Positions 1 through 64,000 of a stretch of 64,000 bases of DNA are shown one piece after another. The position numbers and the translations under genes are program-made. The stretch is from Chloroherpetonaceae bacterium. Its GTDB lineage: Bacteria > Bacteroidota > Chlorobiia > Chlorobiales > Thermochlorobacteraceae. The stretch is from positions 1-64,000 of the forward strand of contig JANRJQ010000007.1 in the NCBI GenBank assembly GCA_033763895.1, in the 5' to 3' direction. Position 1 is the first letter of the stretch. Each line of letters begins with the position of its first letter. A model generated the notes under the pieces. That model was not told the DNA's origin, made no database searches, and was given only the letters and a program-made list of their open reading frames with translations.

Positions 1-196
1 TGGTCTCATAAAATCTTCTTGTGCCGACTGTTTTCAAGTAAGGTCGCTTTCTCAAGATAGACTTGTAAAACGGTTAGGGGTAATTAATTCTAATGAATTA
101 AATTCGATAAAAACTGCCTTAAAAATTGTTTTCGATTTATAGAGTAATGTCTTTTTTTTATACTCCCAATAAATATTACTTTCTTTGTAAAACGAT

Positions 197-345
197 TTCC
201 CCCAACCGTGAACGCTTTTTCTATTCTCGCGCCTTCGGCATTATAAAAATAATCGAGGAAATTTCCATTCGAAAATTGAATTCTTGTGGGCAGATTTCGC
301 CAATCGTATTGAATGCTGGTTATGCATTTTACTTTATCACTTGTT
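197..345 (-). pseudogene. RHS core remnant (scar 1)
   Basis: Read on the minus strand this stretch encodes an RHS/YD-repeat segment with the motifs YDWRNLPTRIQFSNG and DYFYNAEGARIEKAF. The same block occurs at 1909-2050 and partly at 4769-4850. Here it has no start codon, and the frame is lost after about 50 residues, with no toxin tip following. It is therefore a scar left by recombination between RHS copies. The rest of 1-434 shows no gene or structure I can support. The plus-strand reading frame over this segment is only its shadow. Confidence 0.75.
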
Positions 346-434
346 AAATTTCCGGTGAAATTTTATACACTTATTAGAAACTTGATATCTTTCAATAGGC
401 AGTAAAATTCAAATATAATAAAACAAGGATGTTT

Positions 435-794
435 TCAGCTTATTAAATTACTATTTTTCAATTCAATTATTATTTTAGCTTGCTTTGTAATTTCAATCCA
501 ATTTATATCAAATAAAATAGATTCATCTGAAATGAGCGGTTTATAATTTGAAATCATTTCATCTAATTTCTTCATTTGCAAACAGAATTCGTTTTCTTTG
601 TGATTTCTTTCGTAATAATCAATGTATTTTTTGAAATCAAAATCGTCATATAATATAGAAATAATTTCTGAAAATGAAGAAACATAATCCAAACTCTTTC
701 CAAGCCACGCTTTTCTTTGCATATCTAAATCAGATACATCTTTGATTGCATTGAATAAATTTATCTCCCAAATATTGATGTCTTCTTGTGTCAT
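435..794 (-). CDS. Probable immunity protein for the upstream RHS toxin
   Basis: A 119-residue acidic, soluble protein without signal peptide or membrane segment; I recognise no named family. Its ATG overlaps the stop of the RHS-toxin frame by one base (TAATG), so the two are translationally coupled. That position, directly behind the variable toxin tip of an RHS gene, is where cognate immunity genes lie in RHS/contact-dependent systems. A cytosolic immunity protein fits a toxin that is delivered to the cytoplasm, as the glycine/alanine-rich hydrophobic stretch ahead of the toxin suggests. The role is inferred from context, not from sequence similarity. Confidence 0.6.
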   Translation of the reverse strand: MTQEDINIWEINLFNAIKDVSDLDMQRKAWLGKSLDYVSSFSEIISILYDDFDFKKYIDYYERNHKENEFCLQMKKLDEMISNYKPLISDESILFDINWIEITKQAKIIIELKNSNLIS

Positions 795-2191
795 TATTTT
801 TTAAACTTAAATTCTTCTTTTGGAATATGCGCCTCTTTTGATTTAGGATTAACCTCTTTACCATTTACATCAACAGTTTTTCCATTTTCAGTTTGTTTTA
901 CATAAGGTTTTTGTTGTGCAGGATTTGGGCTTGCTGGATTTCCACTTTGAACCCTAACGTTATTTCCACTTGGATTTTGCGGGTCCTTAAAAACAGTACC
1001 CTGTTTGTTACTGGCAGTTTTTGATGTCCATTCTTTTGGTATCTGTTTAGTAACACTTCCACTTGCATCTCCTGATGGCCCGATTTGCTTCATTTCTTTG
1101 GCAGTTTCTTTAACACTACCGTTTAACCCACCAAGTAGTTTTCCTGCTACACCTACAGCTGCCCCAACAGTTGCATCTTGTACTACATCAGAAACAGTTG
1201 TTTCTTCACCTTGAATTCCACGGTTTAATGCACCACCCAACGCATTTGCTCCACCAGCAACACTTACAGTTACAAGCAAACTTGCACCACCAGTTAATCC
1301 AGCTGCACCTCCAGTAATTGCACCTTGTACAACGCTTCCAGTTACAGAACTCCAGTTAGAAACCTCACCATCTGTAATCAACTGTCTTGTAATTTCAATA
1401 CCCCCACCAAACAGAGCCCCAGCAACAGCACCAATTGCTCCCGTTACTAATGTTGGGCTCTTCCCACTCGGATCCTTAAACTTGTAAGGATTATTATACC
1501 CATAATGATATGGGCTAAAGGAACTTAATCCTTCGGATTCTGCGAGCGGGTCAATTTGCCAGAAAAGGGCAGAGAAATCGTCGAATTCCCTTGAGTCTAA
1601 ATGAACCGTGCCCGTTTCATCGTCATGCTCTTTATCGAGGAACTTGAAGCGGCCATCGCCGGCGGTTTGGGCGGTTTCGCGGATTGCGCCGTAGGCAAAG
1701 TAATCCGTCCGCTCCGTTACCGCACCATTTTGGTTTATTACAACCCGATTGCTTTGGAAATTATCTTTAAGCTCATAATACCGAATATTCGCAACCCTAT
1801 CTAAATACCCAAACTCGTGATAATAATACTTCGGAAGCGTTTGATTGCTATCGTAAACGGCAATGAGGTTTTTATTAATTCCATACTCATACTCCGTTCT
1901 TGTGGTATTTCCCCCAACCGTGAACGCTTTTTCTATTCTCACGCCCTCGGCATTATAAAAGTAATCAAGGGTTGTGTTATTTGAAAACTGAATTCTTATG
2001 GGGAGATTTCGCCAATCGTATTCGATGCTGGTTATGCCTTTGGCGTTATCGCGGGTGAGGTTGCCGTTACCGTCGTAAGCGTAGTTGTTGGAAAGTTGTC
2101 CGATTCGTACGCCTTCGTTGCTGTTGCTGCCTGTGGCGGCATCGGTAATGTGAGTGAGTTGGTTTCGGCCGCTCGCGTAGCAGTAAGTGAA
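794..2191 (-). CDS. Orphan RHS tip with C-terminal polymorphic toxin (5' truncated)
   Basis: The frame is open from 2191 and is preceded at once by an in-frame TAA, with no ATG near its beginning. It is thus the 3' end of an RHS gene, not a whole one. Numbering from the GTG at 1942, residues 1-160 are RHS core (YD-type motifs, NPYKFKDPSGK boundary). About 163-275 is a Gly/Ala-rich hydrophobic pre-toxin region, and about 300-382 is the toxin tip. The tip contains VRVQSGNPASPNPAQQKPYV and EAHIPKEEF; from memory this resembles tips of other polymorphic toxins (a nuclease family often called type 24), which I could not verify. Expression may need recombination into an intact RHS gene upstream, or an internal start such as the GTG. 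The immunity gene follows directly. Confidence 0.7.
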   Translation of the reverse strand, partial: FTYCYASGRNQLTHITDAATGSNSNEGVRIGQLSNNYAYDGNGNLTRDNAKGITSIEYDWRNLPIRIQFSNNTTLDYFYNAEGVRIEKAFTVGGNTTRTEYEYGINKNLIAVYDSNQTLPKYYYHEFGYLDRVANIRYYELKDNFQSNRVVINQNGAVTERTDYFAYGAIRETAQTAGDGRFKFLDKEHDDETGTVHLDSREFDDFSALFWQIDPLAESEGLSSFSPYHYGYNNPYKFKDPSGKSPTLVTGAIGAVAGALFGGGIEITRQLITDGEVSNWSSVTGSVVQGAITGGAAGLTGGASLLVTVSVAGGANALGGALNRGIQGEETTVSDVVQDATVGAAVGVAGKLLGGLNGSVKETAKEMKQIGPSGDASGSVTKQIPKEWTSKTASNKQGTVFKDPQNPSGNNVRVQSGNPASPNPAQQKPYVKQTENGKTVDVNGKEVNPKSKEAHIPKEEFKFKK

Positions 2192-2262
2192 TTATTTAAT
2201 TAAAATTATTCACAAAATTTGAGAATATTGGAAATAAATGACTCGAATTAAGTACATTAAAA

Positions 2263-2427
2263 TTAGGTATTAATTTTCTTTGGATTCAATGATTTATCCT
2301 CTTCAATTTTTTTCCGAATATATTCTTTTAACTCAATAAATGACATCGTTTCAGTTTCATATCCAATTTGATCACGTATTTTTCTCATCATTGAGACTGC
2401 ATCGAATGTTTTGTTCACTATTTCCAT
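2263..2427 (-). CDS. Small antitoxin-like protein paired with PIN toxin
   Basis: A 54-codon frame starting two bases after the stop of the PIN gene. The protein begins MEIVNKTFDAVSMMRKIRDQ and continues with an amphipathic Glu/Lys-rich helix ending KKINT. Small proteins with this KTFDAV..MRxIRDxI opening commonly sit beside PIN-domain toxins, from my recollection of similar loci. The order here is toxin first, antitoxin second, opposite to classical vapBC. It likely binds and neutralises the PIN ribonuclease. No DNA-binding fold is evident in so short a chain. Confidence 0.6.
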   Translation of the reverse strand: MEIVNKTFDAVSMMRKIRDQIGYETETMSFIELKEYIRKKIEEDKSLNPKKINT

Positions 2428-2429
2428 TT

Positions 2430-2888
2430 CTAATAATTGATTAAATCTTTTGGACTTCTAATTTCAATAAGTGAGTATCCCAATTTAAGGTTTACGGCAT
2501 TATAGCCTTTGATTCTATTAAGGTTAACGATATGCTTAAAGTTCCAACTCGCCAGAACATCGACTTTACTATAAGTTGCCAATGCAATATGTCTGCAATC
2601 CTCAATGCTCGTTTTACCCACTACCTTTTCTTCAATATACTTATCAGCTAAGTAAAATACTTCTTCATTTAGTTCAATCCTCTCAAAAAATTCTTTCGGG
2701 TATTTTGGAAGCAATTCCTTTACAAATGAAGGTGCTTGAAGCAGTTCAACTTCTAAAAGGTCAGAGATAACAAAAATGACTTCACCTGCTTCAAGTCGCT
2801 GAAATAAAAAGCGGGTATCTTCTTTAAATTCTTCATCAAAAAAGCCGCCAACAACAGAAGTATCGATGTAAATGCGTTGTTTGTGCAT
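2430..2888 (-). CDS. PIN-domain protein (VapC-like ribonuclease toxin)
   Basis: A 152-residue protein with PIN-domain hallmarks. The N-terminal strand IYIDTSVVGGFFD supplies the first acidic residue (Asp9), DLLEVELL the second, and the C-terminal IEDCRHIALA..KVDVLASWNFKH the remaining acidic residues and the helix typical of PIN nucleases. PIN toxins are Mg-dependent endoribonucleases. The gene is followed after two bases by a small antitoxin-like gene, so it is probably a type II toxin-antitoxin pair. It lies between two RHS scars, which suggests insertion into, or capture by, the RHS recombination region. Confidence 0.75.
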   Translation of the reverse strand: MHKQRIYIDTSVVGGFFDEEFKEDTRFLFQRLEAGEVIFVISDLLEVELLQAPSFVKELLPKYPKEFFERIELNEEVFYLADKYIEEKVVGKTSIEDCRHIALATYSKVDVLASWNFKHIVNLNRIKGYNAVNLKLGYSLIEIRSPKDLINY

Positions 2889-2962
2889 CGTGCACCTTAA
2901 TTTTAACGAAAGTTAATATTCAATTTCAAGTTAAAAAAAAACAGATATTATTCTTTTAGCTC

Positions 2963-3031
2963 AGATACCCAACTTCATTGTAATAAAAAGTCGCGGAAGT
3001 TGCAAGGTTTTCGTTAATGGTGATGAGATTA
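2963..3031 (-). pseudogene. RHS core remnant (scar 2)
   Basis: About 70 bases read on the minus strand as LATSATFYYNEVGYL, matching the RHS core of the neighbouring copy (4655-4735) almost base for base. Neither a start nor a toxin tip is attached. It lies upstream of the PIN gene and downstream of the lipoprotein immunity gene, so it marks another module whose RHS part has been almost wholly lost. Confidence 0.75.
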
Positions 3032-3113
3032 ACTTAAAAAAATTGGCTTATTACTTTTTTTTCATTCTAACCTAAAAACTTTTTCAAAAAATGATCTGAA
3101 TTCAATATTTTGA

Positions 3114-3683
3114 TTATTTTAAGGATTTTTTATAAACATTCCACCCAAAATCATTAATTACTTTAACTTCTCCAGTAGTTAGTAAATATACATTTACTTC
3201 TTCTATTGGATTATTTCTTTCTCTATTATTTATAATTCTTCTAACTTTTAAATTTAATGTGTCTATAGATTTATTATAACAACCTGCTACTTTATTATTT
3301 CCGTTATCAGAAAAATATTCAATCTCCCAATTTACATAATACTTTAAATCGCCTTTTTCTATTTTATAATTTAACACTAGACAATATACACCTTCAACAC
3401 TTTTAGTTTTATTTTCACTATTCTTTTCATATGTTTTGTTCTCTAAAAACGAATCATAAAATTTAATAATTACAGAATCATAAAAAATAATATTGAAATC
3501 ATTAAATTTCCTTATTAATATACCTTTACTCAAAGATTCAGTTGAGCTATTGCTTGTTGAGGCAAATGGGGTTTTTCTTATTTTCAAATCGCAAGACTCA
3601 ATACTTAGAAAAGCAAGTAAAGAAATGAAAATAAACTTTTTATTGATGATTGACACCTTAGAACATATAATGTTATTCCTCAT
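3114..3683 (-). CDS. Lipoprotein, probable periplasmic immunity protein
   Basis: 189 residues. A short charged N-terminus is followed by a hydrophobic stretch KFIFISLLAFLSIESC, a lipoprotein signal with Cys as the likely lipidated residue. The mature part is hydrophilic and of no family I recognise. Its start overlaps the end of the preceding RHS-toxin frame by 11 bases, so it is coupled to it. By position it should be the immunity protein of that toxin, and its lipid anchor puts protection in the periplasm. This agrees with a toxin tip that looks like a papain-like hydrolase of wall or lipid bonds. The function is inferred from context. Confidence 0.6.
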   Translation of the reverse strand: MRNNIICSKVSIINKKFIFISLLAFLSIESCDLKIRKTPFASTSNSSTESLSKGILIRKFNDFNIIFYDSVIIKFYDSFLENKTYEKNSENKTKSVEGVYCLVLNYKIEKGDLKYYVNWEIEYFSDNGNNKVAGCYNKSIDTLNLKVRRIINNRERNNPIEEVNVYLLTTGEVKVINDFGWNVYKKSLK

Positions 3684-4860
3684 TTTTCATCTTTTTTGAA
3701 AGATTTATTCTTTTTGGATCTACATCTAATCTTGGAATTAAATTACTTTTATAATGATCTAGCACCCTTTGTAAAAGGTCTATTTCGTTTCCATTAGAAT
3801 CTAATAATTTAGAATTTATAGATCCATTCATCAACCTTAGAAAAATCATATTTGGAGATAAGGTATTTATCATTGCTCCTATCGGACCTCCAATGAATCC
3901 TGTTAAAAAACCTGCAAGACTTTGATTACCCATATATACACCAGCATTATCCAATGCCCTTTGAACAGCGTGTGCACAATTTGCTGTCGTGGTATTATAG
4001 TTTTTTCCCGCTTCTTCCATAAAACCAGCAATTGCTTTTTCATCTTGCTCTTTAGTCATTGGAATTAATAAACCTCGTTCATATAGTGTACCTCCATTAC
4101 TGTCTTTATTAAATTCACTTGCAAAAAACTCCTCTGGACTGTTAAACGGTCCATCTCCTATATTTGGTTTTATACTATTTTCACCTGAGTATCCTAAATT
4201 ATCATTAGTCCCATTTTTTGAATAATAACGCCATTTCCCATCCTTACTTTGTATTAATATTCCAATATGGCCAAAGTTTCCTGCACCTTGAAAATCAACT
4301 AAAACGACAGAAGAATCACCTGTTTTATCAATGTACTTTAATGGATTTACCTTTCCGTAAATGTAGGGGCTTAAATTAGGGTACTTACTTTCAAATCTAT
4401 CCGGCCGATTAAACACGCCTTCAAAATTGAATAACTCTCTTGCGTTGGTATGGGTTGAGCCGGTTTCATTATCCAATTCTAATCCTAAAAACTTCCACCG
4501 ACCATCGCCGCTTTTAATCCAGCTTTGCCGCGGGGCGCCGTAGGCGAAGTAGTCATTGATTTCGGCAAAGGTTATGCCGGCGGAGTCGGAAAAGGTCGCG
4601 CGGTTGTTGCCCAATTGGTCTTTCAAGTAATAGAACCGAACACTATCCGCTCTTCTCAAATACCCAACTTCATTGTAATAAAAAGTCGGGGAAGTTGCAA
4701 GGTTTTCGTAAACAGCAATGAGATTTCCGCCCGCGCCATACTCATACTCCGTCCGTGTTGTATTTCCTCCAACCGTGAACGCTTTTTCTATTCTCGCGCC
4801 TTCGGCGTTATAAAAATAATCAAGAAGATTTCCATCAGACGGTTTAAAAGCTTTTGGCAT
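3673..4860 (-). CDS. Orphan RHS tip with papain-like (permuted NlpC/P60 or LRAT-like) toxin domain
   Basis: 395 residues from the ATG at 4860, but RHS homology (DYFYNAEGARIEKAF) begins within 15 codons, so only the 3' part of an RHS gene is present. Residues about 15-180 are RHS core ending NPLKYIDKTGDSS. The variable tip then carries GAGNFGHIGILI, RYYSKNGTN and NCAHAVQRALDNAG. A His in a strand followed much later by a Cys at a helix start is the arrangement of permuted NlpC/P60 and LRAT-like thiol hydrolases. There is no long hydrophobic pre-toxin segment like that of the other module. A lipoprotein immunity gene follows with an 11-base overlap. The start region abuts the nuo terminator, so no promoter of its own is apparent. 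Confidence 0.65.
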   Translation of the reverse strand: MPKAFKPSDGNLLDYFYNAEGARIEKAFTVGGNTTRTEYEYGAGGNLIAVYENLATSPTFYYNEVGYLRRADSVRFYYLKDQLGNNRATFSDSAGITFAEINDYFAYGAPRQSWIKSGDGRWKFLGLELDNETGSTHTNARELFNFEGVFNRPDRFESKYPNLSPYIYGKVNPLKYIDKTGDSSVVLVDFQGAGNFGHIGILIQSKDGKWRYYSKNGTNDNLGYSGENSIKPNIGDGPFNSPEEFFASEFNKDSNGGTLYERGLLIPMTKEQDEKAIAGFMEEAGKNYNTTTANCAHAVQRALDNAGVYMGNQSLAGFLTGFIGGPIGAMINTLSPNMIFLRLMNGSINSKLLDSNGNEIDLLQRVLDHYKSNLIPRLDVDPKRINLSKKMKNEE

Positions 4861-4885
4861 AAAAAAAAGGCACCCGAAAGTGCCT
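4861..4885 (-). terminator. Rho-independent terminator of the nuo operon
   Basis: On the minus strand a 6-bp stem AGGCAC/GTGCCT with loop TTTCGG is followed by a run of eight T. It lies 29 bases after the nuoN stop and immediately before the RHS fragment. Confidence 0.85.
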
Positions 4886-4913
4886 GTAATGTCCGTCGCA
4901 AAAACAAGATTGC

Positions 4914-6449
4914 TTAATTCAACAGCCCTAAAATAGATACCGAGTATTTCGCTAAATTTGATAATGGGGCAAAGTAAACTCCCATAACAAAAATCATAAT
5001 CATCAAAAATGAAACCAATGCATTTTGCAGTATTCCAAATTCAATTGGCGATTGATTTCCACTCTCCGATTCTTTGAGATACATATTCAGCGGAATCTTG
5101 AAGTAATAATAAAGAGAAACCACACTCGTTAAAATCCCCGCGGTTGCAAGCAACACAAAAGTTGACCCTTTGGAAAGCAAAGCCGAGAAAATCATATATT
5201 TTCCAATAAACCCTACGGTTGGTGGTAAACCTGTAAGAGATATTAAAAACACGGTTAATGCCGCTGCAAGTATCGGCATGCGCTTTCCAAGCCCTTTATA
5301 ATCGTTAATATCGTCACTACCAATTTTATTTGAGATAAGAATAATCACAAAAAATGCCCCGATATTCATCACAGTATATGCCGTGAGGTAAAATAGAACA
5401 GCTTGTGTGCCTAAATCATCCGCGACCAAAACACCAAGTAAAATATATCCTGCATGCGCAATTGAAGAATACGCAAGAATACGCTTGACATTTGTTTGCC
5501 AAACCGCCACAAAATTACCAAGGATCATAGAAGTCAGTGCTAAAAGCGAAAGCAAGCCAACCCAATCAAGACCAATTTCATTTGCACCGGAAGGGAACGA
5601 AACCCTGAGAAACCGAATCAACATCGCGAAACCTGCCGCTTTTGAGCCAACGGAAAGAAACGCAGTAACCGGAGTCGGTGCACCTTCATAAACATCCGGT
5701 GACCAAAAATGAAACGGTACTGCGCCGATCTTGTATCCAAATCCACCCATAATCAATAAGAGCGAAAGCAGCAACGCAACCGAATCCACATCATGAATTC
5801 TTAGAAAATCAGAAATCGCATAGATGTTGGTTACGCCAGTTAGTCCGTAAAGAATTGAAATCCCATAAATCATCAGCCCCGAGGATACAGACCCATAAAT
5901 GATATATTTCAGCGAGGCTTCCGACGAACGAATATTGCCTTTCAAATAGCCCGTAAGCACATACGACGAAAGGCTTACAAGTTCAAGCGAGAGATACATC
6001 ATAAGCATATCTGAAGCCGAAGCCATTAAAAACATCCCCAAAACCATTGCAACCACAATCGCATAATATTCCCCTAAACTGCGTGTTGCAGATTTGGTTA
6101 ATTCCTCGGATGAAAGTGAGATTAAAATGGCTAAAATGCCCGAAAAGAGAAAAAGATATTTGAAGAAAAGTGCAAAAGGATCAACAGCATGCATTCCTAA
6201 AAAATAATTCCCAAATTCAAGAGAATGTTGCTGAAAAACGAAATAGCCCGTCACAAAAAAACCAACAATTGCAACCGCGGGAATCACCTTTCTTCGGCCG
6301 CTTTTCAAAACCAAATCCAACAATACGATGATTAAAAAAAGTCCTGAAAGGCAGAGTTCCGGCGAAAAAGCAGAAACACTGAGCTTAAGTGCCTCAACCG
6401 TTTGCGGAATATCCACAGGAGCAGTCGCTAAAAAAAGTCCGTTTTTCAT
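4914..6449 (-). CDS. nuoN: NADH-quinone oxidoreductase (complex I) subunit N
   Basis: 511 residues, the usual size for NuoN, an antiporter-like proton-pumping subunit of the complex I membrane arm with about 14 membrane helices. The conserved segment KIGAVPFHFWSPDVYEGAPT carries the central pumping lysine, and YLSLELVSLSSYVLTGY holds the conserved glutamate of the fifth helix. It is the last gene of the eleven-gene nuo operon, 38 bases after nuoM, and is followed by a strong terminator. Confidence 0.95.
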   Translation of the reverse strand: MKNGLFLATAPVDIPQTVEALKLSVSAFSPELCLSGLFLIIVLLDLVLKSGRRKVIPAVAIVGFFVTGYFVFQQHSLEFGNYFLGMHAVDPFALFFKYLFLFSGILAILISLSSEELTKSATRSLGEYYAIVVAMVLGMFLMASASDMLMMYLSLELVSLSSYVLTGYLKGNIRSSEASLKYIIYGSVSSGLMIYGISILYGLTGVTNIYAISDFLRIHDVDSVALLLSLLLIMGGFGYKIGAVPFHFWSPDVYEGAPTPVTAFLSVGSKAAGFAMLIRFLRVSFPSGANEIGLDWVGLLSLLALTSMILGNFVAVWQTNVKRILAYSSIAHAGYILLGVLVADDLGTQAVLFYLTAYTVMNIGAFFVIILISNKIGSDDINDYKGLGKRMPILAAALTVFLISLTGLPPTVGFIGKYMIFSALLSKGSTFVLLATAGILTSVVSLYYYFKIPLNMYLKESESGNQSPIEFGILQNALVSFLMIMIFVMGVYFAPLSNLAKYSVSILGLLN

Positions 6450-6487
6450 TGAATCAGAATCTATTTAATGTGTTCAAAACTGAAAAT

Positions 6488-8104
6488 TTAGAAACCGGCA
6501 ACTGATTGGGTAACTGATAAAACCTGAACCAATTGATTAAGACCCGGCATCATTAAGTCAAGAATTAAGGAAGGATAAACCCCCAAGAGAATCACAAAAA
6601 GGCAAAGCGGGGCAAGCATGACGAGTTCACGGGTATCCAAATCAATCGGCCCTTTCCAATCATGAAAATGCGCGTGACCGTGACCGTGCCCGTCGTCAGT
6701 AACATCATAAGCCGCACCTTCTTTTCGTGTTCCAAAAAAGATGCGTTTCATTGCCCAAAGCAAATAAGCCGCACTGAGAAGAATTCCAAGCGTTGAAATC
6801 GTGGCTAAAAGTCGGGTATTTTCTGCAGAAAAACTTCCCAAGAAAACAAACGCTTCAGCTACGAATCCGGAAAGACCGGGTAACCCAAGCGACGCAAAAA
6901 AGGCAATCATCACAAAACCTGTATATTTCGGCATGTAAGATGCAAGTCCGCCAAACTTCTCGATTTCTCTGGTATGGGCACGGTCGTAAATAACCCCAAC
7001 AAGCAAAAAGAGCATTGAAGTGATTATCCCGTGCGAAAACATTTGCATTACCGCGCCCGACATTCCCTCCGCATTTACTGCTGCAATTCCCAAAAGCACA
7101 TAACCCATATGAGAGACCGAAGAATACGCGATCATTTTCTTCAAATCTTTCTGAGCGATTGCACAAAACGCGCCGTAAACGATGTTAATTGCACCAAAAG
7201 CAGCAATCCACCAAGTCCAATTTTGAAAAATATCTGGGAAAATTGGAAAATTCACCCTTAAAAGTCCATATCCACCTAATTTTAATAGAACACCGGCAAG
7301 AATAACTGAAATCGGCGTAGGCGCTTCAACGTGGGCATCAGGAAGCCAAGTATGAAATGGAAACATTGGGATTTTAATTGCAAATCCAATAAAAAGCGCA
7401 AAGAAACCAATCAATCGCCAAGTGGTATTGACACCAGCAAAAATTGAATCAGGAAGGAAATTGGCCGGATTGGTCATCACAACCATATTAAAAGTATTTT
7501 TTCCGGTTTCGGGGTCAATGACACTCATGTATAAACCAATTCCGGCAAGAAGCATAAATACTGAGCCAAAAAAAGTGTAAATAAAGAATTTAATCGAAGC
7601 ATATTCGCGATTTACGCCCCCCCAAATTCCAATTAAGAAATACATTGGCACCAGCATCAACTCCCAAAACACATAAAAAAGGAAGAAATCAAGCGCAACA
7701 AAACTGCCCATCATCGCGGTATTCAGAACATTGAATAGGATAAAATACCCTTTCACTGATTTTTCAATCGTCCAACTTGAAATCACCGCAATAAACGAAA
7801 CAACGGCGGAAAGTATCACCATCGTAACCGAAAGTCCGTCAACACCTAAGAAATAATCCGCATAAAATCCGTAATTTCCGAATTCCAAGGAAATCCAATG
7901 CCACTTTTCAACCAATTGAAATTTCGTAGCATCATTAATACCGGTTAATGAGGGATCAAACATTTTCCAAATAATAACAGCCAAAACAATCTGAATTCCA
8001 GAGGCAATTAAGGATAGAATTCGTATAAATTCTTTTTGTTTCGATGGAATTAAAAGAATAATTGCCGCGGCAATCAACGGTACAAATGTAATGAGACTAA
8101 GCAT
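6488..8104 (-). CDS. nuoM: NADH-quinone oxidoreductase subunit M
   Basis: 538 residues; antiporter-like proton-translocating subunit of complex I. Key residues are visible: Glu148 in FWELMLVPMY and Lys244 in FAIKIPMFPFHTWLPDAHVE, followed by APTPISVILAG and LKKMIAYSSVSHMGY. A histidine-rich loop (DDGHGHGHAHFHDW, about 470-482) lies between late helices; NuoL has a similar loop. It sits 38 bases before nuoN and 49 after nuoL. Confidence 0.96.
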   Translation of the reverse strand: MLSLITFVPLIAAAIILLIPSKQKEFIRILSLIASGIQIVLAVIIWKMFDPSLTGINDATKFQLVEKWHWISLEFGNYGFYADYFLGVDGLSVTMVILSAVVSFIAVISSWTIEKSVKGYFILFNVLNTAMMGSFVALDFFLFYVFWELMLVPMYFLIGIWGGVNREYASIKFFIYTFFGSVFMLLAGIGLYMSVIDPETGKNTFNMVVMTNPANFLPDSIFAGVNTTWRLIGFFALFIGFAIKIPMFPFHTWLPDAHVEAPTPISVILAGVLLKLGGYGLLRVNFPIFPDIFQNWTWWIAAFGAINIVYGAFCAIAQKDLKKMIAYSSVSHMGYVLLGIAAVNAEGMSGAVMQMFSHGIITSMLFLLVGVIYDRAHTREIEKFGGLASYMPKYTGFVMIAFFASLGLPGLSGFVAEAFVFLGSFSAENTRLLATISTLGILLSAAYLLWAMKRIFFGTRKEGAAYDVTDDGHGHGHAHFHDWKGPIDLDTRELVMLAPLCLFVILLGVYPSLILDLMMPGLNQLVQVLSVTQSVAGF

Positions 8105-8153
8105 ACTTGATTTATTTTCTATCTGATTTCAATTTTGAAGCAAATCGCTCCGA

Positions 8154-10184
8154 TTAACTTCTAAAAAAGATGACAAAGCAACCCACAACAGCAAGTAAAA
8201 GCAACCCAACATAGGCTTGAATTCGACCTGTTTGAAGTTTGCGAAGCAAAATTCCAAAAACCTGAACCATTGCACCCACAAAACTCACAAGCCCATCCAC
8301 AAAAATTCGATCAAATGCACCGTTAAAATTGGAAAATGACCGTCCAACATTCATAAGCCCATAAACAAACCCCCCATCCATAACCGTCTCGTTAAACCAA
8401 GTCATCATTTTGCTAAGCAACCGAAAAGGCGTTTCAAGGGCGTTGATTTTTTTCATATAAACCATAAATGCAATCAATAGCCCAATTAAAGCAAAAGAAA
8501 TTGAAATGATAACGGCTGTTCCGTGTGCGTGATGCGCCGCTTCTTCCAATTCGGATTGACGAGCAATAAACGCGGTATTTGAAGTTAGTCCTTCAGTTTC
8601 CGGAACAACGCGGACAGCAGTTTCAGGGGTTTTGATTAGAGATAAAAACCAACCATTATCGCCGGAGAGCGGATTGGGAGAAAAAACAAACCAAAAAGAG
8701 AGAAAGGCAAGTATGACCAAGGGAATTGTCATCACTAATCCAGATTCATGAATTCCGTGATGTGCTTCCCCTTCATGCCCGTGATGATGATCCACGGCTG
8801 ATACCGGTTTTTCAGAAGCCCTGTTTTCGCCAAAGAAGACCATAAACCACTGTCGCCCCATATAAAAGGGTGTGAGAAGCGCAGCCGCAAATCCAAGAAT
8901 CGGAACAATGAGAAATGCCCCTCCTTCAACATGAGCAAAACCAAGTGCACCGGCCAAAATGGCATCTTTACTTAAAAATCCGGTAAAAAGCGGCAGTCCA
9001 GAAAGGGCAAACAAGCAGATTGTGAATGTGATAAAAGTTACCGGCATTTTAGAACGCAAACCGCCCATATAGCGCATGTCCTGTTCATGATGCGACGCGT
9101 GAATCACCGAACCGGAGCCCAAAAAGAGACCCGCCTTAAAAAACGCATGCGTAACCAAATGAAAAAATGCAGGCGCAACAGATCCAACTCCCATACCCAT
9201 TACCATATAGCCAAGTTGAGAAAGGGTCGAATAGGCCAAAACACGTTTAATGTCATTTTGGTTAATGGCAATGGTTGCAGCGAAAAATGCCGTAACCGCG
9301 CCAATGACTGCAATAAATTGAAGGGCATCCGGGGTAAGAAACGCAAAAATCCGCGCAACAAAATAAACCCCAGCCGCAACCATTGTCGCAGCATGAATCA
9401 ATGCTGAAACCGGTGTCGGACCTTCCATTGCATCCGGAAGCCAAGTATGAAGTGGAAATTGCGCCGATTTTCCAACACAGCCCATAAAAAGTAAAAGTCC
9501 GGCCGCAGTGAGCCAACCATAAGAGAGCGACCACTTTCCTTCGGCCAACGCCTGAGTAATTTCTGAATAGCTAAAAGTATAGAATTGAGAATAGAGGATT
9601 AAAATTCCTAACCACATCCCGATATCACCCACGCGATTGAGCATAAAAGCCTTTTTCTGCGCTTGAGCGGCAGATTCCTTTTCAAAATAAAATCCAATGA
9701 GAAGATATGATGATACCCCAACAAGCTCCCAAAAGATGTAAATCGCAAAGAGATTATCAACCAATACAATCCCTAACATTGAAAAGGTAAATAGCCCGAG
9801 ATACCCAAAAAATCGCTCATATCTTACCTCTCCAGCCATATAGCCAATCGAAAAGAGGTGAACCAAAAAGCTGATTCCCGAAACCACTAAGAGCATTATA
9901 GCCGTGATGTTATCAATCAAAATTCCCATTTTGATTACCAACGGGCCAATAGGAGTTTGACCAAAACGAACCCAAGTAAACTCCCATTTTTGAAAATAGG
10001 ATGAATTAAATTCGCTCAAAACAGACATCGCGATGAACGCGGAAATCGCAAGTGTAACACCTAAAAAGGCTGTAGCAAGAAAATCACCTTTTCGGGGAAG
10101 ATGTTTCCCAAAAAAGATTTGGATAACAAATGAGATTAAAGGAAGTAAAAGTACGATAATGGCGTATGGTATGAGACTATCCAT
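8154..10184 (-). CDS. nuoL: NADH-quinone oxidoreductase subunit L
   Basis: 676 residues, the largest membrane subunit of complex I, with the C-terminal lateral helix and final anchor helix expected of NuoL. Conserved motifs are FWELVGVSSYLLIGFY (Glu153), GKSAQFPLHTWLPDAMEGPT (Lys239) and HAATMVAAGVY. A His-rich loop AVDHHHGHEGEAHHGIHE lies at about 464-480, and a second HH cluster precedes the lateral helix. It pumps protons as part of the membrane arm. Start and stop fit the tight operon spacing. Confidence 0.96.
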   Translation of the reverse strand: MDSLIPYAIIVLLLPLISFVIQIFFGKHLPRKGDFLATAFLGVTLAISAFIAMSVLSEFNSSYFQKWEFTWVRFGQTPIGPLVIKMGILIDNITAIMLLVVSGISFLVHLFSIGYMAGEVRYERFFGYLGLFTFSMLGIVLVDNLFAIYIFWELVGVSSYLLIGFYFEKESAAQAQKKAFMLNRVGDIGMWLGILILYSQFYTFSYSEITQALAEGKWSLSYGWLTAAGLLLFMGCVGKSAQFPLHTWLPDAMEGPTPVSALIHAATMVAAGVYFVARIFAFLTPDALQFIAVIGAVTAFFAATIAINQNDIKRVLAYSTLSQLGYMVMGMGVGSVAPAFFHLVTHAFFKAGLFLGSGSVIHASHHEQDMRYMGGLRSKMPVTFITFTICLFALSGLPLFTGFLSKDAILAGALGFAHVEGGAFLIVPILGFAAALLTPFYMGRQWFMVFFGENRASEKPVSAVDHHHGHEGEAHHGIHESGLVMTIPLVILAFLSFWFVFSPNPLSGDNGWFLSLIKTPETAVRVVPETEGLTSNTAFIARQSELEEAAHHAHGTAVIISISFALIGLLIAFMVYMKKINALETPFRLLSKMMTWFNETVMDGGFVYGLMNVGRSFSNFNGAFDRIFVDGLVSFVGAMVQVFGILLRKLQTGRIQAYVGLLLLAVVGCFVIFFRS

Positions 10185-10227
10185 TGTTAGGATTAAGTTA
10201 AAGTCTTATCTAAAGTTAAATTTTGAA

Positions 10228-10539
10228 TTATTCGCGCATCGTATCAATTTCGCTTAAGTCCACAGTCTTGAATGTTGCGTAAATGTTTAAGACAATAGCC
10301 AAAGCAATAGCTGCTTCTGCAGCTGCCAAAACAATCACAAACACACTGAACACCACGCCATTCATTGTTCCTGTGTACTTAGAAAACGCAATAAGATTGA
10401 GATTTGCGGCATTCAGAATTAACTCTACACCCATTAACACCACAACGGCGTTCTTACGGGTCATAATTCCGAACAAACCAAGCGAAAAAAGTATCGCAGA
10501 AAGCGTTAGGTAATGATTTAAACCGATTTCAGGTAACAT
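10228..10539 (-). CDS. nuoK: NADH-quinone oxidoreductase subunit K
   Basis: 103 residues, three membrane helices, typical NuoK. GVELILNAANLNL carries the conserved membrane glutamate and AAAEAAIALAIVLNIY the second one. A good ribosome site AAGGAG lies seven bases before the ATG. It is part of the proton path at the base of the membrane arm. Confidence 0.96.
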   Translation of the reverse strand: MLPEIGLNHYLTLSAILFSLGLFGIMTRKNAVVVLMGVELILNAANLNLIAFSKYTGTMNGVVFSVFVIVLAAAEAAIALAIVLNIYATFKTVDLSEIDTMRE

Positions 10540-10564
10540 TGAATCTCCTTTGAATTAATTTGAC

Positions 10565-11092
10565 TTAGTTTGCCTTTTCAGGTAGTTCTTTATGTGAAGC
10601 TCTTGCAATGTAGGCCGCTCCCAAAAGAGCGACGAGCAAAACAATCGAGACAATTTCAAACGGAAGGATGTAGTTGGTCATAAATTGGTATCCTAATGGC
10701 TCAACCACTGTGCCGGAAAGCAGAGTCGATGATTCTACCCATTTGACGCGGAAGAAAAATGTGTATAAAATAACGCCCAAAACAGAAAACATGACGATAA
10801 GACCGGGCACAAAATTGAAAACATCGGTTTTTAATTGGTCTTGGGTAATTTTATTGGTGAGCATCACACCAAAAAGAAGGAGAACTAATATACCGCCAAC
10901 ATAAACCACCACTTGTGTCACAGCAATAAAATCCGCACTGAGAAAAACGTACATCGCAGCAACGCCAAAAAGCGTGAATAAGAGTGAAAAGGCGGAATAG
11001 ATAATATTCCTCGAGAAAACCACCAAACTGGCAGAAATCACAATGATGGCGAAGAAGAGGTAAAAAATTGCTTGATAAGTAAAGTTTTGCAT
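10565..11092 (-). CDS. nuoJ: NADH-quinone oxidoreductase subunit J
   Basis: 175 residues with about five membrane helices; VTQVVVYVGGILVLLLFGVML is the conserved NuoJ helix 3 that contains the pi-bulge region in structurally known complexes. Located between nuoI and nuoK with short gaps. The C-terminus is a short cytoplasmic tail. Confidence 0.95.
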   Translation of the reverse strand: MQNFTYQAIFYLFFAIIVISASLVVFSRNIIYSAFSLLFTLFGVAAMYVFLSADFIAVTQVVVYVGGILVLLLFGVMLTNKITQDQLKTDVFNFVPGLIVMFSVLGVILYTFFFRVKWVESSTLLSGTVVEPLGYQFMTNYILPFEIVSIVLLVALLGAAYIARASHKELPEKAN

Positions 11093-11155
11093 GATCGTCA
11101 GTTATTCCTGAAAGATTTTCAAATTGAATATTTCCGATTATTCGGGCTTTGGAGT

Positions 11156-12166
11156 TTAATCTTCATTTTCAGCAGCTTTTTTTGCAGCAAGTTTTGCGGC
11201 CATCATCGGCGATATTTTTTTTGCCGGTGCGGCTTCTCCACCATCGCTTGGTTTGGATTCGCTCGTTGGTGCTGCTTCAGACTTTGGAGTGTCACCTGAT
11301 TCAGTAGCTTTTTTCGCAGCAAGTTTCGCGGCCATCATTGGTGAAAGTTTCTTTTCAGGAGCCGCATTTCCTTGAGAATCCGTAGCATTTGAAGTTGATG
11401 CAGAACCTTCTACAGGATCGGTGGCTTTTTTAGCGGCTGCCATTTTAGCAGCCATCATTGGCGGAAGTTTCTTAGCCGTCGATTCTGCAACAGGAGCCTC
11501 TTGAGTGGCTGCTTCAGAGGAAATCGGAGAATCCGACGACTTTGAAACGGGAGCAGCCTTCGGAGTTACCGCCGGCTTTGCTGGAGCAGCAGCTTTTTTT
11601 GCCGCTTGTTCAGCATCATAGGCAGTTAATTTGGCTTTTTTTGCTTCAGCCAATTCATTGGTCATTGTTCCGAAGTGGTAAATAAAATTACTTCGGTCAT
11701 ATTCAGAGAAATCATGAACAGGGGTCATTGTTAAGCACTCGGTCGGGCAAGGATAGGTACAAAGACCACAGTACATACACTTTGCCATATCAATATCAAA
11801 AACAGGCAACCACAGTTTCTTTTTTGTTCCATCTGAACAAAGCCCGAGTTCCTCAATATCATCAGGTGTAGCCTTAAAAGAATCAATTGTAATGCATTGA
11901 ACCGGGCAAGCACGGGCACACTGATTACAAGCTATACAGTCATCTCCGTCATTATGAAGCCGATACCTTGCAAATGATGGTGTAGGAATGGTTTCACTCG
12001 GATATTGGAGAGAAACAAGCCCACTTTGTTGAGCAAAGTAGTTATCTTCAGAAATACCCGCTTCTCCTTTTCGATTCGTGGCATTTGCGAAATGCTTAAG
12101 GGTAATTCCTAAACCTCCAATTACAGATGTTACGCCTCGAGAGAGGGTTTCAAAGTATCTGCTCAT
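11156..12166 (-). CDS. nuoI: NADH-quinone oxidoreductase subunit I with long repetitive C-terminal tail
   Basis: 336 residues, about twice the usual NuoI. The N-terminal ~180 residues are an ordinary ferredoxin-like subunit. Two Cys motifs, C77-C80-C83-C87 and C130-C133-C136-C140, bind the two [4Fe-4S] clusters passing electrons to NuoB. From about 185 on the chain is Ala/Lys/Ser/Pro-rich and low in complexity. It contains three near-identical blocks of the form K-K-[LI]-[PS]-P-M-M-A-A-K-[ML]-A-A-(A)-K-K-A, at about 232-248, 272-287 and 316-331, separated by Ser/Thr/Glu-rich linkers of about 25-30 residues. The tail is in frame and the stop is clean. It may bind a soluble partner where NuoEFG are missing. 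That role is inference. Confidence 0.95.
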   Translation of the reverse strand: MSRYFETLSRGVTSVIGGLGITLKHFANATNRKGEAGISEDNYFAQQSGLVSLQYPSETIPTPSFARYRLHNDGDDCIACNQCARACPVQCITIDSFKATPDDIEELGLCSDGTKKKLWLPVFDIDMAKCMYCGLCTYPCPTECLTMTPVHDFSEYDRSNFIYHFGTMTNELAEAKKAKLTAYDAEQAAKKAAAPAKPAVTPKAAPVSKSSDSPISSEAATQEAPVAESTAKKLPPMMAAKMAAAKKATDPVEGSASTSNATDSQGNAAPEKKLSPMMAAKLAAKKATESGDTPKSEAAPTSESKPSDGGEAAPAKKISPMMAAKLAAKKAAENED

Positions 12167-12237
12167 AAAAGTTGATTAAAAGTTATTGAGTAATAAATTT
12201 CTAAAATGAACTTTTCCGATTCTGTTTTTAATTGCTT

Positions 12238-13362
12238 TTATCCTCTGACATAAAGTTCCCAAACCGCTGTACCGATAAAGGCAAGGAACCCGAAAGGAAC
12301 CAAAACACGCCAACAGAGATACATTAATTGATCAACACGAAAACGAGGTAATGTCCATCGAACCCACATCATCACAAAAATCCAGAAAAAAGCCTTAAAA
12401 ATAATCCAAAAAACGCCCCATATCGGGCCATTTGTTAATGCATTAAGTTCAAGCCCAGCAATATTCGGGAGTGGTGAATTCCATCCACCCAAAAAGAGCA
12501 CGCAAATCGTTACACTTGTCATAAACATGCTTGCATACTCTGCCAAAAAAATCATCGCAAATTTCATTCCGCCATATTCCGTGAAGTATCCTGAAACCAA
12601 TTCAGATTCTGCTTCAGGGATGTCGAATGGTGCACGGTTACACTCTGCAAGTGACGCAATAAAAAGTATAATCATTGCAACCCAAGCGAAAGGCGATTGA
12701 AATATGGCAAAGTGAACGATTCCCAATGGACCAGATTGAGAAGTTGTAATGCCTTGCATTGAGAGCGTTCCCGCCATCATCACGCCGCATAAAATGGCTA
12801 TTGCTGCAGGAATTTCATAACTCACAACTTGTGCCACACTTCGTACAGCGCCGAATAGCGACCATTTGTTATTTGAACCCCACCCGCATGCCAATATTCC
12901 AACCACCTCAACAGAAACAATCGAAACCGCATAAAAAACACCTACATTCAAATCTGCTGCAATGAACTCACTGCTAAAAGGGAGAACCGCATAAGCAGAA
13001 AAAGCCCCAACAAAAACGACCAAAGGTCCCAAGACAAATAAAGTCCTATCGGCCGCTGTTGGCAGAATATCTTCCTTTTGAATCAACTTTAAAATATCGG
13101 CGATTGTTTGTAACAATCCCCACTTACCGGTTTCATTCGGTCCAATCCGGTCTTGCATAAAAGCTGACACTTTTCTCTCTCCATAAACCCCGGCGTAGAG
13201 TGCATAAACGGCAATAAAAACGAGAGGTATTGCCGGTATGGCGATAAGCCCAAGAAAACTTAAGGAAACACCGGAAATTTCTAAATTTTCCAAAGCCTTA
13301 ACCCAAGTATTTTGGGTGTTTGCGAGTGCTGGCGCGCTATCTAAAATGTAAAGTGAATTCAT
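12238..13362 (-). CDS. nuoH: NADH-quinone oxidoreductase subunit H
   Basis: 374 residues, eight or nine membrane helices. NuoH joins the peripheral arm to the membrane arm and lines the quinone channel. Signature loops are present: [20 protein letters not shown] near the first cytoplasmic loop and [31 protein letters not shown] in the acidic quinone-site loop. Start at 13362 leaves 30 bases after nuoD. Confidence 0.96.
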
Positions 13363-13392
13363 CGGTATTTGTAAAAATTACAGTCTATTTGG

Positions 13393-14598
13393 TTAGCGAT
13401 CGATATCTCCTAAAACAATATCAACACTGCCTAAAATGGCAACCACATCCGAAATCAAATTTCCTTGTGCAAGTTCAGGGAAAACAGAAAGATTAGTAAA
13501 ACTGGCGGCACGCGCTTTGCATCGGTAAGGTTTTGTATTCTTACCATCAGAAACAATATAATATCCCATTTCACCGCGAGGATTTTCCGCTCGAGCATAC
13601 ACTTCGCCTTCAGGTGGTTTCACACGCTTTGGAACTGCGGCTTGCGGATCAAAAACCGGAACTTCGGGCATTTTATCCAAGCATTGTTCAATAATGTTCA
13701 CACTTTCATGTAATTCCTTGCAACGAACCAAATGACGTGAGTAACAATCACCAATGATTCCATCCGTCTCTTTTGGATTAGGGGTAATAATTTTGAAATC
13801 AAGTTCTGGATAAACGGAATAAGGATCATTTTTTCTTAAATCCCATTCTACCCCAGAACCGCGAAGCATTGGACCGGAACAGCCATAATTAATCGCTACA
13901 TTCGCCGGTAGATTACCGATATTTTGAGTTCTTTTGATGAAAAGTTCATTTTCAGTAAGAAGTGAATAAAGTTCATTGATCTGTGGACGATAATACTTGA
14001 CAAATTCACCAACACGCTCTTTAAATTTTTTCGGAAAATCGTGGGAAACACCGCCAACCCAAATGTAATTGTAAAGCATTCTTGCCCCGCAAAGCCATTC
14101 AAGAAGGTTTAGGATGTGCTCCCGGTCTCTCATTGCATGTAGAAACGGAGTAAATGCACCAATATCAAGACCGTAGGTTGTAATACCAATAATGTGAGAT
14201 GCAATTCGATTTAATTCCCCAACAATGACTCTCATAAATTCCACTCGGCGTGGCACTTCAATATTCAAGAGCTTTTCAACCCCTAAACATAAAGCCCATT
14301 CATTATTCATAGCTGCTAAATAGTCCATTCGATCGGTATAGGGAAGAATCTGGGGGTAATCAAGGGCTTCAGCGTGCTTTTCAAAACAGCGATGTAAGTA
14401 TCCCATATGAGGTGTGGCTCTTACGACCACTTCCCCGTCAGTTACAAGTTCAATTCTCAGAACACCGTGAGTTGAAGGATGCTGAGGACCCATATTGAGA
14501 GTCATCAGGTCTGTATCAATTTCTTTTTCAAGTGTATAATTATTCAGTCCGGTTTGAGTTAAACGAACTGCGGCGTTGCCATTGAGGACTTCTGCCAT
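13393..14598 (-). CDS. nuoD: NADH-quinone oxidoreductase subunit D
   Basis: 401 residues, full length for the 49-kDa subunit related to the [NiFe]-hydrogenase large subunit. [15 protein letters not shown] provides the quinone-site histidine loop, [14 protein letters not shown] and [11 protein letters not shown] are conserved, and the chain ends [10 protein letters not shown] as in other NuoD proteins. nuoC and nuoD are separate genes here (77-base gap), unlike the fused gene of enterobacteria. Confidence 0.97.
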
Positions 14599-14675
14599 AA
14601 ATGCTCTTCAAATTTAATGATTCAAACAATAAGCCAAACTGCAATACAAATGGATAACTACAATTCCATCACCAA

Positions 14676-15179
14676 TCAAAATGGAACTTTGATTCCGTGA
14701 TACGTTTCTTGTGTTTTATAATCTTTTCTGAGAGGATGACCTTCCCAATCATCCGGGCAAAGAATTCTGCGAAGGTCGGGGTGAGCAGTATATTCGATTC
14801 CTAACAAATCAAAAGCTTCTCTCTCATGCCATTCAGCCGTTTTCCAAATTTCAGCAACGGAAGGAATTTTCGGGTTATCGTAAGGTACAATAACCTTGAC
14901 GGTAATTTTGTGATAATGAATTCCTAACGATTGAAAATTATAAATCGAAGAAAGTTGTGATTCCTTCGCACCCAAATCTACTCCTGTAATGCAGGAGAGA
15001 TAGTTGAATTGTAATCGAGAGTCTTCACGCATGAAGTAGGCAATGGCTTGCCAAGCGTCAACATCTTTGACAACAAAGAAAGGCATTGTCGGATTCATGT
15101 TGAGAGCAGAAATCGCACCTGAAAACTCTTTATCAATAATCGCGTGAATTTCCGCCGGTGATAATAAGGTTTGTGACAT
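14676..15179 (-). CDS. nuoC: NADH-quinone oxidoreductase subunit C
   Basis: 167 residues. The C-terminal [20 protein letters not shown] and [17 protein letters not shown] are the family signature of the 30-kDa subunit, which packs against NuoB and NuoD in the connecting module. It starts 15 bases after nuoB. Confidence 0.96.
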
Positions 15180-15194
15180 TGAATGTACATTGGT

Positions 15195-15806
15195 TTATGT
15201 TGCAGAAGGTTCAGCGACGGGTTGTTTCGATATTTTCGTTTTTTTCATTCCTTCTAAATAATCTTGAATTACGACTTCAGCCTTATCTGATTTCGCATTT
15301 AATCGCTTTTTCAAGTCAATGCGAGACTCACCAAATTTTTCTTCCCTTACCAACTCTTGAATCTTCATCAATCCACCGATCAAAGCTTCAGGACGCGGAG
15401 GACATCCCGGAACATAAACATCAACAGGAACGATTCGATCAACGCCTTTAACGACATGATAACCGTGTTCCCAATATGGTCCACCACAATTGGCGCAACT
15501 TCCCATTGATATGACATATCTGGGTTCCGGCATTTGCTCGTATAGTCGGCGAATTCGATCTGCCATTTTGAATGTAACTGTACCCGCAACAATCATCACA
15601 TCACTTTGTCTTGGTGAAGTTCTTGGAAAAATTCCGAACCTTTCCAAGTCATAATTCGAAGCATTGGTGGCCATCATTTCAATGGCGCAACAAGCCAACC
15701 CAAATCCCATCGGCCAAAGAGATGATAAGCGAGCCCAATTTAAAAGGTCTTCGGCTTTACTGATGATTACGCCACCTTTTTCAAATTTTTGATCTAAAAG
15801 ACTCAT
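15195..15806 (-). CDS. nuoB: NADH-quinone oxidoreductase subunit B
   Basis: 203 residues. The four ligands of cluster N2 are present: Cys39-Cys40 in [11 protein letters not shown], Cys104 in GSCANCGG and Cys135 in [10 protein letters not shown]2 is the last cluster before quinone. The ~40-residue C-terminus after the core is Lys-rich, longer than the minimal family form. Start is 20 bases after nuoA. Confidence 0.97.
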
Positions 15807-15826
15807 CGTACGATACTTGTTAATGT

Positions 15827-16288
15827 TTAAGAAACAGTTTCTTCTTTTGCAGAAGATGTTTGATACTTTGAAGGCTTTTCAAACACTTTAGTTGGCATCT
15901 TAACTTCATTGGGATTTGGCACAACCCAATCTAAATCACCCTTAACCCAAGCATAGGCAAGACCTACTCCGAGAATAACTAAAAAAACAAGTGCTTCAAT
16001 CAAGGCAAAAGTTCCTAATTCCTTGAATACAGTTGCCCAAGGAAACAAGAAAATGGTTTCTACATCAAAAATGATAAAGATGAGTGCAATAACATAAAAG
16101 CGAATGTTGAACTGAATCCAAGCGTTTCCTTTTGGTTCCTCGCCACATTCGTAAGTTGTGAGCTTTTCAGGGTTGGGACGGTGTGGGCGAATAAATCTTG
16201 AGGTAATAAAGCCTAAGGCGACAAATACCACACCAAAAGCTAAGAAGAGAAATACTTTACCAAATTCAGACACCGCTAATTCAGGCAT
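15827..16288 (-). CDS. nuoA: NADH-quinone oxidoreductase subunit A
   Basis: 153 residues, three membrane helices; [20 protein letters not shown] is the conserved loop facing the quinone channel, and [15 protein letters not shown] the second helix. First gene of the operon. It diverges from ruvX across 267 bases, which must hold the nuo promoter; I could not fix a convincing promoter there. The C-terminal 25 residues form a soluble tail. Confidence 0.95.
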
Positions 16289-16555
16289 TGTAAATGTAGT
16301 TTATCACTGCAAAATAATAGATTTTGCAGATGTTGGTTATACAACTGAAACTGATTAATCTTGGAACTGCTAAGACTGGAAGACGCGAAGATAAAAGAAA
16401 AATTGAAATAATAACCAAAAATTCTAAAATCTGGCGAGCGCCTTTAGTACAACTGTATTATATAACCCACAAGCCATTAAAAAAATTCATAACAATAACA
16501 TTTTTTTTACCAAACATGATAAATTCAGGTTAGCTTTCTATTTCAAAATTCTAAA

Positions 16556-16975
16556 ATGAAGAAACGAATCATCGCGATAGACTATGGTACCAAGCGAATA
16601 GGGCTTGCAACTACAGACCTTCTCGGTCTATTTGCCACACCAGTAGGGACTTTTAATGAAAATGATCTTTGGAAAGAATTAGATAAACTCAATCAAGATG
16701 GTGGGATTGATTTAATTTTACTTGGCTACCCATTTAATGGGGATGGAACAAAAAATAAAGTTACCATTCTCGTCGAAAAATTTGAATCGAGATTGTCAGA
16801 ACATTGTGTAGGGCTGCCAGTGAGAAGAATCCCGGAACATAGTTCAACCAAAGAAGCCAACGAATTTCTTATTCAAATGGGATATTCCCCTGAAAAAAGA
16901 AAGAAAGAATCGGGAAAACTGGATCAAACCGTCGCCGCTTTGATGCTTCAGAGATATCTCAACTATGGGAAATAA
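16556..16975 (+). CDS. ruvX: Putative pre-16S rRNA nuclease (YqgF/RuvX family)
   Basis: 139 residues, standard length for this RNase H-like fold. AIDYGTKRIGLA gives the first catalytic Asp, LLGYPFNGDG the second strand, RRIPEHSSTKEA the Glu strand and KLDQTVAALMLQRYL the last Asp. The family trims the 5' end of 16S rRNA; older annotation calls it Holliday junction resolvase-like. The gene is single and ends in a bidirectional-looking terminator shared with the cox gene. Confidence 0.9.
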   Translation: MKKRIIAIDYGTKRIGLATTDLLGLFATPVGTFNENDLWKELDKLNQDGGIDLILLGYPFNGDGTKNKVTILVEKFESRLSEHCVGLPVRRIPEHSSTKEANEFLIQMGYSPEKRKKESGKLDQTVAALMLQRYLNYGK

Positions 16976-16979
16976 AAAA

Positions 16980-17000
16980 AAAGCCCGGAATCCGGGCTTT
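16980..17000. terminator. Symmetric terminator between ruvX and coxC
   Basis: Perfect 10-bp stem AAAGCCCGGA/TCCGGGCTTT with a one-base centre (so about 8 bp with a 5-base loop), A-run on the left and T on the right arm. It lies between convergent genes and can serve both strands. Confidence 0.85.
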
Positions 17001-17030
17001 CAAACACTGAATTAAAAATTCATAAACTTC

Positions 17031-17729
17031 TTATCCAATCAAGTAAAGCAAAGGAAACAAGTAAATCCAAATTAAATCAACGAGATGCCAATAAAGACCG
17101 GCCAATTCAACCGGTGTATAATATTCACTCGAGAATTCTCCTCTTAAAAGCCGAATCAAAATCCACGATATCACGCCAATTCCGGCAAGCACATGAATCC
17201 CGTGAATACCAGTCATTGCAAAGTATATACTGAAAAAAATGTGAGGATTAGAGCCAACAATTGGGCCATCGCTTCCGTCATAATTGAAGAAATGACCGGG
17301 CAGCATTCCCACATGAATTTTATGAGAATATTCAAAATACTTAATCACCAAGAAAACAAATGCACAGGCAAGTGTAACGCCCAAAAGAATTGCTGCTTGC
17401 TTTTTGTCATTCAATTGAATACTTCGGATAGCAAGAGCAATCGTAACTGAACTTGAAATGAGAACAATGGTATTAATCGCACCCATCTTCCAATCAAGCA
17501 TAGTGTGTGCACTCTTAAACATCTCTGGGTGGGTAGAATTGTAAACTGCATAAGCACAGAAAAGCCCACCAAAAAGTAAGACTTCTGTTAACAAAAACAA
17601 CCACATCCCCATTTTAGCCGCATCGAACTGCTGCTCTGTATCGGTAAAGTGATGTTGTAAATTTTTTGGATGTGAATGATGTGCTTCTTTATCCGTGTTG
17701 ACTAAAATGCCGCTTGCGACTTCGCTCAT
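17031..17729 (-). CDS. coxC: Haem-copper oxidase subunit III
   Basis: 232 residues with seven predicted helices. MGMWLFLLTEVLLFGGLFCAYAVY, IKYFEYSHKI and MTGIHGIHVLAGI, YWHLVDLIWIYLFPLLYL are typical of subunit III of cytochrome c/quinol oxidases, which stabilises the catalytic subunit. A His-rich N-terminus (HHSHPKNLQHHF) precedes helix 1. No subunit I or II gene lies beside it in this window. The downstream gene is unrelated, so either the other subunits precede elsewhere or the locus was rearranged. Confidence 0.92.
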   Translation of the reverse strand: MSEVASGILVNTDKEAHHSHPKNLQHHFTDTEQQFDAAKMGMWLFLLTEVLLFGGLFCAYAVYNSTHPEMFKSAHTMLDWKMGAINTIVLISSSVTIALAIRSIQLNDKKQAAILLGVTLACAFVFLVIKYFEYSHKIHVGMLPGHFFNYDGSDGPIVGSNPHIFFSIYFAMTGIHGIHVLAGIGVISWILIRLLRGEFSSEYYTPVELAGLYWHLVDLIWIYLFPLLYLIG

Positions 17730-17776
17730 ACTTCTTTTTTACTGATTTGTTAAGACTTACCGTTCTTTAATTGAAC

Positions 17777-18670
17777 TTAGTCAGTTGTAATGATAAGAAA
17801 CTTTGACTTTTCCCAAAAACGTGTTGGGTTCTTAATTTTCAATGTGCTTGTTTTATCTGCGGCTTCTATGATTTCGTAAGAAGCGGTTTCGTGATTGGTA
17901 AGTACCTTAACATCTTCCTTAGCTGCAGACACCTTCAGTTCGGTAAATGATAAAATATCGATTCTCGTAAAATGGGTGACATCAAAATCAGATCCTGTGA
18001 CGGTTGCTCTCCCGATTCCTAAAAACCCGCCTTGCTTCTTAATCACACCTTTTTCTTTCAATTGCTCTTCGGTTGAAACGATATAATAACCCTTTCTTAA
18101 TTCACTCTCTTGTTGCTGAATCACCGATTCCTTCTCAGTAACTTTAACCGTAAGGTTTTTTACTTCAACATTGAGTCGTTCAACTTCTGTTTTAAGTTGG
18201 GTAATTTCCTGTTCCTTTTGGACAATTGTGGATTGGAGGTTTGATACAAGCACTTCAAGCCCTTCCATTTTGGACTTGTAATCATTCATTTTTTTGCGAT
18301 ACTCGTTCATTTTACTTTGGAGTTGTGCCATTTTCTTTCGGTTCTCCAAGATGTAATTATCAATATCGGTAAGTCCATCAATGATATTTTGCTTTAATTC
18401 GGTTGAACTGTTTTTGGGAGTAGATTCAATATCTGTCGTGGCTTTTGATACGGTTTGTTGCTTTTGCCGAATTGCACTCAAAGTTCCTTGTATATCATTC
18501 ATTGCCGCAGTGATTTCTTCTACATACTTATTTTTTTGCTCGATTTCAGACTGCAATTCAGTTTTGTCTTTTTCGAGTTGTGTCACTTTTTGCTCCAACT
18601 CCTTTGTGCATCCCGAGAAGGTAATGCCTAAAAAAAGGATAAACCCGATTTTGGTAAATTTGATTTTCAT
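17777..18670 (-). CDS. Coiled-coil lipoprotein
   Basis: 297 residues. Signal KIGFILFLGITFSGC with a lipobox ending in Cys21, then about 170 residues of heptad-rich Glu/Lys/Gln coiled coil, then a small beta-rich C-terminal domain (GYYIVSTEEQLKEKGVI to the end, with NPTRFWEKSKFLIITTD). From memory, Bacteroidota proteins with this layout are sometimes annotated as Cbp1-type adhesins; I treat that as weak. It is probably anchored in the outer membrane, facing the periplasm or surface. The function is unknown. Confidence 0.75.
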   Translation of the reverse strand: MKIKFTKIGFILFLGITFSGCTKELEQKVTQLEKDKTELQSEIEQKNKYVEEITAAMNDIQGTLSAIRQKQQTVSKATTDIESTPKNSSTELKQNIIDGLTDIDNYILENRKKMAQLQSKMNEYRKKMNDYKSKMEGLEVLVSNLQSTIVQKEQEITQLKTEVERLNVEVKNLTVKVTEKESVIQQQESELRKGYYIVSTEEQLKEKGVIKKQGGFLGIGRATVTGSDFDVTHFTRIDILSFTELKVSAAKEDVKVLTNHETASYEIIEAADKTSTLKIKNPTRFWEKSKFLIITTD

Positions 18671-18718
18671 GAGAATAAAATTAATGGTTAATAAAATTCA
18701 AAAACCGGCAGGAACACT

Positions 18719-20422
18719 TTAAGTCACGACAAGATTACGACCCTTATCTTTTGCCACATAGAGATTTTCATCGGCTTTGCCAATCAATTTTTCATAATTA
18801 TCAATATCATCCGATTGAGCGATGCCAATACTAATTGTTAATGTGAGATTCGGGTGAATGCTCTTCCAATCGTAGGTTTCAACGGATTGTCTAATTTTTT
18901 CGCAGACAATATACGCATTTTCTTTAATGGTTTCAGGCATCACGAGTACAAACTCCTCACCGCCATATCTTGCAACGACATCCGAAATACGTGAATTCTT
19001 TTTGAATATTTGTGCAACTTCACGAAGCACACGATCTCCAACTTGATGCGAAAATCGATCATTTACTTTTTTAAAGTAATCGATATCAGCCATTGCTACC
19101 GAAAGGGGTCGATCATATCGTTTTGCACGCTCAAATTCAATTGAGAGGTATTTGTCAAGATAGCGGCGATTGTATAGACTTGTGAGGGAATCTTCTTTCG
19201 ATTGCTTTTCAAGTGCTTCTGATTGTTCACGGACTTGCTTTAGAAGTAATGTTTTTTGCTGATCTGAATCTTTTAGCCGGCGCATTGTTTCTTGCAACAT
19301 CGCATTCGCTTGGACCAATTCAATGTTTTTTAAACGATAAATCTCTGCTTCCTTTTGGGATCGTTCGGTTTCAAGTTGAACAAAATGGGTTTTCATTTTC
19401 CGATCCGATTCGCGACTAAAAATCTCTTCGTTGACTTTATGATACTGTTTGAAGTGCATCAGTGCAGAAGCAATGTTGTTCTCGAATTCATAACATTGAG
19501 AAAGTGCAAGATGTGCTTCAGCAATCCATTCCTTGGCTTTCATTTCAACCGCAATGGACATCCCTAAATGAATTTCACTAAATGCTTCGTCAATACTCTT
19601 TTTAGACAAGAGCAACCTACCATAACGAATAAGGGTCGCTGCTTCATTGAACCGATTTCGCACAAGGCGGGCATAAACCAAACTTTGGGAATAACACTGC
19701 TCTGCCTTTTCAACATCCCCACCAATTTGGTATAACTCCCCAAGATTAGAAAGGGTGATTCCCATCCCCCTTTGATCGTTTACACTTTGCAGGATTTCGA
19801 AACTTCTGAGATAGTAATCAATGGCTTTTTCGTCTTCTCCAAGCTTTTGATATGCTGTTCCAATGAGGTTCAAGGTAAAGGCTTTGCTCTTCTCGTGTCC
19901 TAATTCCTGCTTGATTTTCAGACTTTGAAAATAAAATTCAAGCGCTTTGTGATAATCGCCCAAAGCCTGATGTACCGAGCCGATGTCATTAATTGAATAG
20001 GCAAGACCTAAACGATCTTTTTGTTCTTCTTTTAACTTGATGCTTTTGGTAAAATAATCAAGAGCAAACGCATAATCGCCCAACCGGAAATAGCAATTGC
20101 CAATCCAATTGAGCACATGAGATTTATAATAATTATCTTGGAGGGATTCAAAATGCGGCACAAGTTCTAAAAGACGGGATAAGGCACTATTGTAATTTCC
20201 AATGAGATAGTAACAAGCACTTTCAAGAAACGAGGCCAATGCGGAAAGTCTTTCATCTTTTAAACCTGTTGCGATTTCAGAGGCCTCTTTGGCCAAATCC
20301 AAAGAATACTCCGCACTCTCTTCTTTCAGTTCCCACCCCAGTTGGAACAACGTCATAGCCCTTTCCTCAGGTGTTGAGGAATCTTTAAGGCGTGATTCTA
20401 AATTAGAGACCTTTGTTTTCAT
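18719..20422 (-). CDS. TPR-repeat diguanylate cyclase (GGDEF)
   Basis: 567 residues, no membrane segment. Residues ~20-335 are tandem TPR helices (e.g. GNCYFRLGDYAFALDYFTKS, ALGDYHKALEFYFQSLKIK), followed by a coiled coil (~340-405) and a GGDEF domain from DSLTSLYNRRYL. The active-site motif is GGEEF at 487-491, and an intact allosteric inhibition site RxxD (R478, D481) lies exactly five residues before it. It should therefore make cyclic di-GMP and be product-inhibited. TPR segments probably sense a protein partner. The repeat part resembles that of the kinase at 59444-62143. Confidence 0.92.
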   Translation of the reverse strand: MKTKVSNLESRLKDSSTPEERAMTLFQLGWELKEESAEYSLDLAKEASEIATGLKDERLSALASFLESACYYLIGNYNSALSRLLELVPHFESLQDNYYKSHVLNWIGNCYFRLGDYAFALDYFTKSIKLKEEQKDRLGLAYSINDIGSVHQALGDYHKALEFYFQSLKIKQELGHEKSKAFTLNLIGTAYQKLGEDEKAIDYYLRSFEILQSVNDQRGMGITLSNLGELYQIGGDVEKAEQCYSQSLVYARLVRNRFNEAATLIRYGRLLLSKKSIDEAFSEIHLGMSIAVEMKAKEWIAEAHLALSQCYEFENNIASALMHFKQYHKVNEEIFSRESDRKMKTHFVQLETERSQKEAEIYRLKNIELVQANAMLQETMRRLKDSDQQKTLLLKQVREQSEALEKQSKEDSLTSLYNRRYLDKYLSIEFERAKRYDRPLSVAMADIDYFKKVNDRFSHQVGDRVLREVAQIFKKNSRISDVVARYGGEEFVLVMPETIKENAYIVCEKIRQSVETYDWKSIHPNLTLTISIGIAQSDDIDNYEKLIGKADENLYVAKDKGRNLVVT

Positions 20423-20524
20423 TCCGTATATGGATGATCATGCATTAAATTAATGAAATATTAACGCAATTCATCACACTTTTTGGTTCTTTTCCTTTGG
20501 AAAGATTGAATTACACCACCAAAA

Positions 20525-20553
20525 ATGCAAAACCGCATTAGGCGGTTTTGCAT
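20525..20553 (-). terminator. Terminator overlapping the aroF stop codon
   Basis: A 12-bp perfect stem ATGCAAAACCGC/GCGGTTTTGCAT encloses the loop CTAAT that holds the TAA stop codon of the DAHP synthase gene, followed by T-rich sequence. The last four codons form the 5' arm. Confidence 0.85.
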
Positions 20554-21599
20554 AGTGAAAGGTCGGATTCGATATAAGGGTTGACATCCAAACTTCTGCC
20601 AAGTACAGTAGCTAAAGGCTTCAGTTCTTCTAAAAGCTTTGTAAACTTTTTTGGTTTCAAAGATTGAGGTCCATCTGAAAGGGCAATTTCTGGTTTCGGA
20701 TGAATTTCAACGATAAGCCCATCTGCCCCTGCCGCAATTGCCGCTTTTGACATTGGATTCACATATTCCCACAATCCGGTTCCGTGTGAGGGATCTGCGA
20801 TTATTGGAAGATGAGAAAGATGTTTGACCACCGGAATACAACTAAGATCCATTGTGTTTCGGGTGTATGTTTCGAAAGTTCTGATTCCACGTTCGCAAAG
20901 AATTACATTTGGATTGCCATTTGAGACAATGTATTCTGCTGCCATTAAGAATTCTTCAATGGTTGCAGAGAGTCCTCTTTTTAAGAGTACAGGATTTTTG
21001 TATTTAGCTGCTTTTTCGAGTAAAGAGAAATTTTGCATATTTCTGGCACCAATTTGAATGATATCGGTGTGTTCAGCAACTTCGGCTAAGCTATCGGTAT
21101 CTTTGGCTTCAGTTACCACCAAAAGTCCATACTTTTCAGCAGCTTCTTTAAGTATAGCAAGACCTTTTTCTTTCAAGCCTTGAAAAGCATATGGAGATGT
21201 TCTCGGTTTATAAGCACCGCCACGCATAATTTTCACGTTCGTTTGTTTAAGAATATCGGCAACTTCATCAATTTGCTCGCGGCTTTCAACTGAACAAGGT
21301 CCGGCAGCAATGTGCAATTCGTTTCCACCAATTTCAATTCCACCAACTTGAATTATCGTATCTTCGGGTTTCACCTCTCGACTTACCAATTTGAAAGGCT
21401 TTGTAATTCTAACTGCATCAATGACTCCGGGCAAACTTAAAAAATTACCTCGCTCAATTGCCCCTTTGTTGCCGGTTACTGCAATAGCATTACGCTCTGC
21501 ACCATTGATTCTATTGGGAACAAATCCCATCGCCTTAACGCGTTCACCCACAATGGCAATTTGTTCTTCTGTTGCGTGGATATCCATAATAATTAGCAT
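20538..21599 (-). CDS. aroF: 3-deoxy-7-phosphoheptulonate (DAHP) synthase
   Basis: 353 residues. It condenses phosphoenolpyruvate and erythrose-4-phosphate, the first step to aromatic amino acids. N-terminal ~70 residues are the ferredoxin-like regulatory domain seen in Thermotoga-type enzymes. The barrel shows AAGPCSVES, KIMRGGAYKPRTSPYAFQG, QIGARNMQNFSLL, ILCERGIRTFE and DPSHGTG, with the metal-binding Cys, His and Glu. A strong ribosome site AAGGAG at 21606-21611 fixes the start at 21599. In related enzymes the N-terminal domain mediates tyrosine inhibition. The stop lies inside the terminator hairpin. Confidence 0.95.
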   Translation of the reverse strand: MLIIMDIHATEEQIAIVGERVKAMGFVPNRINGAERNAIAVTGNKGAIERGNFLSLPGVIDAVRITKPFKLVSREVKPEDTIIQVGGIEIGGNELHIAAGPCSVESREQIDEVADILKQTNVKIMRGGAYKPRTSPYAFQGLKEKGLAILKEAAEKYGLLVVTEAKDTDSLAEVAEHTDIIQIGARNMQNFSLLEKAAKYKNPVLLKRGLSATIEEFLMAAEYIVSNGNPNVILCERGIRTFETYTRNTMDLSCIPVVKHLSHLPIIADPSHGTGLWEYVNPMSKAAIAAGADGLIVEIHPKPEIALSDGPQSLKPKKFTKLLEELKPLATVLGRSLDVNPYIESDLSLCKTA

Positions 21600-21603
21600 T
21601 TGA

Positions 21604-22098
21604 AACTCCTTATTTTATTTGAAAAAAATTGATAAAACTTGAAAATGATTATAACGCTTACCCCAAAGGGACTGAAACTTTATGTTGATTTTGGAACAAT
21701 ATGAAAGATTTGCCTTGTTAGGCTGGCTTGCTATTTAGCAGTGCCAATGCGGATTTTTCTACTCAGCTTCGCCAATAGGCGAAATAGTAAAAAAAGTAAA
21801 AGAAGAAGAAAGAAAGGGAAAGATCCTGCGAAAAAGAAATGGAAGATTGAAAAGGATTAATGATGAGGAAAGCAAAAAATAGAAAAAGAACAGAAACAAA
21901 TAACTTAAACTTTGAATGTTTACCCTGCTCCCCTAATGATAAATCAATCGAAGAAGACGAGAGCGAAATCGCCTTAGTTACAACTTCTGATTGAAGTAGG
22001 TTCGAAAAAATATGTGCTTTTTGTTTCGTCATATCTGAATAATAGCCAACGATTTCCTAAATTGCAAGCGAAATCGAAAAAAATTTCAATCTTTTTTC
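21604..22098. other. Low-complexity intergenic region
   Basis: About 495 bases between aroF and the merR-like gene. A minus-strand frame (21763-22032, 89 codons) is rich in Ser and Phe runs (LSFFFFYFFYYFAYW) produced by an A/G-rich tract on the plus strand. It has a possible membrane helix but no recognisable family, and I do not count it as a gene with any confidence. The region should hold promoters for the divergent neighbours; none is clear. Confidence 0.4.
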
Positions 22099-22506
22099 AT
22101 GAAGACTTTTCAAGCGAAAAAAATCTATTATTCAATTAGTGAAGTCAGCCGAATCACCAAAGTACCGGCATATTTGCTTCGTTATTGGGAGTCAGAGTTT
22201 CCGATTCTCTCTCCTTCGCGAAATTCTCAAGGGAATAGAATCTACACCAACAAAGATGTTGCGATTGTGCTTTCGATAAAAAATTTGATTCAAGATGAGG
22301 GTTTTACTTTAGAAAAGGCGAAGTCGCTCTTACTTGGAAAATCAGTAAGCAGTGAGATGATTGATTCAACTAATTCTCTTTTAGAACAAAATCGTGAAGA
22401 GCTTAAAATCAATGATAAACTGATGTCTGAACGGCTTTTGAAACGAAAGAAAAAGCTCATTGAGGCAAAGGAAATGATTGAAGAAATGCTAAAGATTTTG
22501 AGATAA
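22099..22506 (+). CDS. MerR-family transcriptional regulator
   Basis: 135 residues. N-terminal winged helix: YYSISEVSRITKVPAYLLRYWESEF then NSQGNRIYTNKDV, the usual MerR helix-turn-helix and wing, followed by the second helix pair and a C-terminal coiled coil with many Lys/Glu. No cysteine cluster or ligand domain, so a small-type MerR dimer as common in Bacteroidota/Chlorobiota. The target is unknown; purL starts 68 bases downstream. Confidence 0.85.
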   Translation: MKTFQAKKIYYSISEVSRITKVPAYLLRYWESEFPILSPSRNSQGNRIYTNKDVAIVLSIKNLIQDEGFTLEKAKSLLLGKSVSSEMIDSTNSLLEQNREELKINDKLMSERLLKRKKKLIEAKEMIEEMLKILR

Positions 22507-22574
22507 AATTATTTTCATCCCTTATTTTTATCCCTCTAATAAATTGACTTTATAACAACTTACTAAACTGCAAA

Positions 22575-24842
22575 ATGTCTAAAGAGCCGGCTGTAACGCA
22601 AGACTTAGCCAAAGAACACGGATTAACCGCTGATGAATATGCAAAAATAATTGAGTACTTAGGACGGACGCCTACTTTCACTGAACTTGGAATTTATTCG
22701 GTCATGTGGTCGGAGCATTGCAGTTACAAAAATTCTATCGCGGAATTAAAGAAACTTCCTCGATCGAAAGAAGCAGGTAAAGAAAATGCCGGAATTGTAA
22801 GAATTGGTGATGGTTTAGCGGTTGCTTTTAAGATTGAATCGCATAATCACCCAAGTGCAGTTGAGCCGTATCAAGGCGCTGCAACCGGGGTAGGCGGAAT
22901 TCATCGTGATATTTTTACAATGGGTGCGAGGCCTATCGCAGCATTAAATTCGCTTCGTTTTGGAAATTTAAGTAATGAACGAGTAAAATTTTTACTGGAT
23001 GGCGTTGTTCGAGGAATCGGTGATTATGGAAATTCGTTTGGTGTTCCCACGGTTGGTGGTGAAGTTTACTTTCATGAATGTTATACCGGCAATCCCCTTG
23101 TAAATGCAATGTCTGTTGGCATTGTAGAGGAATCTCAAATTGCAAGAGCAATTGCACCGGGTGAAGGAAATCCAGTCATCATTGTTGGTTCTTCTACCGG
23201 AAGAGATGGCATTCACGGGGCAACATTTGCAAGTGAAGAGATCTCGGAAGCCTCTGAATCGAAACGGCCAAGTGTTCAAGTTGGAGATCCTTTTGCTGAA
23301 AAACTTCTTCTTGAAGCAACACTTGAAGCTTTAGCAACGGGTTATATCTTGGGAATTCAAGATATGGGGGCAGCTGGAATTACTTGCTCGTCAACTGAAA
23401 TGTCGGCAAAGGCGATTGAGGAACTTGGCTCTGGAGGAATGGAACTTCATTTAGAAAAGGTTCCGATACGAGAAAAAGGAATGAGCGCGTATGAAATCAT
23501 GCTTTCTGAATCTCAAGAAAGAATGCTCCTTGTGGCTCAAAAGGGCAAAGAAAACGACATCATTTCGATTTTTGAAAAGTGGGATTTGAAAGCTGTGGTC
23601 ATTGGCAAAGTGACTGCAGATAATCGTGTAAAGGTATATTTCAATGGTGAATTAAAAGCTGATGTTCCCCCTGTAAGCTTAGTTTTAGGAGGCGGTGCGC
23701 CTGTTTATATCCGAGAGGCTAAAGAACAAAAACCAGCGGTCAACTTCCCTGCTTTAATGAATGATCGTGAAATTGATTTTCACGAAGCTACACTTCACCT
23801 GCTTTCGAGGCCCAATATTTCCAACAAAGCGTGGATTTATGACCAGTATGATTCAATGGTACGAACCAATACTTCGACACTTACGGGTACGAGTGATTCT
23901 GCAATTATTAGAATAAAAGGGACGCAAAAAGGTTTATCAATGAAAACCGATTGTAACGCGAAGTACGTCTATTTGAATCCGCGCAAAGGGGCACAAATCG
24001 CAGTCAGTGAATGCGCTAGAAATATTGCTGCATCTGGGGCAAAGCCTTTAGGTGTGACAAACTGTTTGAATTTTGGAAATCCGATGAAACCTGAAATTTA
24101 TCATCAATTTCGAGAAGCTGTTGGCGGAATGGGCGACGCTTGCAGAAAATTTCAAGTTCCAGTTACCGGCGGAAATGTCAGCTTTTATAATGAAACTCAA
24201 CAAGGTGATTCAAGAATCGCTGTTTATCCTACCCCAACAATAGGAATGGTAGGTCTTTTGGAGGATATCGAAAATCAAATTCCATCTCACTTTATAACTG
24301 AAGGAGATTTGATATATATCGTTGGGATGAAGTTAGGGGATAGTGAAATAGAAAACTTAAATGGTTCAGAGTTTATTGATGCTTACTACAACGAACTTGG
24401 AACAGATGCCCCGGTCATCAATCTTGATGTTGAATATCAACTCCAAGAAATGATGGTGGAAATTGCAAAAATGAAACTTCTCTCTTCTGCTCATGACCTT
24501 TCTGATGGTGGGTTTGCAATCGCATCGATTGAAAGTTCCATTATGTATCAACCGACTCAGATAGGAGCACGATATGATTTACAAACCCCTACTCGGGATA
24601 CTGGAATACAAGAATTTCTATACAGTGAAACTCAAGGTAGAATACTTGTATCACTCTCTTCCTCAAATATCGATGAATTCCAAAAGATATGTTCTAAGTT
24701 TTCAATTGAATATGAACGCGTCGGGATTGTTGGTGGAAATGACATTGAATTCAAATTTGGCGGGAAAAATTCGATTAATTTTAAAATGAAAGAATTAAAC
24801 GAAAGGTATTTCCAATCGATTCCTGAAGCGATGTCCCATTAA
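22575..24842 (+). CDS. purL: Phosphoribosylformylglycinamidine synthase subunit II
   Basis: 755 residues, the small (PurL with PurS/PurQ partner) form. It uses ATP and ammonia from PurQ to make FGAM in purine synthesis. [13 protein letters not shown] (catalytic His48), [26 protein letters not shown] and the second half [32 protein letters not shown] are diagnostic. purS and purQ are not in this window. Ends two bases before the convergent tyrA-like gene. Confidence 0.96.
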
Positions 24843-24844
24843 TA

Positions 24845-25720
24845 CTAAATTTGACAAAATGATTTTGTTAAAGTAAGGTAACTTTCAGTGGTAATTTTTA
24901 CTTCATTTTTAGAATTCGAATTATATATGCTGTTTAACCTACAATAACATTGCATGTAATCTTCAAGAGTAACTTGATTATTGTTATATTCAGACATCAT
25001 AGATTTAAATTCACTAAAAATTTCATTCGCTTTTATATTTAGCGCAATAAAATCACTCATTAGTGCTTTATCAGCAAGAAAAGCGGCAAATTGTTTTGGA
25101 AATCGAGATTGAAATTCGTTTGCTACCTTTTTATGTTCTAGAAGTGTCAGCGCAAATGCAAATACAAGACCTTGTGTTTTTGCAACTTCAAAATCATGCG
25201 ATTCAGGGGTAAATTGATATTGAAATGATAAGTTGTGTTTTGCCTGACAAGCTTTTTCTACATTTTCTAAACAAATTTTTGTTTTTTTGCTAGTGACATA
25301 CGTTACAATCGTCTGAAAAGTTGTTCTTGAATTGAAAGTTGAATTCGAAAAGCTTTGCGGCCCATACATCGGATGAAGTAAAACGAAATCAATTTTTCTG
25401 TGTCTTTTAAGGTCGAATTCTTTTATAGCCACAAAAGAGGGATATTGTAAAGAAGGTACGAGCCAAAAGGTAATCGGTTTCTCAAGACGAATGAATTCAG
25501 GGATTATTTTTTTTAGGGTTTTATGGTAGTTTCCAAGATTGATACAAATAATGATATCAGAAAATTCTGATGCAGTTTCAATCATATCATTAAATTCTAC
25601 ATCAATATCACATCCTTTAATCAAATTTATTTGAAGAAGATCGGATATACTCGGCAAAATGGATTTTTCAAGGAAATTACCAAAGTTCCCTTTATTTCCA
25701 ATAATTAATACTTTTCTCAT
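24845..25720 (-). CDS. tyrA: Prephenate/arogenate dehydrogenase-like protein
   Basis: 291 residues. The N-terminus KVLIIGNKGNFGNFLEKSIL is a Rossmann dinucleotide site. The signature FVLLHPMYGPQSF matches the HPMFGP motif of TyrA, and FTPESHDFEVAKTQGLVFAFALTLLE corresponds to the conserved substrate-site helix with its His/Asp pair. It should oxidatively decarboxylate prephenate or arogenate toward tyrosine; which one cannot be told. The C-terminal third is divergent. The start codon lies only six bases from that of the divergent DUF2085 gene. Confidence 0.75.
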   Translation of the reverse strand: MRKVLIIGNKGNFGNFLEKSILPSISDLLQINLIKGCDIDVEFNDMIETASEFSDIIICINLGNYHKTLKKIIPEFIRLEKPITFWLVPSLQYPSFVAIKEFDLKRHRKIDFVLLHPMYGPQSFSNSTFNSRTTFQTIVTYVTSKKTKICLENVEKACQAKHNLSFQYQFTPESHDFEVAKTQGLVFAFALTLLEHKKVANEFQSRFPKQFAAFLADKALMSDFIALNIKANEIFSEFKSMMSEYNNNQVTLEDYMQCYCRLNSIYNSNSKNEVKITTESYLTLTKSFCQI

Positions 25721-25726
25721 TAATCT

Positions 25727-26221
25727 TTGAAAGAATTATTTTATAAATTTGGCGATTCGAAGAAGGTTTCTTTTGATTGGAAATCGAAGACTTATGGTGC
25801 AGCATTTTTTTTTGCCTTGATCGCTCTAACTGTCTTAGCCCCTTTTTTAAATGATTTTTCGATTTATTTCGTTTTTAAGGGAATTTGCCATCAAGATCCC
25901 GCGAGATGCTTTTACATCAACGAACATCCGTTTGCGGTATGTGTTCGTTGCTTCGCAATTTATCTTGGTACCCTTTTTGGTTTTATAATTATAAAAGAGT
26001 CTTCTGAAATTAAAGCACTCTTTCTCCTTATTCTATCATTATTTATTAACTTAATACAATTTTTTTTTGAACGGTTGCTGATTATTGATCTATCAAATGA
26101 CTTAAATATTTTCTTTAAGGTGTTGACAGGTTTTATCCTTGGCGTCTCTTTAGCAATTTTTTTATTAATGGCAATCTCAGATATCATATATAAGAAATCA
26201 AAGAAAAATTATGGCATCTAA
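25727..26221 (+). CDS. DUF2085 family membrane protein
   Basis: 164 residues with four or five helices. [31 protein letters not shown] is split here by the family's two Cys motifs (CHQ.P.R and CVRC..IYLG), diagnostic of DUF2085; the function is unknown. It begins with TTG, since no ATG occurs in the first 140 codons. The divergent tyrA start is six bases away and hisB overlaps its end by 11 bases, so it is probably co-transcribed and coupled with hisB. Confidence 0.75.
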
Positions 26222-26870
26222 AAGGAATCAATCACAAGCAAAAATGGTTAATTCCAAAAAAACTGTAGGTTCACCTTCACCTGAAGTAGCAATTCGTAAG
26301 ACTTTAATCGAAAGGAAAACAAAAGAAACAGAAATTTTAATTGAGTTAAATTTAGATGGCTCAGGGAAATATCAAATTTCTTCTGGGATAAGCTTTTTAG
26401 ATCACATGTTAGAATTATTTTCGAAGCATTCTAAAATTGATTTACGAATAAGTTGCAAAGGTGATATTCGTATTGACGATCATCATACTGTAGAAGATAT
26501 TGCAATCGCATTAGGTTCCGCATTAAAAGAAGCTTTAGGGAGTAAAGTTGGGATCAAGCGTTATGGATATGCCTATATTCCGATGGACGAAACACTTGTA
26601 AGAGCGGCTATAGATTTGAGTGGTAGAAGTTATCTTGTTTTCAATGCAAAGTTTAATCGTGCTAAAATAAGCGATATGGCAACTGAAATGGTCGAGCATT
26701 TCTTTTTTTCATTAGCAGAACACTTGAAAGCAAATATTCATTTAGAAATTCTTTATGGAAAAAATACTCATCATAAAATTGAGGGGTTGTTTAAGGCATT
26801 TGCTGTTTCATTTCGGGAAGCTATTGTAATTATCGATAATGAAATTGCCTCCACGAAGGGTGTGATTTAG
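26211..26870 (+). CDS. hisB: Imidazoleglycerol-phosphate dehydratase
   Basis: 219 residues, monofunctional (no HAD phosphatase domain). [36 protein letters not shown] and [15 protein letters not shown] hold the Mn-binding His and Glu residues. It carries out step six of histidine synthesis. The ~25 residues before [12 protein letters not shown] are an N-terminal extension; a later start is possible, although the overlap with the upstream gene supports this one. Confidence 0.95.
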
Positions 26871-26885
26871 TGAAGATTAAATGAG

Positions 26886-27413
26886 TCAGTTAAATCTCAC
26901 TTTCGTTCCAACGCCGATTCCTCTTTTCTTAAACCAACCTTCGTTTAATTCTAAGGCATAGACCGCCGGTTTTGATCCGGGATAAGTGGCGAAGTCTTCA
27001 TCAGGTTTTGTTGAAGCCCCTTCTGCTTTCATATGAAGAATATCAACAATAAATCCATTTTGATCGATATAAGCAATATCAAGTGGAATAAATGTATTTT
27101 TCATCCAAAAACTGAGTAAACGAGGAGATTCAAAAACGAAAAGCATGCCTTCATCTTCAGGCATCGATTCTCGGAACATCAACCCTTTTTCTCTCTCTAG
27201 TTCTTCATCAGCGATTTCAACCCAAATCATAGCTGTATCAATCATTATTTTATGTTTATTTCCGCGTTTTTGGGGGATAAAAGTGCCTTGAACTTTGGAA
27301 TTAGTTTTATCCCTTTTTGAATCATTACATCCATCGCAACCCGAAAAAAAACAAAGCGATGTTAAGGAAAAAAGGGTAATAACAAGTAATGAAAATAAAT
27401 ATTTAGGACGCAT
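26886..27413 (-). CDS. DUF192 lipoprotein
   Basis: 175 residues. Signal helix LFSLLVITLFSLTSLCFFSGC with lipobox, a short Cys-containing linker (CDGCNDSKRD), then the compact DUF192 beta barrel: ADEELEREKGLMFRESMPED, FVFESPRLLSFWMKNTFIPLDIAYID, YALELNEGWFKKRGIGVGTKV. DUF192 proteins have no agreed function. The start overlaps the thioesterase stop by one base (TAATG), so the two are coupled. Confidence 0.85.
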   Translation of the reverse strand: MRPKYLFSLLVITLFSLTSLCFFSGCDGCNDSKRDKTNSKVQGTFIPQKRGNKHKIMIDTAMIWVEIADEELEREKGLMFRESMPEDEGMLFVFESPRLLSFWMKNTFIPLDIAYIDQNGFIVDILHMKAEGASTKPDEDFATYPGSKPAVYALELNEGWFKKRGIGVGTKVRFN

Positions 27414-27874
27414 TAGATTGAATATTTTTCAATTATAAAATCAGGAATTGTTTCTGCTTTACCGGTTTTGATATTAATCATAACATAATCAATCCAACCA
27501 GAGGTACAGAGTTTTCCAGTTGATTTTCTTTTTATTTCAAATCCCACTTTGACACTTTGCTTTTGCATTTCCATAATCCAAGTATCGACGAGAGCCGTAT
27601 CTCCCAATCCAAGTTCTCGTTTATATTCGATGTAGGTTGCTTTTACAAACCACCCAAAACCAAGTTTTATAAAATCCTCCATAGGCATTTTGTAACATCG
27701 CCCCATCTGATCATATCGAGCGGCAAGCAAATATTCAAGGTAACGGGTGTTGTGAACATGTTGATTCAAGTCAATGTCGTCTGGGCGGACAGCGATTTCG
27801 CTTTGGAAACGAGAATAAACTTTATTCTTACTCTCCGTTATTTGCAATTCCTGTTGTTCTCTTTCTTTAATCAT
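27413..27874 (-). CDS. Acyl-CoA thioesterase (4HBT hotdog fold)
   Basis: 153 residues. VRPDDIDLNQHVHNTRYLEYLLAARYD is the 4-hydroxybenzoyl-CoA thioesterase/acyl-ACP thioesterase motif with the catalytic Asp and the helix that follows. The remaining strands fit a single hotdog domain. The substrate is unknown. It lies six bases after argD and is coupled to the DUF192 gene. Confidence 0.85.
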   Translation of the reverse strand: MIKEREQQELQITESKNKVYSRFQSEIAVRPDDIDLNQHVHNTRYLEYLLAARYDQMGRCYKMPMEDFIKLGFGWFVKATYIEYKRELGLGDTALVDTWIMEMQKQSVKVGFEIKRKSTGKLCTSGWIDYVMINIKTGKAETIPDFIIEKYSI

Positions 27875-27880
27875 TCAGTT

Positions 27881-29149
27881 TTACTTTGCTGATTCTGTGA
27901 GCCCCTCGAGCCATTCACCCTTAAAAATCTTGTCCAATATTTTAACTGCTTGATCCACTTCCTTTTTGGAAATAATAAGAGGCGGTAAGAGCCGAATTAC
28001 ATTCGTATTGGTTGCATTAATGATTAACCCTTGTTTCAATGCTTTTTGTACATAATAAGAAGCATCTCGACTGACACTGATTCCAATCATGAGACCAATT
28101 TGCCGAATCGCGGTAATTTGCAAATGATTACGCCGCATCTCATCCAATTTCCATTTGAAATACGCACCGACTTCTTTTGCTTGAGTCATCAAATTCTTTT
28201 CCAACATTTCTTCAATTAAGGCTAAACCAGCTGCGGCTGCGACAGGATTTCCGCCAAATGTTGTGCCGTGAGATCCTTTTGTAAATGCTTCTTCAACGCG
28301 CTTTCCTCCGATAATTGCACCTAAAGGTAAACCTCCCCCTAAGGGCTTTGCTGCCGTAACGATATCAGGAGTTACACCGAAATTCATGTAACTGAAAAAA
28401 TCGCCTGTTCTCCCACAACCTGCTTGAACCTCATCGGCAACGATTAAAAAATGATGCTTTACAGAGAGTTCAAAAAGCAATTCAACAAATGACTTTTGTA
28501 GGGCACAAATCCCACCTTCGCCTTGAACAAACTCCACAAATACAGCTGCGGTTTTATCTGAAACTTTTGCGCGTAAATCTTCACCATCATTGAATTGAAT
28601 GGTTCCTGTTGAAGGTAAAAGGGGATAAAAACCCTCGTGATACTTCGCTTTTGGAGTAAGCGTAAGCGCGCCATAAGTTCTTCCGTGAAATCCATTCGTT
28701 AGTGAAAGAACCTCGGTTTTATGGTCAGATTTAATCGGGGAAAATTGTGTAGCCCACTTTCGCGCGAGTTTAATGGCACCATCGTTAGCTTCTGCCCCGC
28801 TATTGGAGAAAAATACTTTTGAAAGTCCTGTAAGTTCAATGAGCTTATCAGCCAAGCGGAATTGAGGCTCAAGAAGAAACAGATTGGAAGTGTGAATATA
28901 TTTTTTTGTTTGGTCGGTAATCGCTTTGATAATTTTTGGATTCCCATATCCGAGGGCATTAACGCCAATTCCGGCAATCATGTCTAAATATTTTTCGCCT
29001 GATTTGGTGTATAGATACGCGCCTTTCCCCTTTTCTATTGCAAGTGGCAAACGGCTGTAGGTATGAAAAAATAAATCACTCTCTTTTTCAAGCGTTAGAG
29101 CGTCGCTCGTAAGAACTACGGAAGATGCATCAATTTCCATTTCAATCAT
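27881..29149 (-). CDS. argD: Acetylornithine-type class III aminotransferase
   Basis: 422 residues, PLP-dependent. [56 protein letters not shown] and the PLP lysine in [14 protein letters not shown] are present. Specificity by sequence is closest to ArgD (arginine synthesis), although 4-aminobutyrate or succinylornithine substrates cannot be excluded. First gene of a three-gene set with the thioesterase and DUF192 protein. Confidence 0.85.
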
Positions 29150-29271
29150 TCTTAGTTTTAATGAGTGGCAAATGTAAGAGATTCATAAATAATTCTCTTT
29201 TACTTTTTTGAATTTTTTATGTGTCTGGAGAATTTCCAACTAAGCGCCGTTTCTATCTGATTATGCTTTTG

Positions 29272-29279
29272 TAACTTTG
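29272..29279 (+). promoter_or_regulatory. Possible Bacteroidota-type -7 box (TAACTTTG)
   Basis: TAACTTTG fits the TAnnTTTG element 19 bases before the ATG at 29298. A clear -33 element is not visible, so the match may be chance. Confidence 0.3.
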
Positions 29280-29297
29280 TATCTAAAATATTTCAAT

Positions 29298-30449
29298 ATG
29301 ATACACCAAGTAGAAAAAACAAAAAAACCCGAACTACCCATACAATTAGTTGATTTGGTAAACCTTCACCGCCGTTTATGGAACGAAATGGAACCGGAGA
29401 TTAAGAAAGTTATGGAATCGGCATCATTCATCAACGGTCCGCAAGTTGGCGAATTGGAATGTGAACTTTCGGGATATTTAGGATGTAAGTATTCAATCGG
29501 ATGTGCAAATGGAACGGATGCGCTCGTTGTTGCCTTACGAGCGTTGAATATTGGTCCGGGCGATGAAGTAATCACAACCCCATTTACATTTGCCGCAACA
29601 GTTGAAGCTATTTTACTTGTTGGCGCGACAGCTCGCTACGCCGACATTGATGCTGATACTTTCAATATCAACCCCAACTTGATACAGGATGCGATTTCAT
29701 TAAAAACCAAAGCCATTATGCCGGTTCATCTTTATGGGCAACCAGCAAATATGGAGGAGATAATGGCACTTGCGTCCAAACACGGTCTTTATGTGATTGA
29801 AGATAATGCGCAATCGTTTGGAGCACATTGGAACGGAAAAAAAGCTGGAACTTTTGGCCATATCAGCACCACAAGTTTCTTTCCGGCAAAGAACTTGGGA
29901 GCATTTGGCGATGCCGGCGGAATCTTCACAAATGATGAGGCACTTTATCAGCGGCTTAAAATGATTGCGCAACACGGTGCAAAAATTCGTTATACCCACG
30001 AGTTATTAGGGTTCAACTCACGAATTGACACCTTACAAGCCGCGGTTTTGAAGGTAAAACTCAGGCATCTTCCCTCGTTTAACCTTGCACGGCAAAAAGC
30101 GGCAGCACTTTATAATCAGTATCTTTCCGGAGTGAAAGTGAAAACGCCCATAGTTCATCCAAAAGCCGATCACATTTATCATCAATACACCATTGTTCTT
30201 GATTCGATGGAGCAGCGCGATGGCTTACAGAAATTTCTTCACGGAGCAGGAGTTCCAAGCAGCGTGCATTATCCCATTTCGCTAAATTTGCAAAAAGCCT
30301 TTTTGGATGAAAAATATCCCAAAGGCTCTTTACCAATTTCGGAATCTTTGGGAGGAAGAGTGCTTTCGCTGCCAATGCATACAGAGCTTGAGGAAGAAGA
30401 AATTGCTTATGTGGCGGATAGTATTGGGGAGTATTGCGGGTTAAGATAA
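29298..30449 (+). CDS. DegT/DnrJ/EryC1-family sugar-nucleotide aminotransferase
   Basis: 383 residues from the ATG at 29298; a TTG seven codons upstream is less likely. ANGTDALVVALRALNIGPGDEV, EDNAQSFGA, the PLP-lysine segment SFFPAKNLGAFGDAGG and GFNSRIDTLQAAVL are the family motifs. Such enzymes aminate keto-sugars bound to dTDP or UDP for surface polysaccharides; no other sugar gene lies nearby, so the product is unknown. Its end overlaps the end of the convergent hipT remnant by nine bases. Confidence 0.9.
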   Translation: MIHQVEKTKKPELPIQLVDLVNLHRRLWNEMEPEIKKVMESASFINGPQVGELECELSGYLGCKYSIGCANGTDALVVALRALNIGPGDEVITTPFTFAATVEAILLVGATARYADIDADTFNINPNLIQDAISLKTKAIMPVHLYGQPANMEEIMALASKHGLYVIEDNAQSFGAHWNGKKAGTFGHISTTSFFPAKNLGAFGDAGGIFTNDEALYQRLKMIAQHGAKIRYTHELLGFNSRIDTLQAAVLKVKLRHLPSFNLARQKAAALYNQYLSGVKVKTPIVHPKADHIYHQYTIVLDSMEQRDGLQKFLHGAGVPSSVHYPISLNLQKAFLDEKYPKGSLPISESLGGRVLSLPMHTELEEEEIAYVADSIGEYCGLR

Positions 30450-31376
30450 TTTTTGGATATTTTCACCAATTTTTTGCTTTAATTTTTTTTGAAAATTACT
30501 GTTTAAGAAGCTTTCATCGATTTTCTCATACCAAAATGGTTGAAAACTTTGAAAATTTTTAATAATTCTTGTTAATACATTTTTTTCGATTTCCAAGGTT
30601 TCACATGATTTTTCAAAATCGATAAATTTAATCTTTTTCCTTTTCCAATTAAGCGTTAACGCTAGCTCTTCTTTGTCATTTGGGTTAACTAAAAATGTTG
30701 AAACCAAGTCATAAGCCGGAGATAAAGTTAAATCCCCATTCTCATTTTCAATTATAGAAAAATTTTTAAGATGCATATCTGAATTTCCGACGAGAAATGA
30801 GAATATAACGACTTCAAAAAAATTCACAATATCCAAACCGGGGTTTGAGGAGTAACGCTGAATTAGCTTCCCTATTTGTTCGTAACTCCCTTTGTATTTA
30901 TCTTAAGTCATTCTTTCGGCGATCTGACAAAAATCTTCCATTCTTCTTTTCATAGAATCCACACGGTCTATTCTTTTCGTGATATAAGATAAACTACCAG
31001 AGTTCATTCTTATTAGTGAATTGGTGACCGTTTTTATTCCCGAAATTTCGGCAAGTTTCATCGTTAAATGCTCTACTTCTGGCAAATGTGGATAATCTTT
31101 GGTTGGTGGCTTAAATATGTATTCACCCCACAAACCTACAATTGTAAATCGATTCCCTTTATTCTGAGATGAACTTATAGTAAGCGATAATTTTGGTTGA
31201 AATCCGGTTAGTGAAATTTGTTTCTTAATTACTTCTTTTGCTAAATCGATAACACTTTTTTCTGTTATTTCAAGAAGTGGTGGCATAGGCAAGCCAAATA
31301 TTTTTTTTGAGCACTTTTTATGAAAATCAATTTCAGGTGGTTCAAGTTCTCTATAGCAAAAAAGGCATTTATTCAT
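30441..31376 (-). pseudogene. hipT: HipT/HipA-like kinase toxin with one in-frame nonsense codon
   Basis: The ATG at 31376 opens a 311-residue frame: a Cys pair start (CLFCYRELEPPEIDFHKKC), TGFQPKLSLTI, GEYIFKPPT with the ATP lysine, VEHLTMKLAEISG and ITKRIDR. At 30903-30905 a TAA follows AERMT. The same frame then continues without a gap as DKYKGSYEQIGKLIQRYSS through the catalytic loop NSDMHLKNFSI and the metal motif SPAYDL to the normal C-terminus. Related proteins read AERLTEDKY, so GAA has become TAA. The gene is otherwise whole: a recent nonsense mutation, a sequencing error or readthrough. HipT is a Ser/Thr kinase toxin of tripartite HipBST systems. Confidence 0.85.
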
Positions 31377-31383
31377 ATTTATT

Positions 31384-31709
31384 TTAATCCTTATTTTCAA
31401 TACTTACAGCACCAATACAATCTTTGCAACAAACCAATAATAGACCCATTCTATCTCGAGGATTCAATTTCCAGTTCTTTTCAGCAATAAGAAGCAACCA
31501 GCCTTCTGGGATTAATCCATCGAAGTAAGGGAATAGTACTTTACTTTTGAAAGGTGCTTCCTGAAGAGGAAAATTTACGCTGATTGGAATTGCTTCTTTT
31601 TGAGAAAGATATTTTTTGTCATACTGAAAGAAATACCCTTCGAAGGATTCCCATACTTCACCTACTTTTTATCATATAACAGTACATTCCCACTTCTAAT
31701 TTTCATCAT
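31384..31709 (-). pseudogene. hipS: HipS-like antitoxin subunit, frameshifted
   Basis: ATG at 31709 (overlapping the hipB stop as ATGA) begins MMKIRSGNVLLYDKK, then hits a stop. Shifting at the A5 tract 31666-31670 by one base (A6) continues VGEVWESFEGYFFQYDKKYL, LFPYFDGLIPEGWLLLIAEK and CCKDCIGAVSI to the stop at 31384. This matches the small HipA N-terminal subdomain that is encoded separately as HipS, the antitoxin of HipBST. A one-base loss in a homopolymer has therefore broken it, unless the base is a sequencing error or frameshifting restores it. Confidence 0.8.
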
Positions 31710-31909
31710 TCACCTCTCTTCATTTTCACCGGCCCTGCTTCGTGGCCAAAGAGTTTCAAAATTTGATTGACTTTATCCAAGCGAAGAGTCTTTTTCCCGC
31801 GCTCCAATTCGCGAACAAACCTTAGGCCAACACCGGCTTTATAGGCCATTTCTGACTGCGTAAGCCCTGCTTCTTTACGTTTCGCTTTAACAAATTCTTT
31901 AATCGTCAT
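31706..31909 (-). CDS. hipB: HipB-like XRE-family DNA-binding protein
   Basis: 67 residues from the ATG at 31909; a GTG at 31927 would add six residues. The helix-turn-helix AKRKEAGLTQSEMAYKAGV, LRFVRELERGKKTLRLDKVNQILKLFG is a complete Cro/C1-type domain. It is the intact first gene of a HipB-HipS-HipT order and likely represses its own operon. The later start is preferred because an operator-like palindrome lies directly in front of it. Confidence 0.85.
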   Translation of the reverse strand: MTIKEFVKAKRKEAGLTQSEMAYKAGVGLRFVRELERGKKTLRLDKVNQILKLFGHEAGPVKMKRGE

Positions 31910-31924
31910 ATACCCTAACGGGTT
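31909..31924 (-). promoter_or_regulatory. Operator-like half-palindrome O2 at the hipB start
   Basis: TATACCCTAACGGGTT on the plus strand repeats the sequence of O1 with 13 of 15 core bases alike. Its centre is 41 bases from that of O1, about four helix turns. Confidence 0.55.
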
Positions 31925-31949
31925 CACTTTTAATAAAAAACACTGTTTT

Positions 31950-31967
31950 TATACCTGAACGGGTATA
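31950..31967 (-). promoter_or_regulatory. Operator-like palindrome O1 upstream of hipB
   Basis: TATACCTGAACGGGTATA contains perfect inverted arms TATACC/GGTATA. The form recalls the E. coli HipB operator TATCC-N8-GGATA. A TATATT sequence beside it on the minus strand could be the -10 box. Confidence 0.6.
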
Positions 31968-31984
31968 ATATAAGTAAAATCATT

Positions 31985-32009
31985 AAAAAAAGTACCCTTT
32001 CGGGTACTT
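31985..32009 (-). terminator. Terminator after the M16 protease gene
   Basis: Minus strand stem AAGTACCC/GGGTACTT with a GAAA loop followed by seven T, 27 bases after the stop. It shields the hip locus from read-through. Confidence 0.85.
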
Positions 32010-32035
32010 CTCAAAATTTTCATCAATTAGCTTGG

Positions 32036-33283
32036 TTATTTTTTGGGAAGATACTTTAAAACGGAGAATTTGGATCGATCGAAAAGGTGAGAAGCGAGCG
32101 TGCGAATATCGGAGGCAGAAACGGAATCGACTTCATCGATGACTTCAGCGATTTCGCGAAACCTGCCGAAGTAATAAAAATCTTGTGAAAGATGCCCTGC
32201 TCTTGAAGACATGCTTTCTTGTGCCATAATGAGCCCACCTTTTAGTTGGGCTTTGCTCAGTTCAAGTTCCTTTTGGCTTGGCGCTTTTGACGCTAATTTT
32301 TCAAGCTCTTGATAAATGAGTTTTTCTGACTTGTCTAGCTTATTCTTATCGGTGCCGATATAGACATTAAAAAGATTTGTTTCATCAGATGTGAGGAACG
32401 AAGAAAAAACCGAATAAGCGAGCCCGTGACGCTCACGAAGTTCAAGATTCAGCCGCGAACTCATTCCACCGCCCAAAATGGTATTAAGTAGATTCATCGC
32501 GTAGTAATCTTTATCGCTACGGCTAAAAGGAAACCCAAGCAAGAGATGCGCTTGTTGAATGGGTTTTTTCACTTCCCTTTCTTTTTTCTGATAGGCTTTC
32601 ATAGGAAATCCGGTGCGATTTGGTCGTTTTGGATTTCTTCGGTCAGGGATAAATGACTGAGCAAGCTTAACAAGAGTCTCGTGTTTGACATGCCCGGCAG
32701 CGGCGAGAGTCATTTGATCGGTGGTGTAACGCTCTTGCATAAAGTCGAGTGCCATTTTTCGTGTAATGCCACGAACACTTTTTTCAGTGCCACCTATTGG
32801 AAAACCCAGCGGATGTTCGCCGTAGAGAAGCTTATCGAAATCGTCGTGAATGACATCGTCGGGCGTATCATCGGCGCTTTTGATTTCTTCGATAATGACA
32901 TCTTTTTCTTTCTCGACTTCTTCTTTTGGGAAGGTCGGATGAAAAACCAAATCGGAAATGACATCAACCGCGGTGGGGAGAAATTCATCGAGCACACGGG
33001 CGTAAAAGCAGGTTCTTTCTTTGGTGGTAAAAGCATTCAAGTAACCTCCCACTTGCTCAAGGCTTCGTGAGATTTCAACAAAGTTTCGATTTTTTGTTCC
33101 CTTAAAGACCAAATGCTCAATAAAATGAGCCATTCCGTTGTTGGATTTATCTTCGTCGCGCGAACCAGTATTAGTCCATATTCCAACAGAAACACTGCGA
33201 ACGGTGGGTACAAACTCACTTAAAACCGTGAGCCCATTTGGAAGAACCGTTTTTTCGACGGTTGATTTTTCTTTGTAGGTCAT
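32036..33283 (-). CDS. M16-family zinc metalloprotease
   Basis: 415 residues from the ATG at 33283. The inverted zinc motif HFIEHLVFKG (HxxEH) with the downstream Glu in EKDVIIEEIK forms the active site. The C-terminal half carries LGFPFSRSDKDYYAMNLLNTILGGGMSSRLN, GLAYSVFSSF, the non-catalytic M16 domain. Size fits the processing-peptidase/PqqL-like single-chain type. The frame runs open to 33520, but that upstream part overlaps another gene and lacks M16 similarity, so the later start is chosen. No signal peptide is seen, so it is probably cytoplasmic. Confidence 0.9.
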   Translation of the reverse strand: MTYKEKSTVEKTVLPNGLTVLSEFVPTVRSVSVGIWTNTGSRDEDKSNNGMAHFIEHLVFKGTKNRNFVEISRSLEQVGGYLNAFTTKERTCFYARVLDEFLPTAVDVISDLVFHPTFPKEEVEKEKDVIIEEIKSADDTPDDVIHDDFDKLLYGEHPLGFPIGGTEKSVRGITRKMALDFMQERYTTDQMTLAAAGHVKHETLVKLAQSFIPDRRNPKRPNRTGFPMKAYQKKEREVKKPIQQAHLLLGFPFSRSDKDYYAMNLLNTILGGGMSSRLNLELRERHGLAYSVFSSFLTSDETNLFNVYIGTDKNKLDKSEKLIYQELEKLASKAPSQKELELSKAQLKGGLIMAQESMSSRAGHLSQDFYYFGRFREIAEVIDEVDSVSASDIRTLASHLFDRSKFSVLKYLPKK

Positions 33284-33413
33284 AACGCTTGAAGTAAGCG
33301 CCTTTTGCTTTGACCCTAATGCTTTACGAAAAGTTCTATTCAATTGGATAAAGAATAATGAGTTAATAAAAAAGTGTATTCGATGAGCGTAGATTTCATC
33401 AATTATTTTTCGT

Positions 33414-33797
33414 TCAAATTGGGAGAGATAAATCTGGTTTTGACATTTTGCCAAAATGAATTTCATCAACATACCACCACCAATGCGATTTCGGATAAGT
33501 CTTTCGGTGTGATTCATCAAGCAGGCCTAAACCGAATTCATAAACTTCAAGATATTGATAAGCATTTTGAAGTACAATGGCATCGCAACGCCGGACTTCT
33601 CTAGCTTGTTCATTAGTAAGTTCGGACTTTCTGATTTCGATATCGCTTCGGTAAAAAAGGAACTCGTCGTACCCTTCAATCCAAATTTCTTCGGGGTCGC
33701 CGAGATCGCGGCAATATCGTGAGTAAATTCTCACCAATTCATCCATCGTAAAGCCTCGCGAGGCATAGAGATGCGGTGTTTTTTCTTTTTTATCCAA
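33414..33797 (-). CDS. Conserved-looking hypothetical protein
   Basis: 127 residues, hydrophilic, rich in aromatic and acidic residues (MDELVRIYSRYCRDLGDPEE, YPKSHWWWYVDEIHFGKM). I recognise no family. It lies 18 bases after the RpiB-like gene in the same direction, and codon use resembles its neighbours, so it is likely a real co-transcribed gene. There is no catalytic motif, signal or membrane helix. Confidence 0.55.
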   Translation of the reverse strand: MDKKEKTPHLYASRGFTMDELVRIYSRYCRDLGDPEEIWIEGYDEFLFYRSDIEIRKSELTNEQAREVRRCDAIVLQNAYQYLEVYEFGLGLLDESHRKTYPKSHWWWYVDEIHFGKMSKPDLSLPI

Positions 33798-33815
33798 GTT
33801 AGAACGCTTGTTAAT

Positions 33816-34451
33816 TCAATAGGTTTTAAGAAATTTTTTTTCAATCGCTTCGACTTTTGAGAGTCGGGTTTGATGGCGTTCACCTTCAAACGGTGTGGTA
33901 ATAAATGTCGTTACAATCCGCTTAATCACTTCGATTCCCAAAGCGCGAGCGCCAAGCGTGAGCACATTGGCATTACCGTGTCCGCGTGCAATTTGGGCTG
34001 AAAATTCATTATAGCACAATGCCGCGCGAATCCCGGGCATTTTGTTCAACACAATGGCAGATGCAGTTCCTACCCCATCAATCATAATTCCAAATGTTGC
34101 TCTTCCTGTACGAACAGCTTCACCCACTTTTTCGGCGAAATCGGGGTAATCGCAAGACGATTCGGAATCGGTTCCGAAATCAAGCAAACGATAATTTTTA
34201 TCTGCAAGCAGTTTTTTCAAATCGGTTTTCGTTTGAAAACCGGAGTGATCTGAACCAATGGCAATGGTTAATTGAGAGGGTTCGGGAAGCGGTTTTGTTG
34301 CCTTCAACTTTGAAATAAGCTTTATGCCAAATTCCTTAGCACGGTCTTTGGCAAGCGGCGTCACGAGCGACACTGAGGTAAGTTCTATTTCTGATTTCCC
34401 ACTTCTTTTCGCAGCAAGAATATCTTTTTCGGTGATTAAGGTCTTTCCCAT
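33816..34451 (-). CDS. RpiB/LacAB-like isomerase with N-terminal extension, catalytic Cys absent
   Basis: 211 residues from the ATG at 34451. The C-terminal ~150 residues are RpiB-like: IAIGSDHSGFQTKTDLKKLL, DYPDFAEKVGEAV, GHGNANVLTLGARALG, with the phosphate- and ring-opening residues Asp/His in place. The segment that is normally GI.ICGTGIG reads GIMIDGVGTA, so the catalytic cysteine is Asp. The N-terminal ~60 residues (TEKDILAAKRSGKSEIELTS, VTPLAKDRAKEFGIKL) are extra. A similar leader occurs, as I recall, on proteins linked to bacterial microcompartments. A ribose-5-phosphate isomerase role is therefore doubtful. An earlier start at 34517 would overlap xseB and is unlikely. Confidence 0.8.
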   Translation of the reverse strand: MGKTLITEKDILAAKRSGKSEIELTSVSLVTPLAKDRAKEFGIKLISKLKATKPLPEPSQLTIAIGSDHSGFQTKTDLKKLLADKNYRLLDFGTDSESSCDYPDFAEKVGEAVRTGRATFGIMIDGVGTASAIVLNKMPGIRAALCYNEFSAQIARGHGNANVLTLGARALGIEVIKRIVTTFITTPFEGERHQTRLSKVEAIEKKFLKTY

Positions 34452-34486
34452 TTTTGCAGTAAATTCATACAAATCTAATTGAAACA

Positions 34487-34759
34487 ATGCCGAAAAAAAA
34501 CGCTGACACCGCCCCAATCGATTTTTCTCAAAAGAAACTTGAAGAACTTATTGCACGATTGCAAGTCATTTCCGAAGAGATTCAAAACGAATCAACCGGA
34601 ATTGAAGATGCGATATTGCTTTATGAAGAAGGCCAATCGATTGCAAAGCATTGCAGTGAAAGGCTAAACACCATACAAAAAAAACTCGAGGTACTGAATC
34701 CGGCTCTCTTTGCAGTGGATATGAAAAAAACCTTAGATACAAGTGAAGACGATGAATAA
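34487..34759 (+). CDS. xseB: Exodeoxyribonuclease VII small subunit
   Basis: 90 residues. SQKKLEELIARLQVISEEIQ, GIEDAILLYEEGQSIAKHCSERL is the characteristic two-helix hairpin of XseB, which binds the coiled-coil of XseA in the single-strand exonuclease. xseA is not in this window. The gene sits between two minus-strand genes and ends directly against cruA. Confidence 0.88.
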   Translation: MPKKNADTAPIDFSQKKLEELIARLQVISEEIQNESTGIEDAILLYEEGQSIAKHCSERLNTIQKKLEVLNPALFAVDMKKTLDTSEDDE

Positions 34760-36301
34760 TTATCGCTTTAAGACCTCTGCTGCAGCCCACCCTGTCCAGT
34801 TTTTCAGCCAACTCACACTTCCTGAAATACCCAGTTTTTGATAAGTAATAGGGAAAATTTTAGGATACTTCGCACCCACGGTTAAAATCAAAGTGGTAAA
34901 ATCTTGTAAAGACATTTCATCACGAAACATCGTCTCCCGATACCTTGGCGGTAATTCGTCAAGCACAATCATGATTTGATTCATCAACTCATTAACAAAA
35001 TTCGGCTCATCGGTTGATTCATTGTAGCACATAAATTTCATCAGGTTGGACATAATCGCGACATTGGGTTCATACGCATTGATTTCGGAAAGCCGCTCAA
35101 CACTGAGGTCATTTTGATCGAATGCCTCTGCAAATTTCGAAACCGTTCGCTCCAGATTTCTCACCATCGAGCCAAAGCCGCAAAAAGTCAGTGGCGATGA
35201 GAGAGAAGCTGCATCACCCAATAAAATCAAGCGATGAGCGGCAGTCACGCGCGTTTTGCCGAATCCATCATGATGATAAGCCGGTATGATTCCAAAAACT
35301 GGTTTGATAATCTTGAATTCTTTTGAGGGCTTTTTGTAGGCTGGTAACTTTTCAAAATAGATTTCAAAAAGATTCAAGAGTGATTTATCGGCCAGAGACT
35401 CAAGCTTATCATAAAAAAAGAGATAAGTTGTAAACTCATGATTTGTTGCCGGGAAGCCTTCCCAAATTAATTGACGGTGGGCTTCGGCAGGTTCATTACT
35501 CAAAAGAATTTCTCCAATGTCGTAATCAATTCCTTCTAACCCTGAAGCCAAAGTGCCAACGGTTGGACAAACATGCGTTTGAGGCCGTGCAAAGCCATCC
35601 ACCGTGTTGAGTTGCATTGCAAGGGGCGACATCACGCCCATTGCATCAGCAAAGGCTTTTGCACGATAATACTTTGTTTCGCCATCCTTTTGAACCTCAA
35701 CCGTCACTGAATCTTTGCCTTGAAATAATCGCTTAAATTCCGTTTGCCCTAAAACCAAATTCCCCTCACTTGAATTGACTTTTTTCAACGCATGATTCAG
35801 GATAATATCGGAATCAATGGCGCAATCAAGTACTTTATCGATGAAAAGCCGCTTAACATTAGACTTTGCGGCAAATTCCACAAAACCGGTTTTATAAGAT
35901 TTGGTGATTGCTTTTTCACTTTCTGAAAGCGACATAAAGCCCATTGCATCAAGCCTCTGCAATTCGCGCAAAGAGATATTCCAATCGCGATGTGTTTTTG
36001 CGGGTGTGTGTTTATCGATAAGCAAGATTTTCTTGTTGTAAAGCGAAGTCAGTGCAGCAGCGTGCAAGAGCCCAAGGGTCGCGCCCGAATAGATGACATC
36101 AAATTCGCCGGAAATGACGGCAGAATTAGGGAGTTCCGATTCGGAGAAAAGAACTTTTGGCGGTGGTATAGCTTCCCCTAACCCCACGTGCGACCAATAT
36201 CGATCAATTTCTTGAATTCGTTTGAGCCAATACTCTCCGTTTTGAATATGGGAGAAATAATGATGGGTTAATGGATGTGTTGATTGAATAGTGCTAAGCA
36301 T
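34760..36301 (-). CDS. cruA: CruA-type lycopene cyclase
   Basis: 513 residues (ATG at 36301; another at 36319 is possible). FDVIYSGATLGLLHAAALTS with KKILLIDKH is the FAD-binding fold start, RDWNISLRELQRLDAMGFMS and RLILLGDAASLSSPLTFCGFG are conserved in the CruA family, where the latter holds the FAD ring. CruA cyclises lycopene ends to beta-rings and is found in green sulfur bacteria and cyanobacteria, so this gene is a strong lineage hint. It is third in an operon-like set with a DUF2520 protein and an unknown protein. Confidence 0.88.
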   Translation of the reverse strand: MLSTIQSTHPLTHHYFSHIQNGEYWLKRIQEIDRYWSHVGLGEAIPPPKVLFSESELPNSAVISGEFDVIYSGATLGLLHAAALTSLYNKKILLIDKHTPAKTHRDWNISLRELQRLDAMGFMSLSESEKAITKSYKTGFVEFAAKSNVKRLFIDKVLDCAIDSDIILNHALKKVNSSEGNLVLGQTEFKRLFQGKDSVTVEVQKDGETKYYRAKAFADAMGVMSPLAMQLNTVDGFARPQTHVCPTVGTLASGLEGIDYDIGEILLSNEPAEAHRQLIWEGFPATNHEFTTYLFFYDKLESLADKSLLNLFEIYFEKLPAYKKPSKEFKIIKPVFGIIPAYHHDGFGKTRVTAAHRLILLGDAASLSSPLTFCGFGSMVRNLERTVSKFAEAFDQNDLSVERLSEINAYEPNVAIMSNLMKFMCYNESTDEPNFVNELMNQIMIVLDELPPRYRETMFRDEMSLQDFTTLILTVGAKYPKIFPITYQKLGISGSVSWLKNWTGWAAAEVLKR

Positions 36302-36340
36302 AATTGAAATGATGAGCAAAAATAAATCTGCTCATGTAAT

Positions 36341-37273
36341 TTATTCTTCAAATTCGCTTTCACGGCGAAGGTAGTTTTCGAGGTCATCGAGCATAATGCC
36401 GGCTTCGTCTTGCGAGATTGAGCCTTTTTGCACCGCCACACGGACTGTCTCCATCGCCATTGCGGCATAGACACTAATCAAATGCGGCATTTGCTCTGAA
36501 AGTTCAGCGAGATGCCGTTTTACGGTTGCGACATCGCCGCGTTCGATGGGGCCGGAGAGCGCGTCCCAAATGCGTTCGCTATCGCGAAGGTTATCGAGCA
36601 TGCTACGCATAATGGGTTCAAAGACCTTGAAAGCTTCGCGCTGAGGAGTGCCCAAGGCTGCAAAAAGTTCGGAGGCAACACTTGTTAGGGTCACCATATA
36701 ATTTGAAAGCATGACCGAGGAAATATGATAAAGTGTCTTGGCTTCTTTGGGAAGGATTAAAATTTTACCGCCAAATTGATGTGCTAAAAATTTTCCAAAC
36801 TCAATTCCTTCTTCCTCATCGGATTGCAATCCATAGTAGCACTTGAATTTCTCAGGGTAATTGGGCAAAATCTTTTTGGTAAAGGTTTGATAAGGGTGCA
36901 TTGAAAGCGTGAGTGCGCCGCGGCGACCAAGCGGTAAGAGGACATCGGTTGTAAGTGCGCCAGAAAAGTGTACGACCGTTAAATGCTTTAGATTATGATT
37001 GTGCTCGGCATATTGCTTCACAACTTCAGGAATTTTACTATCCTGTACGGCAATCAGTAAGAGATTGATGGCTTTGGGGATATCCTCAACCTGATCTGAA
37101 ATGACTTTGGTTTTAATCTTTCGGCTGAGCTCAAGCGCATCATCAAGGGTTCGATTAATCAGGCAATCGATTGAAAATCCTAGCTGGTGAAGAACGAGTG
37201 CAAGTTGTGAGCCCAAAGCTCCTGTTCCCACTAAGGCGATGCGATAATCCTGAACTTTAATATGTGTTATCAT
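36341..37273 (-). CDS. Rossmann-fold / DUF2520 dehydrogenase-like protein
   Basis: 310 residues. The N-terminal YRIALVGTGALGSQLALVLHQLG is a GxGxxG NAD(P) site, IDCLINRTLDDA the second strand with the Arg of an NADP preference, and LTLSMHPYQTF plus the all-helical C-terminal part (YHISSVMLSNYMVTLTSVAS) the DUF2520 domain. It resembles ketopantoate/pyrroline-carboxylate reductase relatives; no substrate is known. Located 21 bases or so ahead of cruA. Confidence 0.85.
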   Translation of the reverse strand: MITHIKVQDYRIALVGTGALGSQLALVLHQLGFSIDCLINRTLDDALELSRKIKTKVISDQVEDIPKAINLLLIAVQDSKIPEVVKQYAEHNHNLKHLTVVHFSGALTTDVLLPLGRRGALTLSMHPYQTFTKKILPNYPEKFKCYYGLQSDEEEGIEFGKFLAHQFGGKILILPKEAKTLYHISSVMLSNYMVTLTSVASELFAALGTPQREAFKVFEPIMRSMLDNLRDSERIWDALSGPIERGDVATVKRHLAELSEQMPHLISVYAAMAMETVRVAVQKGSISQDEAGIMLDDLENYLRRESEFEE

Positions 37274-37321
37274 AAACTTTCCTTTCAGGATTTGAACACT
37301 TAGCAGTAAACAATGATGTCT

Positions 37322-38206
37322 TTAAGCTAAGTCGCTTCGCATCCTTTGGCCAGATTTTGAAATAATCGAGTGAAGCTTTCCGGGCAATACTGCCGATGAA
37401 ATTCCTAAGAGGTATAAGTTTTCTCCCAAAGAATACATTCCCACAACAGCATTTCGGTATTCTTTGGTAATCACTCTTAACCGATTGAGTGAAAGTGTTT
37501 TACCTTGTAAATTCAATGACTGAATTTCATTTGAGAGTGCTTGTGCAATGGGTTTTAGATTGATTGGTTTAGTAGAAGCGGATTCAATGATGTCCCCCCA
37601 TTCTGTAACAACCAAAGCGTGCTCGAATCCCTCCTTATCCACCATTTGCCAGAGATTATTTTTTGATCGAAACACTTTATCAATCATCTCTGATGCTATT
37701 TCAGCTTTTTGCACAACCTGCTCAGGTGGTTTTGTTTCAATTAATTTTACTTCTTCCCTCTCCGGTTGAACTTCAGAAATAGGCTCATAAGTCATGACTT
37801 CAATTTCAGGTGATTTTGGGAGTGAGCGAAGTTCCGGTCGCTCTAAAAGCAGGCGATACAAGAATGGTCTTAAATCAGAGAGCAACATGATCAATCGCTG
37901 GGTACCGCAAGTGGGGTTGATTCTCACGCACATTGAAAGTGTGCAATAACCGAGTGGCTCTTTGCACTTTGCTTTTTGCTGATAGGCAGAGACTGCGAGC
38001 GTTCCAACTTGCAAATCAAACCGTGTAACTACAGTCTGAGCATTTTGAGATTCACTCAAAACAAATTGATAGAGCGTATCATAAATGGGTTTCAAGTCTC
38101 GTGCGGTGAGCTTCGAAAGCACCACTCGAAACTTATCCGGATCATCACACGAATCGATTAATTCTTGCTGCAATTCGTTTGAAATGCTTTGCGTTTCGCT
38201 CATCAC
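37322..38206 (-). CDS. Unknown protein with possible roadblock/LC7-like C-terminal domain
   Basis: 294 residues, no signal or membrane segments. The N-terminal ~130 residues are helical with four Cys (CKEPLGYCTLSMCVRINPTC), then an acidic, Pro/Glu linker. Residues ~190-294 (GFEHALVVTEWGDIIESAS to GENLYLLGISS) have the alternating strand-helix-strand pattern of roadblock/LC7 domains. I recognise no named family; the domain call is from pattern only. It begins the transcription unit leading to DUF2520 and cruA. Confidence 0.6.
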   Translation of the reverse strand: MMSETQSISNELQQELIDSCDDPDKFRVVLSKLTARDLKPIYDTLYQFVLSESQNAQTVVTRFDLQVGTLAVSAYQQKAKCKEPLGYCTLSMCVRINPTCGTQRLIMLLSDLRPFLYRLLLERPELRSLPKSPEIEVMTYEPISEVQPEREEVKLIETKPPEQVVQKAEIASEMIDKVFRSKNNLWQMVDKEGFEHALVVTEWGDIIESASTKPINLKPIAQALSNEIQSLNLQGKTLSLNRLRVITKEYRNAVVGMYSLGENLYLLGISSAVLPGKLHSIISKSGQRMRSDLA

Positions 38207-38298
38207 AAATCCGACTTGATAAATTAATTTTGTGAAATATAAATGAAATAGTCGTAAATCAATTTTCGACTTTGAATGCAGCAGAAGTTTAAAATCGC

Positions 38299-38970
38299 TT
38301 ATTCGGAAACATTTTCAAAAAGGGATTGCAAAAATAATTTTGCACCTTGTAAAGCCTTAGCTCTATGGCTGATTTGATTTTTCTCTTCCATCGTAAGTTC
38401 AGCTAAGGTTTTATCGAAATTTGAAATCAAAAAAACGGGGTCGTAGCCAAAGCCATTTGTTCCACGACGCTCAATCAAAATCTCCCCTTCAAGCTTACCT
38501 TCTACGAAAACGCATTCACGCTTTTCATTGAGGTTATGAGTTATTGCCATTACCGTCAGAAAATAGGCATCTCGCGCCTGACTTCCTTCCATTTCAGAAA
38601 GCAATTTGCTCACATTTTCATCATATGTCGGCTTTCGACCCTGCACTTTATCTGATGCATATCGTGCAGAAAATACACCGGGTGCACCACCAAGAGAAGG
38701 AACAATGAGACCCGTGTCGTCAGCGATGACAATTCGTTTTTCAAAATTATCCTTTAAAGCATTGAAGGCTTCAAGGGATTTCTTTTCGGCATTTTGGTGA
38801 AGGGTTTCTTGATCCTCAACAGTTTCAGGGATATTAACGTTGAGCAGCGAATGAAACGAAAATCGAGTGTTCAACTTATTTAATTCAGTTTCAAAAAACG
38901 CTTGAATCTCCTTGAATTTATCTTGGTTCTTGGTTGCGATAATTAAAGCAACAGGTGTTTTATCAAGCAT
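38299..38970 (-). CDS. rdgB: XTP/dITP pyrophosphatase (RdgB/Ham1)
   Basis: 223 residues. IIATKNQDKFKEIQAFF, ADDTGLIVPSLGGAPGVFSARYA and TNGFGYDPVFLI, ISHRAKAL are the substrate-binding and catalytic motifs of the family that hydrolyses non-canonical purine triphosphates. The start at 38970 is chosen because the longer frame up to 39192 is only a shadow of the preceding SemiSWEET gene, which it overlaps by eight bases. Confidence 0.95.
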   Translation of the reverse strand: MLDKTPVALIIATKNQDKFKEIQAFFETELNKLNTRFSFHSLLNVNIPETVEDQETLHQNAEKKSLEAFNALKDNFEKRIVIADDTGLIVPSLGGAPGVFSARYASDKVQGRKPTYDENVSKLLSEMEGSQARDAYFLTVMAITHNLNEKRECVFVEGKLEGEILIERRGTNGFGYDPVFLISNFDKTLAELTMEEKNQISHRAKALQGAKLFLQSLFENVSE

Positions 38971-39217
38971 TTTTAGGAAATAGAGAAAAATAGAGGTTAA
39001 CTCCGCTTCCGGTCGTTGCCCAGCTGTTGAGAAGAATAAAGGGGACATCGCCCAATGATATTGCGTGAATGGTAAGCGAAACAGAACCAAGTAAAGTAAG
39101 ATATAAAAAGCCGCGATTGACGGAGCAACGCCCTTCTTTGAAGGTTTGAATGGTTTGAGGCACCCAACAAAGCATGATAAACCCCATCCCAAGCCAACCG
39201 AAAATATTCAAAGTCAT
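38963..39217 (-). CDS. SemiSWEET / PQ-loop family small transporter
   Basis: 84 residues, three membrane helices. The first helix contains the PQ-loop motif MLCWVPQTIQTFKEG, the second ends in NRGFLYLTLLGSVSL and the third has a conserved Asn (FILLNSWATTGS). Three-helix proteins of this kind dimerise into sugar pores (SemiSWEET). Start overlaps the pdxJ stop (ATGA), end overlaps rdgB. Confidence 0.8.
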   Translation of the reverse strand: MTLNIFGWLGMGFIMLCWVPQTIQTFKEGRCSVNRGFLYLTLLGSVSLTIHAISLGDVPFILLNSWATTGSGVNLYFSLFPKNA

Positions 39218-39939
39218 GAATGTTTATTTTGATAAATAAGTGAAATCATATCTCGAACTGCCTGTTCGATACCCACAAGCGCGGCGCGGGCAATTAGGGA
39301 ATGCCCAATGCTCACTTCTTCGATTCCACGAAGTTTTGCAAAAGCTTGAATATTGTGATAATTCAATCCGTGACCTGCATTCACCCGAAGCCCTAAGTTT
39401 TTGGCAGCAGTTACTGCACTTTGAATTGTTTTCAATTCATTTTCGATTAATCGATCCGATTTTAGGGATGCGTATTTACCTGTATGAATTTCGATGAAAT
39501 CTGCCCCTACAGCTTTAGAGAGTTCAACTGCCTTTATATCGGGCTCAATAAATAAACTTGTTGGAATTCCCTGCGCCTTGAGTGCTTTGATAAACGGCTT
39601 AAGGCTGTCTTGCATTTTTGAAACATTCAATCCACCTTCGGTTGTCAGTTCCGCGCGATTTTCAGGAACAAGGGTCACCAAATCGGGTTTTGTGTTGATG
39701 GCAATACGAAGCATTTCTTCGGTCATTGCCATTTCGAGGTCAAGTTTTGATTTTACGGTAGCACGCAAAGCAGCGAGATCGCGGTCTTGGATATGCCGTC
39801 GATCTTCACGAAGATGGCAGACAATTCCTTCAGCGCCGGCGAGTTCGGCGAGGATTGCGGCTTGAACGGGATCGGGTTCCTTTTCGCGGCGAGCGTTTCT
39901 GAGTGTTGCGATATGATCGATGTTGACAGCGAGTCTCAT
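39214..39939 (-). CDS. pdxJ: Pyridoxine 5'-phosphate synthase
   Basis: 241 residues. LAVNIDHIATLRNARREKEPDPV (with the active-site His), HLREDRRHIQD, MTEEMLRIA, LVPENRAELTTEGGL and GHGLNYHN are the PdxJ motifs. It condenses 1-deoxyxylulose-5-phosphate and 3-amino-2-oxopropyl phosphate in de novo vitamin B6 synthesis. It heads the set pdxJ-SemiSWEET-rdgB downstream of tmRNA. Confidence 0.96.
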   Translation of the reverse strand: MRLAVNIDHIATLRNARREKEPDPVQAAILAELAGAEGIVCHLREDRRHIQDRDLAALRATVKSKLDLEMAMTEEMLRIAINTKPDLVTLVPENRAELTTEGGLNVSKMQDSLKPFIKALKAQGIPTSLFIEPDIKAVELSKAVGADFIEIHTGKYASLKSDRLIENELKTIQSAVTAAKNLGLRVNAGHGLNYHNIQAFAKLRGIEEVSIGHSLIARAALVGIEQAVRDMISLIYQNKHS

Positions 39940-39968
39940 TCAAAGTCAGTTGAATATGGTTACAATCG

Positions 39969-40000
39969 AAAAAAAAAGCCGCCAATGGTCATTGAGCGGC
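39969..40000 (-). terminator. Terminator of the tmRNA gene
   Basis: Minus strand GCCGC-T-CAAT/ATTG-GCGGC stem, small loop, followed by nine T. It lies 26 bases after the tmRNA 3' end and before pdxJ. Confidence 0.9.
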
Positions 40001-40025
40001 TATGCTGCAAGATTGCAAGGCTTTG

Positions 40026-40431
40026 TGGAGATGGCGGGACTCGAACCCGCGTCCGGAATTGCTTTAAAAGCGGCCACCACACTCATCTTTGGTGATTGTG
40101 TTTCGCCAAAGCAAGATTCCACCAACAGAATTGCCCGACTATCTCTGCTGCTTTACGGCTGCAGTGGGCCGAGAATCCACTACAAACGGTCTGCTCGCGC
40201 GAGCCTGCGTTAGCGGCTCAAGCGCATTTTATGACACCGGCAAAGTTCAGAACAGACACATCCCTTTGCGGGCGAAGGCTGAAAACTTAGGTTAAGCTAA
40301 GTTAGGCAGCCATTGCGTACGATGTTTCGTCCGCATCTACAGTTGCATAGGCTTCTTTTACGAGTCCACCCATACTGAAACTCGGAGTGCAACCTCCTTC
40401 TCTACGAACCCCGTCGAAACCGGTCATCCCC
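40026..40431 (-). ncRNA. ssrA: tmRNA (one-piece)
   Basis: 406 bases. The 5' end GGGGATGACCGGTTTCGACG and 3' end GGGTTCGAGTCCCGCCATCTCC-A are the standard tmRNA ends, forming the acceptor stem GGGGAUG/CAUCUCC and the T-arm. After the discriminator A the genome reads CAA, so the CCA end is not fully encoded and must be added. The interior holds a tag reading frame and G/C-rich pseudoknot segments. It rescues stalled ribosomes and tags nascent chains for degradation. The orientation is continuous, not permuted. Short plus-strand frames here are shadows. Confidence 0.97.
40302..40334 (-). other. tmRNA tag-peptide reading frame
   Basis: Ten codons GCG to GCC then TAA encode ADETSYAMAA. The resume codon GCG is preceded by UGUAGAU, in keeping with the usual upstream determinant. 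The tag end -YAMAA recalls the Chlorobium tag (ADDYSYAMAA, from memory). Confidence 0.75.
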
Positions 40432-40525
40432 AAATTGTCAAATAACATGCCTTACAAGTTGCGAATATACGAAACCAAGATGCATCGGATTCAGTTTTTT
40501 CTCCTTTCCGAATCATTTGAGAAGC

Positions 40526-42436
40526 CTAAATTTCTACATCAGAAATCACCACTTCATTCAACCCACGAATTGAATTTGCAACATAACATATTTCGGCGGT
40601 GAGTATATCCTGCTTGGTTAGAATCGACTCCTTGCAGCGAGGTTCTACTTTTAAGAAAAAATCTCTAAAGACGCCATTGAGAAGCCCGCATTGAATCGGA
40701 GGTGTTTTGAATTCATTTCCGTTCTTGATAATGATATTTCCAATACAAGTTTCGGTGACTTCATCCTTTTCGTTGAAAAAAATTGCATCCCAAAAATTTG
40801 TTTCCTGAAGCTTTTCGTAGGTCTCGTTGTAAAGAATACGATTCGTGGTTTTATGATAGAAAAACACATTGTTTCGATCAATTCTTCGCTTTGCAAAACA
40901 AACGCGCTTTTGTGAATGAACTTCAATTGTTAGAGGGCTCAGTTCAATCGAACATTCTCCATTTTGGGAAAGCAAGAGCCTCAGTTTAGAGGGTATAATG
41001 GGGTTTCTCGCTTCGATTTTCTTTTTGATTGAATCAACGATTTTTTGATAGTCAAAATGAAACCCAAAGTAATAAGCAGAATCCTTTAATCGTTGAAGAT
41101 GAAATTCAAGTAGAGGAATTGCTTTGAGCGAATTCGTTTCAATTATGGGAAGAGATTCGTAGAAATAAGGTCTGAGATGCTGTGCTTCACTGTCAAGACG
41201 CATTGTTTCGATGAGTAAAAAGGGCTTGAATTCACTTGTCAAAAATTTTGCTTTGAGTTTACATTCTTCAAATTCTTCTTCAGCAACAGAATCAATGGTG
41301 ATTCCACTCCCAACACCCATTTCAGCTGAACCATCCTTGCAAACCACGGTACGGATTGCAACATTAAAGACGGCTTTTGAAAAACTTTGTGAGCTTTCGG
41401 ATTTGGATGTTTCATCCGTCTCTAAACTTTGACTTGGTGCAAAGTAACCAATTGACCCACAATACAACCCTCGTTCTTCGGTTTCCAAATTTGCAATCAA
41501 TTCCATTGCTTTAACTTTCGGGGCACCGGTAATACTTCCCGAAGGGAAAAGCGCCCGAAAAATCTTTAATGGCGTCGTTTCTCGCGCAAGCGTTCCAATG
41601 ACCGTGGAAGTCATTTGATGAACGGTTTGCATTGTTTCAACTTTGAAAATTTCTGGAACTTGAATGCTTCCAGTGTCGCAAATTTTTCCAAGGTCATTTC
41701 TTAAAAGATCAAGAATCATCAAATTTTCCGCACGGTTTTTTTCATCACTCTGTAGCCAATTGATGATAAGATCATCGCCGGCAGGTGTATTTGCGCGAGG
41801 TGCGGTACCCTTCATCGGCTTTGTGAGGATGTGTCGATTTTCAACTTTGAAAAAGAGCTCGGGAGAGATCGAAAGGATTTCAAAACCGTTACAATTGAGA
41901 AAAGCACTATATTCCGCCGATTGCGTTTTTCTCAATTTCTTGTATAAACCGAAAGAGTTATTGCATTGGAATCGATATTTGCTTGTGAAATTGATTTGAT
42001 AAACTTCTCCATTTCGAATCGATTCTTGAATGCTTCCAATCTGTGAAGAATATTGCGAATAAGAGAGATCAAGTTTAGGAAAGATAGGCTCGGTATAGAG
42101 TGATTCTTCATTTTCGAAAAGTCCATCCATTTTTTTAGGCGATTCAAAAATCCCAAACCAAAGTAGCGGCAATTCACTCAATGAGCGGAATTCGATTTTT
42201 CGTTGAAATTTTTTTTCAAAAGCATAACCTGCTTCGTATGAAATAAATCCGGCAGCGAAATAGCCATTCCTTAACGCTTCATCAATTTCGAAAAAGGCGC
42301 TTTCTACCTCATCAAGTTTGTATGCACTGATTTCATTCTTTGGATTTTGAAAAAGGAGGGCACGGTAATTCAGAGATCTGAATTCAGCTGATTCCAATAA
42401 AACGCTTCCTTTTTTCATTGATTTTCTTTTAGACAA
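40526..42436 (-). CDS. pabB: Aminodeoxychorismate synthase I fused to aminodeoxychorismate lyase
   Basis: 636 residues. The N-terminal ~415 residues are PabB (anthranilate synthase-like): SYEAGYAFEKKF, YQINFTSKYRF, ISPELFFKVE, TKPMKGTAPR, LRNDLGKIC, LFPSGSITGAPKVKAMELI. The C-terminal ~215 are a class IV PLP aminotransferase-fold lyase (PabC): FHLQRLKDSAYYFGF, the PLP lysine in YHKTTNR, EVTETCIGNIII, CGLLNGVFRDFF. Together they turn chorismate and glutamine-derived ammonia into 4-aminobenzoate for folate. A glutaminase (PabA) is not seen nearby. Fusions of this type are known in several bacteria. Confidence 0.92.
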   Translation of the reverse strand: MSKRKSMKKGSVLLESAEFRSLNYRALLFQNPKNEISAYKLDEVESAFFEIDEALRNGYFAAGFISYEAGYAFEKKFQRKIEFRSLSELPLLWFGIFESPKKMDGLFENEESLYTEPIFPKLDLSYSQYSSQIGSIQESIRNGEVYQINFTSKYRFQCNNSFGLYKKLRKTQSAEYSAFLNCNGFEILSISPELFFKVENRHILTKPMKGTAPRANTPAGDDLIINWLQSDEKNRAENLMILDLLRNDLGKICDTGSIQVPEIFKVETMQTVHQMTSTVIGTLARETTPLKIFRALFPSGSITGAPKVKAMELIANLETEERGLYCGSIGYFAPSQSLETDETSKSESSQSFSKAVFNVAIRTVVCKDGSAEMGVGSGITIDSVAEEEFEECKLKAKFLTSEFKPFLLIETMRLDSEAQHLRPYFYESLPIIETNSLKAIPLLEFHLQRLKDSAYYFGFHFDYQKIVDSIKKKIEARNPIIPSKLRLLLSQNGECSIELSPLTIEVHSQKRVCFAKRRIDRNNVFFYHKTTNRILYNETYEKLQETNFWDAIFFNEKDEVTETCIGNIIIKNGNEFKTPPIQCGLLNGVFRDFFLKVEPRCKESILTKQDILTAEICYVANSIRGLNEVVISDVEI

Positions 42437-42598
42437 ATCAAAATCCTTTTCATAAGGATTCTAATTACTTATTGAGAAAGAAACGGCATAAAACCTCTGT
42501 GATTTCCGCATTTCTATGAATTTAACAGAACTTTAACCTTCAAAGCGATTCAAAGCGTGTAATTTTGCAGCCAATAATTATGAATTAGAAATTGAAAT

Positions 42599-43498
42599 TT
42601 GGTTGCCTTAAAGGAATTGACAGAAAAACGCGAACAAAAAACAATCCGTTGCCTCACCTTAAATACGCATCGTGGGCGTGGACCGAAACTTCCCTATCTT
42701 TTGGCACAATCTTCACTCAATGAAGCTGAACGCATAGAATTGCTTCATGATACACGTGCTTACACCCATTACATTGCCGAGTGGCTCAATCAAAATAAAA
42801 ATAATTATGATGTCGTTGGGCTTCAGGAAGTTTTTAATGGGATTTTAGGTCTAGGCGACAGGCTTTTCCGAAAATACCGTCAGCGTGATCATTACCGCGT
42901 GATTTCAGAGTTTCGCACAGCGATTTCACACGGGGTGGGATTTGCGGCTTTTCGATACGAGAATATGTTCCTTTCTCAATTGCAAATGGTTGGGCAAAGG
43001 CAAATAAATTATCTGCTACCCGGTCGAATTGCATTTCTTGCTGCTTGCGGGTTTACATTAGCCCCCTTGATTTTTAATGATCAAGTGATTTATGTCGGGA
43101 ATACGCACATGCATCCCTACAATCCGCGTGACAGGGAAATGCAGGCGAAAGCAATTGCGAAAGAGATCAAACTGCTTCGAGACGCTCCTGCTATTTTTAT
43201 GGGGGATTTTAATACTGTGCCTCCGGGTTGCAAAACAAGTGGATTTCCTGCCGGCGAGCGTGATACCAACAGCTATAAAAATGATCAAACCATTGCCATT
43301 CTACAGGAAGCGGGTTTGCAACTGATGCCAATGACGGATGACGAAATTCACTATACCTACCCCACCGGACTCCCCAATCGAACGCTCGATTACATTGTTT
43401 TTTCAAAACATTGGGAAGTTATTCGATATGAAGTGATGAAAGATTTTAAGTATAGCGATCACTATCCTGTGTTTGGTGAATTCAGATTAAAAGATTAA
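42599..43498 (+). CDS. Endonuclease/exonuclease/phosphatase (EEP) family hydrolase
   Basis: 299 residues from TTG at 42599; a TTG at 42620 region is an alternative, as no early ATG exists. LTLNTHRGRG (Asn), VVGLQEVF (metal Glu), VGNTHMHPYNPRDREMQA, MGDFNTVPPG, RTLDYIVFS and YSDHYPVFGEF are the ordered catalytic motifs of the EEP fold. DNase, phosphodiesterase or sphingomyelinase-like activity cannot be told apart. No signal peptide. It is transcribed divergently from pabBC. Confidence 0.88.
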   Translation: MVALKELTEKREQKTIRCLTLNTHRGRGPKLPYLLAQSSLNEAERIELLHDTRAYTHYIAEWLNQNKNNYDVVGLQEVFNGILGLGDRLFRKYRQRDHYRVISEFRTAISHGVGFAAFRYENMFLSQLQMVGQRQINYLLPGRIAFLAACGFTLAPLIFNDQVIYVGNTHMHPYNPRDREMQAKAIAKEIKLLRDAPAIFMGDFNTVPPGCKTSGFPAGERDTNSYKNDQTIAILQEAGLQLMPMTDDEIHYTYPTGLPNRTLDYIVFSKHWEVIRYEVMKDFKYSDHYPVFGEFRLKD

Positions 43499-43509
43499 TT
43501 CATTTCCAC

Positions 43510-43551
43510 AAAACCTACGAAAATCTTAAAATTTCGGACTTTTTAGGTTTT
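43510..43551 (+). terminator. Possible stem-loop after the EEP gene
   Basis: Outer arms AAAACCTA/TAGGTTTT and inner arms CGAAA/TTTCG pair with internal loops, followed by AGTTTT. Weak as a terminator; nothing else is visible in 43499-43782. Confidence 0.35.
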
Positions 43552-43795
43552 AGTTTTGAAGCCAAACAGCCGATTTAGTCGCTTCGCTTTCTAAGTGCTC
43601 AATTTTCCGCATCTTTCCTCATTCAAAAACATCCGCTTTTTTTTTCACAAAGAGATTGCAAATCCGCTTAAAATCGAGAGATTTACACAGTTACGAAGTA
43701 GTATTGTCGGTTCATGAAGTAAGGTGAGAACCTCTCTTTTAATCACTGAAAATCGCTTCGAGATTTTTTCAATGATCTCACGAAGGAGAAAAACT

Positions 43796-45097
43796 ATGCT
43801 CACACGCGAGCTACCGACCCCTGATACAAAAATTCCACGCATCATTATTTATTCCGGTAAGGGGGGAACTGGTAAAACTACCATCTCATCAGCCACTGCA
43901 ACCGCGCTTGCTAAAGAAGGTAAGCGCGTTTTGATTCTTTCCTCAGATCCCGCGCATTCTCTTTCTGATGTTTTCGATTTTAAGATTGGGCGGCAAGAGC
44001 CACTCAAAATTGCCGAGAATTTATACGGACTTGAGATCGATACGATATATGAACTGAAAAAGCACATGTCCGGCTTTCAGAAGTTCGTTGCAGATTCCTA
44101 CTTAAAGCGAGGCGTCGATTCAGGCGTTGCCTCTGAACTCACCACACAGCCCGGGCTTGATGAAATCTTTTCGCTTTCAAGGCTTGTTGATGAAGCACAT
44201 TCAGGCAAGTGGGATGCGATTATTCTTGATACTTCACCCACCGGAAATACGCTGCGGCTTTTAGCCTATCCGGAGATTATCATCGGTGGAAATATGGGCA
44301 AGCAGTTTTTTAAGTTGTATAAAAATATGGCGTCGCTTCAACGCTCGCTTGGTGGGCAGAATTCACCTGACCCGGAATTTTTTGATGAGGTGAATCTTCT
44401 GATGAAGCAAATGGAAGACATTAATAAATTTATTCTTCGCCCAGAAGTCACTTTCCGATTGGTTTTGAATCCCGAAAAGCTCTCGATACTTGAAACTAAA
44501 CGAGCCTATACCTTTGTGCATCTTTACGGCATCAATATTGATTGCATTGTGGCCAATAAAGTATTGCCTACTTCGAACACTGTTGGAGATTATTTCGAAT
44601 TTTGGTCAGACTTGCACCGGAAGTATTTGCTTGAAATCGATAATTCATTTTACCCTACGCCAATTTTCCGATGTGAATTGCAACGCACTGAGCCGATTGG
44701 GGTTGAAGAATTGGCGCGGGTGAGCAAAATGGTGTTTCGTGACCAATCGCCTGACTCTATCTTCCACGCAGGAAAAAATTTCTGGATTGAAAGTAAGAAG
44801 GATAATGTTGCTGAATTGAATCGCGAACTTCTTTGCATCAATATTCCATTTCTTGGCGATGCCGATGAAGTCAGCGTGAAACGAATGGGAACTGATATTT
44901 CTGTGACCGTCGATCGAATTCAACGCTTAATTACTTTGCCTCGAGTGCTTTATACCCTTGAAATGGAAAAATTCATTCGTGAAAAGAACACCTTAAAGGT
45001 TCTCTTTAAGGAAATCCCACGTGAAAAAGAAGATGAAAATGCGGAGCGAAGTGCCACACTTTCTAAACTCAGAGCCTCGCGGCAAATGCGAGCTTAG
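43796..45097 (+). CDS. ArsA/GET3-like ATPase
   Basis: 433 residues. The ribosome site AAGGAG at 43783-43788 sets the ATG at 43796, although the frame is open from 43724. RIIIYSGKGGTGKTTIS is the deviant Walker A, SSDPAHSLSDVF switch I, DTSPTGNTLRLLAYP switch II, and the C-terminal part (VTFRLVLNPEKLSILETKRA, VVANKVLP) the usual ArsA helical insert and base-binding loops. One copy of the ATPase domain, so it acts as a dimer. The family includes arsenite-efflux ATPases and membrane-protein targeting factors. No arsB, arsC or arsR is nearby, so arsenic resistance is unlikely. Several ArsA relatives occur in green sulfur bacteria, as I recall. Confidence 0.88.
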   Translation: MLTRELPTPDTKIPRIIIYSGKGGTGKTTISSATATALAKEGKRVLILSSDPAHSLSDVFDFKIGRQEPLKIAENLYGLEIDTIYELKKHMSGFQKFVADSYLKRGVDSGVASELTTQPGLDEIFSLSRLVDEAHSGKWDAIILDTSPTGNTLRLLAYPEIIIGGNMGKQFFKLYKNMASLQRSLGGQNSPDPEFFDEVNLLMKQMEDINKFILRPEVTFRLVLNPEKLSILETKRAYTFVHLYGINIDCIVANKVLPTSNTVGDYFEFWSDLHRKYLLEIDNSFYPTPIFRCELQRTEPIGVEELARVSKMVFRDQSPDSIFHAGKNFWIESKKDNVAELNRELLCINIPFLGDADEVSVKRMGTDISVTVDRIQRLITLPRVLYTLEMEKFIREKNTLKVLFKEIPREKEDENAERSATLSKLRASRQMRA

Positions 45098-45153
45098 TCT
45101 TCGCCAACGATTTCAGTAACGCGAGCGAATCGCTCGCACAACCATATCCGCTT

Positions 45154-45879
45154 ATGCAGTATCAAGATCCAAATGCGGGAGCCCCCATTCGAACGAAAAT
45201 CCCGATTAGACAAGCGGATAAATTACCGCAACTTGTTGCGCCGGGAGAAAAGACTCCTTCAAATACAAACACGCTTTCAGCGAGCGAATTGAATTCAATA
45301 GGAGAGAGTTCTTCCGCCTCAAAATCAAAGCGAAGGAAAATTGTTTCCAAACGATTGGTTATTCAACTCACGTTTATTTTTGTGCATGTTGCGCTTATCA
45401 AATTTGCGATTCCCAATATATTATGGGCTGTGTTAGGACTCGCTTTTTGGGGAGGTCTTGTTTACGCGGCATCGCGCTCCGGACGTTGGGTATGCGCGTC
45501 ATTTTGTTGGCTTGGCGGAATTCAAGATCTCTTTTATGGATTCGCCAAAAAGCGGGTCAGTTTCAATCCAAAAATTTCTCAATACATTACGCTCTTCTTT
45601 CTTATAGTTTGGGTTCCTCTTGCGTGGTTTTTTCATTCCTCTGCCATCACCGATATGAGTGAAAGCCCGATTAACAACCCAATCACCGATTTATCCTTGA
45701 GCTTTACCTCACCGGAAATGCTTCTCATGCAGTTTGGACATTTCGCGGTGCTATTCCTCGTAGGGCTTTCTGTGGCTGTCTTTGGCGCACGCGGCGCTTG
45801 TCACTACTTCTGCCCTTTCGGGATTGCCGTGGGATACTTTAAAAATCAACGATTGGTTCAACTAAACTTAAAAAAATAA
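45154..45879 (+). CDS. NapH-like polytopic membrane protein with paired-Cys motifs
   Basis: 241 residues: a Pro/Ser-rich cytoplasmic N-terminus (~65 residues), then about four or five helices. The loops GRWVCASFCWLGGIQD and GARGACHYFCPFGI match the C..C-x-G repeats flanking helices in the NapH/CcoG/NosR membrane family, but the following ferredoxin domain is missing. It may bind iron-sulfur, thiols or act as a quinol-linked anchor; this is inference. It lies 56 bases after the arsA-like gene and 11 before the hydrolase, so the three form an operon. Confidence 0.7.
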   Translation: MQYQDPNAGAPIRTKIPIRQADKLPQLVAPGEKTPSNTNTLSASELNSIGESSSASKSKRRKIVSKRLVIQLTFIFVHVALIKFAIPNILWAVLGLAFWGGLVYAASRSGRWVCASFCWLGGIQDLFYGFAKKRVSFNPKISQYITLFFLIVWVPLAWFFHSSAITDMSESPINNPITDLSLSFTSPEMLLMQFGHFAVLFLVGLSVAVFGARGACHYFCPFGIAVGYFKNQRLVQLNLKK

Positions 45880-45890
45880 GGGAAACGCGT

Positions 45891-46883
45891 ATGCCTGCTT
45901 ATCATGCACTTAGTTCACAAACAGAATCAACTCCCCTTACTGACCTTTCGGAAAAATTCAATCTTTATGTTAAGGAAATTCAATTGAGGCGGGAGTCAAA
46001 AAAAGCACGCGAAAAAAACTATGCTGACTATGAACTTTCACTTTTGGAAGGCTCACGCTTTGTTTACCTGAACGGAACGCTTCATCATTACCACGATTCA
46101 CAACCGAATGCATCTGCCGAAATGCCAACGGTGATCTTGATTCACGGGTGGGATTGCTGGTGGATGTGGTGGCATAAGGTCATTAAACACTTGAACAATG
46201 AAGGGATTCGCACAATCGCCTACGATTTGAAAGGTCACGGTTGGTCGAAAGAAGATGTTCGAAATGACTATTCATTGGGTTCACTTTCCGCTGATTTACG
46301 TGCCCTTGTCGATCATTTAGGACTAAAGACTTATCACATTGCTGCGTTTTCTCTTGGCCCTTTTGTAGTTCTTGATTATGCGGTTCGTCACCCAAAAGAG
46401 ATCAAATCACTTACTTTTTTCAACTTTGGTTACTTCCCGAATAGCCCTTTTCTTTCAAAAGTGATTCCGGTTATGATTCCCTTCATTTTCGATAAAGTGA
46501 TGAGAAAAGTGAAATGGTGGCCTCCCATTTACCTTTACGCAAGGCTCACCCTTGCGCGAAACCCCGCCACGAAAGAAGATATTATGGTGGGCGTGAACAG
46601 CCTTCGCTTTTGCGCAAGTGCGGCCATTCAACAAACCGCCGAGCAACTTGCGAAAATTGAGGTGACTGAATCGCTGCCCAAACATGTAGCTGCGCTTGAT
46701 ATTCCAATGCTCTTCGTTGCCGGAAAAGGCGATCAGGTGGTGAGTTGGAAGAATACAGAAAAACTCTTTAAGTATGCTAAAAACGCGAAACTTGAACTCA
46801 TCAAAAAGTGCGGGCATCTTATCACGCTTGAACTCCCGAAAAAAACAGCAGAATTGATTTTGCAGAGTGTGAAGGATGCTTGA
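45891..46883 (+). CDS. Alpha/beta-hydrolase
   Basis: 330 residues. LIHGWDCWWMWWHKVIKHL is the oxyanion-hole HG loop, AFSLGPFVVLDYAVRHP the nucleophile elbow (Ser in SLG), VAGKGDQVV the acid and KCGHLITLELP the catalytic His. A ~60-residue N-terminal helix region (KEIQLRRESKKAREKNYADY) precedes the fold, and a cap with KVMRKVKWWPPIYLYARL is Trp/Arg-rich. An esterase or lipase of unknown substrate, in operon with the ArsA-like ATPase and NapH-like membrane protein. Confidence 0.88.
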   Translation: MPAYHALSSQTESTPLTDLSEKFNLYVKEIQLRRESKKAREKNYADYELSLLEGSRFVYLNGTLHHYHDSQPNASAEMPTVILIHGWDCWWMWWHKVIKHLNNEGIRTIAYDLKGHGWSKEDVRNDYSLGSLSADLRALVDHLGLKTYHIAAFSLGPFVVLDYAVRHPKEIKSLTFFNFGYFPNSPFLSKVIPVMIPFIFDKVMRKVKWWPPIYLYARLTLARNPATKEDIMVGVNSLRFCASAAIQQTAEQLAKIEVTESLPKHVAALDIPMLFVAGKGDQVVSWKNTEKLFKYAKNAKLELIKKCGHLITLELPKKTAELILQSVKDA

Positions 46884-46945
46884 ATATCTCAATCTTTTAT
46901 TATTTATTTAATAAAAATACCATTTTCACACTTTTCTTCTAAACA

Positions 46946-47842
46946 ATGAACATCCCAAAATTTCACGAAACTCTGCTCCCAATTTTGAAAACTCTCTCAG
47001 ACGGGAAAACCATACACTACAATGATTTACGGAAAAAAGTAAGAGACACTTACTATGGTAATTTATCAACTGATTTATTAGAATTAGAAACCAAAAGCGG
47101 CGATCCAATTGTTTTAAATAGGATTGGGTGGGGAAAAGCTTACTTAAAACAAGCCAAAATGGTTGAATATCCAGAAAGAGGGTTAGTCAGAATAACAGAA
47201 AAAGGTAGAAAAATTTTAGAAAAAGGTTCATTAACGTTAAAAGAACTTAAACTTGATAAAGATTACGTTGAGCATGAAAAAATAAAAAAAATAAAAAAAG
47301 AAACGGAAGGCGAAGACGATAATTTTGATCTAGAAAATGACTCCCCACAAGATTTAATTGACAAAGGCATATCAGCCATTGATGCAGAAGTTAAAGCTGA
47401 GCTTCTTGAAAAACTTAAAAACATTGATCCTTATTATTTTGAGAAAGTAATACTCAAATTGTTAAACAAAATGGGTTATGGCGATATTATCGAAACTTCT
47501 AAATCGAGAGACGGTGGAATTGATGGAATAATTAATGAAGATAAGTTGGGTCTTGAAAAAATATACATTCAAGCTAAAAAGTACACGGAAAATAAAGTTA
47601 GGGAAAAAGACATTCGCGAATTTATCGGCGCGATGAGTGGAGATACAACAAAAGGAATTTTTGTAACAACTTCCGATTTCGATGAAGCAGCAATTAAAAA
47701 GGCAAAAGAAGCACATCATAAAATAGTTCTAATCAATGGTAGTAAACTTGTGGATTTAATGCATCAATTTACCGTTGGTTTTCAAATAAAGAATGTTTAT
47801 GAAGTCAAACAAATCGATGAGGAATTTTTTGAAAATTCGTAG
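46946..47842 (+). CDS. mrr: Mrr-type restriction endonuclease
   Basis: 298 residues. The N-terminal ~95 residues are the Mrr winged helix (FHETLLPILKTLSDGKTIHY, VRITEKGRKIL), then an acidic linker, then the catalytic PD-(D/E)xK fold: FEKVILKLLNKMGYGDIIET, RDGGIDGIINEDKLG and IYIQAKKY, the Asp and QxK signature. It cuts modified or foreign DNA. No methylase or companion subunit is beside it, as expected for type IV enzymes. Confidence 0.88.
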   Translation: MNIPKFHETLLPILKTLSDGKTIHYNDLRKKVRDTYYGNLSTDLLELETKSGDPIVLNRIGWGKAYLKQAKMVEYPERGLVRITEKGRKILEKGSLTLKELKLDKDYVEHEKIKKIKKETEGEDDNFDLENDSPQDLIDKGISAIDAEVKAELLEKLKNIDPYYFEKVILKLLNKMGYGDIIETSKSRDGGIDGIINEDKLGLEKIYIQAKKYTENKVREKDIREFIGAMSGDTTKGIFVTTSDFDEAAIKKAKEAHHKIVLINGSKLVDLMHQFTVGFQIKNVYEVKQIDEEFFENS

Positions 47843-47868
47843 CAATCCGTTTTTATTCTTACAACAAC

Positions 47869-48390
47869 ATGACCCAAAAGCAAGATTTAATTGTACAAGA
47901 GCGTATTTTGCGCTCAATCTTTGTAATCAGGAATCAGAAAGTGATGATGGATAGCGATTTAGCATCTCTTTACGGAGTAGAAACAAGGAGACTTAACGAG
48001 CAAGTTAGTCGCAACATTGATCGCTTTCCTGACGATTTTATGTTTCAGCTTTCAGAAATGGAATGGAAACACTTGAAATCGCAATTTGCGACATCAAGTT
48101 GGGGTGGAAGACGGACGCCTCCATTTATGTTTACCGAACAAGGAATTGCGATGCTTTCATCGGTATTAAATAGCCCAACGGCCATTCAAGTAAATATTTC
48201 CATCATGAGAGTTTATGTGAAAATGCGACAATGGGCAGTCAATTATGAGGACTTGCTCAAAAAAATCGATGCCCTCAACCAAAGACAAATGGAACATAGC
48301 GAACACATCCGAGAAATCTATCAAATCATAGAAGAATTGGTAAGACCCGCCATTACTGAACGAAAACCTATGGGGTTTAGGAAAGAATAA
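47869..48390 (+). CDS. ORF6N-domain protein
   Basis: 173 residues. RSIFVIRNQKVMMDSDLASLYGVETRRLNEQVSRNIDRF followed by FMFTEQGIAMLSSVLNSPTAIQVNISIMRVYV is the ORF6N (phage antirepressor-like) domain, split here for the length limit: key parts are MMDSDLASLYGVE and TEQGIAMLSS. The C-terminus is a coiled coil (LKKIDALNQRQMEHSEHI). Such genes are phage-derived and of uncertain role; it follows mrr after 26 bases. Confidence 0.85.
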   Translation: MTQKQDLIVQERILRSIFVIRNQKVMMDSDLASLYGVETRRLNEQVSRNIDRFPDDFMFQLSEMEWKHLKSQFATSSWGGRRTPPFMFTEQGIAMLSSVLNSPTAIQVNISIMRVYVKMRQWAVNYEDLLKKIDALNQRQMEHSEHIREIYQIIEELVRPAITERKPMGFRKE

Positions 48391-48612
48391 GTTCCTGCTT
48401 AGTGTATGCTTTTCAGCCCAATTCAATAAGATGTAACTCTCATTCTTAAATGACCTAACGCCAAATGAGGTGGATCAAAAAGTAGTATGACCTTCAAAGA
48501 ACATTTAACTTAGCTTAATCAAAACTCTATCCAAACGATATAGACCACCTTAATACTTCTTTGAAATTTATCCCTTTTCCCCGCTGTTATCCATCAAAAA
48601 ATTACCAATACC

Positions 48613-50130
48613 GTGCATACCATCATTCTTTGGCATCGCCGCGACCTGCGGCTTACCGATAACACTGCGCTCAATGCCGCACTTCGCAAAACCACTCGCA
48701 TCATTCCCTGTTTTATTTTAGCCGATGATATTCTGAAAGAGAAAGATGATTTCTCACCGGCTTGCGTTCAGTTTATGCTTGAATCACTTCACGCCTTAGG
48801 CGAGGCCTATCGCGAACGAGGAATACAATTTGTGGTACGCCGAGGTCGGTTTTTGGAGTCGATTTTGCAGATTGCCAAAGAGAGCGGTGCAAGCGAGGTT
48901 TTTTACAACGAAGATTATGAACCTGAAGCACGGCTGCGCGATAGGCTCGTGACCGATGCATTGAAATCAATCGGCGTTTCCGCAACGCCTTTCAAAGATC
49001 AAATTCTTTTTGAGGCGGATGCGATTCGCTCTGCGGCCGGAACGCCTTACACGGTCTTTACACCCTACAAACGCAATTGGCTGAGCAAAACCCCAGACAT
49101 TCCGTCTTGCAAGACAGAGCCGCTCATTTTTGAACCTCATTCGGTGACAAGCCACCCGCTCCCAACGGTGAAAGAACTTGTTGGTGAGCATCGCATTACG
49201 CCTTATACCCGCGGTGGTGAAAAAGCCGGACAAGATGCACTTTCAAGCTTTTTAGAAGAGAAAATTTTACGCTACAAATACGACCGCGATTTCCCCGCCA
49301 TTGAAGGAACGAGCTTTCTTTCGGCGCATCTACGTTTTGGAACGGTGTCGATTCGCGAGGTGTATCACCGCGCCCGAACGAAGTATCGAGATATTCATAA
49401 TGGCTGGGCTTTCACCAATTATTATTCTATACACGTCAGAGATGCAAAATATGACGAAAATCACCCTATTTGGACCAACCTCACAAAAGATGAAGCTGAT
49501 CTTGGAATTGAAACTTTCATTTCAGAACTCATTTGGCGCGATTTCTACTTTCAAATTTTGGTTCACTTTCCGCATGTCGCCACCGGTGCGTTTAAGAAAG
49601 ACTTAAACAATTTGGCGTGGGAGACAAACGATGAATACTTTGAGGCGTGGAAAAATGGGCAAACCGGATTCCCGATTGTGGACGCGGCAATGCGGCAATT
49701 GAAATCTACGGGGTGGATGCATAACCGACTCAGAATGATTGTCGCGAGTTTCCTTACCAAAGACTTGCTCATCAATTGGCAACGCGGAGAAAAGTATTTT
49801 ATGCAGCACTTAGTTGACGGGGATTTGGCCGCCAATAACGGCGGATGGCAATGGAGTGCAAGCACCGGCACCGACGCGCAGCCTTACTTTCGAATCTTCA
49901 ACCCAACGTCACAATCCGAAAAGTTTGATCCCACGGGCGATTTCATTCGGAAATTTGTGCCTGAACTTGCAAAAGTGAAAACAGCCTACATTCATAACCC
50001 CTATGAAATGGCAATGAAAAAACCACTCTTCGCCAAAGACATCGGGCTTGAATTCGGTAAAGATTACCCAAAACCGATTGTGGAGCATAGTGTGCAGCGG
50101 GAGAAAGCGCTGAGGATATTTAAGAAGTGA
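48613..50130 (+). CDS. phrB: Deoxyribodipyrimidine photolyase
   Basis: 505 residues from a GTG at 48613 that gives HTIILWHRRDLRLTDNTAL, the family N-terminus. FAD-domain motifs are clear: FRFGTVSIREV-like loop (LSAHLRFGTVS), FISELIWRDFYFQIL, GQTGFPIVDAAMRQLKSTGWMHNR and WQWSASTGTDAQPYFRIFNP. It repairs cyclobutane pyrimidine dimers with blue light. A light-exposed habitat is implied. The antenna cofactor cannot be told. Confidence 0.95.
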   Translation: MHTIILWHRRDLRLTDNTALNAALRKTTRIIPCFILADDILKEKDDFSPACVQFMLESLHALGEAYRERGIQFVVRRGRFLESILQIAKESGASEVFYNEDYEPEARLRDRLVTDALKSIGVSATPFKDQILFEADAIRSAAGTPYTVFTPYKRNWLSKTPDIPSCKTEPLIFEPHSVTSHPLPTVKELVGEHRITPYTRGGEKAGQDALSSFLEEKILRYKYDRDFPAIEGTSFLSAHLRFGTVSIREVYHRARTKYRDIHNGWAFTNYYSIHVRDAKYDENHPIWTNLTKDEADLGIETFISELIWRDFYFQILVHFPHVATGAFKKDLNNLAWETNDEYFEAWKNGQTGFPIVDAAMRQLKSTGWMHNRLRMIVASFLTKDLLINWQRGEKYFMQHLVDGDLAANNGGWQWSASTGTDAQPYFRIFNPTSQSEKFDPTGDFIRKFVPELAKVKTAYIHNPYEMAMKKPLFAKDIGLEFGKDYPKPIVEHSVQREKALRIFKK

Positions 50131-50147
50131 AGGGTTAAATTCCCTTC
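50129..50147. terminator. Palindrome between convergent phrB and relE
   Basis: GAAGGG-TTAAATT-CCCTTC spans both stop codons. It has a 6-bp stem without a T-run, so it is only a possible bidirectional terminator. Confidence 0.4.
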
Positions 50148-50437
50148 AATCGAGAAAATATTAGTTTAGGACTTCTCTTAAAGTGAAGAATCGCTAACAC
50201 TATAATTTCTTCATCATCATGAATAAAATAAATGCCGTAAGGAAATTGATTAATTGTTGCTCTTCTGATTTTTTTATATGATTTTCGATAAATTTTAGGA
50301 TTTTGAAAAATCAAGTCAAGTTTCTTCTTAAAAACAAGATAAAACTTATCACCTAACTCAAAGCTTCTTTCATTATACCAATTAATAATTTCGTCCAAAT
50401 CTCTTTCAGCTTCATCTACTATTCGAATCTTCTTCAT
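50135..50437 (-). CDS. RelE/ParE-family toxin
   Basis: 100 residues. KIRIVDEAERDLDEIINWYNE, KKLDLIFQNPKIYRKSYKKIRRATINQFPYGIYF are split parts of the ParE/RelE fold: an N-terminal helix hairpin and the Arg/Lys-rich sheet ending in FPYGIYFI. Overlaps its antitoxin by four bases (ATGA). Whether it targets mRNA on the ribosome or gyrase is not evident. Confidence 0.88.
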   Translation of the reverse strand: MKKIRIVDEAERDLDEIINWYNERSFELGDKFYLVFKKKLDLIFQNPKIYRKSYKKIRRATINQFPYGIYFIHDDEEIIVLAILHFKRSPKLIFSRLKGI

Positions 50438-50646
50438 TTTTTCTCATATTTCTGCTTCACTTCTTCCCAGTCTTTTACCTTATCTGGATTTTTACGAAAC
50501 GATTCCAATCTTTCGTCCAGAATCTTTTTTTCTTCTTCACTAAAATCTTCATTCTCGATTTCTTTATCGAGACTTTCCCAAACTGCTTCTAGTAATTCAA
50601 AGCGTTCATCTTTCGAGAGTTTCGATAAATCAATGGGTATGGCCAT
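50434..50646 (-). CDS. Antitoxin of the RelE/ParE pair
   Basis: 70 residues. DLSKLSKDERFELLEAVWESL followed by EEEKKILDERLESFRKNPD, VKDWEEVKQKYEK is typical of the short addiction-module antitoxins that wrap RelE/ParE toxins (TIGR02574-like). No separate DNA-binding domain. Ribosome site AAGGAG upstream. First gene of the pair. Confidence 0.85.
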   Translation of the reverse strand: MAIPIDLSKLSKDERFELLEAVWESLDKEIENEDFSEEEKKILDERLESFRKNPDKVKDWEEVKQKYEKK

Positions 50647-50757
50647 ATCTGCTCCTTTTTTAAGATTTTAAGAAGATAACAAATCGCATCTTTAATCAAT
50701 ATCAGAAAACTGAACAAGGTCTAAAATCCGATTTTCCCAAAAAAAGGGTTTACTTCT

Positions 50758-53700
50758 TCATTCCAAATTATTCAACAGCAATTCAAGCGAGGCTTCGTCT
50801 TGGATGAGGACTTGACGGGCTTTGGTGCCATCGGGTGAGCCCACAATGCCGGCTTCTTCCAACTGATCGACAATCCGCGCTGCGCGGCCGAAGCCAAGCT
50901 TTAAACGGCGTTGCAAGAGCGAAACGCTGCCCATTTGATGCCGAACCACAAGCCGCGCCGCTTCTTCAAACATTTTATCACGCTCGCCACTCGATTTCCC
51001 ACCAAATAAATCGTCGTCATCGTCTTGCGCACTGCCGAGTTTCAAATCGGGCGCGGGCAAGAGATAAGGCTCAACGCCATCTTGGTTGTAGATGAAATCG
51101 GTAATCCGCTCGACTTCCTCCGTCGAGACATACGCGTTCTGAATCCGAATAGGTTTAGGCTCGGTTGCCGGTTGATAAAGCAAATCGCCGTTTCCTAAAA
51201 GCTGATCGGCGCCGGGGCCATCTAATATCGTGCGCGAATCAATTTTACTGGACACTTGATACGCCATTCTTGCGGGAAAATTGGCCTTGATGACGCCGGT
51301 AATGACATCCACACTCGGGCGCTGTGTGGCCACAACCAAATGAATTCCCACCGCGCGTGCGAGCTGCGCAAGGCGTGCGATTGGCTCCTCAACATCTTTT
51401 CCTGCCGTGATCATTAAATCGGCGAGCTCGTCAATCACAACCACGACAAATGGCAACGCTTCGGAAGGAAACTTGACATTGAAATCTTTGATATGCCGTA
51501 CCGCCCCTTTCTGCATGCGCTCGTAGCGGCGATCCATTTCCTTTTCAATCGACTTAAGCGCATAGACAGCTTTGGAAGTATCGGTGATAATTTGCTCATC
51601 GAGATCACGATACTTAACGAGAAAGTGATTTTTTAATTTTTGATACGGAAAAAGTTCAACCCGCTTGGGATCAATCAAGAGGAATTTCACTTGATCGGGT
51701 GAGCAGTGATAAATGAGGCTGGTGAGAATGTTATTTATCCCGACAGACTTCCCCGAGCCCGTTGCACCGGCAATGAGCAAGTGCGGCATTTTGGCGAGGT
51801 CATCGATAAAAATTTCATTCGAAATGGTTTTTCCGAAAACAATCGGCAGCGTGGCGGTGGAATTTTTGAACTTCTCACTTTGAAGCACCGATTTGATTCG
51901 CACCATTTGCGTTTTCGCATTCGGGATTTCCACACCCACCGCATTCTTGCCCGGAATCGGGGCGATAATGCGAATTCCCTTAGCGGCCATTGCCATTGCG
52001 ATATCATCGGCAAGTGTGACGATGCGGCTGATTTTCACATCCGGCGCAAGCTCCAATTCAAAAAGCGTGACGCGCGGGCCAACGGTAGCTTCAACGCGAA
52101 CGACTTCAATCTTATAAATTTTGAGCTTCTCAAGTAATCGCCGTTTGTTGGTTTCAAGTTCTTCAATCGTCACGGTCGGGTTGCTTTCATCACCCTCGAT
52201 AAGCAAATCGACTGACGGGAATTGGTACGGCACGCGCTCGCGGGTTTCCACTTCAAGCTCGCGCTCATCAAGATCGGCGGGTGTTTCCTCAATCGTTTCC
52301 TTTACGGTCAATTCAAGGCTTTCGGGTGAAAGCGGCTCGTGGAGATTTTTTTTGGAAGAGATGATTTCATCTATGAGATCCTCATCTTCACCCAATTCCT
52401 GATTTGATTTTGGAAATTCTTCCTTCAATTTGTTTGTAGGGATAATGAAAGAGGCGTCAATCAGAGGCTCACTCGACTCTGATTTTTGTTCATTTTCATC
52501 TTTAACAAATTCATTAGGAATAGAAGGATTTCCCGTTGAATTCAGATTCGATTCTTCTGGCTTTGGCTGATTCGATTGGGCTTCATGAGGTTTCTTTTCT
52601 GAAACAAATGCAGCCGCGGCGGCTCCGGCAAGCGATGCAACGGGTGCTGTGGTTTCCGGAGCCGTGCTTGAAGCAGCAGCGGCAGCTGCAATCGCTCCCT
52701 TAACCACAAGCGGTACAGATGCTTGGTTGATATTTTGAGCTTCTCCGCGTTCATTGGTTTCACGGTTGTGAGGTGTCGCGGCCTCTGAAATCAATGGATT
52801 TGGTGTGACCGTTTCCGATTGAATCGTGGTTTGTGTTGAATTCTCAGTTGGTTTTGGTTCAGTTTCTTGCAATTCATTCTTTAACCGTTCTGCTTCCAAT
52901 TTTTCAGCCTGTAACTTTTCTGCTTCGAGCCTTACTGCAGAAATTTTTTCTACAAATCGATTTTCCTCTTCTTTTAATTTGTAGCGAAATCCAAAATCTT
53001 CCGGTAACGCTTTATCAGAACTGGGAATTCGGTTTCCACCTTCAAGTTCTTTTGGTGATGCCTTCTTCTGTTCATTTTTCAAATCTGAAAGGGATATTTC
53101 AATTGGTTCTGCACGATGTGTTGGTTCATTTGAAATTGGAATTTCGGATTCTCTTAAACCAAGTTGCGGCGTTAGAGAAGGATTGATTTCGTGTGATGGC
53201 GGTTGAAGCTGATGGCTATCAATTTCAGGTTCTTCTTCTTTCGCAAGAAGGTCAAGCGGGTCTTGAGATTCAGCGCCGGAGAAACGGGCTTCATCATTTG
53301 ATTCTGCTACGCGCGCAGCTTCCCGCTCGGCATACCACTCTTTGAATTTCATTTTTGCACCGACTGCGTTGCGTTGAAAAATAAAAACGAGCCGATCAGC
53401 CGTTTTTTGCAAGTCAAGATCGATGTATAGCACGAGCGTAATTGCGATGGAAATCAGCACAAAAGCCCACGCCCCGAAGTCGCCAATCATTGAGCTAAGA
53501 AGGTTTGCGAAAAGCCTGCCGATGTTCCCAGACCAAACATTACTGACTTTAGTTAAGCCAAAGAGTGTTCCAATGAGAAGAGAAAAAAGTATGGTATAAA
53601 TAGTCGCTGAAATTGCACGGTCGTATCCATTTTTTCGAAACATCGACCATCCCCAAATGGTAATGGCGATCATTAAAATCGCCGTAGGGTAGCCAAGGAT

Positions 53701-54117
53701 TGAATTCACCAGAAATGAAGAAATCATTGCACCGATAATGCCGAGTGGGTTTTCAAGTGCTTCAGCAGCAAGCCTTGCTGTCTTTCCAAAAACTTCATAA
53801 AATCGAATATTTTCAATGACTTGATCATCGGCTTTGTTATATGAAAAAATAGCGATGATGAAAAAAAGTGATAAGGCAACGATGCTAAGCCCGTAAACCT
53901 CCATTTTACGCCTTTCCCAAAAGCTTTCCGTTTCTTTCAAGGGTTTCGATTCTGACTTCAACGGTTTTGAAGTTTCCTTTTGTGAAGTTTTTTTTGAGGT
54001 ACGTTTTTTTGGTTTCTCCGGTTCTGATGAAGCAGGTTCGACATAAGAAGATGCCTGCTCATTTTTTTCGTTAGGCTCTCCTGACGGTTCGGATTGTGAT
54101 ACTGATTTTCTTGGCAC
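50758..54117 (-). CDS. ftsK: DNA translocase FtsK/SpoIIIE
   Basis: 1119 residues. Four N-terminal membrane helices (about 75-235) anchor it at the septum, a ~430-residue linker rich in Glu, Pro, Ser and an Ala stretch (AAAAAASSTAPETTAP) follows, then the RecA-like motor: Walker A GATGSGKS (784-791), DPKRVELFPYQ, Walker B VVVVIDELAD (Asp896), RPSVDVITGVIKANFP. The last ~75 residues are the gamma winged helix (VRHQMGSVSLLQRRLKLGFG) that reads orienting sequences. It pumps chromosome ends apart at division and activates dif recombination. Confidence 0.95.
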   Translation of the reverse strand: MPRKSVSQSEPSGEPNEKNEQASSYVEPASSEPEKPKKRTSKKTSQKETSKPLKSESKPLKETESFWERRKMEVYGLSIVALSLFFIIAIFSYNKADDQVIENIRFYEVFGKTARLAAEALENPLGIIGAMISSFLVNSILGYPTAILMIAITIWGWSMFRKNGYDRAISATIYTILFSLLIGTLFGLTKVSNVWSGNIGRLFANLLSSMIGDFGAWAFVLISIAITLVLYIDLDLQKTADRLVFIFQRNAVGAKMKFKEWYAEREAARVAESNDEARFSGAESQDPLDLLAKEEEPEIDSHQLQPPSHEINPSLTPQLGLRESEIPISNEPTHRAEPIEISLSDLKNEQKKASPKELEGGNRIPSSDKALPEDFGFRYKLKEEENRFVEKISAVRLEAEKLQAEKLEAERLKNELQETEPKPTENSTQTTIQSETVTPNPLISEAATPHNRETNERGEAQNINQASVPLVVKGAIAAAAAASSTAPETTAPVASLAGAAAAAFVSEKKPHEAQSNQPKPEESNLNSTGNPSIPNEFVKDENEQKSESSEPLIDASFIIPTNKLKEEFPKSNQELGEDEDLIDEIISSKKNLHEPLSPESLELTVKETIEETPADLDERELEVETRERVPYQFPSVDLLIEGDESNPTVTIEELETNKRRLLEKLKIYKIEVVRVEATVGPRVTLFELELAPDVKISRIVTLADDIAMAMAAKGIRIIAPIPGKNAVGVEIPNAKTQMVRIKSVLQSEKFKNSTATLPIVFGKTISNEIFIDDLAKMPHLLIAGATGSGKSVGINNILTSLIYHCSPDQVKFLLIDPKRVELFPYQKLKNHFLVKYRDLDEQIITDTSKAVYALKSIEKEMDRRYERMQKGAVRHIKDFNVKFPSEALPFVVVVIDELADLMITAGKDVEEPIARLAQLARAVGIHLVVATQRPSVDVITGVIKANFPARMAYQVSSKIDSRTILDGPGADQLLGNGDLLYQPATEPKPIRIQNAYVSTEEVERITDFIYNQDGVEPYLLPAPDLKLGSAQDDDDDLFGGKSSGERDKMFEEAARLVVRHQMGSVSLLQRRLKLGFGRAARIVDQLEEAGIVGSPDGTKARQVLIQDEASLELLLNNLE

Positions 54118-54231
54118 TGTACTTTCCTTATAAAATTTTTGGGGATGTAAAATGCAAATTTAATGGGAATGCTTGCTGAAGCAAGGGGTTTCGGTGAATT
54201 TTTCAACGAAGAAAAAGTTTCTTCTTCTAAA

Positions 54232-57123
54232 CTATTTCAAATACAGCATTTTTTTCACTTGAACGGCATTACCGGCTTTCATTCGATAAATATAAACCCC
54301 GGTTGAAAGCCCGAAGCGAGAAAGATTCAATTGATACAAGTAAAAGCCCGGGGGTTTATTTGATTCTCGAATCAGGACGGCAATTTTTCGACCAACAACA
54401 TCATAGAGTTCTACGTCAACATCCGTCAAATCACGTATTAATATCGGGATTGTGGTGGTGGGGTTGAATGGATTTGGATAATTTTGTCCCAATTCGAAAA
54501 CATCGGGCTTAATGGTTTGCTCGTTATCAATCGGGGTACCGGTCACATTTTCTGCGGTTGCTACAATTGGTCGAATATGAAGATTCGAAAAAGAAAACGA
54601 TGAACTTAGTCCGGATTCAGGTTCGCTGAAATTATACCAAGTTCCACCGTTAAGTATCAACGAGCGCTGCGAATATCGCCCATCGTCGCCACCGATTCCT
54701 ATACTATCTGAAAGAGGAAGACTCAGCTTCAGCGCTAAGTGATAGCTGCCCGTTGAATCAAAGGAAATCGGGTTTTCATGAAAACTTACAAATTGTCGAG
54801 TTCTTCGGCTCAGCAACGCCAAGGGCGTTTCAACTTTGCCCACGAATTGACCGGGTAAATTCAGCCCACGCTGCGTTGAATTGCGATAAACCTCTGCCAC
54901 AAGTGTTCCTAAGGGAATTGCAGAAAGACGCTCGATATCAACAGTAAATCCGATAAGCTGCGATTTTTCAGGCGCGGTAAACCACAACCCCAAGCCGTCA
55001 GGCACAAATGCCGACCCCGATATTCTTCCAAGCGGAAACTGTCGCGTTGGAATGCCGCGTGTAGCGGTGTAAGAAATGGTAAAAAGGCTGAGCTTGGCCG
55101 AAGAATTGAGTGTTTGTGCCACACCCTCTGCCGCATCCAACTTACCGTGCCCCCAAGTAACATTGTAGCTTAGCGTTGTGAAATTGTCTTTATTGGCTGT
55201 TTGCAATAGCGTGGCTTTTACTTCTTCCGACATACGATTCGGATTTGCTTGAAGCAGAAGGGCTAATGCCCCTGCCACATGCGGGCACGACATACTTGTA
55301 CCCCGCAAAACACGATGCTTCCCGCCGGCTACGATGTTTGATTGTGGTGCAGAGGCTAAAGATGAAAACGCGGAAACAATCATCTCTCCGGGTGCGGAAA
55401 TATCAGGTTTAGGGGCACCGTTTCGCGTTGGCCCCAGAGAACTGAATGTGGAAATATTCCCTCGTCGATCGCTGCTGCCAGAAACCGTATAATTTCCCCC
55501 ATCGATAGAAGGCCAAATCCAACGGGTTTGATAAGAACCAACCGTAATGCCTTCTTCCGAAGCGGCTTGACCACCCGCCATACTTTGAGAAACATCGCCA
55601 CCAATGACTCTAGCCCGTACTGTTCCGCTATTGCTGCGATAAGCATCAAACCGCGTTGCGCTTGGAACTGTGAAGGAAAGACTCCAATCTCCCACGGTGG
55701 GATTTTCGATTGAAAAATAAATTTCTCTGTGATTATTAGGTGGATAAACATTATTAAAAATTTGAATCACACCTTCTTGTGTGCCGGCAGCCGTTGTATT
55801 GGAACTATTGGGAATTAAAACAGTTCGTCCGGAGGGTGTTGTAAGGGTGGCTGAAAATGACTCATTTGTTTCAACCCAAACATCCACTGAAAAATTACCG
55901 CTATGTGTCCCTCCGTTCGTAGGAGGAGGTACTTGAAATTGAATTTGAGCGGTTTCATTCGCAGAAAGATTTTTCCCGAGATGGAGGGAATCATTTCCAC
56001 TATTTCCGGCTGAGATTGCGACCATTCGGCCGGGTCCTGACTTCGCAAAAGAATTAATTGCACTGCTCACGGGGTCTTTACCGTCCTTAGGCCCAAGTAT
56101 GGAACCCAAGCTCATATTCACTACTACGGGTTTGCCGAACCGTTGTGAAATTAGCCTTGCATAGGTGATGGCATCGATCAGTCTTGTTTGTGTGGTCGTT
56201 GGACCTGAGAAGGATTGAACGGCCACGATGTCCGCTTCAGGTGCCATTCCCATAAAACGGCGAAGTACATCATTGCCTTGGGTTGATGCGTAACCTAAAC
56301 CATTTCCGGCAGCAGTACCCGCAACATGCGTGCCGTGACCATCGGTGTCTTGGGTACGAACTGATTTTGTTCCTGCGATTGCCCCATTCAAGTCTTCTTG
56401 CAAATATTCAACTCCGTATGTAAAGCCAATCGGTGAATTTTCGCCTGCAACGGGCGTTAATGTTTGATCCCAAATTGCAAGAATGCGGGTTTTATTTTTA
56501 TCGACGGGGTTACGAAAATCGTAATGTTTGAAATCAATTCCGGTATCAATTACCAGAATAATAACACCCTTTCCGGTAAACTTTGTCCCATTAAGGCCGA
56601 TATCTCGAAGATAAGCCGCCCCTGATTCTGGAATACTCAAGTCATCTTTCATTCGATGAAGGCTTTGCAGCTCTGGGTTATCAATAAATAAAATGCTTTC
56701 TTCTTCTGACAATGATTCCATTTCTTTGAGGGACAATCTTGCTGTAAAAAATTGGTCATAGACCGAATTGATTTCAGCGCGTTTTGCTTTCCATTTTGAA
56801 ATGATCGTTTGACGAGTGGCCGAATTGTTGAGGGCTTCCTTTGTGAAGTAAACAATGCATTCGTAAGTCCCATTTGTTGCAACAGTAGCTGCCATTTTGG
56901 AGGAAATCGGCTCTGAAAAAAGTTCTTCTCTCCTTTGTGAAATTCCTAAAAATGGTTGCTCACCCTGAACTTGAAACCCATTTGAGTTCGACGGTTTGAA
57001 TTCTTTGAATTTGGGAGTTCCTTCTTGAGTCCGAAAGATCGCGTTTATTTTTTCCCACTTTTGTGCAGCGAGTTCGCCGAAAGAAAATAAAACCGCAACT
57101 GAGAATATGACGGACTTAAGCAT
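54232..57123 (-). CDS. Secreted subtilisin-like (S8) protease with T9SS C-terminal domain
   Basis: 963 residues from the ATG at 57123 (earlier one at 57159 gives a poorer signal). Signal peptide LKSVIFSVAVLFSFGELAAQ, prodomain to ~170, then the S8 catalytic domain: Asp193 in VIDTGIDF, His263 in DGHGTHVAG, oxyanion Asn in SAGNSGND and Ser610 in GTSMSCPHVAG. A ~130-residue beta-sandwich is inserted between Asn and Ser. The C-terminus (QNYPNPFNPTTTI to KKMLYLK) is a type IX sorting domain, so it is secreted across the outer membrane and attached or released. Probably degradative. Confidence 0.93.
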   Translation of the reverse strand: MLKSVIFSVAVLFSFGELAAQKWEKINAIFRTQEGTPKFKEFKPSNSNGFQVQGEQPFLGISQRREELFSEPISSKMAATVATNGTYECIVYFTKEALNNSATRQTIISKWKAKRAEINSVYDQFFTARLSLKEMESLSEEESILFIDNPELQSLHRMKDDLSIPESGAAYLRDIGLNGTKFTGKGVIILVIDTGIDFKHYDFRNPVDKNKTRILAIWDQTLTPVAGENSPIGFTYGVEYLQEDLNGAIAGTKSVRTQDTDGHGTHVAGTAAGNGLGYASTQGNDVLRRFMGMAPEADIVAVQSFSGPTTTQTRLIDAITYARLISQRFGKPVVVNMSLGSILGPKDGKDPVSSAINSFAKSGPGRMVAISAGNSGNDSLHLGKNLSANETAQIQFQVPPPTNGGTHSGNFSVDVWVETNESFSATLTTPSGRTVLIPNSSNTTAAGTQEGVIQIFNNVYPPNNHREIYFSIENPTVGDWSLSFTVPSATRFDAYRSNSGTVRARVIGGDVSQSMAGGQAASEEGITVGSYQTRWIWPSIDGGNYTVSGSSDRRGNISTFSSLGPTRNGAPKPDISAPGEMIVSAFSSLASAPQSNIVAGGKHRVLRGTSMSCPHVAGALALLLQANPNRMSEEVKATLLQTANKDNFTTLSYNVTWGHGKLDAAEGVAQTLNSSAKLSLFTISYTATRGIPTRQFPLGRISGSAFVPDGLGLWFTAPEKSQLIGFTVDIERLSAIPLGTLVAEVYRNSTQRGLNLPGQFVGKVETPLALLSRRTRQFVSFHENPISFDSTGSYHLALKLSLPLSDSIGIGGDDGRYSQRSLILNGGTWYNFSEPESGLSSSFSFSNLHIRPIVATAENVTGTPIDNEQTIKPDVFELGQNYPNPFNPTTTIPILIRDLTDVDVELYDVVGRKIAVLIRESNKPPGFYLYQLNLSRFGLSTGVYIYRMKAGNAVQVKKMLYLK

Positions 57124-57447
57124 GAATCCATCTTTAACGAAATAGTTGAGTTTAATCATTGAATGTCAAACGAATCGTTATGGGAGTGGTTAAATAAAAT
57201 TACAATGTGTATTTTGACTTGAATGAAACTGAATTCTAATTAATAATTGATTTCAAATTCACAAGCACTTCTGTTAAAATATCGTGATTATTATTTGATG
57301 AAAAAATCCCAGAATCAATCACAAGTGACTTCAAGTTAAATTAATATTTGTTTTATTATAAAAATTTGAATCTAATCATGACGGACTACTTGTGAAATGC
57401 TCTTTCAAACTTTACACCTAAACTCAAACTCAACAAAACAAATTCCA
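57124..57447. other. Divergent intergenic region
   Basis: About 320 AT-rich bases between the protease and the TonB receptor; it must hold both promoters. I see no cobalamin or other riboswitch motif and no clear operator. An ATG at 57397 in frame with the receptor is an alternative start. Confidence 0.6.
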
Positions 57448-59436
57448 ATGATTCGAACGAATAACCCTGTTTTCAAAAAAGCTATTTTTCGCTACTTAAG
57501 TTTGACAGTCCTTTTCTTGTTCAAATCCACTCAAATTTTTGGTTATCAAGTCGATTCAAGCGCTACTTCAAAACAATCAAAAGCAAACGATTCGCTTAGA
57601 ACATTTACATCGGAAATTATTACCGTGACTGGAACAAGAATTCCAACCATTGACATCAATGTTCCAAGAAGTTTGACCGTTCTTACTGAAGAGGATATTC
57701 GAAATACGCCGCAGCAATCAGTACAAGATTTAATGCAATATGTTACCGGCGTTTCGATGAATCGGCGAGGGTCAAATGGCGTTCAAGCCGATGTAGGGAT
57801 TCGAGGTGGCACATTTGAACAAACGCTTGTGCTTATCAATGGCAATAAAATGAGCGATCCGCAAACAGGGCACCATAATTTTAATCTTCCGGTTGCGCTT
57901 GATGATATTGAGCGCGTTGAGGTTCTTCGTGGAGGTGCGTCGAGGCTTTTTGGGCCGAATGCATTCAGCGGCGTTGTGAATATCATCACCAAAAAAAACA
58001 AGTCTTCAGGTGTATCGCTTGATGTGATTGGCGGCGACTTTGGGTATCTTTCCGGAACGGCCTCTGTTTCAGCACCTCTTGGCGATTATTCTCAGAGAAT
58101 CACCTTGCAACACCAACGCTCCGATGGCTATACAACCAATACAGACTTCCGAACAAATAACTTTGGATACACCTCAAGCTTTTTACTCGGTGAAAATTCC
58201 TTTCAGTTTAATGCCGGTTATATCGATAAAGCTTTTGGTGCAAATCGGTTTTATTCTCCGCTGCCCAATCAATTCGAAAAAACCCGTACCCTTCACTTGG
58301 CGTTGAATGGTGAACTCAAAGTGGGTAATGAGTTTTTTCTTACACCCAAAATTTATTGGCGCAGAAATGCCGATGATTACATCCTTGACCGTGATACCGC
58401 TGCGAGATATGAAAACAATCATCTCACCAATGTGATTGGCGGCGAATTGCAAACCCAATTTTCGTGGGCACTTGGAAAAAGCTTTGTCGGTTTAGAATTC
58501 GGCATTGAGGATATCGAAAGCAACGGAATTCGAGGAATTCGCGAAGGCGGACGAGGAAGAATCATTGGTTCTAACCCCGTGGTATTTTTAGGGTCTCGCT
58601 CTCGAAATCGAGGCGGAGTCAATTTTGAACATCAATTGGATTTAGGCGAAGGGCTCACGGTCATTGGTGGTGCATCCGTTTATGGATATACTCAATACGG
58701 TTGGCAACTCTTGCCGTCGTTTGATCTCAATAAACGCTTTAATGATCAAATCAGGGTTTATCTCTCAGCAGGACGCTCTTTTCGTGTACCAACTTATACA
58801 GAATTGTTTTATCAAGATCCCGTTAATCTTTCTAACCCTGATTTGAATCCTGAGTCAGCTTGGAATTATGAAGCGGGTTTTTCATTTTCAGGCGAGGGCA
58901 TCTCACTCACCACTTCTCTTTTCCGCCGCGATGGAGTGAACATGATTGATTGGGCGATCCCGGGTCCTATTACTTCAACAACGGTTTGGCAAGCCTCAAA
59001 TGTCTCAAGTGTTGTTACAAATGGTCTTGAACTGATGCTCAATTTTAATATTCAATATTTTAGTACATCACTTCCCATTTATGATGTGAAAATGAGTTAT
59101 GCCTTTCTTGATCAATCACGCGATGTTGGCGGGTTACTTTCTAGATATGTGTTCAATTATATGCGTCACCAAGTAATGGGCGAGGTGTTACATACTTGGG
59201 GACTTGGAATTATGCAAAGTTGGAAGGCTCGGTATGAATACCGCGGCGCGTTCAGTAATCCCAATCGCTTTATTGTTGATACAAGGCTTTACCGCACTTT
59301 TGATTTTGATGGCCAAAAGCTTGATGTCTATGCCGATGTCACCAATCTTTTGAACACCCAAATCCAAGAGATTCCTGAATTTGGGCTGATGCTTCCCGGA
59401 AGATGGGCAATGATTGGGGTGAAGTTTCAGTTTTAA
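57448..59436 (+). CDS. TonB-dependent outer-membrane receptor
   Basis: 662 residues from ATG 57448. A signal-type helix (FRYLSLTVLFLFKSTQIFG) is followed by a TonB-box-like SEIITVTGTRI, then the plug domain (VPRSLTVLTEEDIRNTPQQS, GVSMNRRGSNGVQADVGIRG, RVEVLRGGASRLFGPNAFSG) and a ~500-residue beta barrel ending in an aromatic C-terminus (GVKFQF). The plug resembles BtuB/CirA-type receptors without the N-terminal beta-sandwich of SusC. The ligand is unknown; no uptake ABC genes or riboswitch are near. Confidence 0.92.
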   Translation: MIRTNNPVFKKAIFRYLSLTVLFLFKSTQIFGYQVDSSATSKQSKANDSLRTFTSEIITVTGTRIPTIDINVPRSLTVLTEEDIRNTPQQSVQDLMQYVTGVSMNRRGSNGVQADVGIRGGTFEQTLVLINGNKMSDPQTGHHNFNLPVALDDIERVEVLRGGASRLFGPNAFSGVVNIITKKNKSSGVSLDVIGGDFGYLSGTASVSAPLGDYSQRITLQHQRSDGYTTNTDFRTNNFGYTSSFLLGENSFQFNAGYIDKAFGANRFYSPLPNQFEKTRTLHLALNGELKVGNEFFLTPKIYWRRNADDYILDRDTAARYENNHLTNVIGGELQTQFSWALGKSFVGLEFGIEDIESNGIRGIREGGRGRIIGSNPVVFLGSRSRNRGGVNFEHQLDLGEGLTVIGGASVYGYTQYGWQLLPSFDLNKRFNDQIRVYLSAGRSFRVPTYTELFYQDPVNLSNPDLNPESAWNYEAGFSFSGEGISLTTSLFRRDGVNMIDWAIPGPITSTTVWQASNVSSVVTNGLELMLNFNIQYFSTSLPIYDVKMSYAFLDQSRDVGGLLSRYVFNYMRHQVMGEVLHTWGLGIMQSWKARYEYRGAFSNPNRFIVDTRLYRTFDFDGQKLDVYADVTNLLNTQIQEIPEFGLMLPGRWAMIGVKFQF

Positions 59437-59443
59437 GTATCGA

Positions 59444-62143
59444 TTAAATCATTCCTGTTTTCAACGCTTTGGCGACAGCCTCTGATTTTGAATTGACATG
59501 CATTTTATCGTAAATCTTCGCCAAATGATTTTGCACCGTACTGAAACTTATAAAGAGTTTTGTTGCAATTTGCTTAATTGAAAGCCCATCGATCAGCAGT
59601 GAAAGTATTTCATTTTCTCGGCGAGTTAAGGTAAAATTTGCTGATTCCTTTGGCGCAAACCTGACGAAGAAGTCGCTCACTTTTCGCGCAATTTCAGGGC
59701 TCATGACCATCCCTCCTTGAATAGATTCTTCGATTGCAGAAAATAATTGCTTTTCAGTAGCCTTTTTGAGCAAGTAGCCATTTGCACCGGCAATCAATGC
59801 TCTTGATACATGAGTTTCATCATCAAAAACGGTGATTAAAATGATTTTGCAATCGGGGCTTTTACTCTTAAAATCGCGGATTGCATCAATGCCTGATTTC
59901 CCCGGAAGCCCAATATCCATTAGGAGTACATCGATTTCTTTCAGTTCAATCTCGGCTTCTTCAACCGTGGAAAATGCGCCCTTCAACTCGTATTCATCTC
60001 GGTTTGAAATCGTTTCTTGTAACGCAAATCTGTAATCTTCATTATCCTCGATAATTGCAACTGTAATTTTCTTTCCCGAACTTTTTGGGGTTAATTGCAA
60101 TGATTTATCGCTACGAGTCAACTTTTTAGTCTTTCTTCGATGAATAATTTCATGATTGATTGCTGGGTCAACCGACTTTGGAATATCGAAGATGAACGTT
60201 GATCCACTTTTTTCAGACTCCGCCCAAATCTTACCATTATGAGCTTCAATTACTTTTTTCACAATTGATAATCCTAATCCGGTACTGCTTTCGCCACCTG
60301 TCGGCTTCGCAGAAAGTGTAACAAATTCCTTAAAGAGTTGTCGTTTATCATTCTCACTTAACCCCGGTCCTTCATCTTTTATACTAAATCGAACGGCGTT
60401 TTTCATTTTAAGGAGAGATATATGGATGTTAGAACGGTAGGGCGAAAACTTAATAGCATTTGAAAGCAAATTCTCAAAGCAATCTCGAATTCTCTCTTTA
60501 TCCGCGTAGAGAATCACGTTTTTCGAAATCCTTGTTAAGAGTTGTTGTGATTTTTCAGAGGCAAGGATTTGATTTCTTGCGATAACTTCCTCAAGGAGTA
60601 AAGCTAAATCGAAATTTGCGCGATTGAGTTCAAAATGAGCATTTTTAATTGCGGCTGTTTCGATGAGCGATTTCACAAGGCCGAGCATACGTTCCGACGA
60701 ACGTTCAATACTTTTTGAATACGATAAAATTCGTTCCTTTTCTTCTGATGCGGCGATCATTGTCGCGAATTTATGTATGATTTGAAGCGGATTCTTCAAG
60801 TCGTGCGCGGCAATTGCGAGAAGGTCGTTTTTTAGTTTATTGGCATCCTCTGCAATCTGAAGCGCTTTCGTGAGCGTTTTATTACGAATTTCCTCTTCTT
60901 CAATTTTATGTTTGAATTCGTTGACTTCATATAGAACTTGAAAATCACGCAACTTCCTCTGAGAAAATTCAGATAGCATTTCCTTTTCGAGTTTCAAGTG
61001 TTCAAGGGAATGCCAATACGCCATTTCAAAATTCTTTTGAAACTGAAACCATTGTGAGAGTTTTAAATGAACGGTTGATTCAAAATTTTTGGAATTCATT
61101 TCCTTTGCTCTTTGCAAAGCCTTTTCATACCATTGGTGTACTCCATCGTATTTTCTGTTTACTCCCAATTGTTCTTCAGCGAAAGCAATATCTCCGAATA
61201 GAATATCGAGAGAGTAAAGATTTTCAAGAAAATTTAACTTTTCAGAAATCGCATAGGAATGTTGAAGGTTTCTTTTCGCTTCTTCGTGATGATTGAGTCT
61301 GAAAAGCGACTCTGCGCGATTTCTTAGCGCGGTTGCCAATTGTCTTTCATCTCCTGATTTCTCTGCGATTGAAATCGCTTCATCGGCATAGTGAATCGCT
61401 TCACTCAGTTTACCGACCTTTAAGAGCTCCAATGTGATTTGATTCAACCCGTGATTGATACCCCAAGAAAATTTTTCTTGTTTAGCAAGCTTCAAAGACT
61501 TTTGAAAGTACCCAATTGCTTCATCTGTATTTGATTTAACCGCATAAACATTGCCAATGTTGTTATAGGTTGCAGCAAGCATGATGGGGTTGCCAAGTTT
61601 ATCAATGATCGCCAACGCACGATCATGATAGCGCATCGAGGCTTCATAATCTGAAAGGTGAAAAAAAGAAAAACCGATATTATTAAGAAGCATCGCTTCC
61701 GTTTCCGAATCTTTCAACGATTCGGCGAGCGGGTGAGCTTCCAAGAAGAACCTTAAAGCTTGTACGTATTGCCCAACACGCTCTGAGACTACCCCTAAAT
61801 AATTTTTGGTGAGCATGATTCCGCGGGTATCATTTACGCTCAAGTAATACTCAAGTGCCATTTCGAGCGAGTGCTTCGCCTCATCAAATCGATTCACACG
61901 CCAAAGCGCATTTCCTAAAATGCGAGATAAATCGGCTTCAAGCTGAGGGTTTTCAGGTTGTTTTGATTTCTTAGTGAATGAACTTTTTTGAATCGCCTGA
62001 ATTTTTGGAATAGCTTCCATAGGCGCCGAAGACGCTAATTTTTCCAATTGAATAAAATACTCTGCGTTTTCGGTAGCAGTTAGAATTTCGTTTTTGGAAT
62101 TCGGTTTCATTGAAAGTGCATTTACTTTCAAGATAACCAGCAT
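59444..62143 (-). CDS. TPR-sensor histidine kinase / receiver / LuxR-HTH single-chain regulator
   Basis: 899 residues (ATG at 62110 is an alternative start). No membrane segment, so cytoplasmic. Residues ~70-400 are TPR helices, ~400-440 a coiled coil, HisKA with His447 in AAHDLKNPL, then HATPase_c (SNAIKFSPY, KDEGPGLSENDK, GLGLSIVKKVIEAHNG). A NarL-type receiver follows with phospho-acceptor Asp743 (LLMDIGLPG) and last a LuxR helix-turn-helix (LTRRENEILSLLIDGLSIKQIA). All steps from sensing to DNA binding thus lie in one chain. Targets are unknown; divergent neighbours suggest surface/secretion genes. Confidence 0.93.
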   Translation of the reverse strand: MLVILKVNALSMKPNSKNEILTATENAEYFIQLEKLASSAPMEAIPKIQAIQKSSFTKKSKQPENPQLEADLSRILGNALWRVNRFDEAKHSLEMALEYYLSVNDTRGIMLTKNYLGVVSERVGQYVQALRFFLEAHPLAESLKDSETEAMLLNNIGFSFFHLSDYEASMRYHDRALAIIDKLGNPIMLAATYNNIGNVYAVKSNTDEAIGYFQKSLKLAKQEKFSWGINHGLNQITLELLKVGKLSEAIHYADEAISIAEKSGDERQLATALRNRAESLFRLNHHEEAKRNLQHSYAISEKLNFLENLYSLDILFGDIAFAEEQLGVNRKYDGVHQWYEKALQRAKEMNSKNFESTVHLKLSQWFQFQKNFEMAYWHSLEHLKLEKEMLSEFSQRKLRDFQVLYEVNEFKHKIEEEEIRNKTLTKALQIAEDANKLKNDLLAIAAHDLKNPLQIIHKFATMIAASEEKERILSYSKSIERSSERMLGLVKSLIETAAIKNAHFELNRANFDLALLLEEVIARNQILASEKSQQLLTRISKNVILYADKERIRDCFENLLSNAIKFSPYRSNIHISLLKMKNAVRFSIKDEGPGLSENDKRQLFKEFVTLSAKPTGGESSTGLGLSIVKKVIEAHNGKIWAESEKSGSTFIFDIPKSVDPAINHEIIHRRKTKKLTRSDKSLQLTPKSSGKKITVAIIEDNEDYRFALQETISNRDEYELKGAFSTVEEAEIELKEIDVLLMDIGLPGKSGIDAIRDFKSKSPDCKIILITVFDDETHVSRALIAGANGYLLKKATEKQLFSAIEESIQGGMVMSPEIARKVSDFFVRFAPKESANFTLTRRENEILSLLIDGLSIKQIATKLFISFSTVQNHLAKIYDKMHVNSKSEAVAKALKTGMI

Positions 62144-62152
62144 ACCTAAACG

Positions 62153-62178
62153 AAAAAAAGGGAGTTTGCCTCCCTTTT
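62153..62178 (-). terminator. Terminator after the LamG/T9SS gene
   Basis: Minus strand AAAAGGGAG/CTCCCTTTT stem with GCAAA loop and seven-T run, 42 bases after the stop at 62220 and just upstream of the kinase start. Confidence 0.85.
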
Positions 62179-62219
62179 ATTTCATTCCTTTATAACTTCT
62201 TCGGACGCTATAATTCCAT

Positions 62220-63974
62220 TTATTTGATCAAGGTCATTTTTTTTGTCATTGAAAAATTCCCGGTGGATAACCGATAGAAATAAACTCCCGATGCTAAGCT
62301 TTGTGCATTAAAATTCACGCGATGTAAACCGGCTTCCATCCTTTGGTTAATCAATGTTGATACTTTTCTGCCAAGCATATCATAAATGGTTAGTTCGGTG
62401 AATCCGCTTTGTGGCAATCTAAATTGAATCGTGGTTGTTGGATTAAAAGGATTCGGATAATTTTGAGCGAGTTCGAATCCTTCAGTTGGCTTTTGAGTAA
62501 ATCCTTTGAAAGAAAGTGGTTCTATAAAATTCCCGTTGATGTATTTATCGGTTAAGTAATCTTCTATGTTTGAAATTTCAGTAGTAGAAAGGGCTCGGTT
62601 ATAGATTAAAAATTCAGATATTTTTCCAATCAGTCCCAGACTTGGGGTATATCCTCTACCTCCAAGAAAGAGCGTATCAACCACATTTACAGAACCGGTA
62701 TTCGTGCCCACAGGACTACCTGAAAAAACTTGGTTTTGGCCATTGACACGCAATGCAAAATCAGAAACAGCGTTTGAATGAACATTGCTTACCACGATTG
62801 TATTACCGCTATTCGCCCAATTCGCTTGTAAATTTCTTGCAATTAACGCGGTACGCTTTGCAGAAATTGTTGCACCAGAGCTTGTTGATAAGTAAGAACC
62901 GCCGGGTCTTGAATTAACATCTGAACTGTGTTCGTAAATTATCCCTAAGCCACTCGTTGTTGAACTTAAAACTGAAAAGACCGTGAACTGATTGAGCGTT
63001 ACAGGAGCCTGACTCAAAAGCACATTCGTTCCATCGAATTGAATGGCAGGTCTTCCTTGAGCGTTATTCTTGATAAATCGGGGTCGTTTTGCATCTTCAG
63101 TTTGAATGAGTGAATTCGTTCCCACATGACTTTGCCACGAACTCACTTTGCCACTTGCCGTGGTATCAACTTTTGAATCGGCCCGCATCCACAGTGCAAG
63201 CCCATTTGTAGGAACTGAAAACGGAGTAAAAGCTAATCCATACTTTGTAGCTAAATAATTTTCTACATAATTAGATTCAGTAAACCCCAATGCCCGGTTG
63301 TAAATAAGAATCTCAGCAATGTTACCAACCAATCCAACCGTAAGGTTTGCTCTTGAGCCGATATATAACTTTTGATTGATTACCCCGGAGATTTGGGTTG
63401 GGTTTACAAGTGAATTCGTCAATGGAACCTCAGAACCATTTACCCTCAAAAGCACATCACTCGAAAAGTTATTATTGATAAGCGATGTCAATTTGTATTG
63501 ACCATCGTTTGCCCAATTCAAAACATAATCTTTTCCGATTTGCGAACCGCTTTTATTAATTAACACTGTGCTGACCGTACTCGTATTCAAGTAAAATCCA
63601 CTTGATGAATTGGCATTTGTCCCTTGTTCAAACACCAATTTTGAACCGGTAGTCGTAGAGTTAAAGATGATATAAACAGAAAACTGATTTACCGAAATGC
63701 TTGAATCTGTCACCAAAATATCATTCCCGTCAAATTGGATCACCGGTTTCGAATTCAACCCCGAAGCGATATAGCGGGGCTGATTTGCCGCAACTGTCTG
63801 CCTCGCGGTATTGACAGGAGCAACAGAATTCGCCCAAGTTTGAACACGTCCATCTGTTGTTGTATCAACACCGGAATCAGCTTTTAGCCAATACACCAAG
63901 CCGTTTTGCGGAAAAGATTGGCCGAAAAGATTTGTTGTAGCGAGCAATAATCCAAGGAGTAAAATTTTTTTCAT
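62220..63974 (-). CDS. Secreted double LamG-like protein with T9SS C-terminal domain
   Basis: 584 residues. Signal peptide KKILLLGLLLATTNLFGQ. Two homologous concanavalin-like (LamG/laminin-G type) domains follow, residues ~22-248 and ~255-480. Each begins with NGL..W..ADS.VDTT..G.V..W and ends LIYNRAL.., and they align over their whole length, so they arose by duplication. Residues ~502-584 (QNYPNPFNPTTTIQF, MKKMTLIK-type end) are the type IX sorting domain. Probably binds glycan or protein at the cell surface; no catalytic motif. The terminator follows. Confidence 0.9.
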   Translation of the reverse strand: MKKILLLGLLLATTNLFGQSFPQNGLVYWLKADSGVDTTTDGRVQTWANSVAPVNTARQTVAANQPRYIASGLNSKPVIQFDGNDILVTDSSISVNQFSVYIIFNSTTTGSKLVFEQGTNANSSSGFYLNTSTVSTVLINKSGSQIGKDYVLNWANDGQYKLTSLINNNFSSDVLLRVNGSEVPLTNSLVNPTQISGVINQKLYIGSRANLTVGLVGNIAEILIYNRALGFTESNYVENYLATKYGLAFTPFSVPTNGLALWMRADSKVDTTASGKVSSWQSHVGTNSLIQTEDAKRPRFIKNNAQGRPAIQFDGTNVLLSQAPVTLNQFTVFSVLSSTTSGLGIIYEHSSDVNSRPGGSYLSTSSGATISAKRTALIARNLQANWANSGNTIVVSNVHSNAVSDFALRVNGQNQVFSGSPVGTNTGSVNVVDTLFLGGRGYTPSLGLIGKISEFLIYNRALSTTEISNIEDYLTDKYINGNFIEPLSFKGFTQKPTEGFELAQNYPNPFNPTTTIQFRLPQSGFTELTIYDMLGRKVSTLINQRMEAGLHRVNFNAQSLASGVYFYRLSTGNFSMTKKMTLIK

Positions 63975-64000
63975 AAGCCGAATTGTGATTGATTTTTGAT

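Follow-up and report, generated by a model that had tools for sequence, protein, structure and literature searches.

The stretch between the end of the nuo operon and the end of contig C7 is probably an archive of displaced RHS tips. The window (the whole stretch of DNA analysed, 64,000 nucleotides, C7:1-64000, with base 1 at the contig end) holds at 195-4851 four pieces from the 3' part of RHS genes, all of the same family; two bear distinct toxin tips and two are reduced to short scars (Table 1). A number of arguments favour this reading: the fragments have varied borders, their cores are mosaic, and one core with its pre-toxin region carries different toxins at different loci. RHS 3' fragments would have been imported or shunted aside in succession, via recombination in the conserved core; two would have retained an intact toxin and immunity pair, and two would have shrunk to scars. 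As assembled, the tips would be cryptic, having no N-terminus, no translation start signals and a terminator in front of them, and the immunity genes may remain expressed and protect against incoming toxins. Arrays of dissociated tips that arise by displacement have been described (PMC2935791), as have orphan tips devoid of start signals (PMC3967940).

Table 1. Features at the array end of the window (positions of the window; strand relative to the contig).
Feature	Position	Strand	Evidence
PemK/MazF-like toxin, C-terminal part, cut by contig end	14..133	+	PF02452 1.3e-5, 25.8 bits vs 23.1 cut-off
RHS scar 1, core residues 79-133, no tip	195..353	-	tblastn E 1e-16
Immunity gene 1, 119 aa, SCO4402/DUF7945-like	435..794	-	NF047838 1.6e-8, below cut-off
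Toxin domain, tip 1, ~100 aa	797..1096	-	79, 74, 42, 42% identity to domains in L103-L106
Pre-toxin region, glycine-rich, tip 1	1097..1465	-	83% nt identity to C12:50634-51148
RHS core copy 2 (beta type), in frame with tip 1	1463..2190	-	TIGR03696 9.8e-13
54-aa ORF, candidate antitoxin	2263..2427	-	position after PIN-like gene; no significant family match
PIN-domain-like (VapC-like) gene, 152 aa, tentative	2430..2888	-	PF01850 E 0.005, 17.9 bits vs 23.6 cut-off
RHS scar 3 (alpha type), core residues 146-177	2960..3030	-	90% nt identity to 4655-4725
Immunity gene 2, 189 aa, N-terminal signal, lipobox-like LSIESC	3114..3683	-	ORF; lipobox read from sequence
Toxin domain, tip 2, 219 residues	3676..4332	-	His (GHI) and Cys (NCAH) invariant with L100, L101
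RHS core copy 4 (alpha type), in frame with tip 2	4327..4851	-	TIGR03696 5.8e-8; ORF ATG 4860
Intrinsic terminator, nuo operon	4868..4885	-	7-pair stem and T-run, -9.9 kcal/mol
nuoN, last operon gene, array boundary	4914..6449	-	67-73% identity to nuoN of closest relatives

RHS fragments behind nuoN and the search for a parent gene

The assembly (14 contigs, 3.55 Mb, completeness 99.1%, contamination 0.2%) belongs by kinship to the same order as a relative available as a single contig of 3,293,456 bases (G009); the search for relatives yielded no genome from within the genus. On the minus strand, nuoN is followed by the terminator, tip 2, immunity gene 2, scar 3, the PIN-like gene, the 54-aa ORF, core copy 2 with tip 1, immunity gene 1 and scar 1; beyond scar 1, on the opposite strand, the C-terminus of the PemK-like toxin is interrupted by the contig end. 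This bears out the position at the end of the nuo operon given in the original prediction: nuoN ends at 4914 and the array follows, with nothing 5' of it but the nuoN terminator, directly after which tip 2 begins, the T-run ending in the ATG of tip 2 (4860). The nearest relatives examined carry no RHS sequence behind nuoN, which makes the array an addition in the source lineage.

The four core stretches, the two tips with coupled immunity genes and the two scars that had been predicted are confirmed, with corrected borders, and all four core-like stretches match other copies in the genome by BLAST (up to E = 1e-224). Copy 2 had been placed at 1909-2191; its core is real, and its extent was wrong, as it runs over 1463-2190 without a break into tip 1, with which it forms a single open frame (797-2190, 465 codons). 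In the coordinates of a 281-residue reference core, copy 4 covers residues 105-281 plus its tip and copy 2 about 45-281 plus its tip; TIGR03696 scores above its cut-off for both tip ORFs. Frames and core coordinates agree with the earlier claim that no copy has a full RHS N-terminus. The first in-frame start codon of the copy 2 frame is a GTG at 1942, no ribosome-binding signal can be read from the sequence before tip 2, and the 28 promoter-like matches, where shuffled sequence would be expected to give 18.9, point to no particular start. The orphan tip frames are thus devoid of both N-terminus and start signals.

The core fragments start and stop at differing positions of one core, and two core types can be told apart, which have the upstream part in common and diverge in the downstream part. 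Overlapping core parts are 78-93% identical in nucleotides within the window, with a longest exact run of 38 bp; genome-wide, pairwise identities span 74-97% and the longest exact runs 9-90 bp. Scar 1 is 85% identical to copy 2 and 92% to the copies on contig C9, copy 2 is 90% identical to a C9 copy, and copy 4 is 90% identical to C12:47722-48197. Close core pairs have dN/dS values of about 0.15-0.28, scars included, which suggests that the copies diverged before being cut loose, while they were functional; repeated import from related donors appears to fit these values better than local duplication. The G+C content is 0.44-0.46 in the large cores against 0.24-0.36 in the toxin and immunity genes. 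Two other origins were rejected: toxin-antitoxin (TA) modules inserted into one RHS gene, because core coordinates are discontinuous across these modules, and copying driven by insertion sequences, because a genome search with the DNA of 1-4900 returned no repeats besides RHS core and pre-toxin sequence.

The genome holds 18 matches to the Rhs_assc_core model. None belongs to a full-length RHS gene: with the RHS_repeat, TEN_YD-shell and YD_repeat_2x models, the 99%-complete assembly gave either no match or weak ones that fall on the orphan copies. As a control, YD_repeat_2x finds at least 10 repeats in a 2278-codon frame of a relative (G037), and a parent gene of such kind would therefore have been seen. 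The core family of the window recurs in arrays at the ends of contigs C12, C9 and C5. The ends of C12 and C9 overlap exactly over 141 bp, as at other joints of the assembly, so that the two probably form one array of ~8 kb with ordinary genes on both sides and no full gene; the end of C5 matches that of C12 at 99% identity across 212 bp, and a branch of this array to C5 is possible. Several C12 frames are also intact. The start of C7 overlaps no other contig end exactly, and the gap beyond its base 1 could hide a full RHS gene.

A second core family (SGQENEGDGKLWNFRARLYN...) forms tandem tip arrays at C7:85-90 kb and C7:154-175 kb (L033, L034, L035), most of its tips being followed by a small gene, again with no full-length gene. 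A 2071-aa FG-GAP/IPT repeat protein adjoins these second arrays (C7:158.5-164.7 kb, L034:8527-14742) and its C-terminus looks, by eye, like a type IX secretion sorting tail. A relative of the same order (G012, L110-L113) contains comparable arrays of truncated tips, which again sit at contig ends, as well as an Ntox50 toxin gene (PF15542, 2.7e-12). The starts of C10 and C8 (L065, L063) have tandem repeats in common, 75-93% alike, in genes resembling beta-propellers (NHL-type). Our literature search on RHS in Chlorobi or Chloroherpeton gave no results.

The two tips and their partner genes

The tips resemble polymorphic toxins, as had been proposed: toxin 1 and its immunity gene occur as a pair on other RHS proteins, and the relatives of toxin 2 are RHS tips. 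Over the aligned domain, toxin 1 is 79% identical to a sequence of Echinicola pacifica, 74% to one of Pontibacter, and 42% each to ones of Methylocaldum and a Chlamydiae MAG; in Pontibacter and Methylocaldum the relative terminates a frame of RHS type that exceeds 1000 residues. Immunity gene 1 overlaps tip 1 by one base, and its homologue is the next gene after the toxin 1 relative in 4/4 genomes (17-53% identical). This pairing, kept in four distant genomes, is our best evidence for assigning 435-794 as the immunity gene of toxin 1 and for the two moving together. Toxin 1 and its partner are a mobile toxin/immunity pair traceable across phyla. A search of 394 genomes of the phylum found no relative of toxin 1, and a search for relatives with the core protein in the genome-contig collection gave none.

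Tip 1 has its core and pre-toxin region in common with one C12 tip, and the toxin and immunity genes differ between the two. This supports the view that tips were swapped in their history, the part of the predicted recombination at the core that stands; the part that requires a full gene together with the array does not. No toxin name for either tip came from Pfam, NCBIfam or PADLOC. Plasmid relatives of toxin 1 bear the name 'polymorphic toxin type 10', and we rejected Ntox10 for tip 1, as five members match no Pfam model and the domain of the window has no NCBIfam match. The predicted structure of toxin 1 is a moderate model (pLDDT 80), with which a PDB fold search gave no match (best E 0.55); a sequence match to 8owu is weak (E 0.007) and a lead only.

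Two short RHS tips on cores in the phylum share 25-27% identity with toxin 2, and in these three sequences a Gly-His is followed by a Cys, in the order of permuted papain-like enzymes. By this residue order, toxin 2 may resemble a permuted papain-like (NlpC/P60 type) domain. It found no family or PDB match of value, and its structure predicted from a single sequence is poor (pLDDT 43). Immunity gene 2 overlaps tip 2 by 11 bp, and behind each toxin 2 relative lies a gene for a small protein whose N-terminus holds a membrane segment, so the pairing is assigned by position and by these analogous neighbours. As the partner reads as a lipoprotein, the target of toxin 2 likely lies in the cell wall or periplasm. 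An orphan tip on C12 (L012:9447-11251, C12:47446-49250) carries a D-Ala-D-Ala peptidase (M15) domain (PF13539, 1.1e-11), and its small partner gene starts with a hydrophobic segment.

Toxin-antitoxin genes among the fragments

Most small genes between the RHS fragments match the PIN, RelE and PemK families, and a HigB/HTH pair is also found among the arrays. Across the whole genome, 4/9 PIN matches above cut-off, 3/3 RelE and 2/3 PemK matches lie inside RHS arrays, in all 9/15 within ~40 kb or 1.1% of the genome. The binomial chance is ~1e-14 for the 9/15 and 3e-7 for the core family of the window alone (4/15), computed with island edges hand-set around RHS matches, with matches that are not fully independent, and with three families picked after TA genes had appeared in the arrays. 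The TA genes are strongly concentrated among RHS fragments; because edges were hand-set, families were chosen post hoc and both kinds of genes collect in variable islands anyway, we read this as an association and not as a special link. The PIN domains are separate genes here, not RHS tips, and PIN domains are apparently unused as polymorphic toxin tips (Zhang et al. 2012, PMC3482391). At C7:154-175 kb, VapC, RelE, PemK and HigBA genes stand between tips of the second family.

In the relative G012, RelE and HicB genes adjoin two RHS loci. Our literature searches found no report of joint arrays of RHS tips and TA genes, which is weak evidence of novelty. There is a small chance that, across the order, RHS tip arrays and type II TA modules share islands and that the addictive TA modules keep the arrays in place. 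If so, recombination between core repeats that loses a segment would cost the cell an antitoxin and do it harm, and a silent archive would persist with no full RHS gene. TA crowding offers a testable idea for how silent repeat arrays escape deletion.

Competing readings and known systems

The strongest rival to an archive is pure decay, the array being what remains of a former RHS locus, of no present use and heading for deletion. Two of the four copies are scars, the assembly lacks a full gene, and start signals are absent, all of which fit; yet both toxin and both immunity frames are intact, the tip frames spanning ~1.4 kb, as are several on C12, and we consider decay unlikely. The intact frames could also signal continued use, which would speak against a silent archive. 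We give still less credit to an active switching cassette, in which a full RHS gene in the unassembled stretch beyond base 1 swaps tips via core recombination. Four contig ends (C5, C7, C9 and C12) lie inside RHS sequence, so that repeats probably broke the assembly there, the window and C9 have exact runs of up to 90 bp in common, and there is a precedent in Salmonella (PMC3967940). However, a single-copy N-terminus should assemble somewhere and three RHS models found none, full genes usually precede their orphans on the 5' side, a place taken here by nuoN, and core identities are mostly 78-94%. The Salmonella locus that rearranges in experiments has a core 95% identical over 522 bp (PMC3967940); core identities here are mostly below that value (78-93% within the window). 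The toxin-switching cassette of a full gene and an array in the original prediction is not supported, given an assembly with no full RHS gene and a nuoN terminator 5' of the array. Switching is possible in principle and lacks a main gene in the assembly.

The least probable reading is that the orphan tips act as stand-alone intracellular toxin-antitoxin modules, as reported for Salmonella RHS elements, a precedent outlined in PMC7043789. The coupled toxin and immunity frames and the TA modules of other types around the tips would agree with it, but neither tip has a notable start signal before it, a terminator precedes tip 2, and immunity protein 2 looks like an exported lipoprotein, no guard against a cytoplasmic toxin.

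An archive of displaced tips accords with known systems, and by analogy the displaced-tip model (PMC2935791) explains the locus. As in the enterobacterial orphan rhs-CT/rhsI loci (PMC2935791, PMC3967940), 3' core fragments with toxin and immunity gene stand in tandem, in frames that lack an N-terminus and start signals. The differences lie in the absence of a main rhs gene from the assembly, in nuoN and a terminator upstream, in cores that are diverged and broken at many points, in type II TA modules between the fragments, and in the phylum. The locus is an orphan-only array rather than a complete rhs locus, because no full-length rhs gene lies upstream or anywhere in the assembly. With the cassettes surveyed by Zhang et al. 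(2012, PMC3482391), where the median was one active toxin per three cassettes, it shares arrays of toxin/immunity cassettes, and papain-like (here putative) and other toxins on RHS proteins; it differs in its 18 core matches with no full gene and in a toxin 1 with no Pfam toxin model. Chromosomal type II TA modules involve the same PIN, RelE and PemK families, which in this genome differ in being packed into RHS arrays. With this packing and its orphan-only state, the locus exceeds the textbook picture: a Chlorobiales-type genome would keep an archive of RHS tips with no assembled parent gene.

Follow-up and report, generated by a model that had tools for sequence, protein, structure and literature searches.

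Among the closest described systems to the locus presented here are NDH-1L and the chloroplast NDH complex. Ferredoxin binding to NDH-1L involves a hairpin of the NdhI subunit together with a segment of NdhH, and ferredoxin is usually recruited through basic patches (PMC6992706). Green sulfur bacteria and Ignavibacteria possess another close relative, an 11-subunit complex I. One published account gives 11 subunits for Chlorobiaceae, 14 and 11 for the two enzymes of Chloroherpeton, and 12 and 11 for those of Ca. Thermochlorobacter (PMC9318685), and the report on Melioribacter describes a gene cluster without nuoEFG and suggests ferredoxin as the electron donor (PMC3534657). NuoI tails go unmentioned in the passages concerned. 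In the literature on NuoI of Chloroherpeton, on C-terminal extensions and on similar repeats, we found no description of a tail of the kind reported below. Several short binding motifs set in disordered spacers are characteristic of repeat-bearing linker and anchor proteins, such as EPYC1, CsoS2 and Tic62/TROL; these are different systems, which the NuoI tail would resemble by analogy alone.

The window, that is, the whole stretch of 64,000 nucleotides of Chloroherpetonaceae DNA analysed in this work, contains an operon of nuo genes (Table 1) which, like NDH-1L and chloroplast NDH, comes without an NADH module and is identical in type to that of the 11-subunit enzymes. The preliminary description of this DNA spoke of a complex I without NuoEFG, which holds for the operon and fails for the genome. 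On other contigs, NuoF (C4) and NuoE (C14) exceed their family cut-offs, NuoG (C11) is strongly matched, and a second NuoABCD set (C4 and L268) and, separately, an untailed NuoI (C10), here called NuoI-2, are encoded; NuoE, NuoF, NuoG, the second NuoD and NuoI-2 rule out a genome without NuoEFG. NuoI-2 is an orphan outside any nuo operon. Each of the examined genomes of f1 (the host's own family), f2 and f13 has such an orphan, in several cases beside an ORF of ~1100 aa, presumably mfd-like. In Chloroherpetonaceae PL23b_bin.36 (G087), the genes for NuoA to NuoH of the second complex are grouped together. The second NuoA-D, the untailed NuoI-2 and the NuoEFG encoded elsewhere thus give the genome two complexes I, and the assignment of each NuoI to its complex is inferred from the operons. 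An association of the scattered NuoEFG with the tailed complex was considered and dropped, given the second NuoA-D, the untailed NuoI-2 and the published dual complexes. The gene set agrees with those dual complexes as published (PMC9318685). Dual complexes I are already known, and the NuoI tail motif is an addition to a known enzyme.

Table 1. Features of the window and two related loci elsewhere in the same genome
Feature	Position	Strand	Size or residues	Remarks
nuoABCD-HIJKLMN operon	4914..16288	minus	11 subunits	without nuoEFG; names from sequence and gene order
nuoC of the operon	14676..15179	minus	167 aa	without motif
nuoI of the operon (NuoI-1)	11156..12166	minus	336 aa	ORF, family matches
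KKK of inter-cluster hairpin	11816..11824	minus	residues 115-117	aligned to RKKR of NdhI
Repeat copy 1, KKLPPMMAAKMAAAKKA	11423..11473	minus	residues 232-248	predicted helix 239-247
Repeat copy 2, KKLSPMMAAKLAAKKAT	11303..11353	minus	residues 272-288	predicted helix 279-288
Repeat copy 3, KKISPMMAAKLAAKKAA	11171..11221	minus	residues 316-332	predicted helix 320-333
NuoI tail motif as single peptide, KKLSPMMAAKLAAKKA				
NuoI-2	L205:9141-9935 (C10)			untailed
Small motif protein	L345:10538-10984 (C7, ~122.5 kb)		149 aa	N-terminal KKLSPMMLKKMQ

NuoI-1 carries two CxxCxxCxxxCP 4Fe-4S motifs with NuoI flanks; both Fer4 motifs fall within residues 74-144, and the core is of the normal two-cluster type. 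Matches to NuoI families stop at about residue 164-193, which leaves a C-terminal tail of ~145-170 residues. The match to TIGR01971 reaches 82 bits, under the cut-off of 113 bits. By sequence, the core is nearest to chloroplast NdhI among solved structures, with NuoI also among the best PDB matches, and the top Foldseek matches of the predicted structure are complex I subunit I. The NdhI chains in the PDB, of 163-196 aa, have no such tail, unlike NuoI-1 with its three motifs on ~170 residues. Where chloroplast NdhI has RKKR, the inter-cluster hairpin keeps a basic pair; in NDH-1L, it is with this hairpin that ferredoxin makes contact (PMC6992706). The median hairpin length is 39 in NuoI-1 proteins versus 28 in NuoI-2 proteins, and the basic pair occurs in 82/87 of the former versus 5/28 of the latter. 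In a larger set, the pair is missing near the hairpin end in 5 of 138 NuoI-1 proteins, all from Persicobacter and Arcicella; these are among the longest-tailed, and the two genera represent two events at most. The basic hairpin is the sole feature here that, judged from sequence, is consistent with a ferredoxin-dependent complex I.

The tail holds three copies of a basic block with the consensus KKx[SP]PMMAAKxA(A)xKKA. The preliminary description, which placed a long tail with three near-identical basic blocks behind a normal two-cluster core, was right on each of these points, and the interval it gave (11156-11620) does span the tail. Copies 2 and 3 have an exact 13-mer in common. When the tail was shuffled 20,000 times at constant composition, no segment present twice was longer than 9 residues, and a repeat of at least 13 residues appeared in 7 of 20,000 first-order Markov sequences. 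The three-copy 6-mer, reached in 24 of 20,000 shuffles, is weak by itself, so the case depends on the near-identical blocks of ~14 residues and on their conservation. TRF detected no DNA array of the repeat unit, and the likeness of the copies is thus one of protein; over SPMMAAKLAAKKA, all differences between copies 2 and 3 are synonymous. In the AlphaFold model (mean pLDDT 69 from 30 sequences, few of them close, a limit that applies to the helices as well), the last three tail helices coincide with the three copies, the blocks between helices are mostly below pLDDT 55, and one further tail helix is predicted upstream of the repeats, at residues 170-193.

The motif is present in all ten NuoI-1 genes recovered from the Chloroherpeton/Thermochlorobacter clade (seven from f1, two from f2 and one from f34), with 2-3 copies each when degenerate first copies such as SPLAAKKA and TPLAAKAA are included. 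The linkers of these tails drift while the motif is kept, which bears out the earlier expectation of conservation beyond low-complexity drift. Between the host and Ca. Thermochlorobacteriaceae bin1 (G079), pN is 0.05 in the motif, 0.46 in the linker and 0.18 in the core; it is lower in the motif than in the linker in 9 of 10 pairs compared, a figure biased by columns chosen for the motif itself. Among the Chlorobiaceae sequences listed, the motif is in none of 25 NuoI proteins, and the tails of these EFG-less NuoI are short (~55-75 aa). In a tree of NuoI cores, f1, f2 and f34 group together (support 0.84) as sister to Chlorobiaceae, so the motif was gained once in the clade or lost once in Chlorobiaceae. 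As the latter have the EFG-less enzyme only and lack the motif, it is dispensable and unneeded for a ferredoxin-type function. No relative was found in viral contigs.

Other proteins carry the motif as well. Among the matches listed for a motif model searched against 11 genomes of f1 and f2, the carriers were NuoI, NuoC (at its N-terminus) and one small protein. NuoC bears the motif in f2 only, with two copies each in G087 and in G005, which we take to be Chloroherpeton thalassium; its presence on NuoC speaks for a role at the peripheral arm. The small protein has 116-157 aa, a start like MADEPKKLSPMMAKKLA and a conserved C-terminal domain; in the host and in f34, the neighbouring genes, as judged by eye, encode a glutamine synthetase and a regulator of the Lrp type. 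It is syntenic in f1 and f34, with the motif at its N-terminus; in G005 the locus takes a weaker form in which the motif is not clear. In a later census of 1.67 of 3.55 Mb (47%) of the host genome, NuoI and the small protein were the only ORFs above noise. A stretch of BchX, KKLPPMAARKLA, was rejected as a further carrier: its likeness (E 2.1 in the whole-genome search) does not rise above noise when the stretch is kept outside the model and is therefore unused as evidence.

Our tentative reading, which is quite possible and to which we give most weight, is that the tail serves the EFG-less complex I as a docking arm, flexible and multivalent. Three short basic helices, each with a Ser/Pro-Pro cap, a Met-Met pair and a Lys face, would be borne on disordered Ala/Ser/Glu/Pro linkers and attached just past the terminal Fe-S clusters, where the arm could capture a partner protein and concentrate it near the site of electron entry. 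The motif would bind protein, and several copies would act together. The partner may be an electron donor of acidic character, for example ferredoxin, or else a scaffold to which the small protein binds as well; ferredoxin is plausible and takes about half of the probability given to docking. Three basic helices on a flexible arm beside the entry clusters would be in keeping with donor capture.

The motif could instead mark location, a reading we consider unlikely, in which NuoI, NuoC and the small protein are tagged for the same structure and complex I is held in the photosynthetic apparatus, for instance at FMO, the reaction centre or a membrane scaffold. The sharing of one motif by otherwise unrelated proteins speaks for such a tag, and as the small protein is without a match in Pfam, NCBIfam or the PDB sequences, the shared motif could reflect a shared location and not an electron donor; the same lack of a match also counts against the tag. 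FmoA is encoded by all 61 members of the order searched, which makes a green phototrophic host very likely; in the host, it lies 4 kb outside the window. In PscB, the termini wrap FMO and the loop 17-129 is unmodelled (PMC9529944); PscB, however, gave no match to the motif model in whole f1 and f2 genomes, and Chlorobiaceae have FMO but lack the motif.

Tail length follows the type of NuoI. Counted after the second cluster, in samples that come from a hit list and are not independent, NuoI-1 tails (n=87) have a median of 66 and a maximum of 442 residues, with at least 100 residues in 20/87, versus a median of 41 and a maximum of 92 in NuoI-2 (n=28), with at least 100 residues in 0/28. The motif is on NuoI-1 and on none of the NuoI-2 proteins examined. 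The long tail is tied to the EFG-less type of gene, in support of the earlier interpretation; the proposal that species with nuoEFG would be free of it failed, since the genomes with the motif encode NuoEFG and Chlorobiaceae, with no NuoF above the family cut-off among the genomes listed, lack the motif. Elsewhere in the phylum, Cytophagales have NuoI tails of 177-442 residues with unrelated repeats (loci L146, L177, L116, L118, L145, L154 and L164). Persicobacter, Roseivirga and one Cytophagales MAG, with no NuoF above the cut-off, have AKKPVIKPKIGG and KPVIKP, and KPVFKPSFKPK occurs as well. Arcicella combines a repeat-tailed NuoI-1 with an EFG operon, and as this operon has its own untailed NuoI, the apparent counterexample dissolves. 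In the NuoI tree, these proteins form a clade of their own, which implies at least two origins of repeat tails. A wider generalization, which we hold to be rather unlikely as a whole, is that donor-capture arms emerged more than once among EFG-less complexes I, as flexible tails of NuoI built around a repeated basic motif, with one such motif in Chloroherpeton/Thermochlorobacter and different ones in Persicobacter, Arcicella and Roseivirga; at the extreme, these arms would replace the basic hairpin, and in the green phototroph clade one docking code would serve NuoI, NuoC and a small adaptor.

Many NuoI-1 tails of the phylum are rich in Ala, Lys and Pro without repeats, as would be expected if the tail were low-complexity drift with duplicated segments and had no specific role. 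This is quite unlikely, given that the sequence and number of the motif are kept over several genera with synonymous change and that the motif also occurs on separate proteins. Binding of the cationic helices to the membrane or a polyanion beside the quinone module appears more doubtful still. The repeats are basic and rich in alanine and methionine, the tail has a pI of 9.1 versus 5.1 for the core, and NuoI lies near the membrane, as judged from the N-helix of NdhI (PMC6992706); yet the helical hydrophobic moment of the repeats is low (0.08-0.28), and the conserved Pro and Met-Met show more specificity than charge by itself would require. A tag for identity or assembly, separating the EFG-less from the NADH-type complex and suggested by the occurrence of the motif, within the order, in two-complex lineages and not in one-complex Chlorobiaceae, is very improbable, since Sphingobacterium, Pedobacter and related genera combine NuoF with a short-tailed NuoI-1, and long repeat tails occur in Persicobacter and Roseivirga, where NuoF is missing.

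As for the docking arm, a motif shared by NuoI, NuoC and the small protein offers a concrete bait for the electron donor of a complex I without NuoEFG, which is still sought in many bacteria, and the two NuoI types of one genome provide an internal control. Should the arm work as proposed, it would illustrate how partner specificity can be gained by an enzyme through an added disordered tail.

Three minor observations were made alongside. The NuoI of Chlorobiales ES-bin-17 (L103:6791-8185), of 465 aa, closes with a hydrophobic segment, ILSGVTTLVTGALYVGAGLAMALTLGLFKAITT, a possible membrane anchor. At L215:7022-8485 (C4, ~687.0-688.5 kb), BchX (TIGR02016, 400 bits) is fused to a C-terminal sigma-70 region 4 (PF08281, above cut-off), an unusual arrangement with the motif-like stretch mentioned above in its linker. 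Finally, an ORF on the minus strand of the window (3673-4860), by eye similar to RHS-repeat-associated core proteins, adjoins the nuo operon.
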